Assembly (NCBI RefSeq): GCF_964204645.1
Contig: NC_134027.1
Span: 20,634,485-20,698,484, forward strand
Direction: 5' to 3'
DNA from: Tubulanus polymorphus
Lineage: Eukaryota > Nemertea > Palaeonemertea > Tubulaniformes > Tubulanidae
DNA: 64,000 bases
In this document: one piece after another, positions 1 through 64,000 of the stretch
How positions within the stretch are numbered: position 1 is the first letter of the stretch
How the letters are laid out: the number at the start of each line of letters is the position of its first letter
Notes under the pieces: model-generated
The model's database searches: none
What the model saw: the letters and a program-made list of their open reading frames with translations, nothing else
What the model was told of the DNA's origin: nothing
Program-made: the position numbers and the translations under genes

Positions 1-28
1 ATTTTTAAATCTAACGGTTTATTTTCAG

Positions 29-6293
<6,265 letters not shown>

Positions 6294-6985
6294 CTCAATC
6301 TTCACTTCAAATTTGTTTTTCCTGCCAGGATTTGAAAACAATATTGATGGTCTATTTTAAGATTTGTATGACTGTTGATAATGATACGTTGAATCTATGA
6401 ACTCGTGGACTGTAACTTCATTCCTTTAAAGGTGGGTTGAGTGACGGTGTTGACTTCGGATCATGATACATACGTCCCCTTTGGTGATAGGAAAAGATTA
6501 CAGGTCACTGGTTGCAGAATTATGGTTGAAAATAGGATTTTCAGTAATGGCGGCAGTGGCAATTTTTGAAAAACCGCCATATTTCAAATGGAATGGGTGA
6601 TCCCAATTGTGTCTTTGGATTACTTTTTTTCTATCACCCTAAGGAAAAACCATGCCACCTTTGTATGATGACTTCAGAAGTCAGAAGTCACTTAACCCCA
6701 CCCACTATTTCATTGAAGGATATGTATTGTTTTATCTTGAGGAATAACAAACCGGCTCGGGCTTTAGAATAAATTGTGACTTCAATTTCACTATCAGAAT
6801 GAAGTTCAATCTCAAACTTGAGACTTTTGTACGTAAACAGGAACTGCTAAAACCCTTAACCTCCGAGCCAGAGGAAATCGATTTCAATGTCTTTTTGACC
6901 AGTTTTGATTTCACCTAAATTATTTTTGAGAGTCCTGATGTGATTCTTTTTGGATTTCAGCACTAACGTACGTGATCGAAAAAAT
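6294..6985. other. Intergenic, no gene seen
   Basis: Between the SLC47A polyadenylation signal and the stop codon of the minus-strand GPCR. It contains short ORFs only, none with recognisable protein features, and no clear tandem repeat. The two genes are convergent, so their 3' UTRs share this stretch. Confidence 0.6.
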
Positions 6986-6990
6986 TATCG

Positions 6991-7968
6991 TTATACTTTT
7001 CCACAGCGTAACAACAACTTCATTTGTTCTTTAAAGTTTCTACTGTACACGTAATAAAATATGCCGTTTACAGCCGAATTCAGGGCTTGAAAAGTCTCAT
7101 TCAAAAGTAACACCCGCCAGGTTATAGACCATGGAAAAATATATTTCAAAACACTGTATAAAATTTCAGGGGTAAGTGACACCATGAATATAGCTGATGC
7201 GACAAATACCATTCTATGAGCCGTTACATCTTTATTTAGTTTACCTGCATCGGTCAATTGTTTCCTATTTTCTGCGTGGATTTGTAATTTTATTATCATA
7301 ACCATATTCAGTAGTGGTATGAGAGCGAAAGGAAAATATGACGAGAAAATAGAAATAAACAAAGACGAATATTTATGAGTTTTGTAAACTACTTGGGCAT
7401 TGAGGACAGTGAGGCCGTACGTGCAGCTTCGTTTTGAATATCCAACACGTCGGTCCAGATGGTGATATGCAGATGCTCCACTCCAAATGAGGATCCCAAC
7501 GGCTGAAAATACATAACAATGATTCAAATTCCAATATCTCTTCGCTATTAGTGGGAAGCAAATGTGAAATGCTCGATCAAACGTCACTAGTAAGGTCAAA
7601 CTGTTGCGAATGTAGGATCCCCATCTTGAAAGGAAATTACCCGATATATAAAGCTCAGGAGCTCCCAAATTGATGCTTAAATAGAGCGCAATCTTTCCAT
7701 AGCGAATAAGTTTCAAAACCCAAGTAAAATAGTTATAAACAATGATCGCGATGCAACAGACAATATCAGAAACAGCAAGCAACAATAAGATGAAATGTGA
7801 CGTGGCGGAACTATTCATTTTATGTAGTCGATATAACACAACTAGAGTAAGTGAGTTTGTTATGAGACCGAACCATGCGACCGGTCCTATCACCGTTACT
7901 GCTACAAGATTCCAAACTACGTCAATATGAGACAAGCATTTGTTCACGATTGTGGCGTTAACCACCAT
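6991..7968 (-). CDS. Rhodopsin-type (class A) G-protein-coupled receptor, orphan
   Basis: A single open frame of 325 codons from the ATG at 7968. The frame is open further upstream (to 8028) but only with a GTG, and ATG 7968 puts a short glycosylatable tail (NAT) before TM1. Seven hydrophobic segments are visible. TM1 has the G..N..T pattern (GLITNSLTLVVL), TM2 has LAVSD, the TM3 end reads TFDRAF in place of DRY, TM6 has a Pro, and TM7 ends NGIFYYVYSRNF in place of NPxxY, followed by a basic helix 8 and a Cys near the C-terminus. This is the pattern of peptide-receptor-like GPCRs greatly expanded in spiralians. The ligand is unknown. It is intronless, convergent with SLC47A. Family is certain, subfamily is not. 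Confidence 0.85.
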   Translation of the reverse strand: MVVNATIVNKCLSHIDVVWNLVAVTVIGPVAWFGLITNSLTLVVLYRLHKMNSSATSHFILLLLAVSDIVCCIAIIVYNYFTWVLKLIRYGKIALYLSINLGAPELYISGNFLSRWGSYIRNSLTLLVTFDRAFHICFPLIAKRYWNLNHCYVFSAVGILIWSGASAYHHLDRRVGYSKRSCTYGLTVLNAQVVYKTHKYSSLFISIFSSYFPFALIPLLNMVMIIKLQIHAENRKQLTDAGKLNKDVTAHRMVFVASAIFMVSLTPEILYSVLKYIFPWSITWRVLLLNETFQALNSAVNGIFYYVYSRNFKEQMKLLLRCGKV

Positions 7969-8774
7969 CGCTAATAGAATGTGATGCAATAAGATGTACG
8001 TTTTGATACTGCGCACTAGACAAATCACAGCAGAAGAACGCGCCTTGGATTCTGAAATATTTTACGTATATAGTCTAAAACGCCGTATCGTTCGTAATGA
8101 TATATTATTAGACAGCGCAGTGTTCTTACGAAACAGAGTGCGGGCATTCAGGATTTCATGTATGGATCAACATTCTTATCACAAGTCTCCTGAATACACA
8201 AATATTTTCTTTGTTTTTCACTCAATCCAAGATCATCGGAAAAATGAGAAATCTAATTGAATTATATTCGCGTTTTTATCAGTGATCTTAAGTTTCCGGC
8301 CGATAAATGATAGGCACAGAATATGGGAAATGGTAGAAAATGTATTGGTTGGTATTGGTTCATTGTTAAAAATGAACCAGGGGAAGAATAGTTGTCATAG
8401 TATTGATATTGTCAGGTTGTGATCATCTCATTCAAAGAAGGCATTTACCAGAAGCATTCACTACCGAGTCATATCTAAGAACATAAATAGAAACATCCTT
8501 GAAGAATTTATTAAGATGTTAGAATATACATTTAGAAAGTTTCGCTTTGGTTATGTTATTGAGTGCACACATACTGATAATGACTTCAATAATGTTATTT
8601 ATTCTAACGGGGAATCGACGAAAAATATTGCTGCAATAAAACTTACGAATTAGGATCTTTCAAACAGTATCACTAAGTTTCCTTCCCAAATGACGGGATT
8701 TTCAGTTCATAATACACGAACATGATATACGTAGCATAAAGTTATCAAACTAACAAATAGTAGAAAGGGGTATT

Positions 8775-8828
8775 TGATCGAAAAATGAGAAATAATTCTC
8801 ATGTTCTTCCACAGCGTAACAACAATTT
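8775..8828 (-). pseudogene. Relic of the C-terminal tail of a second GPCR copy
   Basis: The minus strand reads the same last codons as the GPCR at 6991-7968 (TTG TTG TTA CGC TGT GGA, i.e. LLLRCG) followed by two changed codons and a stop, and the flanking GATCGAAAAA is also shared. Homology stops at about 8829, where a repeat begins. This is the 3' end of a tandem paralogue otherwise lost or displaced by the repeat. Confidence 0.6.
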
Positions 8829-8829
8829 A

Positions 8830-9130
8830 TATACTGATCCACCGTTTAAGAACGGCATGGCTGGTCAACGGATTGAGAACCGTATTTCCGTCATTATACG
8901 GTACACTTTACGGGCCAGACCAGAAACAGATCCGTTTTATAACGGTAGAGATTCGTAAATAGACGTTTGTAAAACCGCTCCCAAACGGTGTGAAATCCTC
9001 AAATACTTGACCCGAGAGTTCGTCCTTCCAGGGTTCGAACCTATATACTACTCCAGTTGCTGAAACCTGGCTCGCGTGACGGTGCTTGCCAATTACCACT
9101 GAACATGTATGCAGCACAGGCAATCCTGTC
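8830..9130 (-). mobile_element. tRNA-derived SINE-like repeat
   Basis: On the minus strand an A-box-like stretch (CAGTGGTAATTGGC, about 9105) is followed by a B box GGTTCGAACCC (about 9030), as in the RNA polymerase III promoter of tRNA-derived SINEs. The distal part (8840-8960) is rich in short CCGT...ACGG inverted motifs also seen at 10680-11030. Target duplications were not identified. Confidence 0.45.
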
Positions 9131-9960
9131 TCAATCAAATGAGATACGAAAACATAAAAGATGTAATATAATGGAAATATATTTTCCAGGTGTTTCTACC
9201 CATTGAATTATATACATAAGATCACATTTCTCAATTTCACAATATCTTAATATTTGCCCTCATTACTTGTCTCAAAAGATGTCGTCAAAAAATCCATCAA
9301 TATTTGACTGAGGAAAATATCATTTGATTACTATTCATGACTTTAATTATAGGTACATGATTATTTGATAGAGAAAAATTGGCTCTAAACAAATTAATCT
9401 TTAAAACTATTATTCATGCGATAAAATAAAGTAAAGCTTTGGCTACTTTGGTTTGAAACTTAGCACTAAAAAAATCCAGCTTAAAGCATAATCAGCACCG
9501 ACTGTCCATCTGTACTGTTTGATTCAACAACATAAAATTCATTTTTCAAAATGTAATTATTCAGAAACACTATATTTGATCAAAATGAAGCAGATTACTT
9601 TCCTTAATACATGTACACTGTATCAAGTTTTATGGTCTCATGTATGCCTTGAAAAATCAAGCAGATAACATAGAAAATATTCAAAGTATTTTGAGTACAA
9701 CTCAATATAGATGCTAGATTGGGTAAATAACCTTTTACATAATGGCAAAATACCATGAATGAAATATATGATTGTATGATAGTTTAGAACCACCATTCTA
9801 TAAACTTGATTGGTATTACATCTGCTGATGCCCAAGCTAGGCAGCCTTGGATTTATACATCCTTCTGGGTCGTATCAAACAATGAAACGCGTAATGAAAT
9901 ACTGGCTATTTGCACAGTTTCTTTTTACTTCTGGATAGTAGTTCAAACCGAAGTACCGGT
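9131..9960. other. Intergenic AT-rich DNA, no gene seen
   Basis: AT-rich sequence with only short, low-complexity reading frames. I see no exon-like segment, tRNA or clear tandem array here. Confidence 0.55.
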
Positions 9961-9964
9961 ACAC

Positions 9965-10215
9965 GCATCCTCGCCTGCCAGGGGTCCTGTATCACCCGCG
10001 AACTCGCTTCCACCCCCTGGACTCACGACGCGTGATTTCATTACTGGCGCTTTTGCACATGACGTCATGTATCAACTTGCGAAATAGTTCCTTGTTCGCC
10101 CAAAGTTCGCTGATTGGTCCATTTAACGGGAATTCCAACAGAAGCCTCATGTCATTTGTTATCGGTATGACCGGATTCTGGTCGGCCATTTATATACCAA
10201 CGACTCGCGACGTGA
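9965..10215 (+). repeat. Promoter-like repeat, copy a (inverted partner at 11865-12124)
   Basis: About 250 bp shared with 11865-12124 in opposite orientation. Conserved in both copies at the same spacing are a CRE palindrome TGACGTCA (10062-10069 here) and an inverted CCAAT box in GCTGATTGGTC downstream of it, together with GCGTGATTTCATTAC upstream. These look like polymerase II promoter elements, so this may be a solo LTR or a promoter-bearing repeat. No coding sequence is evident. Confidence 0.6.
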
Positions 10216-10299
10216 ACCGTGATGATGTACTGCTTACTATCGATGTTGTTTACTGTAACAGAGAAAATGCAAAAAGTACATGATCTTAAATTTAATTGC

Positions 10300-10375
10300 C
10301 ACCCAGTGATGGTCTAATGGTGAAAGCATTGTCACTAACCCAAGGGCAGTTCTGGGTTAACTGCAAGATCCTGGG
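10300..10375 (+). repeat. Decayed tRNA-like sequence
   Basis: The stretch GTGATGGTCTAATGGTGAAAGC resembles the D-arm/A box of a tRNA, and TTCTGGGTTAACTGC about 40 bases later resembles a damaged B box. It is too degraded to be a tRNA gene; probably an old SINE head. Confidence 0.25.
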
Positions 10376-10639
10376 CATAGGTGTATAGGCCTACCTATTC
10401 TTCTTGTTCCCATAACGATTTTGACAGTGAACAATAGCAAGGGAACAATGTCCAAGGATCATGACATCAAAATGACACTGTCCAACCGACAGGCAAAGCC
10501 AAATTTGTATTATTTTTAGTTCTTCGATAAGTTCATGGGCCGTTTTGGTATCAAACAAACACACTCACATTGTACTTCAATGATTCCACTGCATCAAACA
10601 ATAAATCATGGTTTAAAAAGCAATTTACCTGCTAAAAGT

Positions 10640-11035
10640 TTGCCGTCATCCTCAGTGCCGAATGGTACCCGCCATTTTGAAATTGCGGTGTGAAACGCGA
10701 AAAAACCATCAAATGACGATTATTACACCGTGCTAAACCGGCAACAACCGCCCATAGACGGTTCCATACGCGTCTCTAATTTTAGGTCGGGACGAAAAAC
10801 GTTGTTCAAAGGCATCACCGATTATAAACGGTTTCATACGTCTATTCACGGATTGGACGGTTCCAAAACCGTATATTGACTGAAATTAAGTCGTATGAAA
10901 GGTACGACCTGTTCATTGCCGTATAATAGCGGAAAACGCCGTTAATTGACGACTTTCTCCGTTATCAGACGTTTTTTAACCGCACCTTTACGGGAAAACG
11001 GGAATTTACCGTTTTACTTTTTACAGTGTGGCGTC
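10640..11035. repeat. Repeat rich in short CCGT/ACGG inverted motifs
   Basis: The stretch is dense in ACCG, CCGT, ACGG and AACGG motifs arranged as small inverted repeats (for example around GGGAATTTACCGTTTTAC at its end). The same composition appears at 8840-8960. It carries no open frame and is probably a non-autonomous transposon. Boundaries are approximate. Confidence 0.4.
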
Positions 11036-11864
11036 GCTGGCAGTTGCAAGTCGGTCGTTGGAACGCGGCGATCTTGATCGCTGGCGGCCGCAGTGAATCG
11101 CGTCGCTGTATGGGCGCGTAGGTATTGCTTCAGCAGTGCGCAACAAACATCTAATCGGCGCCAAAACTGTTGTAAAGACAGAAGATACACGCTAATTAAA
11201 TAATTAATGAATTAACACGTTACAAACTGACAAGTTAACGAACCAAACAACCATCAATAAGATATGACTGTTGAAGAATAGACTGCGCTGCCCATCTGTT
11301 ATCTGAACAGACTCGAACGTATACAGACCCCTTAACTGATCCGTGTGTTCATTTGTACGAGCGACCGAAGGTGAATGTGTTACTTAACGTGGAAGATTTG
11401 GCGTAGGTGCTAAGGAGCAAACCGAAGTAGCCTGGACACGACGACGTGACGCTTCGATCTGAATAACTGTAAATGATAGTGAGTAAAAAAAGTTATTGAA
11501 GCTTTCGAAACCCGTTCGAGAAGCCTATCATTGATCCAATACCGTATTGATGTAACAGAGAGCATATCCTGTGGGCTGCGATGCCACATTTGAGGACCAG
11601 GTCCGTAGACAAGAGAATGCAGCGGAAAATGGTCTATTTCAAAATTACAGGATAACTAATTATTTTTCTCATGAAATACACTAAAAAAGTACATATGGTC
11701 AAAACATGGTAATTACCAGATCCATCATCTTGACAGCTGCAGGTTCAAGAAGACTTCGGCTGTTGCCGACACTTGCCCTTTACTTAGACCGCCCATCTTC
11801 ACCCGTCAAGGGATTCGAACCCACTACGCTAAAGCTGTTCCCCGAACCCCTTGACCTCACGAGT
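11036..11864. other. GC-richer island and flank, unexplained
   Basis: From about 11035 to 11160 the sequence is clearly richer in G, C and CpG than its surroundings (GGCGTCGCTGGCAGTTGCAA and following). No open frame or RNA structure is recognised. With the inverted promoter-like repeats on either side, it could be the internal part of an element. At about 11800-11850 the minus strand has a B-box-like GGTTCGAATCCC. Confidence 0.35.
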
Positions 11865-12124
11865 CGTTGGAGTCGTTACTAGCCGACCAGAATCCGGTCG
11901 ACGTACCAATCACAGCGCTTGTAACAAACCGTCAGTAGACTTCTTTTGGTTTTCCCGTTAAATTGACCAATCAGCGAACGTTTTACCGAACAAGGAAGTA
12001 TTTTATGCAAATCGATATATGACGTCATGTGCAACAGCGCAGTAATGAAATCACGCTTCGTGAGGCCAGGGGGCTGGTGGAAGCGAGTTCGGGAGTGATA
12101 CTCGGACCCCTGGCAAGCGAGGAT
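11865..12124 (-). repeat. Promoter-like repeat, copy b (inverted partner of 9965-10215)
   Basis: Inverse orientation copy with the CRE palindrome at 12020-12027 and the CCAAT box in TGACCAATCAGCG. The two copies face each other across about 1.65 kb. Divergence is moderate, so the pair is not recent. Confidence 0.6.
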
Positions 12125-12826
12125 GTAGACCGCCATGAGGATCTAGCGTGTTTCATGAGACTTCCGTAAAATGTTGTGTCGAAAAGCTATTGTCAAAAAA
12201 TCGATAAGGTACGGGCTTCGGGGAAACAAAGGCACACATTCTATAAATATTTCCGCGTTAAATATCACCCAATTTCAGTTTAGCGACGAATTATTTGAGT
12301 TATGGTGGTAACATTTCAAAATTGCATGAACTGATAATTTATCATCACTCCCGCCAATAAGGTTATGTTTATCATATTATGCAAGCAAAACTACTGCTGT
12401 CTGCTAGTAAAATGAATTTTGATTTTGTTCATTCGGCTTTCGTTTATGATGATTAATGTGAAAATGGTTCCTTTTAAAGGGCTCTAGAAAACTAAACCGA
12501 TTTGCCCAGTGGCAATAGTCTGTCAGGATCCACCTCTCAAAAATATACGTTGGTTTTGTAGGTAAAAAGCTCCAAGGTGAACTTCACGACAAAATCAATA
12601 TCAATCTTCTCACATGTTGATATATGAAAACTTATAGATTTTACAGTTTTAATTGGGTACCTTGTAAAAACCCTGCGGTACATAATCCCTTCAACAATAT
12701 GATCACCGAATTAGCATTAAAATTTATTTTGATTGTGCGAATTTATTGATTTTATTCAATCATTCAATCAAGCGGTATGTTAGAATTTAACAAACTGGAG
12801 TGGTCCGTCATTTGAAAATAACTTAC
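12125..12826. other. Intergenic, no gene seen
   Basis: AT-rich sequence without an exon-like segment that I can support. Several stops are present in all frames. Confidence 0.5.
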
Positions 12827-13092
12827 TCGCAAAAGGAATCTTGGTTGTAGGCATCTCATTTCTTCCCAGTTCTGTAACGTTCCTTGCATTCAATAAAGTT
12901 TTCCCGATCTGCGCAACTTTTACTTTGTCTGACTTTTCTTCAAGTTCCGCTTCCAACAGTTTAATCTTCTCTAGTATCCTCCATCATGTGTGGAGAAAAA
13001 CATTGTTTTTTTAAATCTCGAAGATAAAGATCCGCCTGCACGCCCAAACGCTCTGCGATCCTGTCTCGGTTTTTGTTTGATTCATTTTCTTC
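12827..13092 (-). pseudogene. Coiled-coil gene fragment with CC1-box-like motif, frameshifted
   Basis: On the minus strand two adjacent segments read as charged coiled coil. The first contains LREENESNKNRDRIAERLGVQ. The second contains LEAELEEKSDKVKVAQIGKT followed by LLNARN and ends at a good donor (GTAAGT at 12826-12821). AQIGKTLL resembles the CC1 box (AAxxGxxLL) of dynein adaptors such as BICD, TRAK/HAP1 and Spindly. The segments are in different frames, joined through a stop, with no room for an intron, so the copy looks broken by a one-base change. Weaker exon-like pieces lie upstream to about 13560 (DSFKEVIDAIRAKGF). Whether this is a pseudogene or an incompletely read gene is unsettled. 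Confidence 0.35.
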
Positions 13093-13884
13093 TCGAAGTT
13101 AATATATAATTTAAATACTTTCCCACCTTCGATTCGTCATCGTTTTGACGAGCGAAACGGATTCACTTTTGGCCCTGATAGAAAAGAAAAATGCGACGAA
13201 TGATATGGATCCACAAAAACCTAACTTTTTAAAACCGGTATTTTCCGGTGAATCCATGAATCATCCGCACGCACGAGTTTTTTAAATTGAAAAAACTACA
13301 ATTTTTTATCTAGAGTATTGTAATATCATATCAATAATCATTTATTGTCAACAAAATGATCAGGCATGTGTCATTTTTCAAAAACCCCTTAGCCCGGATA
13401 GCGTCTATTACCTCCTTGAAGCTGTCAAAATCAAGCGCGCAGTCTACAATTGGAGCATTCCTTGACGCGGCTTCCTCCCCGAAAGGAAATTATATCTTTT
13501 CAACTAGGATACTTAGAACTAGGAATTCAAGCCAAAATGATGTAAATACCGGTTTGCATTGACGATTGATTACATAAACAAACTTGGTCATTTCCTAGTA
13601 TGGTCTAATGTGATTCAACCTTGACGACGTAGCAAAGGAATTTTTTCAATTATCTACTAGTAGTTTATCGTCTTAAAAAAGAAATCAAAGTAATTTCTGA
13701 CTGAAGGAGTCGGCCGCGATGATTTTATTTCAGTTATTTTTAGATTTTTTAGTAGATAGGCCTAAAACATAGTTCCACAGAAGAGGCATTTTCCACGAAG
13801 CATATTTTTTCCGAACCGATTGCTAGTTTTTTACTAGGGAGGTAGCTTACAGAAATGAACAGCGAATAGCTAGAGCTGAATTCG

Positions 13885-13947
13885 GGATTTGACCAATCAG
13901 CGCGTTAATTGGTCCGAGTTAATTGGTTGTTTACTATCCTGGATAAA
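13885..13947 (+). promoter_or_regulatory. Probable HBP1 promoter / 5' UTR with CCAAT boxes
   Basis: A CCAAT box (GACCAATCAGCG) and two inverted CCAAT-like motifs (TTAATTGGT) lie within 60 bp upstream of the proposed HBP1 start codon at 13948. No TATA box is obvious. Transcription start is inferred only. Confidence 0.4.
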
Positions 13948-16900
13948 ATGGCGTCGATCCAAGTGGTAAGTGGGTGTCTCTACGGCGACATTAAGCCGGC
14001 TTTTTAAACGCATCCGTGCGTGGATATCGGCGAAATTTCGCTTGTAGATGCGACTAAATGTCGGGTGATAGAACGTGAAATTTGGAGCCGATATTCGGCT
14101 TAATAGGGAATTTTTCATTGATTACATGATGAAGTGACAATTCGATCGACACGTCACATACAATCGATTTAGCGTATGAATAGAGAATAGTACGCGCTCG
14201 CTGTCATGTTATTACACGTAATTTCCATTCTTTCATACGTACTAGGCCTAGGCCTAGCATAGATATTTGTAGTCTTTAAACATGTTTGGTTGTGGGGTAA
14301 TTAGGCCTAGTCCATGGTCTCTCCTCAGCAAAGTTTTGGGACACAACAAGAAATCTCAGAAAGGTCTATAAATTTTAGGGTGCCATTGGCATTGTTATTC
14401 CAGTGAACTGAAGCACCTACTTCTACCAGAATGTTCACCAAGAACCTTTAGTGTCTGGGTAAACTAGAATGGTAGAAGAGCAACGTAGATCACTGTGGAG
14501 ACAACCACAGGACTGGGTGAACCAGAGAATGGGACGGTGTCTGATCTCTAAGTTTAGTACATGAAAAAGTGTTTGCTTTGCTTTGAGGTAACCCTTGAAG
14601 ATATTTTTCAACAACTAAAGTGATAGACCTTAAGGCCTTGATGTAGGCCTATCTTCATTAAAATGGACATCACAAATTTGAGGAAGTCCCCTCGAGATCC
14701 ACCCGCAAAAAAATTGGTCTAGCCTATATGAGACCTATTCCTGGCTCAACTGCATTAAATACAAAAATCAGCCGACAAGTCTTTGAATTGGATAGAGCGT
14801 TAAGAAATAAGATTGACATCGAATGTGTAATTATAGCCTAGGCTTATTTGATTGTACAATTTTGGTATCAGGTCCTCATTATCAGGACCCTATGAGGGAA
14901 GAATAGGTTCAAATCATTCCTGTGAGGGATTCTCATGACGAGGTCAGATTCTAAACCCCTGCCGGGGATAATGTGGCAGCACCTCATGAAGCCCCTTTGA
15001 GGGAGGAATGTGACAGCCACCTGAAGCCACAAAGTTTAAATCTAAGTGAGCTAGTAGGCTACCAGTATGGTATTCTATAGCCGTGATCACAAGCATCTTT
15101 GGCATGTGCTAAAAACTGTTCACATGGGTGCCAAATGGGCAAACGAATATGCCTTATTTGGCTCAACCAAAAACGTTGGACCAGGCCTGAGCCAAATTTT
15201 AGCATGGGACAGATGATTGCAACTTGTTCTGAAAATGATTCTCTTCACTTCGTTTGAGCATTGCTTACTACCAGTATCGCATGAGTGGTTTGCATGTAAA
15301 GCGCTCTCTAAAATAAGAAACGGGCCAAATTTGGCTCGAGCCTGATCCGTGCCGTATTGTCTCCGTGTGATCGCAGCTTAGGCCTATGTGAGGCTTTCAT
15401 AACTGGATAGATAGAGTCACAAACTGCCTTCTTTGTTCTTCGTCAAATGTTTGTGATACTACGTTTTGTTTCATTGAATTTCCTAGATGCAGTCGCCGAA
15501 GCGCCATCAAGTAAAAACCGAACGCATGCAGGAATATTTGAGGGCTCAAGCCGAACAGTCGAGTCCGACAAAACGTTTACAGTGTCCCGAAGAAGGTTGC
15601 AATAAAGTGTTGACGAGTTCGCCCGGTTTGAGGTATCACCTGAAATCTCATTATCAGGATCGACCGTACATGTGTCTACGCTGTAATAAACGGTTCAAAA
15701 GGTAATTTCAAACGGTCGTTTTAGAGTAGGCCTAGCGCCTTGTATGTATGTGTTTCGTTTTGTAAACTGGGTACCGAGGTTAGCGTTAGGGTTACATAAT
15801 AGACAGGTGATGATTTTGCCGACGCTGCATTATGATTGTTAATGCTATTTTGCTGATACTCGTTCCGATTGGTTTATTTCACACTGCGCATTAGAAAATT
15901 CTAGGAGAGGGCAGAGAACAGAGTTTGTGAAAATAGATCAGAAAGAGTCGCGTTCCAATCCTGGGCCAGAATATCGCTCGTGCAGCATCTTTCCCACAGG
16001 ACCACCAAACTCGTTGGATTCCACTGTTTTTAAACTGTTTTAACTAGGCCTACATAGTCTATACTACGAGCAATTATCTCAACTTGAGATAATTGCTCGT
16101 AGGTCTAAAGCACTATGATCCTATAACTCTCATTCTATCCCTAGCCCTAAAACAGATTCTAATCCCTCCCTTAAACCTAATAGAATAACTTGAATGTTAT
16201 TCATTCTAGCTATATCTCAATCAGATGTCAGTAAAATTTGATAGTATTTACAAACAAATGCCACGTCAGCAAAATATCCACTTCAAACATAAAATTCAGG
16301 GTGGATTTAAACTTCAGGGTGGATTAAGTGAAAGTTTGATTAACCTAGAAGAATCAGAAGCAGGCATTTTTCAATGCGTGAAATTTGCCTCGGCCAATAT
16401 ACAATGAGCAATAGCCTACGTGTCGCACATTTTCATATGTGGCAAACCTGCACAAGTGCCTGTGCACTTGGCGGGGTTTTCATGGCAAATGACGGGGTTT
16501 TCTGTCAGTGCTGAGTCTCACGATGCCATCAAGTTCGAATCCCTGCTGAGTGAGCATATTTGCTAACAGTTTCTAAAAGTAGTTTGTATTTTTTCATAAC
16601 AGCGCTAATGGTTTGAAATACCACACCGAACGCACGAAATGCCAGATATTCCACCATGACGATAGGTCATCCTCACCGATTTTCATCGACGAATCAACGG
16701 ACAACAGTTTATCGCCGTGGAAACCGTCTATATCTCCGACGTCGAGCGCTATACGTTGTTTGAACCCGTCGCTCGAGTGTTTCGAAGGTCCCGATAGTTT
16801 GCCAGGTAAGAATGAAAAAGATAAGCACCTTAGCGGTTATTATGTGAACACAGTCAATTGCAGTTTTGTAGCTCATAACGTGTTCTAATGATTGTGGGGA

Positions 16901-19900
16901 GTTTGAAGATCGTTGGTTTGAATAGCACGAATAACATGGCGTTTCCATACATTTTCGTACCTACATTTATTTTGTAACCACAATCAACTAGGTACAAAGT
17001 TCTCGGCCTATAGTTTATCAATTAGTAATTTTAGTTGCTTAATCCTTGGTGGTAAACTTTTTAGCTCCGCTGTGACCGAAGGTCAGCGGAGCTGATGGGT
17101 TAGGGTGATTTTATGCGTCGTCTGTCCTACCGTCCGCCCGTCAACTTTTGTTTCAATTTGCTACTAGTGCTACAGTTCTTTTCTAATCTTGACCAAACTT
17201 GGTATGAAGCTAATATGGGCCAAGGACTAAAAAGTTATAGAGCCGTCTTCCCAATTTGATCTCTAGGGGGCGCTGGACGGGTGGCACTTGTAAAATCTTT
17301 AAATCGCTACTTGTCCTACAATTATTGTCCGATGTTGACGAAACATACTATGTAGATACTAAAAAGTTATAGAGCCGTTTTCCCAATGTGATCTCTAGCG
17401 GGTGCTGTACAGGTGGCGTCTGGAAAATCTTTTAATCACTACTCATCCTACAATTATTGTTCGATGTTGATGAAACTTGGTGTGAAGCTAATATCGGCCA
17501 AGGACTAAAAAGTAAAGAGCCGTCTTCCCAATTTGATCTCTAGGGGGCGCTGGACGGGTGGCACTTGTAAAATCTTTAAATCGCTACTTGTCCTACAATT
17601 ATTGTCCGATGTTGACGAAACATACTATGTAGATACTAAAAAGTTATAGAGCCGTTTTCCCAATTTGACCTTTAGGGGGCGCTGTACAGGCTTGTAAAAT
17701 CTTTAAATCGCTACTTGTCGCTAAATGCTACAATTATTATCTAATCTTGACAAAATTTGGTATGTCAATATTTTTGGCCATGGGCTAAATGTTGCTGAGC
17801 CATTTTCCCAATCTGATATCTAGTGGGCGTTGTACAGGTCACGCTTGTAAAATCTTTCAATTGCTACTTGTCCTACAATCATTATCTGATATTGACAAAG
17901 CTTGGTATGTAGATACTATGGGCGAAGGGCTAAAAAGTTATACAGCCATTTTCAGGATTTGAACTCTTGAGAGTGCTGTGTAACATAAACAGCAGAGCTC
18001 TATCAGCCGATAGGCTACTTGTCTTATAATTTGTCCATCCTTATGATTGTGGGTTGTGAAAATATCCGATGCAAAATTAAATGACATAACAGGTTACTGA
18101 CTCAGAAGCTAATATAAAAGAAGCCTACTCTAAATTGCTAAACCACTTCAGAGGCAACTTATTGGTTCTCGGGCTTCCGTGAGACCCTGTCTGTCTGTCT
18201 GAACGTGCACCTTTCAGCTACTAAGCTTTATTAATAGTGTGTTGATTTTGACAAACCTTGGGTAAAATGTTAGTATGGGGGTCTAATTGTGCCACCTAGC
18301 AGCAGAACTAGGCACAAAACACTGTTTTTCGGCGATATGACCTTGAATATGACCTCATAACTCAGGAAAAGGGTCGAAATTGAAAAAGTTGTCTTGACAG
18401 AATTTAACTAATGGCCTTAGATACAACATTGATCCAAAATGCAATGGGAACTAATGCATGGTAATTTTGGAGTTTGAGTCTGAGCCTGAGTTGTTGCCTA
18501 TGGCTTGTTTTCCCATTAATTTCGAATGGGATTTTCAATAATTTTGTAGAAGAAGATTACAATTGTCCAGTAATACGTATGCAACACCAGTTACCCGGTC
18601 TTTTCCGTCCTCGACTATGCATTCAACAACAGAAAACGGGCTTCCAAGTATCTGCACGAGCCATCGATTCGATACCATCGTCGTCATCAGTCGCCGTAAA
18701 AGAACTGACAACAAAACCGAAAGAGATTGTCGCCATATCTCCAGATTCTACGAATCCATCATCGTCATTATCATCTTCACCGCCATTAGGGAATCATTCT
18801 TCTTCTCCGTTGGATGCGTTGACGGAATTGGCTATCATCGCTACCGGTCCGCAGAGTCCTCTGATACGCAATAATCCGACTCGCAATCTCAAGTAAGTGT
18901 CCGTTTGGTGTGTCCCTTCTACCAGTTCCGACGTGCATTTGGTCTTATGTCGCAAGATTTTTCTCTGTCAATCAACTTTGATCAGAATTTTTAGACTCCT
19001 GAATCCATACACAGGACCCATCAAATTCACTTTTCTACTCAGTAATTGGTAAAGTTTTCACTTATAATTCATTTAAGAGAAATGTTCATTCAATTTTCAC
19101 TGAAATGTAGAAGAAATTCTAATCAAAAGACCAAGAACCTACTCGCGAACCTGGCAGATCCTTGCTGCTTGCCGTAATTGGAATTCTTGACTACTGCAGG
19201 AGCGCTAGAGGTTCCCTATCGCTGGCATAGCTTGTGCGACAGGCGATGATCCATTGGTTTCCTTAATAGATAGGGAAAGTGCTTTGCTCAAAGCACTTCC
19301 GCGTTGTTAGACTAGTATCGTGACACAGCCATGTTTTCAAATTGATTTTGAATGGGGAGAATGCTGTGAGAGATGACCTTATGTCATTTGATAAACTTTT
19401 TGATAATCTTGGGCCATGTATACAAACAACAAATGACTGCGCAACTGGGTTCAGATGTCCCGTACCTCTAAGACTCCTCGCTGTATTTGCGATTGTTGTA
19501 TTTGTATTTGATTTCGTTAACAGAGACGAAAGCGATGACTACGTCACCTCATCATCGCCGTGCCCGACCTCGCCTAAAAACGGAGGCTGGTCTCACCGCT
19601 GGCCGACCGCCGTCTGGCAGTGTTTCATGAAAGGAAGTCGCGTCCGATTCACGAGCGGTTCAAATATGGATTGGCAGTTAGCCGAAGACGTCGGTTTCAA
19701 GGAATCGATGTCGAACAGCGCTTCGCAAAATCCAGCACAACTTACGAGGTAAGAGAAATTCAAATGATTTAGCAGCAATCTACAGAGTACAGTAAACCAT
19801 TGTCAGTCAGATGTTTTGGACTGGGAAATAATTTACACCTGGTAGGGAAATTGGGAAAAACTTGGACTGGGAGATAATCTACAGATCCTTACTAAAGTCT

Positions 19901-22900
19901 TGACCCCTTGAAGCAGGTCAATTGTTTCTTGAGTGCATTTTCCCAGGATTTCAATGAATTACCCGAAATTCATGATCTTATATGTCACCAATATGCAGCA
20001 GTTCATGCTGCCTTTTAGCCAATGAATAGTACATGGAATTTTACGTTCGTTAAGATAGGTTGCTGGTATATATCGATAATAAGTTTATACAGAAAAATCA
20101 TTCTGAAGTAACACTCCTCTTAGACCCTGATGTTAATGTCGTACTCTTGATTGCAACAATAATACTGTTTGATCTTAAAATAGGGATTGTCCCTGATATT
20201 TATTTGGTTGGTAAATCTTGTTTAATAATACTGTTAGATGTAATAAACAGGATCCAACTTGTTACTCCGATTTATCTGACTTGACATATTAGTTGACTGA
20301 ACGTCCATTTCAAAAAGTAATCATGGGGCTGTCTGAATATTGAAATTTGTGTTACATTCATCTAAAACCTGTGTTTTGATTTCTGATTTCTAAATCAAGC
20401 CGGTTTCGTTCCCGGTAGAATGTGGTGTTTATAAGAGATACATATCTGGTTTTACAGTTATCAATTAGAATTTCTACGGTTGTCAATTAAAATTTGACTC
20501 CAGGGTTGAATAGTTAGCAATAAACTAATTTTGCAACCTAAGTGTCTAATTTAAGTCACGACTCTGAACCAGGGTCCTCGAGCCTTTTTCATTTTTCCGA
20601 TAAGTTTTATGAAAATTAAGAACTATGCCTTATTTCATGAACGTTTTAATGCACAGCATTTTCTCTTGACCCGTCAATTAAATTATATTGAAATTGAATT
20701 TAGTTGAACTTTGGGTTATAGTTAATACCAGTGCATAACATTGTTCCAAGGGACCTGCCTTTGTAATTGGCTAGAAATGTAATTTATTCATGTGAATTTG
20801 TTGTATTTTTGTGTTAAGGTATGCGCCGAACGGTTTGCGTATTTTACGCATCGAAGATTGTCAGATGTTTTTGCGACTTCGATTCACGACCGATATTCCC
20901 ACGGCTTCTGAACTGATCGTCGAATGTCGACAAGATCATCCATTTTTCATCAAAGACAAAGGTGAGGAAGAATTTACCCAGACAACTGAATTATTCATCG
21001 TACTTATGATAACTGTTGGAAGAACACGTTATATCAGTAGACCCAGACCCTGTTTCACAGTTGAGGGTCCAATATGACCCTGGATCCAGTTCCACAGTTG
21101 TGACCTTAGTTTGCCCCTTGATCCATTTCCACAGTTGACGGTTCAATTTGACTAGTTCTAGTAACAAAGTTGTGTACGTTTAATTTGACTCTGGATCCAT
21201 TTCTATAGTTTTGTGGGTTTAATTTGACTCCAGTTCCAGTTTCACAGTTGCGGGTTTAATTTGCGCCTGGATCCAGTTCCACTTATGTGGGTTTAATAAA
21301 TAGTTAAAACTTTAGACTGCGGATCCATTTCCACAAATGTGTGCGTTCAATTGGACCCTGGACCAAATAAATCTGTACCAAGTGTTGAGGGTTTCATTTG
21401 ACTATCTGCTGATGATTGATTCAGTTATTTGGGTTTTGAATTCAAATCTACAAGTCGTGAAACAGTCGACTAGGATTGTACTAAAATTTCAATCGTGTCT
21501 ATCCAAGACAGCATTCAAGCCTAAAGCCTTCCGACGAAGTTCAGATCACTCCAGGCATTCAAAGCGTTAACTTGTTAGTTTAGGAGCCATTATATTACCG
21601 AAGTCCTGGACATCATCCTTGGTTGGTTTTTGGATGTTAGTTATGATCGAGTATTTTGTGTTTTTAGGATGGGCGTCGTTCCAGCCATCTGCCACTGCTG
21701 AGAATTATGGGATACCGTGTAATGAATTGGAGAAGAATGATATATGTTTGCCGCCGTCTCATCCCGAGGCGACTTTCACTCTCGATGTTTTCCAAACGTT
21801 AAAAAGGTGAATATAAATTCAGTCGTAGCCGCTTAATCCAGATCGGTTAGATCTAATGGAATCGATTCAGTTTTTAAGAAATCTGAGTCACGTTTTATAT
21901 ATATTGATAGTTTTGACTGATGATAATTTCCTGAATCCGAATTAAACTGATAAACAGGTTTAGAATCTGGATCAAGTTACACTGTTAGGAGTTGATTTGA
22001 CTCCATAAACTCGGTTCCACAGTTTTGTGTTTGAAATGACTAATAATCCTGTTCCACAGTTGTAAGGGTTTAACTTAATTGTGGATCCAGTTTCAACTGA
22101 TGCGGATTATTAGGTTTAACCCTAGCTGTATGCCTGTTAAAAAAGCTGGGATGGAATTTTTCAAAAATTTTCAAATTACATCCAGCAATTTAGGGTACTG
22201 AAATGGTTAACCGAAGACGTCGGCCTATGTCGATAACTTCTGTATGACCCTGTATTCTCAAACCAACCTTTGGATTTAAGACCTGATGAATGACTTACTT
22301 GTGGTTAAATGAATTGTTTGTTCGCTGTTTTTTAGTTATGATCTGTCACCTCAGGATTCATCTGCAGTTTTGACTCTGAGTTGCATGGCTAAGGTGAGTT
22401 GTTGTGTGTTGTGTGAAAATCTTTCTAAACTACTGGGCCTAGTTGATAAGTGGTTAGTTACCGGTATGTTTGAAAATTTGGCAAGGCAATGTTTAACCAA
22501 TATTGGCATACCACCAGATGCCACCATTAACATGTCAGTTTTATGTTATTTTCAATCAACTTTGAGTTGCAATCTTAGGCCTCCTGAATCCATTCCATGT
22601 CAGGGTCCGTACGACTCCTTGATTCCTTGAAAACACCTCAACCAAAAATGTTTTTCAAGGTCCTTGAGTATCCTTGAATTTGAGCAAAATGCTCCAAAGT
22701 CCTTGAAAACTTGAATTGTGAGAAATTAGCAATTACATTATTGAATATCCAGTAGGCTTTGCTTGGCAAATCTGATGGATCTAACGCAGAATCCGCGATA
22801 GCCTCAATGTTGGTTTTTTTTTTAACACCCTCAACCCACTAAGCGCCACGCAGGGCATTATAAGCGGGTTCGATGTTTCTTTTTCCCAATGGGGGAGAGA

Positions 22901-24437
22901 CCAGAGAAGAACCTTCGACCAACGAAACTCTGTTGCCATCAGGGTTTGAACCCATAAACCCTGGATTGACGAGACCAGTGATCGGCGGCTTTACCCACTC
23001 GACCACTGCGCCTCTTCAATGTTGGTGCCAGTATCTCATAGATAATTTTGACGATTTTTTAGGGACCGAATATTACGATTGTCTCACCAAAAACTAAACA
23101 AATGACAGGATAAAATCTGATTCAATTACCTTAGCATCCTGAAACTTGCTTAGGTTTTATGCAACGTTGTCATTTGTTTGTGGTTTGTTGGGCATTGAAT
23201 TACAGAATTCGAAAATCTTTCGCTTTTTGCAAGTTTTGTTGCGAGATTGAGGCAGGGATATAGATTGAAAAATTATTTTGGATTCACTCTTATTCAAATA
23301 ATATAAGTGAATAAAATCCAGTGCCGCCATTCATCAGTATTATCTAGTCTTAAATTAGAGAGTGGTTTTGTAATGACACGCTACTTACTCATCAAGCAAT
23401 AATGTGAGGATGGCATCCGATATGAGTCAATGCTTTCATGCGTGCGAGTGATGATTCGATTCGATTTTCTTTTTGTAGCAAAAACGTGACCAGGAGCTGG
23501 CGTCTCCAGTAAAATCAGTGCCTTCAACAACACCGACGAAACCGAAACGACCAATGAATGCATTTATGATCTTTGCGCGGAAATCTCGAATGGCCTACAC
23601 CCATCAACATCCCGGAAAAGACAACAGGTACGCGTGCGTGCGAATTGCTCGATATATAAATTATCGTGTTTCTTACAATCCAAAGATATTGGTATATATA
23701 AGGCTGTTATTTTGAAAATTTGTTATCATATTTTCTAGAACTATTTCCGTGTTATTGGGCGAGGCTTGGAAAAAAATGAGTGCCAGCGATCGGGAGTTCT
23801 ATAATATGGAAGCGGCAGCGTTGGCCGAACAGAAAAAACATGACAATTTGATAGCTGCTCATGTAAGTAGATTTTCATGAATACACGGGTTGAAACTAAA
23901 AAAACTATCTCTGTTGTGATAACGGAAAGTCGGGAAGAATTCTGCCGTGTCCAGAGTTATGTAGTAGTTCAGATATCCAGTATTCTCCCATACAGAAATT
24001 TGAACCCGATGGTATCTGCCACATTACTCCCTTGAATGGATTTGAATCTTTTTGCCACATTCCTCCCTTGCATGGATTCCAAACTGACAACAACATGAGA
24101 CTCGGCCACATTCCTCCGAAAGGATATGAGCCTCATGGCATTATGAGACTGCCAAATTCATTCTTCCCTCAGAGGGATTGCAACCTGATGACATCACAAG
24201 ACTATCACATTCACCCTAGGGCTTTGAACCTGATGGCATCATGAGCCTCATTCCTCCATCAAAAAGAATTGATCATGATGACATCGTGATAGTGCCACAT
24301 TCGTCCCTCATAGATATTTGAACATGATAGCATACTTCCTCCCGGGATTTGAACCCAATAACATCATGAGACTGCTACCCCCACTTATTTACACAATTCT
24401 ATCGAAATGAAATTTTATTTCTTTACAGAACCAGTGA
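13948..24437 (+). CDS. HBP1: HBP1, HMG-box transcription factor with AXH domain and N-terminal zinc fingers
   Basis: Eleven coding exons: 13948-13965, 15487-15701, 16603-16805, 18550-18892, 19524-19748, 20819-20961, 21668-21806, 22336-22393, 23479-23627, 23739-23862 and 24429-24437. They join in frame with GT/AG introns to give about 541 residues (human HBP1 is 514). The first exon (ATGGCGTCGATCCAAGTG) is the least certain. The vertebrate HBP1 landmarks occur in order: LTELAIIATGPQSPLI, the AXH domain (about residues 284-430; WPTAVWQCFMKGSRVRF, ECRQDHPFFIKDKG, GIPC, DICLPPSHPEA), DSSAV, and the HMG box (about 470-538; KRPMNAFMIFARK, PGKDNR). HBP1 is a nuclear repressor of cell-cycle and Wnt targets; AXH binds corepressor. 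Unlike vertebrate HBP1, residues 39-61 form a C2H2 finger (C39, C44, H57, H61) and 69-91 a second, C2HC-like finger (C69, C72, H85, C91), split by an intron. Confidence 0.93.
15118..15380. repeat. Dispersed repeat with terminal CCAAAT/GGCTC motifs (related copy at 26440-26700)
   Basis: Within HBP1 intron 2. Shared pieces with 26440-26700 in inverse orientation include GCCAAATTTGGCTCGAGCC-like blocks and the interior around CACTTCGTTTGAGCATT. The outer ends are loosely inverted. It is probably a small non-autonomous DNA transposon; ends are approximate. Confidence 0.4.
17063..17990 (+). mobile_element. Hairpin-headed tandem-repeat element, family B
   Basis: It begins with a strong hairpin at 17063-17093 (AGCTCCGCTGTGACC, GAA, GGTCAGCGGAGCT), then a CCGTCC-rich lead and five monomers of about 131-149 bp. 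Each monomer ends ATAGAGCC...CCCAATTTGATCTCTAGGGGGCGCTG or a decayed form (block at about 17260, 17393, 17538, 17670, 17818). Monomers 1 and 3 are nearly identical, as are 2 and 4, so the array is a dimeric higher-order repeat of about 276 bp. No transposase is present. It lies in the HBP1 intron 16806-18549. Confidence 0.75.
18164..18470 (+). mobile_element. Hairpin-headed element, family C (short)
   Basis: It begins with the imperfect hairpin GGTTCTCGGGCTTCCGTGAGACC (18164-18186) followed by CTGTCTGTCTGTCTG, the same plan as families A and B (hairpin then a short-period lead) but with no long array. It lies just before the HBP1 acceptor at 18549. The end is not defined. Confidence 0.45.
21045..21365 (+). 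repeat. Minisatellite, GGATCCAGTTCCACAGTTGTG unit, in HBP1 intron
   Basis: About seven to eight degenerate units of 40-50 bp built on CTGGATCCAGTTCCACAGTT followed by GTGGGTTTAATTTGAC. Further copies occur in the next intron (21965-22110) and singly near 28180, 30050, 30225 and 55535, so the unit is dispersed through the region. Confidence 0.75.
22815..23015 (-). mobile_element. tRNA-derived SINE with 11-bp target duplication
   Basis: On the minus strand: head GAGGCGCAGTGGTCGAGTGG with A box TGGTCGAGTGGG, B box GGTTCAAACCC, a ~100 bp body and a terminal A-rich tail (T run at 22813-22823 on the plus strand). The direct repeat TCAATGTTGGT flanks it at 22804-22814 and 23016-23026, as expected for LINE-mediated insertion. 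It lies in the HBP1 intron 22394-23478. Confidence 0.85.
23965..24390 (-). repeat. B-box-containing minisatellite in the last HBP1 intron
   Basis: About nine degenerate units of 36-51 bp. On the minus strand the consensus is close to GATGCCATCAGGTTCAAATC followed by CCTGAGGGAGGAATGTGGCAGTCTCAT. Each unit contains a B-box-like GGTTCAAATCC. Single or few copies of the same unit lie at 14890-15035, 16515-16550 and about 26915. It looks like amplification of part of a tRNA-type SINE. Confidence 0.7.
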
Positions 24438-27400
24438 AACCAACTTTGCATATTGTGACACCTATAGGTTGTATGTATAAATTACGTACTGTGTTTTGTG
24501 TTTAAAAAGAGTCGAAGATTGTTGTTTTTCTGCTCGGATTAGAAATTTTATCATATTTTGAAGTGTTCCATGTGTTAAAGTGTGTGAGAAGTGTTAAACG
24601 TGTAGCTATAGAATAGAATATGAAATTGGTAGATCCAGTTTTATAGATAGGTATTTATTGAACAGGGTTGATAGTGGTCAGTGGAATTCTTCAGACAATT
24701 GATCGGGGTCAGTGAAAGTGCATTAGAATTGAACTGCCGCATTCTTTTATGCACAATTTTTTTCAAATATACTTTGACAAATTATTTTACAAACTTGGAA
24801 AAAATATCTTCGAATTAGTATATTGAAGAGGCTTTGAACCTCAAAATGTTATTCACGTTTGATAATTCGAGTAACGGTGGAAATGTTGACCAGTTTTGAG
24901 AGTGTAAATTTACTGTACAAAAGTAAAAGAGATGGATGTATTGTATTGTTCGAATATATTGCGAAATGCCAGCTTATCACCACTGCCAATCCAGAAAATT
25001 AATAATAGAAGTGTTCGTTAATGATCTAATGATTCATATGTTTTGTAATGATGAATTAATCAATGTAGAAACGAAGGCAGCTATGAACTTGCTTTTATAA
25101 ATGTTGTATCAAATGCACAGGCACTCTTGATGATCGGATTTTGACCCTGAAGTGTTAATTGTACGTATGCAAATTATTGACCATGGACCTTTCCCCTTGT
25201 CACTTGTCGTCTTGACATCAATGAATCCACAGTCTGAAACCATCTTTCGCCTACATCCATTACTTGTTTGTGAAGTGATAACTTTTATAGAAAGTTGATA
25301 AAATGCCTATTGTCTAATGGCGTTTGTAGTGCATTTCGTTGTGTTAATTTCAATTAGATATACAAATTAGATATGCCTTGGGGTCGTTGTCCTAAACATT
25401 CATTGACTTTCAATTGAAATCCCGAACATGTGTGAAATTTGAATGATCAAAATTGGTAGAAAGACAATGAAAGGAAATGTGGTGGTCGTGGATTTTATCT
25501 TAAGAACCTTTTGAATGCTGCTGTACTGTCAAAGCTTACTAACATTTGCCAGACTGAAAGATGGCGACATAGTAGATACCAATGTTCGTTCCGACCCCTA
25601 AAGATCCAAAAAGGCTCCCATCATACGGCCAGATTTCAATGGACGAATATTATTATCAACAATTTTCACGCATAGGGTCAACTAACGATATTCAAGTGTC
25701 CGTGCTAAGAGATGTGCTCTTATAGATTTAATGACTTCACTAAGTCTGATTAAGTCAACACTTTTTTATTAAATTTGTAAATATATTATTATTATGATTA
25801 TTATTATTATTAACAATATAATTATATAACTTTATTCTACAATTGTATACGTCATGTATTGCTTCTTGATTTCTAAGAAAAAATCCAACCAAAACGAAAA
25901 TATAAACCATCGTCAGCGAGTGCCTTAATTTTACTTGTTTTCTAAAAACATGTTTATTCATGAAATACGTAGCCACTGGAGGATGCTCATAGAATATGTA
26001 CGCAACTAATGGGTTAGAACCATCTTTTTTAGTCTAATTGTATAATGTTTATGTATTAATCGTGGATTTTTGGGTACATATTTTATCGACACCTCGAAAA
26101 TGAAGCCATTTTCTTTTTATGTATATCGGCATTCCAACATTAATGTCTCAAATCTCTACCAGGGGGCAGTTCTAAAAGAATTGCTGCTGTTGTACCAGTA
26201 TATGATCTGTTTTGATAGATTTATTTTTGAAACTATATACCAGTATATAGATTATGACATTGTACTTTTTGGGGGCACTTATACGATCTGGGGTCGTCGT
26301 GCAGGGATTCAGACTTGTTGAACCCTACCCTAGGCAACCGGGTGCTCAGCTATTCATATCAGCATAAGATATCGTTATTAGCCTATCAGATATTGTGTTT
26401 CATTTCAACATTGATTTTTACAATAGTGCAATGATATGATATCGACCCAGCCAAATTGGCTCGGATCTGACCCGAATTGAATTTAGCCTGTGCCTAATGA
26501 GAGATCGTGTTCACACACAAACCACTCACTCGATACTAAAAGAATGCTTTAACAAAGTGAAGTGAGTCACTTACAAAACCAATTGCAATTCATATGCTAT
26601 ACATTGACCCGCGCTAGAACGTGGCTTGAGCCTGGTCTGGCCAAATTTAGACTGGGCCAAACACTGAGCCCATTTTTGATTTGGCATGCCTGTGTTATCG
26701 CTTCTTATAATTATTGAATTTAATCTGCTCATACAGTGCAAAAAGCCACTGACCAGGACCCAGTTCCGCAATTGTAGGTTTCTATTTGACTCTTTAGAGT
26801 TAAAGTTTGGTCATCTTCGATGTTTTAGCTCTACGGACAAATTTTAACTAAGAACTATGAAATCGGGTCCAGGTCTTTTCGGGCAGAGGTTTATACCAGG
26901 GCGATGCTATTAGGTTTGAATCCCTGTTGCAGGACGATCAGTCTGATCAGTCGCTTATCATGTACTTGGCTAAATAGATTCAGCCTGTAAAAGAGGTGTA
27001 CAGCATAAAAAGAGGAAGCTCTGTATTATCTACATCAGACATTCTGTATCGAAATGGCAGCAATAACATTTATAATCATAGCTTTCAATTAAATGCATTT
27101 GATTTATTCATTGAATTTACTTGGATCAATTGAGAATTGATGAATTGATTGCTCATATTTTAACATGAGTATGGATTATTGAAAATTGCGTTTACAAATG
27201 ATATATTTTATAACTATTTTACAACATTTATTGTCTGTATATTTTGAAGAGCGGTAATATAAACCGTAATGCATGTCTTATTGCCTAGGTCGTAATCATG
27301 TATAGACTAAGACCACACCTTTCCTCTTGCTAAAGCGGTCGCAATATTAGACACCTATCTACCCCTGACCACAATACTGGTCACTACCTAATGTATCTAT

Positions 27401-28844
27401 TATATGTGTGTAATATATTTTCATGGTTTGAGTTACTTTTGTGGCACAAATGGATTGTCTACCACCCACTGGATTGGATTCTATGAAATAGATGGCGACA
27501 CTGTCGTGATCATTGGGTAGCAGAACAAGATGAATCGCTGACTACCAGCTAGATTGAACTTTACCATATAGATGGCTGCACTGTCTATCATTGCATAGCT
27601 ACAGTATGGACGTTTTTCAGTGAAAGATTTTCAGTGATCCAGCATGAAATCCCTTCTGGTCTAACCAACCAAATGGCCCCGCGTTCAAACAAAAGCTCAT
27701 TGATCTTCGATTGAAAATGTGATGTAGTAATTTTGTGAATTACTAGATATTTTTTCAAGAAGCAGGCCTTGCACCAACTTCATTGTTTGTATAAGAATAT
27801 TGCATAGTCACCCTTGAAATAAATCGGGGGCCAGCTGCTCATAAGTTGGTTATGTTATTTTTAACTGACAGTTAAATTGCGTTGTTAACACGTTATTTAC
27901 CGGCGCTCTGATGGTTTATATGTGACCACCGTTTGACCAACTGACCCCCTGATTACATAGGCGTATAATGTTGAATTCTACTGATAGGTTTATCTGTTGC
28001 TTATCTTTTGATAAGTTTATAACTGTTGATTGATAAGTTATCGATAAGACGGGTAAAATCGTTGTTGATTTAATATTAGTTGAGAGATTTTTCACTATTT
28101 TTTTCGTTTCACTACCGAAAGATAATTTCGTCAATTTCTATGCAGTTATTTTGATTTAAGAATTCAGGATCCAGTTGCCTATTTGACAGTTGAATAAGAC
28201 TCTAAAAAGAGTAAGATTGAGTTCATTGGCAATGTTTTCACTCAAAGAATTGATGGGCCGCCTCTGCAGTTGTTTGGTCTAGCAGGTCGATCTAGGGTTG
28301 AAAAGAAAAAGTGTTTGTTCTGCATCTTCTCACTTGTGGAGGGTCAAATTACTTTTTGTGTTTAAACTGACAGTTAATATCGTCGGTTCTCAACGATCTG
28401 CAGTTGTGAATTTCATTCTAATGTTGAATAATTGGTTTTAAGTCACAATAAACTCTTATGTTACTAACTCGCAATTGTCGAACTGGGTCCTGAAATTATA
28501 TTTGGAATATATATGTTATGTACCAATCAATGTTTTGCTGGTTATTTTGTAGTGCGGGATGTGAATGAAATGAATTGTTAATGCTTACAGAAAAATGTTA
28601 AACATAATTATAAACGATGTATATGTATGTTTTATGTATGAGTGCTGCATAAGTCCGATGTATTGGGACCAATGAACTTAATCCTAACCTAAGATAACAA
28701 GGAATGTGGTGTGATGTCGATATAGGCACATACCGATCCATATTATTGGTTTTGGCTCTAAGACCAGTAGATAAGTCTTATTCTTTCGTGTTAAAACCAC
28801 AACTGGACTAAGTCAAGCTGTATAACCACAACTGGACTACGTGT

Positions 28845-28925
28845 AGTTCTTTTATCGGTCCATTGGTTAGCGCGCTTGCTTTGTATGTACGAGATCCGGG
28901 TTTGATCCCCTGTGAGTGCTTGTAG
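28845..28925 (+). repeat. tRNA-derived SINE head
   Basis: Has an A box (TTGGTTAGCGCG) and a B box (GGGTTTGATCCC) at about tRNA spacing, but the acceptor ends do not pair. It is therefore a tRNA-like SINE head and not a tRNA gene. Confidence 0.45.
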
Positions 28926-29939
28926 TTTCCCTGTCACTTCTTAATCATTACGTTATGTCCTTTTCACAGTAAGGGACTTTTTGCAAGCCAATTTTTATGC
29001 CCATGGCAGGCCCATTAGTTCTTGTCATTTTCAATATAAATGGAAATATTAAGCAGAATGTTATGCTTACAACTACTACTTCATACTACATGTATAAATA
29101 GAATAGCCACACTCAAACGTGGTGATCAGATAAGTTTTGGTTTTTATCTTGTAATACATGTATACTGAATTTGTTCATTTATTAGAACTTTGTTATATCA
29201 ATGGAAATTTCTCAGAGGTGGCATATCTGATCTGAGGATCAAATTTACAAAGTTTTCTTAGAGGGAGGGCCCCAGACCCCCTTTCAGTTCGAGCAAAATT
29301 AAACGAACCCAATTGCATATCTCTCACGCAACGGGTTTGCCTGGTTGAAAGTTAAAGCATTTTTGGTCTCTCAATATAGAATATGTTCTCGATGTTAATA
29401 ATTACATTATTTCTGTCCTCAGTCCACTTCATCCATCAGATTCACCTGGAACCCATCCGTCACAATCATGGTTTTTGAACCATGGCAGATAATAGTTCAT
29501 CTTCACTTGCCAGGAGTTGATTACCTTCCACTGAAGCTCAAGCCAACACAAACTTTGGCCGTAGACTCTTCATTGGTCTATTACACCGCTCAAGATTTCT
29601 TGGGTGCTCAGCGGCCACCAGTCCATATATCTACTTATATATCAACCAATCAAACCATGGTGGAGATGATAATAGTTCATAATGAATAATAAACTGAAAG
29701 TTAAAACTTGAATTTGTACAAACGATTAGAAGAGCCAGCAGTTGAGTAGCTCATTAATCAGTGTGAAAAATCATCTAGTCTGTCAATGAATAAGTCAAAT
29801 AGTTGAGTATTGTCTGAATGTTCGTTCATTTTTCGATCCTTGAATTATTATTTGAGAATGCATGTACTCGCTTCAGATTCAACACCTGACAATATCAACA
29901 ATAATTTTGAGAAAATTTGTTATTGCCATTATTTGTATA

Positions 29940-29975
<36 letters not shown>

Positions 29976-29977
29976 CA
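29940..29977. repeat. (ATT)n microsatellite
   Basis: About twelve uninterrupted ATT units ending in ATCATT. Confidence 0.95.
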
Positions 29978-30322
29978 TTATGAAAATTACGTTGTTTATT
30001 TTATGAGAAATAGATCCTATATGAGAACTTAGTGATACGCAAAGTAAGGATGACCCAGTACCACAGTCTGCAGAATCAAGGATTCATATACATGTATTAG
30101 ATAGAATTAATTTATTATGAAAATTTTATTATTTATTGTGCGCAAAATAGAGAAAGTAAGTAATGTTTAAAGTAAGAAAGAAAGTAAGTTTTAACTCTTG
30201 AGTGAATTCTTATCTCAGAACTGTGGAACCTGGTCCAGATAAACTGAAATTTGATTACGTATTGAATAAAATGATGCAATATCATGTAACGCAGTTGCTT
30301 AAGACAAGATCTTGTCATTTTT

Positions 30323-31587
30323 AGCCCACTTGGGACTTTAGACCCAGCGGGCTATTGCGTTCACTTTTCGTCCGTCCGTTCGTCCGTCCGTAGACGGAAT
30401 CCAGTTATTTTGGGAAGTTTTGAAGACGCTTCAAGGTAATGTCTTGATATTTGGTTTTTACATGTATCTACCCTAGACACATCTTCAGCCCAAAAAGATT
30501 CCTGAGCCCTGTCAGATTCAAGATGGCCGGCTGGCAGCCATTGTTGTTCGCCAAAATCAGCACTTTTTACACATTTTTGAAGTTTTTGAGGGAAATTTTG
30601 AAGACGCTTTGATCAATTACCTTGGTCTTTCGGATATATGTGAATCCCCCCAGGGCCCATCAACATAACAAAAATTGGGTCGGTCGGACTCAAGATGGCC
30701 GTCCTATGACCTTTTTAGTGCCCAAAAATGTTAATTTTGGCCCGAATTCTGAGTCCTGTAGCTTCCTACTGGTTTGCCATTTCTCATTGCAATTTGTGAT
30801 GGGTATTCTATGGAAAGGGATGTTTTATACCTGAGACAGGTATTTTTCATCAGCCAATTATGACGCAATTGGCGGCCATCTTTGTGTCACCAGTACTCAT
30901 TCGTAAGTGGGAAAAAGTTTTTCCACATTATATTGATGAGAAAGCGTATTTTGCTACCACAATCAATAAGAAAGTTGTAGCTAATAACGTGTTCTATGAT
31001 TGTGGTGAGTTTCAAGGTAATTGGAATTCGTATATGGCCACCAGGGGGCGTTGAATAATACAATATCTTAGCATTTCTTTATTATATTCGTACCTATGCA
31101 TATTTTGTAACCACAATCAATTGGAAAGTTGTAGCTCATGACATCACCTATGATTTATGCGAGTTTTAAGGACATTAGTTTTTCTATATGGTCACCAGGG
31201 GCGTTGAATAGTAGAATAACTTAGTATTTCCTTATTATATTGGTACCTAGGCATATTTTGTTACCATGATCAATTGCAAAGTTGTAGTTCATGACATGTT
31301 CTATGATTGTGGTGAGTTTCGAGGTCATTGGGTTTTGAATATGGTCACCAGGGGGCGTTGAATAGTAGAATGACTTAGTATTTCCATATTAAATTGGTAA
31401 CAAGGCATATTTTGTTATCACAATCAATTACAAAATCGTAGCTGCTGACATGTTCTATGATTGTGGTGAGTTTCAAGGTCGTTGGCTTTTGTAAATGGTC
31501 ACCAGGGGGCGTTGAATATTGAAATTGTTAGATTGTTGAGCATTTGAAACCACTTCCCAAGTGGGCATGGTGTCCCTGGACCCCTAG
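30323..31587 (+). mobile_element. Hairpin-headed tandem-repeat element, family A (copy 2)
   Basis: It begins with the hairpin AGCCCACTTGGGACTTTAGACCCAGCGGGCT (about 30323-30353), then a CGTCCGTCC lead, about 550 bp of unique body also present in copy 1 (around 3480-3880), four monomers, and the end ACCCCTAGTTA. The block TGG(C/T)CACCAGGGG(G)CG recurs at 31035, 31189, 31342 and 31496, a spacing of 154, 153 and 154 bp. ATTTT flanks both sides and may be a target duplication. There is no transposase. Confidence 0.78.
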
Positions 31588-32384
31588 TTAAATATTTTAA
31601 TTCTTGAAATTTGTTTGTTTTTTGGTTTTTAATTGTAGTTTAAGTATTTGAATGTATCGATTGTGAACATTTTCTTCATCCTGCGTGGTTCATGTTTGAG
31701 AACATTATTTAGATTAAATCATGTGTTAGCTCTTTATGGAACTTTATGGATATTTATAACTATTATTATTATTAATATTATTATCAATGAATTAATATAT
31801 AATTACCTATTTATTAGATGTAAATTGATCGATCATTGTTTTAACTGATGATCTGGGAATCCCTGTTTACAGTTTTCGGATATCTAAAATATCGATCACA
31901 TTCATCATAGTGAATATCTATCATTACGATTGTTTGATTTAATCAACCAATCAAACTGATTGATTTATTTAATTCATCTATGATATTTGACCACCATTGA
32001 TCTAATTGATTGATTGATATGATTAACCAATCAAACTCATTGATCTAATTGGGTACCGGCACTCACTAGATGGCGCAACAAAACACTAGATTATTCATAG
32101 AGCAAATCAGTAAATTTTCAAAGATATTTGAACACGATTTTCAAGCCTCCAAGTCCTAAAGTCCGAATAGGTTTAGGATTCGCTTTCTCATTTGGTCAAA
32201 TAGGTTGAAGTGAAAATTTATTTACTATTCAGATAACTAATCAGATTCGAATTTGATTGAAATGTAGAAGAAATTTGAGCGTAATAACCAAGTAACCACT
32301 AGCGAATCCGGTGGAATCCTTGCTTGCCGGCACCCCATTGATCAATCGATTAACTCATTGCTCCTATTGTTTCATTTCATTGAT
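31588..32384. other. Intergenic, low-complexity ATTGATT-rich DNA
   Basis: AT-rich, with runs of ATT and repeated TTGATTGATT/AATCAATCAA words that lead into the minisatellite downstream. I see no gene. Confidence 0.6.
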
Positions 32385-32705
32385 TTGATAGATAAATCAA
32401 ACTCATTAAACCCATTGATGTATTCCATTGATTTATCAAAATCAATCAAACTCATTGATTCCATTGATGTATTTCATTGATTTGATAAATCAATTAAACT
32501 CATCGATTCCATTGATATATTTCATTGATTTGTTAAATCAATCAAACTCATCGATTCCATTGATGTATTTCATTGATTTGATAAATCAATCAAACTCATC
32601 GATTCCATTGATGTATTTCATTGATTTATTAAATCAATCAAACTCATCGATTCCATTGATGCATTTCATTGATTTGATAGATCAATCAAATTCATTGATC
32701 GATGT
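32385..32705 (+). repeat. 48-bp minisatellite
   Basis: About six units of 48 bp, consensus ATTGATTTGATAAATCAATC then AAACTCATCGATTCCATTGATGTATTTC. Because 48 is divisible by three, the array gives an open frame with a 16-residue repeat; nothing suggests it is a gene. Confidence 0.9.
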
Positions 32706-32759
32706 GATTAAAACTGACCAATTTGATTGGTAATTTGCTCTATTTCGATTGAATAAACC

Positions 32760-33422
32760 TGATTGATCCGCAAAGGATTCAGGATTCACTGGAGTAATCG
32801 AATATTCTTTTTGGAAAAATGTAATCAACAAAATGTGTATGTATTAGCTAGACCAATGATACGTTAACGTTTGTTGTGGGGTTTTATGAATGAAAACTAA
32901 AAGTAAAACATCAGGTTTGCATTTTTTACCATCAGATATTAAAGGTGATCTGAAACTGTATCGACTGATTTCGTAAGATTTTTCAATAAAGGTACAAACA
33001 TTCATTAGTGCGTTTTTAGTTTATTTGTTTGTCGACGTGCGGGCATCGGCGCTGATCGTGGGTTTGTTAATCTATCGATAAATCGTGTTTGAACAGTAAA
33101 TTATAAACGTAGTTAAAGTTCAAATCTATTTCACGGAAAGCATATGACAAGTTAAAGGAGAGAAAACATACACAGAGATTAAAGCAGAGAGAAGAGAATG
33201 AAATTTTCACAATTTTCAACAAGCAAAATTATAGAATAAAAGTAACTTTCTGTGTGAGCAAAGTCACAAGGCCGCTGTCGCAAGCACCCCGAAATTGAAA
33301 TGAAGGAACAAGGCGAACGGAAATGAGAATTGATAAATTTCGTTAATCCAAGGAGTGAGGAGCGAAATATCTAAGGAGTGAGGAGCGAAATGCAAGGTAT
33401 CAGTTGACCTGTTATATCTATC
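32760..33422. other. Intergenic, no gene seen
   Basis: No recognisable gene. A short direct repeat (AAGGAGTGAGGAGCGAAAT) occurs twice at about 33350-33390. Confidence 0.55.
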
Positions 33423-33885
33423 CTAAAGGCCCAACGCACACGACGCACGGAATTATACATGTTTCATATCGGAAACTGTTTCGCTATTCCGACATGGTTC
33501 ACAGGTTTTCGCGCCTTCTTCGGTGGGCGTTGTGAGTTGTTAGTTGAGTCTACGAGCAATCATCTCTTGCTCGTAGGCTGCACGCGTGTGTGTGTACTTA
33601 CAGTGTACAGATTTTTCCTCGTGAAAAAACGTTTTTTTCGGTGCCGTGTGCGTTGGAGGCAAAACACAACACCGAACTGAAAAACGTTTTTCGCGAGCAA
33701 AAAACGTTTTTCACGAGCAAAATTATTGTTGTCTCCTTGGATTCCATGGTGCAAGAAATGTTTTCTGCACGTTTTCGTTATGCCGTGTGCGTTGGACGTT
33801 TTATCGTTTGCGGGCAATACATTTTGTGAAAAACGTGTTTTCTGTTTCGGCGAAACAAATTTTTGCCGTGTGCGTTGGGCTTTAG
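33423..33885. mobile_element. MITE-like element with CTAAAG...CCCAACGCACACG inverted ends
   Basis: The left end CTAAAGGCCCAACGCACACG is matched in inverse at the right end CCGTGTGCGTTGGGCTTTAG (463 bp apart). The interior has further GTGTGCGTTGGA words and AAAACG(T)TTTT inverted motifs, which create overlapping ORFs on both strands. End fragments of the same family occur at about 33990-34090 and 34448-34560. Target duplications are not clear. Confidence 0.7.
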
Positions 33886-34685
33886 ATTTGATATCAAACA
33901 CCAGCCTCTGATCATCTTATTATGAGGAAAAAATGTAACGACTTACGACTTACTAAGAAAAACTGTCGTGTTTGAAGGGAAACAGAGCTTTGAAACAATG
34001 TTTTTCGTAAATGCACACGGTGGGAAACGCTCGGAAACATAAGATGTCATCTGTTTTTGTGTTTCCCTGCGTAATGTGCGTTGGGCTTAAGGCGTTCGAT
34101 ACTAAAATCAGTAGCATCTCAAATCGATTGATAAATTCTATCAGAAATGTTCAAAAACTGATTGTTATCAGTGATTTTCTAGATGCACGGTTATAGCATA
34201 TCATGAATAAAATCCATCGGACGATGTTGTAAACATATGTCGAGCACATCGTCCATGAACTATGGTAATTCACTACTTGGAATTCTCTGCGAGTGTGGCA
34301 AAATTGCGCCCATCAACCCTAGAAATTAGAAAAATACACAGCGAATTCCTGCAACGGTTATAGAAGTAAGGCTACGCTTTGGACTGACGCCACACGCGTC
34401 ATATTGGACACGGCAGTGAACGGCGACTTTCCACTTCAGTATTTCAGTAAATGTAAAGCCAAACACACACGACACAGGGAGTCAAAAATATTTGATCTTG
34501 GAACAATTGTTTTCGGGCCGACACCAGTTTCTCGTAAAGCGCAACGCACGCGACAAACGAAAAAAAAACCATGTTTGTTCTCGGAAACGTTGTGTCCTAA
34601 ACCATGTTTCTCATTCCTCGTAAACACACAGATAACCATTTGATCAGCCGGGGCAAACTGATTCTTAACGTTCATTAATGCAGGG

Positions 34686-35011
34686 GTATTTTTCTATACG
34701 GTTAGAGCAACGATAAACAAATCTTCACGCTGGCCCGTTTTTTGGTTTTCTTGCACGAGAATTCAAACTTTTTGTTTTCTCGCGCAAGAAAACAAAACAT
34801 TTTGGTTTTCTAGCGCGATGATTCAAAAAGTTTGGTTTTCTCGCGCGAGAAAACCAAAAAATGGGCCAATGTAAAACTTTTTTATCCAGCCTCTAGCCAG
34901 TCAGAAAAGTTTTTCAAACCAAACGTTTTGAATGAGCTCATGCGAGAAAACCAAAACAGCCGGCCAATGTGAATTTTTTTTATCGTTGCTCTAGCTGTAC
35001 AGAAAAATGTT
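34686..35011. mobile_element. MITE-like element with ~65 bp inverted ends and GGTTTTCTCGCGCGAGAAAACC palindromes
   Basis: The left end (TATTTTTCTATACGGTTAGA, then GCAACGATAAA) is the imperfect inverse of the right end, extending inward through GGCC...TTTTGGTTTTC for about 65 bp. The interior has several palindromes of the form GGTTTTC-TCGCGCGA-GAAAACC. It has no coding capacity. Confidence 0.7.
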
Positions 35012-35039
35012 CTAGTATGGCCCGAATCAGTCACTATAG

Positions 35040-38000
35040 TATCAAGAGATTGTCACTTAATTAAATTTATCAATTTCTAGCTTCTGATTATTATTTACCA
35101 TTCTAGAAAACGTTATCTAATCTTTATCGGCATCGTTCGTTATCGTACATGAGCAACCTAGACTTTTGACTAACTCGGGCAAAAAAGATTATTGTTCTTC
35201 TTACCCACACTTCGGACTTCGCTTGCCTCGGGCCAATTTTGTCGGTCCCAGAGAGTTAGACGAGGTTTACTGTATAATATTTTGATTAACGCGCTTTCAC
35301 ATTGAATTCTGGAAGTTGGAAAGCTGCTGTCATATTAACGCCACGTTAAAACAAAGTTTTCTATATAATTTGGCAATAAACGAAAAAGACCACGGTTAAA
35401 CAAAAACGACCACGTTCGAATGAAAAAAGCAAACGCTAAAATGAAAAGAGACCATATGAAAATGAAAAGGGTTATGCAGAAGAGATTGGTGGAAGCCGGG
35501 TGCAATATTTGTGGTTTTTTTATAATGGCCTGAATCAGCCACCCATATATCACAAATCGAAATGTTAATTGTCCTCTTAGAAAAAGCTTCGAGCTGAAAG
35601 AAGCGTTGCAATTCACGATGTTTTCAATATCTCCATCAAAACCGATGGCATATTGTCGACTGAATACTGAACTTCAATAAACTTAAACACAGTGAACGAC
35701 GTTCGGAATTGTCATAGAATGAATTCAAAGTATCTTTTGACAATATTGATTTTGTAACCGAAAGTTTTTCTCAAATGAAACAGTGAAAATACCAAATATT
35801 TACTGATGAATTTACAAACCTACTCAGAAAAATAGACGATGACAAAACCGCTATTTGAAATGCCGTTCGCAAAGTAAACGGTTTTACAAATTTCAAACTC
35901 AGGCGACTGATGGAAAACAAATACTCGAGCTCGCAGTAAATGAGACCATTCGTTGCACAACTTTGTTCGTAAAAACGACCCTCACAACGGATACGTAGAA
36001 AATAGATATAATTCGGCGATTAGGAAACGATACAACATACATGTATTTCGACCGTTGTTCGAATCTTCGTGTTTGACTGCTGTGTATTCACACGACAAAC
36101 CAAATTGCATACACGCTCAATCCTTAAACAAGTGACTATTTCTTATTTCAGAATTCTTTAAAACAGATCAGTCTTTCATATACGTATGTATAGCTTCATA
36201 AGTTGGTTCTATTTGATGGAAAAAAACTGTTGTTAACAATTACCGTACCGTCATTAACGAATATTTATTGCAACGATTGTAAACGATTTTCATTGGAAAG
36301 GTCAATCGAGGTTTTTTGGCTGAACCCGTCAAATAGGGGTATCCAGACCTTGGAATCCCTCTCAACCGTCATCGATGTCTTCTTCTGCTTGGCATCACGA
36401 CAAGACCCTTTCAAACCCACCCAAGGCGAGTCTTCTGCAGTGCATTGTCCTGCAAAGGTTACTTGTAACGACTAAATTTAACGGGTTGCGTTTGTCACAC
36501 TGGACAGCGGTGGGGAGCGGCTTCGTCGAATATTTTATAAGTGACAATATCCATAGCGTGTTGTAAGGCTTAGTTTGCTATCTTTCAATATATATTTAGC
36601 AATAATTTCGGGGTTCTTATAGCCACAACTCCACTCCCATATAATTAATGATTTAAATAATTACTTATCTATATCAATTAAGATATTGCATTGTGAAAAC
36701 GTAACGCCATCTGTGTTTGTAATTTTGTTCAGTTTATTATTATTGTCATACAAGTGTAAACACTTTGACGAAATAAACATTATCATATTATATAATATCT
36801 GTTCATTATGGCTTTGTGTTAGCTATGCAGTTTAGAAGTGTATTCAGATATATCACATAATTACATTTATCAATTTCTAATTGTTTCTAATTATTATGAT
36901 TGCTTCGGTTCGATTTCGGTTTTTTTGTCGAAAACGTTATCTTTATCGTCATCGTAGTAGAATAAAGTTACCCCCGTCAACCTTGCTTTGAACACCTCAG
37001 ACTTGACTAAAAGAGACAAAAGGGAACTCATTTTTGATACTTTCTTACGTATTCTCCATTCCTTTACACGGACTTTGCTTCCCTCGGACCAATTTTGCCG
37101 GTCCCAGATTGTCCAATTTTGACGAGGTTTACTATATATATTTTGGTTGACGCGTTTTCACAATGAGTTCTGAAAGTCGGGAAGCTGCCGTCATATTAAC
37201 AGCACAATAAAAAAAGTCAATCATTAAACAAAAAGACCATGTTGAAACGAAAAACGACCAGGTTGAAGTGAAAAATGTAATACGCTTTGTTGTTTTTTTT
37301 CTCCGGATCAGCTACCAATATATTGTTAAAACAAATATTAATATTCCGCTAATGAAAAGCGTCGAGTTGAGAACAAAATGCCAAAATTCATTATGTTTTA
37401 ATCTCTCCATCAAAATGTACGGCGTGCTGAGAGTAAATACTCAACGACTAAAAACTGAACTTCAATGAACAAAAAACAGTGAGCGGCCTTTGGAATGGTC
37501 ATAGAATAAATCTAGAGTGTCTTTTGAATCTTTTGATATAGTTGATTTTGTTACTGAAAGCCTCTCTCAGATACAACGTTACAACTTTTGAATATTTGCT
37601 AATGCATTTACACAATCTATCCGGACAGACAGACACACGATGACAAAACCGCTATTTGAAGTCTATTTGAAAATAAATGGTTTTAAAAATATCGAACTGG
37701 GGTGACTGATGGAAAACAAAAATTCGAGATCACAGTGAATTAAATCATTCGTTGCAAAACTTTGTCCGTCAAAAACTATCCTGACAACAAAGTAGGATAC
37801 GTGCGTATTAAGAAACGACACAACGACAGATTTAAACCGCCGCTCGAATCTTCGAGTTCGACTGTTGTGCATTCACAAAACAAGCAAATTTGTATTACAT
37901 GTATATAAAATCATCACACTAGCAACTATCTAAATTTCAAATTACGGATCTTCTTAGAACTGTTCAGCTTCTCAAATATGTCTAGCAAGTTCTTTTACGA

Positions 38001-38050
38001 GTTGTTTCCATTTGATGGACATGTTATTAACTGTTATTAACAGTCATTGA
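35040..38050. repeat. Diverged direct duplication of the receptor's 5' flank (about 35040-36260 and 36850-38050)
   Basis: Many blocks recur at an offset of about 1.8 kb, for example GCTGC(T/C)GTCATATTAAC at about 35325/37185, GAACTTCAAT(A/G)AAC, and CATTCGTTGCA(C/A)AAC at 35948/37747. The second unit abuts the receptor gene starting 38094, whereas the first unit is followed by unrelated sequence. No coding region is seen in 35012-38093. Confidence 0.65.
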
Positions 38051-38093
38051 CCCGTCGTAAATATTTCTCACAAACCACCATCGGATCTATTTG

Positions 38094-40452
38094 ATGTGTT
38101 TGGCGAATCTGTGGATTATGGATTCGATTCGGATGCTAGTGATATTCATTTGTTTCGAGTGCGGTCATATACAAGGTAGTGTTCAGAATGTGTTTCGAAT
38201 TTATTGTCGCTTTCGAAAGTTCAACTTCATTATTTATAATGCTTGTATTTTCAAAATGTTTTTTTTTCAAATCGATTTCATGTGAATTTTGTTGAATGTA
38301 TACATAGAATGTGGTTTATACTGTATGTTCTATTCGTTTAGGGCTCCGGATTGAAGATCTTATTCGAAACGAAGAGAATAGGTCACTGATAGAACCTTAC
38401 ACTTTTTGTAATGACGTTGATACCGTCTGTTCCAATGATTTCGAACTTTGTAAATTGATGGGAACTTGCTGTGCTCCTGCAGCTACTGCGTTCAAGGCAA
38501 CAAATTTAGACGATTACGTCACGTGTACATCGAATTCTGTTTACAAAAAGGCGCTCGCAGACGAATACTACTGGGCGGTTTCGAGATGCCCACCGAATTC
38601 TAACGTTACGAGTGAAGTCGTGCGACGATGTCAGAAAACTGACGAATATAAAGGTGATATAGATATACGCGAGAGATTATTTTTGAATTTCAAAGATCAA
38701 TTCGTATTCAAGAATATATTTTGTTTGATGTGTCACGGTTTCGACGTTAAGCTAGCGAAAACGATTCGATTTAAGAGTGAATGTCCGAAAAACCTGTCTG
38801 TTATCAACGCACCGAGAACTCGTGAAAGACTTCTTGAATATTTGCTGCACAATTCCTGTAAATTGTTTTGGTTTACTTCTGCTAAGAACCTTCTTGTTAA
38901 ATGTGAACCGAAAACCGTGTCCAGCTGTCCGTCCCGTAAATCGTCGCAATATTACAGCCGTATTGCAGATATCAGAATCGATACGTTCTCCAGGAATCTG
39001 TGCAAAAAATACATTTCCCCAGTACCTTCAGAACAAACTAATCGAAAGTATCGTAACATGCATTGCTTGATTTGTAATGGGAATTTGACTGATGTAGATT
39101 TCCTTGAATCAAAAATCGTAGAATGCTATAGAAAATCTCTCGCTCCAGGAGATGATAAACCACAATTCGGGACCTTATCTTACATGTTTGATTTATCACC
39201 AGACACAGGCAATGTTCAGATAGATTTCGGTGAGCGAAGTTTAATTATTTGTCCTACCGGACATAGATATGAACGACTAGTGTCTAAATGCGTTCGGACT
39301 GACAAAAAGCCGTATCAAATGGTTTATGTGAATTTGCAAATAATGGCAATTTTTTGTAGACCTCCTCTAAACAATAGGCCTATGTGGAAATTGAACGATC
39401 GTGAGGTAGATGAGTGTTTAAAGCAGAGCGTAGAGAAAACTGTGTCCCATACCGCGTGGTCTATGGGTGGTGATGTCCAAAGTTTTGGCAATTTGATGAC
39501 GAATTATTCGATGTCATCGAGTTTGTTTTGCTTTGATCGAAGATTATATTCAGTTCAGTTTGAAATTGTAGTGTCAATATCACTGAAGTCGTTCTTGAGG
39601 ATTTTGTCGGTTCTTGTCGGTTTGACAATAACTTTCGTTACCTATTGCAAATATGGTGTACTGAGAAATCTACCAGGTTTGTGTTTAATGCAGCTTATGG
39701 CTTCAATGGCCGCCGATACAACACTATATACCTTTGTAGCTTTTCAACGATCAGTCATAGAAAGCGGGTACGGTTGCACTGTTGTAGCTATCATCACCCA
39801 TTATTTTCAACTGGTTTCGTTTTTCTGGATGAACGCTATAAGTTTCGATACTACCCAAACATTTGTGCGACTGGCCCCTCATAGTCCCGGTAAAAACGCG
39901 TCTAAACTGGTGAAATTTTCCGTCTACGCTTGGGGAGTCCCTGCTGTGTATGTGGCATTGTTTCTAGCGCTAGATTTCAGCATCTTGGAATTTCCGTGGC
40001 GCGTGTACGTCGCCCCTGTGCGAGCAGCTTGTTGGCTTGTAGATCGAAATTCCAAAATCGTCGCATTTTTCGCCCCGGTCGCTTTGATATGCGCTTTCAA
40101 TTTCGCGGCTATGATTCTGATTTGTCACGCTCTGCGCAAAACTACAAAACTACAAAAAAAGAATCGTTTCGTCAAATACCGGAAGCCGTCTTTACATACC
40201 GGTTGCAAAGTTATCAGTTCTATTCGGTGTTTCGTGGATTCTGCTTCTGTTTTCGCAATTTCTGAAATCAGTACCGGTATTGTTGTATTTAGTGGTAGCT
40301 GTTAATAGTTCTCAAGGTTTATTGATCACTCTCAGTTTCTGTTGCAGTAAACAGATATTACGACTGTACGGAATTCTTCGTTCAGCAAAACGACCGAACG
40401 CAACAAGTACAGACACGTCTGTTAGTCAATTATCAACTCTTTCTAAAATCTA
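38094..40452 (+). CDS. Class B-like (secretin/adhesion/methuselah-type) 7TM receptor with a frameshift
   Basis: Exon 1 (38094-38175) encodes a hydrophobic signal peptide; exon 2 starts 38342 and the junction is in frame. A long Cys-rich extracellular region (about 430 residues, many CxxC-like pairs, several N-glycosylation sites) precedes a 7TM domain. TM1 is near LSVLVGLTITFVTY, TM3 has QLVSFFWMNAISFD, then come TM4 and TM5. No clear GPS cleavage motif is visible. The first frame ends at 40305 in a non-hydrophobic tail, but the neighbouring frame carries a perfect TM6 (KLSVLFGVSWILLLF), TM7 (PVLLYLVVAVNSSQG) and a tail ending at TAA 40452. A one-base gain in the A7 run near 40152-40160 would explain the switch. 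AATAAA lies at 41129. Function and ligand are unknown. Confidence 0.8.
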
Positions 40453-41313
40453 AGATTCTTTTTTCTGATGATGAAAAAACCAATAATATTTTTTTCTGTG
40501 TATCAGAGTTGTTCGTTCTCACATCGTCCGGATTCTCTTTCATGAAGCCCGCCTTAGTGATGACGCTATTTCCCTAAACGTAAGCCGAATTTAAGTATTG
40601 AAATGAAAAATTTGATGTCAACTGGACATTCTTTCTTTAAGACTATTTACGAACATAAGGACAACTTCTGGGCTTCCTGTCACGTGAATAGTTTTTCCAC
40701 GTCTTTTCTTCTACCTGTTTTGGTATTGTAGGTGCATTTTCATGGATCGTGGTTTCTAAACTTGTTGCCATTTTCTGCCGTTAGTTGCAGATAAAACCAA
40801 CCTTTTTTGAAGGGGGTTTCTCCGCCTATTACATACCGTCCATGTTAACGTACCTAAAATATGTATTTTGCGTACAGATTATAGGTGTTTTATCTATTTG
40901 TTCTGTTAACATATCGTTTGGGTTATGTCTTTGATTAACTCATATTTGAGCTAGATTAAGCATCGTTATTGGGGCTAGCCTGGTTAGACTGGTTACCGAT
41001 CAATAATTCAATTGTCAATATATTCAAATTCAAAATAACTTTACTGATACTTTATATCATATTATATTACTCAATGTTTAATAAGGCATACATATATGTG
41101 TATGTGTGTTATTGTTCTTCAAGGCATCAATAAACTTTCAATTCTGCGTTAATGAGTATTTTTTCAAACGATTTTTTTCACATTACTCTACCTTAAAGAA
41201 GTTTTTCCAGCTACCGATTTTGTCTTCATGAATAAAAGGAAGAAATCTATTGTGCTGGTATTTTCACTGGTTCTAGGTGGACATTGGTGGTTGAGTTGTC
41301 TCTCATACATAAA

Positions 41314-42150
41314 ACAAGAGGCCTACGGGCCTTGTACCTTCATGACACAGTAGAAGAAGAATGATTCAGTATTCAAAGTTTTACAGAAAGATTTACATTG
41401 TAACGATGTAACAAGTTTTAAAATAGTTAAGATGGTATAGGCTATGTGGCGATAATGTTCAGTTTCTATTAATCCTTACATGAAAAGACAAGCCCATTTT
41501 AGCTGCCCTGCAGAGATTCAAAAAATGCAAAAAAATGAATCAAGAATTGGTGTAGGATTTACATTGTAACGATGTAACAAGTTTTAAAATAGTTAAGATA
41601 GTTTAGGCTATGTGGCGATAATGTTCAGTTTCTGTTAATCCTTACATGAAAAGACAAGCCCATTTTAGCTGCCCTGCAGAGATTCGAAAAAATGCAAAAA
41701 ATGCATCAAGAATTGGTGTAGGATCGTGCTGAAAAGAAATCCAAGATGGATGGCAACCCTGGTGGCCATACTTGAACTCAATCTTTCAATAAGGGGTAGA
41801 CATTTCACCTACCAATATTCTTACACCTTCGAGATTCGAGATGGCTAACCTGGCGGCCATATTTTAAAGCCGATGACCTCCATATACAAAAGGCATGGAC
41901 AGCTTACCTACCCTGATCCTCACACCAAGTTTTGTGGAAATCCATCAAGAATTGCAGGCTTTGCATCGTGCAAACAAGAAATTCAAAATGGCCGCCATAT
42001 TTGATCAACAATGACATTTTTTACAATAAGGGTGGACATCTCGCCAGACCCATTCTTCAAGCTAATTTTCAAAAAGATTCATCGCAAATTACAGGCGAAT
42101 TACTGTGTCGAATTCAATTCAATTCCAGAGGGCCTGGCCTTTTTGAAAAA
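41314..42150 (+). mobile_element. Hairpin-headed tandem-repeat element, family D
   Basis: It begins with the hairpin ACAAGAGGCCTACGGGCCTTGT (41314-41335), followed by two nearly identical units 166 bp apart (ATTTACATTGTAACGATGTA at 41391 and 41557), then diverged blocks each containing AAGATGGC...GGCCATA. The plan is the same as families A and B, but the sequence is unrelated. It has no transposase. The 3' boundary is approximate. Confidence 0.6.
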
Positions 42151-42904
42151 CCAGCACAGACGCCTTTTTAAATCACATGAATTAAAGAATTCAGTGCTTC
42201 TTAGTTTGATGTCCCTGTTTTTATTGCGCGCGTGGTTAAAATTATTGTTAACATCGAACGTCTTCAACAGCTGATACAACCGCAAACGCGTCCGGTCATC
42301 CTTTTGAAGGTAAAAACTCGTCTGATATTATCGATTCCACAGATTTTTAGAGTGTTTGATATCGGGTTGGTGACCATATCTTCTATTACTGGTTTAATGC
42401 TTTCGGTTGTTACGCCAACTGAGAATGTGGTCGTGGAAGAAATCATTCCATGAACCTGAAATACTCACATAACTTAAAAGGAGTTCTTCAGAGTAGAATG
42501 AAAACACATCATTACGATGTAAGAACGTTAGAACACACTTTAGTTAACACCAAAAAGCTCCGGTGTAGTCTCCACTGAGGTTTGAATACCTACGACGTAT
42601 AATATATTTTCGACTTACCTGAAAAATAACAAAGACTTTTTATTGTGAAGATACCGGTATCTTTATGATTCCTCATGACGTATTCTAGGGATGAAATATT
42701 CTAGGGGTTTTCGGTACCGTTTGTATCAGAACATTTTAAATAGAAAGTGAATTGATATGCATGGGGGCGCGGGCGAAACAGAGATTACTTCCATCTAGAA
42801 TTACGTACGGTTAATGAAAATTAGATTTTTTCTCAACATTAATTCATTTACGATTAATAAGTTTTTTTTTTGAGAGAAAAAATTGGCCCCTAATTCAAGC
42901 AAGT

Positions 42905-42960
42905 GCATCGGTGGTTCAGTGGTAGAATTATCGCCTGCCACGCGGGAGGCCGGGGTTCGA
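42905..42960 (+). pseudogene. Truncated tRNA-Gly(GCC)
   Basis: Positions 1 to about 56 of a tRNA-Gly are intact: acceptor 5' strand GCATCGGTGG, D arm, anticodon arm CCTGCCACGCGGG with anticodon GCC, variable loop, and the start of the T arm GGGGTTCGA. After that, the T-arm 3' strand and acceptor 3' strand are missing and unrelated sequence follows. It cannot fold as a tRNA but keeps both internal promoter boxes. Confidence 0.85.
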
Positions 42961-42989
42961 CATTATTTTTCGAAGTATATTATTTGCTT

Positions 42990-43110
42990 CGTTAAATTTC
43001 ATTCAAGTATAAAAAATCGGGTTTTTTTCGGGAGATTCTACGTTTGTCACTGGTCTGCACTATCGGTCTAGGCTCGGCTTTTTACGATGGCTTATTTATA
43101 CTGCGCAAGG
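42990..43110 (+). other. Possible orphan exon with one transmembrane helix
   Basis: After an AG at about 43008, the frame reads YKKSGFFREILRLSLVCTIG followed by LGSAFYDGLFILRK, then a donor-like GTAAAAT. It has the look of the start of a transporter's first TM helix, but no partner exons were found nearby and no family is recognised. Confidence 0.25.
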
Positions 43111-43159
43111 TAAAATACTTATCATACATGTCAAACAAGTCACTTAACGCAGCGCCATG

Positions 43160-43527
43160 GTTAAGGCAAAAAAATATTCTGTCTCTGGTTAGGCCCTTCT
43201 GCAAAAAATGATGCGGTGATGCGGTTTTTTTAAAATGTTCCTACATTTGACTATCGAGTGTGATGGATAAGTCGACAGGAACAAGTCCGAACGGACGTAT
43301 AGTAGCCGGCCCTTTCAAAAGTGACATCGATATCAACATGCTTTTGGTTTTTATTCACAATCAGACAATAGCAATGAATAGATAGATGGACTAAACTTCC
43401 GCGATTGACGACATCGGCGACTAGTTGGCGCTAGCCGATTTTTGTTTCCGAAAAAAGTTTTGACGCGGGGGTTCTAGATCGACGCGCGCTTATCAGAAAC
43501 AGAATACATTTTTTGTTTGGCCTTAAC
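43160..43527. mobile_element. MITE with GTTAAGG(C)CAAA inverted ends
   Basis: Left end GTTAAGGCAAAAAAATATTC then TGTCTCTGG; right end CAGAAACAGAATACATTTTT then TGTTTGGCCTTAAC, an imperfect inverted repeat of about 34 bp bounding 368 bp. It has no ORF, and target duplications are not obvious. Confidence 0.75.
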
Positions 43528-44191
43528 TATGTATATTAATGACCAAGAATTGATATGTTTATTCATCAAATAGAAAAATTTCCAATTTATGGTTTCTTCC
43601 AATTATCTGTTTATGCGACCTATACCACCAATACATCATTACAACTTCCAAATTCTCTTGGATTTCACTGGTTACATTCGGCAAACGGAATATGGCTTCT
43701 CAGTATTTAGGAAACTGGGGTACATCATGCTTGAGGATATCAATGACTCATTCACATTTTCCTAATTAATCACTTATAACCAAAATTGATTAATGAACTT
43801 TCTCTTGAGTTGCCACAAGTCCACTACGAATCTGGGATTAAAGCCAATACAATAATAAGTGTTAACTTACTTGGTTGTTGGACGAATGCCTCAGGTTTGG
43901 TCATACAGTGCCGTATACGTGGCTTTACCGCTTTCTCGTATGTGGAGTGACCTGCGACCGCGGCGCACCGGCTAACCACACGATGAGCGCCTGAGAATTC
44001 TACGAAATGATCATTTTCGGCAGCTGTCGGCAATTTCCGTACGTATCTGAGTTTTGGAGAATGCTTGGTTACTTCATGAAAGAGTTACTAGGTAGCCGTC
44101 TCTACGTTGCTATGTAAGCATCAGTTCACTTCACGTAAAATCGCATTGCGCTGACGCTTTTTACGCACGATTTTCAATTATTTTCATCGAA
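43528..44191. other. Intergenic and probable promoter of the CBM20 gene
   Basis: No exon-like segment is recognised. The last 100 bases before the start codon at 44192 should contain the promoter/5' UTR, but I see no decisive element. Confidence 0.4.
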
Positions 44192-46389
44192 ATGGAAAGT
44201 TCCGACGAAATATTGTCCGATTTTATTGATCGGGTACTAAGATTGAACGGTGAGACTCTAAAACATGGTAAAGACTAATTAGCTGTGATGCAAATTCATT
44301 CCTCATTCGATAGACGTAAGTTTTAGCGAAATATTTCTTCATTTTTCAGATTCCGAAAACGAATTCTGCCTCGATGGCGAATTGTACACGGCTGAAAACA
44401 TACGCACACTTCCAGGTAATGAATATGGATTATCAGTTTTCATATCAGCTTCTTACCTAAGTTAATCAATTATCATAACCTGCGTAAATCGCTCGAAATT
44501 CTTGCTTTCCTAGGCATTCCAAAATCATTCTGGTTGTCATTCCGTCCCAAGTCGGCTGTAATATTAACCCATTATGAAACATCCCCGGGTGAAATGGTCA
44601 AAATATTCGGCGAAACGATCGGTTGGAGCGATGGAATGTATATGCAAAGAATTCCGTATAGTAACTGGTGGGAGGCTTACTTGACCGATCAGCAACTCGC
44701 AACTGAGTTCAAACTTGGAGTCGTGGACGAAAATGGAAGCATGAAATGGGAGCCAAGAGCAAATAGATTTCTACGATCGAAGAGAATTTACTTCTGCCAG
44801 TGGGGCCAGGCATCCGTGATGCTCCATGGTAATTTTCGTTGTTATAAAATAGTTTTTTTTCTTCAAATATTTGAAATTTGAATTTTGGGAACACTGTATA
44901 AGGTTCCAGTTGTTTTCTATTTCAGACGAACCGCTTAACCATAAAACGGTAGGAAGACCATCAGTGGTCAGCAATTCTACACAAATGGATGTCCCCAAAT
45001 CTAAAATAAGCATAACGAAAAGCAACGTCGTAGCTTTCGAAGGTATGAAAAACATTGATTTTGTTATATTCATAGAATTTGAAAAAAATGACCGACAAAA
45101 AATATCGTTTCATTACATTACAGTAGAAGATGCTATCGAGACACGAGAATATAAAGTCGACGAGATTGTGGACGAAAGTGGACGAAAAGAACGCAATATC
45201 AACGAACTACCAGTCGGGGATAGGGACAAAAAACCAGGGATGGAAGATTGTTCAAAAGCAATGGACGTACCGGCATGGCAAATGAAATCGATAATTTGTG
45301 ACAAGAGCATCACCGATTTGAAGGGTGAGATATCTGAATCAATTGACATAATCAAAATTCAATTTATCAGGCTTTCAGCCCCTTTCTGGACTGAGGGATA
45401 CTGACGGCTTTATTTTGTTACATAAGAAATAGAAACAATTAATCGACAACAAGAAGTCAATGGTAAATTGATCGCGATACGTAGGTTTCAAGTATTTTGA
45501 ACACTATAGGAACACCATTGAACATTACAGGTCTTTCTATTTTTAGACAAATCGAATAATTATGAGCTAAAAGGAAAACCAGCAAATCCAGTAGCCGAAA
45601 TAGGAATGGTCGCCAATCTGACACAAGTGGATGGGCAAAAACATAACATCACGAGAAAGAATATCGCAGTTATTGAAGGTAAGATATTGATTTTGTGAAG
45701 TTCATCGAATTTTGAAAAAAGTAACTCATGAACATTGATCGTTTGCTTACATTTACAGACCAATTAGATTGGACTATCGATACACGAGAATATAAAGGTG
45801 GCGAAATGGTGGACGAAAGTGAACGAAAAGAAAGCAATTTCAATGAAATTCCAGTTGGGGAAAGGCACAATAAACCTGAGATGGAAGATTGTTCAAAAAC
45901 AGTGGAAATATCGACATGGGAAATCAAATCGAAAATTCTTGAAATGAGTTTTACCGACTTGAAAGGTGAGAAATCTAAATTTGCAGATGTTGACATATAA
46001 AATGAATTCAATTTGTCATGGTTTCGGCATTTTCTGAGGTGCTGAAGGACTTTCTCTTCTTACAGAAGAAATAGAAGAAATTAATCGGCCACGAGAAATC
46101 GAAGATGATAATAAACCAATGCTTCTATATGAACAATGTCGCTCGAAACCCGGTTCAGAAAAAGAACCGGACGAGGAAGAAATTAAACTCGAATCAATGA
46201 CAGCTACACGCGTCGGGAGGTTCTCCGACTTCAACGGTACGAGATTTCTGTTCGTTAGTTGTAAAATTTGTCATTCTAAATCACTATTCAATTACATACT
46301 CAATGTCTTTTTTAGGAAAAATCAGGCGATTCGCAAAATATTTACGTCGGGGATTTCGGAGAGCATTTATTTGTTACGCTGGTCGGTAA
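44192..46389 (+). CDS. CBM20 (starch/glycogen-binding) domain protein with duplicated acidic repeat exons
   Basis: Ten exons: 44192-44249, 44350-44415, 44514-44828, 44926-45042, 45124-45324, 45427-45462, 45547-45678, 45759-45965, 46066-46236 and 46316-46389. Every junction is phase 1 and in frame, giving about 458 residues; AATAAA is near 46496. Residues about 55-128 form a CBM20 fold: ETSPGEMVKIFGE, a W after IG (W79), NWWEAY, FKLGVV and the signature KWEPRANR. CBM20 binds alpha-glucans (laforin, STBD1, GPCPD1 and amylases carry it). No catalytic domain follows; the rest is charged, with two copies of an exon block containing TREYK, VDES, RKE and MEDCSK. The end is strongly basic (KIRRFAKYLRRGFRRAF). 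There is no signal peptide, so an intracellular glycogen-associated scaffold is inferred. Confidence 0.82.
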
Positions 46390-48113
46390 ATGCGATGCTT
46401 GGCAACTATCCGATTATCAGATTGTTTTAATTTTGCAGTACACCCACACCACAATCGTAATTTGAAAAGATCAATTGTCTATGAGATCAATTGTTAATAA
46501 ATATAGCAACGATTTATCTTAGCCATTTTTACTGAATTAGGGCTGCGCCACCGGCTGGTGCTATGTCGCCCGCCGGGAGAAGGACTTCATTTTCTGTCGC
46601 AAAAATGCTGATGGGCAACTGGTCATTCGCACATCTTTTGTTTTCTGTATGAAGCGGAAATGATTATTCTCTTTTGGACGGAGAAAAATGTTCGATTTCA
46701 CTGACTTATCTCGGGGGCAGGTCAATTTACCATTCGCATTCAAACATCACAGCGGAAATATTGCTACATTGAATGTCTATTGAAAATAATGATAAAAGTG
46801 CTTTTTCGCTAACCTACGGTTTAATTTCAAACTACAACATCATCGCATTTGATATGGGCAATTTCTAAGTGCACCGTTCAACTCACGTCCAACAGGGATG
46901 CTTGATTTCTATCGACTCAAGGTCGACTTCAAATTAAAAAGGGCATAATCCATGACAAACGAGGGGGGTCTAGATTATTTGCCTTTTCTTGTAGAAATGT
47001 ACCCTTTTCTACTTTTGGGAATAATGGAGACGATAGAAGTGCCCATTTTTCTTTCGGAATTCAGAGACGGCCGGAAACTAAAATGATGAGAACAAGAGGC
47101 ATACGCAATGGACTGATTATTATAAGCGCTATTCCATACGGTGGACGAATTTGAAATGAAACGATCATGTTTTTAACACGGATCTGAAATAAAAATCAAC
47201 ACCCCTAGGACAATATTCACTGCCGTACCAAGTTTCTGCACTATCCAAAAAATTCATCGAAAAACGAATTGTTTGCTCGCAGTACAGATGTATCTCACTT
47301 TCTGTTAATCAACTTGTCATCTGAGGTTTTGAAGGTTCTTACTCTAGATAATTTCCTAAACGCTCTTCTTACAGAAGGCCAAAACCTCTTTTTTAAGAAC
47401 TCAAAACAGTTCCTTACAGAGAATACGGAGTACCTTTCTTGGAAGAAAACATTAGAACCCGGACCGTTCAGTACTCAGTCGAGATCAATCAACAGAGGAC
47501 CACAACACTGAATCTGATTTCAGCAATGACACTGATGATATTTCTACATTCGGGAACACATTTCATATAAAACGCTTTGATGTCTAACATGAATGATGTT
47601 ATTTTCAATATTGTGCAAATGTAATATAGAATCACGAGTAATTTTTGAAATGCCTGAAAAAACCATTTTTATACATTGTGCATTGTCAATTTGCTATCAG
47701 AATTTGGGTTAGGAACTCTTATCATAGTCACCTCTCGGTCTGACCTTTTACCCAAGTACCTGCGTGTAACACCCATGCATTGCCTCTTTAAATCAGTTCA
47801 GATTCGAATCCACATGATCGATACACTTTTCGTTTACCTGGTATAGAACAAACTACCTTCAAACTTTGTTAAGAAAAATTGAATTAAAATTCTTTCATCT
47901 ATTGCAATTTGATTTTGTTTTGTAGAAAAACAAACAACTAAAACAAAATTCAAATATTCCAAAAATCGTGTTGAAAAAAGAATTAGATTGTGTAAGTTCT
48001 AATTTTTGGAGTTGTAGAAATTAGCAATAAAATTGCAATTTATTACCGAATGTCCCGTGACCAGTCCACAGTAAATACGGGTTAAAGTTGTATAAAGTGA
48101 AACACGTTTGAAA

Positions 48114-49073
48114 TCAATGGTTATATCTGACTGAATGTTTACAGCGGATTTTCATACAGAAATATTCACGAATTTCTCGTCCCAGCAAAAGATATATGTA
48201 GAAATTTATCACATAGTTACAAACATGGAAGTGTGTGACAATGTCCAACAGAAATGCTCTCTGTTCCGGTGAGATTGGTAACATTGCAGTAATAGTGGCT
48301 GGAAATGTAAATATGGCAAATGCGAGTGAAACTGTAACAAGCATTATTGTTGTACGTTTCGATTTTGTAGTTTTCTGAGCAGACGAAAATATTTTTGAAC
48401 CTCTGAATAACTGAATGATTATAACTGAATTTGATGTAATGATTAAAACTAGTGGTGATAGGTTAGAGTGGATAACAATTATGGAGAAAAGTCTTATTTG
48501 GTCGAATACGTATAAATAACATCCAAACAGAGGATCAGGAAAGTGTATCGACAAAATAGGTGTGATATATAGAACCAGTAAATTCACTGCAATAATTATC
48601 GATATCGTGAATCTAGCGAATCTCGGTGTACATATCAAACGAGATGTGAACGGGAAGAGCACAACCGCCGCACGTTCTAGAGATATTGCTACTATCAACC
48701 ACGAACTATTGATAGCTGCAAGTGTCATTACGAATCCATAGATTTGACAACTGACCATTGAACTCATGATGAATATAGGTCCGCTTTTAACGTGCACGAG
48801 AACAAACTGTAAAACAGGCATCAGGGTATAATTGATACAGTACATAAAATCATTGAGAGATAAAATGATAAGATAGTTAGCGTAAGATAAACTGCGGAAT
48901 CTGCGACTTATCATTATCAGGAAAGTAGCTGAATTTCCAAAAGCTCCAAACATGAACAAGATAGGCAGAATGACCAGCATCACAGTACGGTAGATTCCAG
49001 ACATATTCACCACAGACATTAGAACGGTGTAAGCGTTATATGGTCGACCAATTCGCATCTCAGTTGAATTCAT
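48114..49073 (-). CDS. Rhodopsin-type GPCR, duplicated copy 1
   Basis: Intact single-exon frame of 319 codons from ATG 49073. It starts MNSTE with two N-glycosylation sites (NST, NMS) in the short N-tail. TM1 has GNSATFLIM, TM2 has LSLNDF, TM3 ends LERAAVVLFP (E-R-A in place of DRY), extracellular Cys residues are in place for the TM3-ECL2 disulphide, and TM7 ends NFYIYLLLG in place of NPxxY, with a basic helix 8. It resembles lineage-expanded FMRFamide-receptor-like orphan receptors; the ligand is unknown. The reading frame differs from copy 2 by one residue (K versus T) near the C-terminus. The upstream region contains an overlapping uORF. Confidence 0.88.
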   Translation of the reverse strand: MNSTEMRIGRPYNAYTVLMSVVNMSGIYRTVMLVILPILFMFGAFGNSATFLIMISRRFRSLSYANYLIILSLNDFMYCINYTLMPVLQFVLVHVKSGPIFIMSSMVSCQIYGFVMTLAAINSSWLIVAISLERAAVVLFPFTSRLICTPRFARFTISIIIAVNLLVLYITPILSIHFPDPLFGCYLYVFDQIRLFSIIVIHSNLSPLVLIITSNSVIIIQLFRGSKIFSSAQKTTKSKRTTIMLVTVSLAFAIFTFPATITAMLPISPEQRAFLLDIVTHFHVCNYVINFYIYLLLGREIREYFCMKIRCKHSVRYNH

Positions 49074-49179
49074 GATTCACCTTGTCACAGTACGGTAGCT
49101 TCCAGACTTGTCCGCCACAGACATAAGAACCGATGTAACTTTGATAAGTTCGACTAATTCGCGTCTGAGTTGAATTCAT
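49060..49179 (-). CDS. Upstream ORF overlapping the GPCR start codon (copy 1)
   Basis: ATG at 49179 opens a 39-codon frame (MNSTQTRISRTYQSY...) ending TGA at 49060, overlapping the GPCR ATG (49073) in another frame. It arose as a ~105 bp tandem duplication of the receptor's own first codons. If transcription starts upstream of it, it should reduce receptor translation. Translation is inferred only. Confidence 0.4.
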   Translation of the reverse strand: MNSTQTRISRTYQSYIGSYVCGGQVWKLPYCDKVNHEFN

Positions 49180-49839
49180 GTCGAAGTTGTGGACTGAAGC
49201 TATCGATACAAGACTGTGAATCAAAATCCACTGTCAAAGTAAACTATGTCATATTCCTTGAGGCTCACAATTTATTGTTCACTTCAAATGAAAACCAATT
49301 TCCTGAAATTCGACACAACAGACTCGGACTTTGTGAAAGTCAATTATTTTGTACAACATAAATGTAACTAGATTCAATATGAGTATTCGTCGTACCAGAA
49401 TTCATTATAAATGGTAAAATATTAAACAGTAAAACATCAGAACAGGTTAGAAAATGTTTGCGCAAATTCAATTTGGTCTAAGTGAGCTAGGAATGATATC
49501 ACATCCATGGAGAAACACACTAGATAATTGAAAGGGTGTAACAAAGCAGCAGGTTGCTAGGGATCTGATCGGTGGTAGTGTGAGCTGTGCGCTATTTTGG
49601 TAAGCACACAGATCACAACGATCATTGTCAAGTGAAGCAAATATTGAGGGAATTAGGGAATGGAATTATGAACAAATTATAAACATAGCATCGATACGAG
49701 AGGATTGCAGTCTTTCTATCATTTCATACAAACTGCGTTTGCCGCATGGATTGCGAATGCCCATGACGCTGATCAACTCCACGACCCGGATGGATGCGGT
49801 CATTGTATTGTCATATGACGTTACGTGAGCGTTTTAGTT

Positions 49840-51190
49840 ATCTCGATTATAGTGTCTATCGACTATAGTGCCTATCGACTATAGAGGCTATCGAGTAATA
49901 ATGGCTTTCGACAAGCCATATCTACAAAATATAAAAAACATATCTTAACACTTCCATAAAACTCTGATGTGAAATAAACTGAAACTGTTAAATCCGTGCT
50001 AATTCTGCAAGTCGTCATTTTTGCTGATACGCGCAGGTTTTTTTCCCCTCCGGACCTCAACTCCTACATACCACATAATGATCTAACAACCTGTTCTTCA
50101 AATGTGGACTCATATTCAGTATAAATGAAATGTTAATTTGTATTAAGTGAAAAATAATTTACGTATATGATATTTGATTATTGATGTTATATTTATGTCG
50201 ATACTGTCGTTGTTGTTGTTCTGTTGTTATTACCTAAATTTTCTATTTCAGATGTTTTTGCTTTCAGGATTTGTTGTAGTCATTTTGTATAATTTTGAAA
50301 TAGTTCTACGTATATTTGTGGAAATGTTTTCAATGCGCTTATCTAAAACATTGTAATGTTGTAATTAATGTAAATTTGTGCATGTTTTCACGCAAATGTT
50401 ACGCAAATTCGACGTTTGGAATGTTTGTGATGTTACAATTTTTATACACTGTGTGCTTTTATAATGATTTCAGATTGTATTTGTTCGTTAATAACACATC
50501 GATTTCTTTCAGGATTAAATGTAAATATTATCATATGTTTTTATATCTACATCTATGTTTGAAATAAAACATTTTGTATCGTTATTTTACAATAATTTGT
50601 CATCAAACTGCAAAAATTTGTCATCATGTTCAGAGTAGAGTGGTATGCTGTTTTCTATGGTGGCTGATTCGGGACATGTAAAATTCTTTTTTTCGTCCTC
50701 CACGAAAACGTGCAAAAACAAATCTGACCGCGCAAAAACAAATATTACCGTGCAAAACCAAACTTTTAACGCGCAAAAACGAAGGTTTGTTTTTTTGCGC
50801 GCGCGCAAAGACAAATATTTCCGCGCAAAAACAAACGCGCAAAAACAAAATAATCCGTTTTTGCGCGGTGAGATTTTTTTTGGTGCGGTCGTCAAGTAGC
50901 GCAAAACAACATATCTTCAAATCTTTTACGCGCGCTACTATGATGTCACGCTGTCGCCATCTATTAGATTAAACAGTAACTAAAGAAATAATTAATCTAT
51001 GCAGTTGTGTTAACTGACTTAAAAGGAAAACTAACTTTACTAAAATTTACGACCCCTTGATGAATACAAATATGCATATATCGCTTGTAATTGCCTTTGA
51101 TTGATCACAATACAATGAAGTTATATTGAGCTTGAAAATACCGATAGTTGAATTTGATTGACCGGCAACCAGTCTAGCCCCATTATATAT
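49840..51190. other. Spacer between the duplicated blocks, no gene seen
   Basis: It starts with a short tandem (CTATCGACTATAGTG-like, 49850-49905), then AT-rich DNA. A palindrome-rich MITE-like stretch lies at 50690-50905. Confidence 0.55.
50690..50905. repeat. Palindrome-rich MITE-like stretch of GCGCAAAAACAAA words
   Basis: GCGCAAAAACAAA and its reverse complement recur about ten times, with a central GTTTTTTTGCGCGCGCGCAAAGAC palindrome. The palindromy gives overlapping ORFs on both strands. The style resembles the element at 34686-35011, and both lie near a GGCCCGAATCAGCCAC-type motif (also at about 35523 and 55627). Confidence 0.55.
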
Positions 51191-51194
51191 TATA

Positions 51195-51700
51195 ATGATA
51201 ATATATCTTTATTGTCAGAGAATATTCTCGTATGACACATACAAATATAAATATAAGCGGATACAGTTAGTAAAGACATTTACACATACATACAACTGCA
51301 AAATCAGTGAAAGTGATTACATATTATGATCTGATTTGATAAACTAGATTAATGAAGTGATTTAATATCTTTTACTTTTTTCAATAACTTTGATAAATTG
51401 ATACTATTGAGAGGGTTTCTCATAAATTTGGCAACTTTATATGTGTTTGGACTAATAATAATATTTCTTGGGATGTGTATGGCACGTGCATTACTGTACT
51501 GAGGGCAATGTAAAATAACATGGACTTCGTCCTCTATCTCATTAAGATTACAAAATTCACATATACGTTGATGATGGGGTATAGGGGGCGCAGCCATCTC
51601 CCAGTTTCCACACGCAGGTCATGACTAGAGCCTCTGAACCGAGCAATAGTGGATCTTATCTGTTTCGGATAATCCAGAAACAATTCGTAAGTAAAACTAG
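51195..51700 (-). pseudogene. LINE 3'-end relic with terminal zinc-knuckle
   Basis: Minus strand 51597-51349 encodes RICEFCNLNEIEDEVHVILH followed by CPQY, the Cys/His motif at the C-terminus of many LINE ORF2 proteins. Upstream, in a neighbouring frame, FRGSSHDLRVETGRW matches the preceding conserved block, so there is one frameshift. A short 3' UTR follows (to about 51195). It is 5'-truncated and abuts the left edge of segmental copy 2. Confidence 0.75.
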
Positions 51701-53124
51701 ATGATGATTATTCTCTGGACGGAGAAAAATGTTCGATTTCACTGACTTATCTCGGGAACAGGTCAATTTACCATTCACATTCAAACATCACAGCGGAAAT
51801 ATTGCTACATTGAATGTCTATTGAAAATAATGATAAAAGTGCTTTTTCGCTAACCTACGGTTTAATTTCAAACTATAACATCATCGCATTTGATATGGGC
51901 AATTTCTAAGTGCACCGTTCAACTCACGTCCAACAGGGATGCTTCATTTCTATCGACTCAAGGTCGACTTCAAATTAAAAAGGGCATAATCCATGACAAA
52001 CGAGGGGGGTCTAGATTATTTGCCTTTTCTTGTAGAAATGTACCCTTTTCTACTTTTGGGAATAATGGAGACGATAGAATTCAGAGACGGCCGGAAACTA
52101 AAATGACGAGAACAAGAGGCATACGCAAAGGACTGATGATTATAAGCGCTATTCCATACGGTGGACGAATTTGAAATGAAACGATCATGTTTTTAACACG
52201 GATCTGAAATAAAAATCAACATCCCTAGGACAATATTCACTACCGTACCAAGTTTCTGCACTATCAACAAAATTCATCGAAAAACGAATTGTTTGCTCGC
52301 AGTGCAGATGTATCTCTCTGTTAATCAACTTGTCATCTGAGGTTTTGAAGGTTCTTACTCTAGATAATTTCAACGCTCTTCTTACAGAAGGCCAAAACCT
52401 CTTTTTTAAGAACTCAAAACAGTTCCTTACAGAGAATACGGAGTACCTTTCTTGGAAGAAAACATTAGAACCCGGACCGTTCAGTACTCAGTCGAGATCA
52501 ATCAACAGAGGACCACAACACTGAATCTGATTTCAGCAATGACACTGATGATATTTCTACATTCGGGAACACATTTCATATAAAACGCTTTGATGTCTAA
52601 CATGAATGATGTTATTTTCAATATTGTGCAAATGAAAAATATAGAATCACGAGTAATCTTTGAAATGCCTGAAAAACCATTTTTATACATTGTGCATTGT
52701 CAATTTGCTATCAGAATTTGGGTTAGGAACTCTTATCATAGTCACCTCTCGGTCTGACCTTTTACCCAAGTACCTGCGTGTAACACCCATGCATTGCCTC
52801 TTTAAATCAGTTCAGATTAGAATCCACATGATCGATACACTTTTCGTTTACCTGGTATAGAACAAACTACCGTCAAACTTTAAGAAAAATTGAATTAAAA
52901 TTCTTTTATCTATTGCAATTTGATTTTGTTTTGTAGAAAAACAAACAACTAAAACAAAATTCAAATATTCCAAAAATCGTGTTGAAAAAAGAATTAGATT
53001 GTGTAAGTTCTAATTTTTGGAGTTGTAGAAATTAGCAATAAAATTGCAATTTATTACCGAATGTCCCGTGACCAGTCCACAGTAAATACGGGTTAAAGTT
53101 GTATAAAGTGAAACACGTTTGAAA

Positions 53125-54084
53125 TCAATGGTTATATCTGACTGAATGTGTACAGCGGATTTTCATACAGAAATATTCACGAATTTCTCGTCCCAGCAAA
53201 AGATATATGTAGAAATTTATCACATAGTTACAAACATGGAAGTGTGTGACAATGTCCAACAGAAATGCTCTCTGTTCCGGTGAGATTGGTAACATTGCAG
53301 TAATAGTGGCTGGAAATGTAAATATGGCAAATGCGAGTGAAACTGTAACAAGCATTATTGTTGTACGTTTCGATTTTGTAGTTTTCTGAGCAGACGAAAA
53401 TATTTTTGAACCTCTGAATAACTGAATGATTATAACTGAATTTGATGTAATGATTAAAACTAGTGGTGATAGGTTAGAGTGGATAACAATTATGGAGAAA
53501 AGTCTTATTTGGTCGAATACGTATAAATAACATCCAAACAGAGGATCAGGAAAGTGTATCGACAAAATAGGTGTGATATATAGAACCAGTAAATTCACTG
53601 CAATAATTATCGATATCGTGAATCTAGCGAATCTCGGTGTACATATCAAACGAGATGTGAACGGGAAGAGCACAACCGCCGCACGTTCTAGAGATATTGC
53701 TACTATCAACCACGAACTATTGATAGCTGCAAGTGTCATTACGAATCCATAGATTTGACAACTGACCATTGAACTCATGATGAATATAGGTCCGCTTTTA
53801 ACGTGCACGAGAACAAACTGTAAAACAGGCATCAGGGTATAATTGATACAGTACATAAAATCATTGAGAGATAAAATGATAAGATAGTTAGCGTAAGATA
53901 AACTGCGGAATCTGCGACTTATCATTATCAGGAAAGTAGCTGAATTTCCAAAAGCTCCAAACATGAACAAGATAGGCAGAATGACCAGCATCACAGTACG
54001 GTAGATTCCAGACATATTCACCACAGACATTAGAACGGTGTAAGCGTTATATGGTCGACCAATTCGCATCTCAGTTGAATTCAT
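53125..54084 (-). CDS. Rhodopsin-type GPCR, duplicated copy 2
   Basis: Intact 319-codon frame from ATG 54084, identical in protein sequence to copy 1 except T for K in the last dozen residues (IRCTHSVRYNH). All receptor landmarks of copy 1 are kept. Near-perfect conservation may reflect a very recent duplication, gene conversion, or two haplotypes assembled in tandem. Confidence 0.88.
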   Translation of the reverse strand: MNSTEMRIGRPYNAYTVLMSVVNMSGIYRTVMLVILPILFMFGAFGNSATFLIMISRRFRSLSYANYLIILSLNDFMYCINYTLMPVLQFVLVHVKSGPIFIMSSMVSCQIYGFVMTLAAINSSWLIVAISLERAAVVLFPFTSRLICTPRFARFTISIIIAVNLLVLYITPILSIHFPDPLFGCYLYVFDQIRLFSIIVIHSNLSPLVLIITSNSVIIIQLFRGSKIFSSAQKTTKSKRTTIMLVTVSLAFAIFTFPATITAMLPISPEQRAFLLDIVTHFHVCNYVINFYIYLLLGREIREYFCMKIRCTHSVRYNH

Positions 54085-54190
54085 GATTCACCTTGTCACA
54101 GTACGGTAGCTTCCAGACTTGTCCGCCACAGACATAAGAACCGATGTAACTTTGATAAGTTCGACTAATTCGCGTCTGAGTTGAATTCAT
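54071..54190 (-). CDS. Upstream ORF overlapping the GPCR start codon (copy 2)
   Basis: Same 39-codon uORF as in copy 1, ATG at 54190, ending out of frame past the receptor ATG at 54084. Its retention in both copies shows only that it predates the duplication. Confidence 0.4.
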   Translation of the reverse strand: MNSTQTRISRTYQSYIGSYVCGGQVWKLPYCDKVNHEFN

Positions 54191-55299
54191 GTCGAAGTTG
54201 TGGACTGAAGCTATCGATACAAGACTGTGAATCAAAATCCACTGTCAAAGTAAACTATGTCATATTCCTTGAGGCTCACAATTTATTGTTCACTTCAAAT
54301 GAAAACCAATTTCCTGAAATTCGACACAACAGACTCGGACTTTGTGAAAGTCAATTATTTTGTACAATATAAATGTAACTAGATTCAATATGAGTATTCG
54401 TCGTAACAGAATTCATTATAAATGGTAAAATATTAAGCAGTAAAACATCAGAACAGGTTAGAAAATGTTTGCGCAAATTCAATTTGGTCTAAGTGAGCTA
54501 GGAATGATATCACATCCATGGAGAAACACACTAGATAATTGAAAGAGTGTAACAAAGCAGTAGGTAGCTAGGGATTTGTGTAGTTGTGTGATCTGTCTGC
54601 TTTTGTGGCAAGCACACAGATCACAACGATCGTTGTCAAGTGAAGTAAATATTGAGGGAAAGGTAACGTGAGAGATTAGGGAATGGAATTATGAACAAAT
54701 TATAAACATAATATCGATACGATTGCAGTCTTTCTATCATCTCATACAAACTGCGCTTGCCGCAGGGATTGCGAATGCCCATGACGCTGATCAACTCCAC
54801 GACCCGGATGGATGCGGTCATTGTATTGTCATATGACATTACGTGAGCGTTTTAGTTGAGCAATGCGTAGTTAGATGAGTACGCAGATAGCTTTTGACTG
54901 GCGCAGACAAACCGTTTAATAAAGTCGTCGTGTAAAACTGTAGACCATCGAGTACGCGCTCATCAGAAGTGAAGCGTCTTAAAGAGTCCGGCGTTCAAAA
55001 AATGTCACAAGAAAGTCCCCGTCGAACCATTTCTCAGATAAATATCTAATTCCATAGCAAAGTTCCTATTTTCACCGGTGTTGAGAAATAGGAGGTTCGT
55101 CGGTAAAATCACACCGATTATTGATCAGTCTACTCATTTGGCGGGTACCAAGTAAGGAGAGTTACGAGAATAATGAAATGAAAACTAGATCGATAGTTTT
55201 TTTATTTTCTATTTCATTTTTAGGGCTTGTTCTGATAACGTTTGTGAATGTCCTTCGGGCAAAAGCTGCGAATGCGCCATCGTGATGTCTTACGTGAAA

Positions 55300-55302
<3 letters not shown>

Positions 55303-55387
<85 letters not shown>
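55303..55387. repeat. (TA)n microsatellite
   Basis: About 85 bp of TA dinucleotides in intergenic DNA between the second GPCR and BHMT. Confidence 0.97.
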
Positions 55388-55389
<2 letters not shown>

Positions 55390-55834
55390 CTTTAATTATA
55401 GTGTAGTTATCGATCAATTCAGTTTGAGATAGTTGCATTAATGAATTGATATGCTTTATGTTTTATACAGTTGTGAGTTAGAGTTAACTCTGGATTAAAG
55501 TTAGTTCATTTTCAACGAGTTAGAGTCAAATCTTAACTCACAACTGTGGAACTGGACCGAGGAATTTTACGTGGCATCAGTTATGTAATTCTTGTGTTCT
55601 CATTGGCATGTCAGGAATTAAATATTATGGCCCGAATCAGCCACTGTGGTGGAAAGAGTTCCCTTGGACGAAGGACCCTTATCTGATTGAGCAGGCGTAC
55701 AAGTATTTATACAAACTGGTATAATTTCCTCATAGATGAGACTTAACACGAATGATCCATGAAGCAAATAAATATTCAACGCTTTAAGACACAGGTCATA
55801 TATGTATTGATGTATTGACATAATGGGTTTGTTA

Positions 55835-57149
55835 TTATAAATGAATAAGTCCTCTTTCGGAGTTGTAAGCAGCGCTGTTGGGACGACCGGTATTCGGGAT
55901 AAGATTCATCCAATAGTTTCTACCGTGTCTGTAATGAATTAAAAAATGTATAAAGAGATACTTCCGCGAAATATGGATACTGGTAAAAAAACGTCTGGAT
56001 TATCTGGCTATCAGTTTACTTCTTGCGGTCATGTTCATATACACTCTGTGCATATCCAGCCGCGAATGGTAAATTGTGATCTTTTCCAGGAGGCCTGAAT
56101 CCTCGTTCCTCGGACAACTGTAAAAATATCATAACAAAATATTCATTAGATTGTGAGTTAAAGCGCGAACGGATGTGATTTGGATATCGAAATTCAATGC
56201 AACATCTTGTGTATAAACCTCTTCGGCCATTTCACGAATATGATAACTCTCGAATCCACAACACCCTCCGATGTATCTCACTCCAAGTTCATAAGCTTTA
56301 CGGGCATAATCTCTACATTCCCAACGAGTAAGAATGCGTGGCTCCATCGCTGGAAATGAAAACAAAACCAATTAATCATAATGATACCTATTTGGACATC
56401 GTCAATCTATATGTGATTTCAGCTCACCTAACAAGTACTCGGGTAGTTGAGAATATCCTTCAACTAGATACTCAGTTTCAGGAGATAGGAATCCGATTGG
56501 TTGCATCATCAAAAATGGAGATAAACCAGCTTCATTCAGTGCATCTTTCATCAATTTTATCGTTTTCAGTTGCGCGTTATAATCAAACTGGCAATTTAAA
56601 CCCAAAATATCAGCCCCTGGATGACGGAAAAAACACCATTTTACATTTTGCTAACTCTGGATGACATTGAAACATGTTTGAAAACATCGCATGTTATTCA
56701 GGGAGGTATTTTTCTAGAGTGAAGGCACGATTTTACACCTCGTTTAGCCATTCTGACTGCACATTCTCCTGCGCTGATTCCATTCATACATCCAACTAAA
56801 CCTATTCTCATCGTACACGCTATAGGTTTGTTGTATTTCTTCATGACATCAATCGCCCATTCCATCTCTTCGATTGAACCGAAAAACTGAATTTGAAATA
56901 GATTTAAAAACTAAAAGGTTCATTGAGGTTATAACAATTCGTTCTCATTGCAAATACCTCCGCTAAAAAGAAATCGACATCCTTCTTATTGTATACTTTG
57001 CATTGCTTTTCAAATTCTGCTTGGACTGCTGCCTTTCCTTTTCCAGCTGTGTAGGTCGATGTAGGCGACAAACCTCCGCAAACTAGTAGATTGTATGATG
57101 TGGCAACATCAAATGCAAGATCGCACGCTGCATGGTTTATCTCTGCTGC
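55835..57149 (-). CDS. BHMT: Betaine-homocysteine S-methyltransferase (BHMT), 5' end not found
   Basis: Six minus-strand exons join in frame: 57149-56958, 56886-56739, 56616-56428, 56349-56219, 56117-56020 and 55928-55835 (stop TAA). BHMT transfers a methyl group from betaine to homocysteine, forming methionine and dimethylglycine, using a Zn ion held by three Cys. All three ligands are present: GLNCQFD and the GGCC of [16 protein letters not shown]. Other family segments are [37 protein letters not shown] and the tail YWMNL...GRPN. The exons correspond to about residue 85 onward of vertebrate BHMT; the N-terminal part with the GDGG motif was not found up to 60.6 kb. A decayed family A repeat begins just upstream, so the 5' part is either beyond a long intron or lost. 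Confidence 0.9.
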
Positions 57150-57174
57150 CTGTAGTCGCATACAACAATCAAAT

Positions 57175-57520
57175 AGAGGTTCAGGGACACCAGGTCCACG
57201 TGGTGGTGAAAAGCTTAACAATCTGACAACAACAATTTTCAACTAATCACAATCGTAGAGCTTATATGAGCTACAATTGTGGTTACAAATGCATAGACCT
57301 AGCTACCAATACATACGGAAATACCATATAATTCCAATAATCAGCGCCTCCTAAGGAACATATGCCTTGAAACTCACTTTAATCATATGGCAATGTCATG
57401 AGCTACATTTCTGCAATATCGATCGTGGTTACAGAATTTGCCTAAGTAGCTATACATCATGATATATATGAAATAGCATCTTATTCCGCTATTCAATGTC
57501 CCGCTGTGAACAACATGTAC
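57175..57520 (-). mobile_element. Decayed fragment of hairpin-headed family A (copy 3)
   Basis: GGTTCAGGGACACCAGGTCCACG and CTTAACAATCTG, then CACAATC...GAGCTACA...TTGTGGTTACAAA and CCTTGAAACTCACTTTAATCAT, match the family A tail and monomers. Two monomer starts are about 152 bp apart (57342, 57494), but the CCCCCTGGTGACC block is mutated in both. It lies 25 bp upstream of the first recognised BHMT exon. Confidence 0.65.
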
Positions 57521-58630
57521 ACTTGGTTAGAATGTGCATATGTACCGATATCAATGGAAATGGGAGAACAACAGACTGGGTTAGCCTGAATTCCATCAAA
57601 AGATGAGTTCTGCGACAATGCTGATATTAGGAAAATAATAATTTGTACAGAAGCTGGAGTTCGTGGTTAGCGTTACTATTGCCTGGCATCCTGCGTTGAT
57701 GCATACGTCAGATATAAACAATGAATAGACGATTTGTAAATAAACGCATCTGGATGTGACCTATGTGCCCACGTAGGAATACCTGAATATAGCACGGCCA
57801 CGAGCTCCGACGAGTGCAAAAGTTATTTTTAGGTTGTTGTGACGTGTGTAGGTACGTTATCATTCCATATGTGGTGGGAGGAGTGTCGTGACAGATACAT
57901 ACGTCACAATCCGTGAATTCTGAGCCATGTGTGGTAAGGGCCTGCACACGTTACTAAAGAGTAAAATAATATAAAATGGGACATCGGGAAACATAGAAAA
58001 ACGAGACTGGAATGGGAACAGCCAGAGCGAAATATACCTCTGAGAATAAAAGCATACGTATTATACCAACTGGAGAAGATTCTTCTAACCTTCATTTTCT
58101 ATCACTGACAAGATCATATATCAAGACTTGTTAGCATCAGTTGATATTTTTCCTAAAAAAGCCTTTTGCATATCTTTGCACGAGGCTTGATAAGACTTAA
58201 GACGGCCGATCGATTGATCGAAAAATGTGGCTGATGGGAGAGAGCCCTTGCCAATGTATACCCATCAGAAATTTCAACAGAATGTACAAGCAGTTCATCT
58301 ACCTGTAGCTACAGCGCTATCGCGTACTGACACTGGCGTGCTTTACTGCTATTCCTTTGTGTGAACCTGGCGGTCTTGCCCCAGCCTCTAACGGTCCAGT
58401 GGACCCACTTATCAAATGGTACATGAGCACTGATGAGACTACGATGGCCACTAATGAGGTTAAAATTGTCTAACTGAGAAATGTGTGTCGATTGGTTATC
58501 TTCAGATAATCTTTCACAATATCTTCAGAGATATCTTCACAATATAGACATACATTAGTACAGATGAAGTATTGGAAGATGATGATTCAGAAGATGATGA
58601 TTTATTCGTAATGAAACAATTTCATAAAAA
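57521..58630. other. Intergenic or BHMT intron, no exon seen
   Basis: Searched for the missing BHMT N-terminal exons (GDGG, FTFYAS-like block) on the minus strand without success. No other gene is recognised. Confidence 0.45.
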
Positions 58631-58639
58631 TATTAATAA

Positions 58640-60093
58640 TTAATGGCCATAAGGTAATGGTTTTATTCCATCATCCAAAATATATCTTTTATCGTCGAAT
58701 GGATTTAAGCTAGTTTTTCCAACTTCATTAATGTACATCTCGTGATCTTCTGATCTTAAACAATTAATTTTATGTTTCATTACTATCGAGTTATATAAAC
58801 ACTTTATATAATCTTGAAATTCTATATGTTTATCAACCACAACAATGAGTTGCATAATTAAAATCAATTTCATCTTCTTTAGTCATAATTATTTTTTTTA
58901 ATTTTTATTTAATAATTGTGCAAAATCACTCTCTAATTCAATTATTTTATTACAAAATTCATTTACTACATCTTCACCTCTAAAAGAAATATAGTGCCTT
59001 TCATATAATTCAGGATAATTTGATTTTATATAAATTCCATAAGCAGCATCTCTTCGAGGAACTTTTTAAATTGTATTTATGATTGGTGGGACTTGAATTG
59101 TATCTTCATTTAATTCATTTCCTTAATTCATTTAATTAATTCATTTGTCCATTGATTTTAAAAATTGCTTTTTGTTATATATTTCTTTTCTATCTTGATC
59201 AGTTAATTCTTTGTTCAACGATTCAAAATCCCCATAAATTACAAGTGGCGCTATATTTTTAAATTTATGATTAGTAAATTTCAATTTATAATCTTTTTCT
59301 GTTGGCATTATTGATTTGCAAAAGTCTATTATCACATAATTCTTTATGTTTTAGTTATGCATTTTCAGTTCTAAATTTAGATAAACATTTTCTACATAGA
59401 TAAATTTTATTATGGTGATCACTTTCTGTTCTAAAGAATAAATCTATTTGTTTTAACCACATGAAATGTTCATTTTCATCTTTTTTTATAGTATAATAAA
59501 TCCATAACATTTTCATCATCATAATATTATGTTAAATATAAAGCTTCTAATGTACAATCTTTAATATTTTCACCTGTTGTCTCTGGTTATTGCATTAATT
59601 CGAATATATTTATTCTTAAATTATTAACTTTTTCTATTTTAGGTATCATCTTTATAGTTACTGGATATTGATCAATTTTATATAATGTTTCATATTTCCG
59701 ATAATCTGTTATTCTAAAACTATGCGTAATATCTTCTGTTGGGTGTAAACAACTAATAATTGACCATAGAAAACATTTATTATCTTCATTTTGAACATTT
59801 ATCACTGCTTTTGTTGTAAATGGTAATTCAATATAAGATGATGCTTTAATATCCTTTTCTGTTGTAAAGTTTGAATCATTTTTAAATATTTTATTACTTT
59901 TTGATGCTTTATTCCTTTTTGTATTATAAATATTTATATCTAAAAATATAATTTCATTCAATGTTAAACCAGAACCCTCAAAATATCTTTCTTCAATATG
60001 ACGTTTAAATTCATTAAATATTTTTTCTAACTTTTCTTTTATTTGTGTTTTTGAAATTATTTCTTCAGAATGTGTTTGAATATTATACTCCAT
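58640..60093 (-). pseudogene. Broken DNA polymerase type B of a Polinton/Maverick-like element
   Basis: Very AT-rich minus-strand stretch with three collinear pieces of a protein-primed-type DNA polymerase B. The N-terminal piece (60093-59587) has CFLWSIISCLHP and NLRINIFEL. An exonuclease-region piece (59335-59141) has FKNIAPLVIYGDFESLN. The C-terminal piece (58873-58640) ends FDDKRYILDDGIKPLPYGH. The polymerase palm between them is missing or too decayed to see, and stops and frameshifts separate the pieces, so it is dead. No capsid, integrase or terminal repeats were found in the window. The base composition differs sharply from the flanks, marking it as an insertion. Confidence 0.75.
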
Positions 60094-60643
60094 TTTTACT
60101 TCTGATTTTATAAAACTTTTCCAGAAATACTAATTTTTGGATATTCTACATCTGTTACAAGGTCCATTATTTTTTCCATTATTTTAATATATTTGCTATT
60201 GTTAGGAATAATTCCTGAAATTCTGCTTTATTGTATTCTGTATACTGTATTTGATATATTTCTATGGTTGTTATTTCATGGTTTCTGGTCATGGTAATTC
60301 TATAGCCTTAGAATTTGTATAGTTCAATAGATATATCAGATATTGAGATTTTTGGTCACTTGTTATATGGATTTAGACCTGTAAGGTTGTGTTGCTGTAT
60401 TTGAGTAAAGGGTGAAGATTTAAATTGAAGGTTTAGACAGCCAAATATTACGGTAAATTGCTAATATAAAGATATTCTCTTATGTCAATAATTATACAAA
60501 TTTATTTATGGTAATTTTCTATTTGTTTGTAGTTAATCGTGCATCCGTGTTTGTGACGTCTGAAAATAAATGTCCTAATGATTTTTTGCCACGGAACATG
60601 AATCTTACGTATCGGTTGATCTTCACATTTTATTAACGTAATA

Positions 60644-62332
60644 ATGGCTACAGCAGCAACTGGCCAACAAGATGTTAGGCCAAAAGAAACAAGAAATAGG
60701 TCGCTGACCGAAAAAGGTGTCGAATACCAGAAGGAGAATAAACTGAAAGATAGAAAAAGTCTCCTGAAGAAGCTGAACAACTTGTCTAGTACTCTTCTGT
60801 CAGTTATTGAGCACAGTGACTATGATGTTGTCCAGAATTCATACAAAGACTGGATCAAGACGTACGAGAATTTCTTGCAAGTTTCAGATGAGTACTGTCT
60901 TCTACTCAGTTCTAAAGAAAAAGAGAATTTGTCGGTCGAAAGTAACGAGATGAATACATACTTCAACCAAGTCAAAATGGCGGCTGAAAATACTTTGTCG
61001 GTACTCGCAAGATCGAAACGGTCTGCTGAATCCAGGAAGTCTGTTAGATCAAAAGCTAGTTCAGTACGCTCTGATTTGAGTAAGGGTAGCTCCATAATAT
61101 CTGCTCGTTTGAAAGAAGAACAGAGAAAAGCAGAGCTTAATGTCTTGCTGAATAGTATGAAGAAAAAACAGACTCTTGAGCTTGAGAAATTGCGGCTGAA
61201 ACAACAAGAAGAGTTTTTAGATTTGAATACGCAGCTGGAAGTTAGTGAAGCGAAGAGTAACGTGATTGAAACACTTTTAGATAGGGAATCGAATAAGTCA
61301 ATGATTGATGATAAATCGTTAATTCCTGAACCATTTCCTACATTTCTGAAAAATGAAATAGCTGAAAATGATGGTTCTTACAGACCTTTGAATCCACGTG
61401 CTACTACGTTCATGCCATCTGATGTCGGAAGCGTTGTTAATGCGGAACCAAGAGGTCTAGATTCGATTGTGAAGCATATCAAAAAGCCGTTTGTTGAAAT
61501 AAAAAAATTTGACGGAAATCCTCTTGAATACCGGCGTTTCATCCGTCAGTTCAATTCTAGAATTGCTGAGAATACGGACGACGACGATGAACGGCTAAAC
61601 TTTCTCGAACAATTCACAATTGGTGAGGCAAATAGAATTGTAACAGGTCTTAGCTATATTGGTTCAACACGAGGATATCAAGCTGTTCTTACAGAGTTTG
61701 AAGAACGATACGGTGACTCGGCGATCATTGCAAATGCTTTGTTAAAGAAAGCTATAAACTGGCCTATGATTAAGTCAGACAACAGTAAAGGCTTGGACGA
61801 ATTCTCGATTTTCTTGTTAGAAGTAGAGAATGCTGTGAAAGATATAGATGCATTGAAACTTCTTGAGTACCCTGACAATCTGAGGAAGTTGGTGGGTAAA
61901 TTACCATGGTCGCTTCAAGATAGATGGAGAACTATAGTACAGACAACGCGCTCTGCTGGTAATACTATAAATCTGAATACCTTAGTGAGTTTTGTACGGA
62001 AGGAGTCAAAAAAGGTGAACGACCCGATTTTTGGTAAAGATATGATGGCTGCTGCGTTAGATCAGAAGAAAGACAAAAAGTCTCTGCGAATATCACAGGG
62101 TAGCCGAAATACTGTTGCTGCACAGACGGGGAGCATTTCTCATACGAATCAACAAAACTCATTTAATCTTGCATTGAAGAAACCATGTATATACTGCGCT
62201 GGCGATCATGTATTAAATGATTGTAAAGACCTGTCTAATGTGGTCTTTGAAGAAAAAATATCTTTTCTTAAAGAAAAGGCCTCTGTTGGGGTTGTCTCCG
62301 ATCTGGACATCAGAAGAGAAATTGTAGATTGA
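60644..62332 (+). CDS. BEL/Pao Gag (DUF1759-type) with zinc knuckle
   Basis: Open frame of 562 codons from ATG 60644. The N-terminal half is highly charged and coiled coil; residues about 285-440 form the DUF1759 Gag core (FDGNPLEYRRFIRQF, RLNFLEQFTIGEA, LEYPDNLRKLVGKLPW). A zinc knuckle CIYCAGDHVLNDC is near the end (about 62186-62224). In BEL/Pao elements gag and pol are normally one frame; here gag ends at 62332 because of a one-base frame change in an A run at 62274-62277. Gag packages element RNA into particles. Confidence 0.85.
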   Translation: MATAATGQQDVRPKETRNRSLTEKGVEYQKENKLKDRKSLLKKLNNLSSTLLSVIEHSDYDVVQNSYKDWIKTYENFLQVSDEYCLLLSSKEKENLSVESNEMNTYFNQVKMAAENTLSVLARSKRSAESRKSVRSKASSVRSDLSKGSSIISARLKEEQRKAELNVLLNSMKKKQTLELEKLRLKQQEEFLDLNTQLEVSEAKSNVIETLLDRESNKSMIDDKSLIPEPFPTFLKNEIAENDGSYRPLNPRATTFMPSDVGSVVNAEPRGLDSIVKHIKKPFVEIKKFDGNPLEYRRFIRQFNSRIAENTDDDDERLNFLEQFTIGEANRIVTGLSYIGSTRGYQAVLTEFEERYGDSAIIANALLKKAINWPMIKSDNSKGLDEFSIFLLEVENAVKDIDALKLLEYPDNLRKLVGKLPWSLQDRWRTIVQTTRSAGNTINLNTLVSFVRKESKKVNDPIFGKDMMAAALDQKKDKKSLRISQGSRNTVAAQTGSISHTNQQNSFNLALKKPCIYCAGDHVLNDCKDLSNVVFEEKISFLKEKASVGVVSDLDIRREIVD

Positions 62333-64000
62333 AGATGAACTGTGATATATGTAAACGGTTGCATCCAAGTGTACTGCATGATGATTCTAGGTCACTTCCT
62401 GAAAACCCAGCAATTATGACACGAAGAGATCAGAATCAGAACACGATATCAGATGTAAAAGATGGAATTCCCTGTGGCGCCATAAATGATGGTGAAAAGA
62501 AGACAGATGGATTCTGTACTATGGCTATACTTCCAGTTAGAGTGAAAGTGAAGGGAAGAATTCCAGAAGTGATAACTTTCGCCTTCCTAGATCCTGGAAG
62601 TAGTATTTCTTTTTGTACTTCGTCGTTGTTGAAGCAGATCGGCGGTATTGGCAAGAAAGTGAGATTGAATCTCGACACTATGGCGAGGTCTACAATGCTT
62701 GATACTCAGATTGTTCATTGTTTAGAAGTCAGAGGTTTGGAAACTGAAGACGTAGTTTTCATGCCTGCTGTTTATACTACAGAGCAGATGCCAGTTTCAC
62801 CACTGCATGTGCCAACAGAAGATGACATCCGTAAATGGTCGCACATGAGTGATGTTAAATTGCCTAAGATAGATGCAGAAATTGGTCTGTTGATTGGCAA
62901 TAATATTGCGGATGCATACACACCGTTCGAGTTACGGACAGGCCCTGCTGGATCACCACATGCTTCCAGAACTAGACTAGGATGGGTCGCCTGGAATGTT
63001 ATTAGATCTGGTGATGAAGACGATGATATAGTTACCGACACTGTTGACAAAATCAGCTGTGCTGTGAGTTCTCTTGATCAATTGGTTCAGGAAGCTATAG
63101 ATTTTGACTTTCCTGAGCGAATTGCTGAAGATAAAAAACAATGGTCAGTTGAAGATCATAAATTTATGACGATGATGGAGTCCAATGTAAAAATAGAGAA
63201 TGGACAGTACCAATTACCAATGCCATGGCGTGACAAGAATTTGAGGTTTCCCAATAATATTCGGCATGCTGAGAAACGACTGTCAAATCTGAAAAATAAG
63301 CTGTTGAAAAATGACAAGTTTCGACATGACTATAATGTCTTTATGGACAATATATTGGCTAAAGGCTACGCGGAACAGGTTCCTAATGAAGATTTGCGTT
63401 TGGAAAATGGTCGTATATGGTATATACCTCATCACGGGGTATATCACCCCAAAAAACCTGAAAAAGTCCGTGTCGTTTTCGATTGTCCTGCACTTTATGG
63501 TGGAGTGTCTTTGAATTCTCAATTGTTACAAGGGCCAGATTTGACTAACACTTTGGTTGGTGTGTTGATACGTTTCAGACAAGAAAGAACCGCAATAATG
63601 GCAGATATAGAATCTATGTTTTATAGAGTAAGGGTTGCACCGGATGATAAAGACTGCTTGAGATTCTTATGGTGGCCGGATGGTGATTTGAACAAGAAAG
63701 CCATACCATTCCGTATGTTAGTTCACTTATTTGGGGCAATCTCATCCCCGAGTTGTTCTAACTGGGCTTTACGCCGGACAGCCACTGACAACGTTAGCAA
63801 GTATGAAGTAGAAGTTACCAATACAGTCTTGAAAAACTTCTATGTTGATGACTGTTTGAAGTCTCGTGTACAAGATGGTCAAAATCCAGAATTTGTGATG
63901 AAACTGATATCTCTGTGTAAAGAAGGGGGCTTTCGACTCACCAAGTTTGTAAGTAATGATCGTTCTGTAATTGAAAGTTTGCCAGAAGAAGAGCTTGCTA
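62272..64000 (+). CDS. BEL/Pao Pol: second zinc knuckle, aspartic protease and reverse transcriptase (partial)
   Basis: A frame open from 62272 (a TAA lies immediately upstream at 62269) to the window end, overlapping gag in another frame. It begins with a CCHC knuckle (CWGCLRSGH...C, about 62284-62325) and a CxxC...H segment. An aspartic protease core FLDPGSS follows near 62590, then the BEL/Pao linker (GLLIGNN, GPAGSPHASRTRLGWV). The reverse transcriptase has VRVVFDCPA, MADIESMFYRVRV and the catalytic YVDDC at about 63841-63855. RNase H and integrase lie beyond the window. The frame is otherwise uninterrupted, so damage is limited to the gag-pol junction. Confidence 0.85.

Follow-up and report, generated by a model that had tools for sequence, protein, structure and literature searches.

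The window analysed here is a 64-kb stretch (C3:20634485-20698484) of the 267.8-Mb genome of Tubulanus polymorphus (77 contigs), and it holds two copies, in opposite orientation and 92% identical over 1106 bp, of a hairpin-headed element that we call family A (Table 1). In copy 2 the 5' subterminal inverted repeat and a complementary stretch downstream form a hairpin head at 30323-30353, a fold that is supported when computed as DNA (30318-30360, z = -2.28, with 1 of 200 shuffles equally good); the 3' end (31545-31590, 46 bases) folds no better than its shuffles (79 of 200 equally good). The body of the element contains three AAGATGGCCG words (30520-30529, 30692-30701 and 30873-30882, two forward and one reversed) that resemble the YY1 core. 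Elsewhere in the window lie two rhodopsin-type GPCR frames that are almost identical and some 5 kb from each other (48114-49073 and 53125-54084, the domain scan being that of the first), probably a recent duplication, and an open frame with DUF1759 (60644-62332), a domain that occurs in Pao/BEL-like retrotransposons. A scan of the window against Rfam gave no match.

Table 1. Positions in the window of the two family A copies, their structural parts and their CTCF-like sites
Feature	Position	Strand	Basis
Entire copy 2 of HINE family A, 5' T run through CTAGT	30318..31588	+	aligned copies and flanks
5' subterminal inverted repeat of copy 2, GCCCACTTGGGA	30324..30335	+	letters
GTCC-type microsatellite in head of copy 2, TTCGTCCGTCCG	30367..30391	+	repeat scan
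Tandem array of copy 2, period 154, 3.7 copies	30947..31518	+	repeat scan
CTCF-like site of monomer 1, TGGCCACCAGGGGGCGTTG, 26.2 bits	31035..31053	+	matrix score
Site of monomer 2, lacking one G of the G run, TGGTCACCAGGGGCG, -0.2 bits	31189..31203	+	matrix score
CTCF-like site of monomer 3, 21.0 bits	31342..31360	+	matrix score
CTCF-like site of monomer 4, 21.0 bits	31496..31514	+	matrix score
3' subterminal inverted repeat of copy 2, TCCCAAGTGGGC	31555..31566	+	letters
3' palindrome GTCCCTGGAC (31572-31581) and terminus CCCCTAGT of copy 2	31572..31588	+	letters, aligned copies
HINE family A copy 1	2789..3944	-	termini read from letters, tail pattern
Damaged site of copy 1, CG lost, 11.5 bits	2857..2875	-	matrix score
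CTCF-like site of copy 1, 21.1 bits	3011..3029	-	matrix score
CTCF-like site of copy 1, 20.8 bits	3165..3183	-	matrix score
Weakened site of copy 1, 17.2 bits	3319..3337	-	matrix score

Element class and copy number

Judged from its structure, family A is a HINE, i.e. a gene-free, non-autonomous Helentron (a rolling-circle transposon), and we read the class in this way because the ends, the repeats and the palindrome agree with what passages of two earlier descriptions give for such elements (PMC7492417 and PMC4067079). The traits seen were subterminal inverted repeats at both ends (12 bp each, within the 11-15 bp of the class), the head hairpin, a GTCC-type microsatellite, a central tandem array (in 79 of the 92 copies sampled), a 3' palindrome (present in both window copies, and, searched for with a pattern that itself included it, as a palindromic tail in 22 of 32 copies) and insertion into T-rich target sequence. 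For the last of these, 72 copies were examined, 48 of which had a tail fitting the search pattern: TT precedes the head in all 48 and T follows CTAGT in 45, and direct repeats of 2-8 bases, as expected of a target site duplication, were not above shuffles in the same 48 copies. The Helitron Rep domain (Helitron_like_N) has 58 matches in the genome, and some of these lie in open frames that exceed 1,000 aa (the longest of 2009 aa). Family A would presumably be copied by the rolling-circle Rep/helicase of a partner.

The head pattern was found, with at most 3 mismatches, at 1674 places in the genome (785 + 889) and its reversed control at none. The claim of the initial annotation that the carrier is mobile is supported. 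The sample of 92 copies consists of 90 taken from 100 heads among those listed (20 of these covered over their array stretch) and of the two window copies; the sampled heads are all perfect matches, so that the sample leans to young copies. The 79 copies with an array mostly have runs of four monomers (51 copies), followed by three (12), two (10), five (4) and one (2). Older material was seen in the window as well, namely a relic monomer of family A in which the motif is gone (16838-16987) and, at 57174-57560, an old relative of the HINE array with about 67% identity, motifs degraded or absent and a recognisable tail.

CTCF-like sites and their conservation

Each monomer of copy 2 had been described as carrying a motif that matches the CTCF core, at 31035, 31189, 31342 and 31496, spaced 153-154 bp apart in a single orientation, and copy 1 as carrying four more in inverse orientation near 2862, 3014, 3168 and 3322. 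Reading of the letters confirmed the positions, the spacing and the orientation in both copies, and the statement on each monomer holds for five strong sites out of eight (20.8-26.2 bits); one further site is weakened (that near 3322) and two are broken (that near 2862, and that at 31189, which fails to score because the missing G breaks the 19-bp CTCF frame). Scores refer to the CTCF matrix JASPAR MA0139.1, and letter counts to its 19-letter consensus. The consensus of monomer 1 agrees with 17 of the 19 letters and reaches 26.2 of 31.3 bits; those of monomers 2-4 reach 21.0 of 31.3 bits and are three letters off, two of them costly.

The window contains 12 places that match CACCAGGGGGCG with at most 2 mismatches where 0.85 were expected, a number reached by none of 100 shuffles; 7 of the 12 fall in copies 1 and 2, the site at 31189 not being among them. 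Similarly, 12 window sites score at least 16.6 bits, whereas 300 column-shuffled matrices give 0.18 on average and never more than 3, and the reversed matrix gives none; three repeat families hold 11 of these 12. In 268 Mb one would expect by chance about 0.3 sites scoring like monomer 1 and about 28 scoring like monomers 2-4; the exact motif TGGYCACCAGGGGGCG occurs 3377 times (1632 + 1745) and its reversed pattern not once. A chance match was rejected, shuffles, shuffled matrices, reversed controls and chance expectation all lying far below what was observed, and the match of the family A motif to the CTCF position matrix, as a match of letters, is real and well beyond chance.

Two other readings of the array were not supported. 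That the row is directional is an automatic outcome of its being a tandem repeat. The spacing had been likened to one nucleosome; CTCF covers some 40-60 bp and a nucleosome 147 bp, and we set the likeness aside because only about 100 bp of the 154 bp would remain beside a bound CTCF, which looks too short to hold a nucleosome.

The motif had also been called the best-kept part of the two copies, and it was compared with the rest of the monomer in copies from the whole genome. In a set of 36 copies, departures from the class consensus amount to 2.05% in the 16 columns of the motif as compared to 4.35% elsewhere, with singletons at 1.31% and 1.34%, respectively. In the 32 complete copies (the same set minus 4 with an unmatched tail) shared variants amount to 12/2033 in the motif and 854/37811 in the rest, and singletons to 25/2033 and 481/37811; after matching for base and CpG context, the expected numbers are 56.8 for the 12 shared and 28.6 for the 25 private variants. 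Among the 51 four-monomer copies (a set that leaves aside the 28 array copies with more or fewer monomers, hits on the reverse strand and columns of fewer than 15 letters) context matching gives 34 shared motif variants where 139 were expected, a depletion of about fourfold, and 31 private ones where 39.6 were expected, the latter comparison carrying no p-value. The motif is intact in 143 of 192 monomers (74%), whereas the median for 102 windows is 54%; it ranks sixth in this respect and all five windows above it overlap the motif. The 16-base window with the fewest shared variants in the 51 copies is ATGGTCACCAGGGGGC. By rate of shared variants the motif window ranks 13th of 138, and the top ten include two windows elsewhere, at TGACATCATCTATGAT.

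The tests made at the level of columns were not significant (p 0.13-0.21). Columns with shared variants numbered 5/64 in the motif and 182/1200 in the rest (p = 0.15) and, in the 51 copies, 11/64 and 127/510 (p = 0.21), and when the mask was shifted, 15 of the 154 phases, the motif's own included, had equally few shared variants. The consensus sequences of the monomers differ from each other at 27 of 118 columns, 1 of 16 in the motif (p = 0.07), and a run of 26 bases with at most one difference between them has p = 0.11. Moreover, a control word from elsewhere in the monomer (TCTATGATTGTGGYGA, e.g. at 31300-31315) occurs 3150 times exactly in the genome, nearly as often as the motif. The motif belongs among the best-kept parts of the monomer, and the strong form of the claim is weakened by the control word and the column tests.

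Taken together, the depletion of shared variants gives weak to moderate evidence for constraint on the lineages that amplified, and there is no clear evidence for upkeep of the motif after insertion, private mutations being not significantly depleted in tests that cover perfect-head copies alone, which are mostly young. Copies seem to decay neutrally once inserted, and any selection seems to have acted on the mobile lineages. A gain at the level of the element is the likeliest explanation for a row of sites that is kept in the source lineages and not in single copies. The main rival is that a CTCF site came into a HINE by capture or by chance and that slippage made the array, with no gain to element or host even if CTCF may bind. 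The column tests, the frequency of the control word and the private mutations all suit such a neutral passenger, and in related HINEs the ends can bear unrelated arrays, according to the part of PMC7492417 that deals with them. The fourfold deficit of shared variants and the position of the lowest 16-base window argue against it, as does the presence of CTCF-like cores in a second HINE-like family and in a repeat with long inverted copies (see below), and we regard it as a serious possibility of clearly lower probability than an element-level gain.

That many copies were co-opted as boundaries or loop anchors and are kept by selection on the host would agree with the single orientation within each array and with the cohesin-contact motif of the host's CTCF (see below). 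However, the private mutations of the motif lie near background in both copy sets, and the lack of clear constraint after insertion speaks against general insulator use of the copies. The proposal that the host maintains them as insulators was therefore not supported, and we consider it quite improbable, all the more as heads and consensus cores are distributed differently along C1.

CTCF and other CTCF-like repeats in the genome

An orthologue of CTCF is encoded in the same genome, from C3:3430379-3431720 onwards, with zinc fingers that, by their sequence, should read the core. Its open frames comprise the N-terminal region with ZF1-4, then ZF5-9 and then ZF10-11. In a search of solved structures ZF1-4 matched human CTCF (7w1m_H) with 165.7 bits in a single stretch; by summed score ZNF568 comes out slightly higher than CTCF (233.8 and 231.5 bits), because the repeated fingers of a many-fingered protein add up. 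For ZF5-9, human CTCF ranks first (7w1m_H, 144 bits in a single stretch). ZF3, ZF4 and ZF5 have helix stretches almost the same as in the human protein, and in ZF6 and ZF7 these stretches are similar to the human ones. A YDF is aligned to the human YDF (DMDMSIYDFKEE and DVDVSVYDFEEE); the aligned stretch is weak (19.9 bits) and includes part of ZF1. The cohesin-contact motif, YxF at 226-228, is described, in the section of PMC10003631 concerned, as kept even where CTCF takes no part in forming loops, e.g. in Drosophila, and for that reason the YDF of the orthologue does not prove looping. Another zinc-finger protein with a AGGGGGCG-type preference could read the motif instead, and C2H2 stretches are indeed many (205 genome matches to the zinc fingers of CTCF); CTCF is nevertheless the simplest reader, given how much of the CTCF matrix is matched and how similar the helices are in ZF3-7, and a different one seems very unlikely.

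Putative CTCF sites of the host itself are of the CCACTAGATGGCGC type. The consensus core CCASYAGRKGGCRS occurs 1240 times in the genome (657 + 583, any in repeats included) as compared to 16 times when reversed, and the 74 matches on C1 use 39 of the 64 possible words, which fits a degenerate factor site better than one repeat. The family A word does not fit CCASYAGRKGGCRS and lies outside the 1240. With 3377 exact cores, family A alone outnumbers the matches to the classical consensus. On C1, 80 of the 82 perfect heads among those listed sit in the inner half (8-24 Mb), as compared to 24 of the 74 consensus cores (KS p 3e-5), in a comparison made on C1 only and with 10 of the 74 cores coming from two clusters described below (L104 and L105); perfect-headed copies on C1 lie mostly where consensus cores are about half as frequent.

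Family A is not the only repeat with such cores. A second hairpin-headed, HINE-like element (family B, about 17057-17980 of the window) has monomers with TGATCTCTAGGGGGCGCTG or close words that score 19.8 bits at 17257 and 17534 and 18.7 bits at 17666. Its word TCTAGGGGGCGCTG occurs 58 times in the genome (reversed, 0), often spaced by 127-147 bp, and a longer word of the family was found 148 times with at most 3 mismatches as compared to 2 times when reversed; arrays related to family B were seen at three further loci (L106-L108). Families A and B appear unrelated outside the core, as judged by reading and by blastn within the window. Copy 1 of family A is flanked by inverted repeats of 1,022 bp (802-1823 and 3980-5001, 98.9% identical), in which TGGCCTACAGGGGGCGTTA lies at 915 (+) and 4870 (-), the two facing each other. 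The same word, with at most 3 mismatches, has 34 places in the genome, several of them close plus/minus pairs, as would be given by an element that has long inverted repeats at its termini. Finally, an array of about 21 tandem units of 61 bp with CTCF-like cores was found at C1:31733250-31734950 (L105, 83-1333), and a cluster of GTCCACTAGGGGGCACT-type CTCF-like cores at C1:31231700-31232400 (L104), where no tandem repeat was found between the sites. Four repeat types with a CTCF-like core in otherwise different sequence might mean that CTCF has been targeted repeatedly by DNA parasites, an idea that we put forward tentatively, as one less likely to be right than wrong.

These repeats also bear on the view that the motif serves as a signal for transposition (such as an iteron-like Rep site or another replication element of Helentrons) and that its likeness to CTCF is accidental. 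The tandem sites do adjoin the 3' terminus, and shared variants are fewer while private ones are not clearly so. Against this, the match of monomer 1 spans 17 of 19 letters, the arrays of a different HINE-like family have, as read, only the CTCF-like core in common with those of family A, and three copies have no monomer at all (L055, L069 and L099), although these three have one common 3' flank and are hence no proof of mobility without an array. We judge a signal of this kind improbable.

A proposed use of CTCF by the element, and known systems

The explanation that we consider probable is that family A is a HINE that carries about four sites recognisable by CTCF, gains from them the openness needed for transposition, and leaves its copies unmaintained after insertion. 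We infer occupancy, open chromatin, a benefit for transposition and an effect on loops as parts of one scheme. Each of the roughly four 154-bp monomers would carry a sequence that the CTCF of the host should recognise, and CTCF would most likely bind intact copies, if only in some cells. A row of four bound CTCF molecules near the 3' end, spaced by about 150 bp, would exclude nucleosomes over some 600 bp, and the open array would leave source copies accessible to a further round of transposition, with the element itself as the likeliest beneficiary. An inserted copy would not be maintained and would decay like the rest of the element. As a by-product, thousands of CTCF-like sites would be scattered over the genome, in one orientation per copy. 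The forward motif points to the 3' side of the element, and a vertebrate CTCF motif in that orientation would stop cohesin arriving from that side. The relic monomer and the old relative in the window, with the motif lost or degraded, speak against this explanation.

If CTCF is indeed a repeated target of DNA parasites, the tentative idea given above, the elements would use CTCF to stay open and mobile, and transposons would be a main force acting on the places at which this genome can fold. One review of 3D genomes in spiralians regards the formation of TADs in invertebrates, by either mechanism, as lacking direct evidence (PMC10658181). Family A offers thousands of near-identical, datable, oriented and tandem CTCF-like sites in a host whose CTCF keeps the cohesin-contact motif. 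Should they be bound, they would constitute a natural experiment in which copies that are intact, broken at one site or devoid of the array show how occupancy, loss of nucleosomes and blocking of loops differ between them, and they would test whether CTCF stops cohesin in the lineage of T. polymorphus.

In the one literature collection searched, no paper that combines Helentron and CTCF was found and, among the titles listed for Helitron and CTCF, none names such an element; tandem CTCF-like cores in a rolling-circle element appear to be new as far as that literature goes; the principle has precedents. The gypsy retrotransposon carries a row of Su(Hw) sites with insulator function shown, another protein and another class of element than in family A. 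A close structural parallel is Cg_HINE of the Pacific oyster, which in the part of its description that gives the structure shares with family A the 5' subterminal inverted repeat with its complementary inverted repeat, the GTCC-type microsatellite, the tandem array, the 3' subterminal inverted repeat, the palindrome and the fixed orientation of the array relative to the ends; the term CTCF is absent from the main text of that paper (PMC7492417). Similarly, the passages on HINE, DINE-1 and Helentron elements in PMC4067079 give subterminal inverted repeats, a 3' stem-loop, TT-rich insertion without duplication and central repeats, as in family A, and do not mention CTCF sites; for family A, classed by structure, a partner with the same ends is presumed.

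Other systems resemble family A in what they spread. Mammalian SINE B2 and other CTCF-carrying SINEs are likewise mobile and have spread thousands of CTCF motifs, as described in the relevant part of PMC3368268; these are retrotransposons with binding seen by ChIP-seq, whereas family A is a rolling-circle DNA element with about four tandem predicted sites. In Drosophila miranda the ISX Helitron has spread a binding site for a chromatin complex that acts chromosome-wide, and differs, by the account in part of PMC6598467, in that its motif is one of dosage compensation, bound by another protein complex and used by the host. A motif in the terminal inverted repeats of placozoan Mutator elements found at loop anchors is, like that of family A, a DNA transposon motif in an invertebrate with a small genome; according to the portion of PMC12221973 that treats it, the host is a non-bilaterian without CTCF and its loops were shown by Micro-C.
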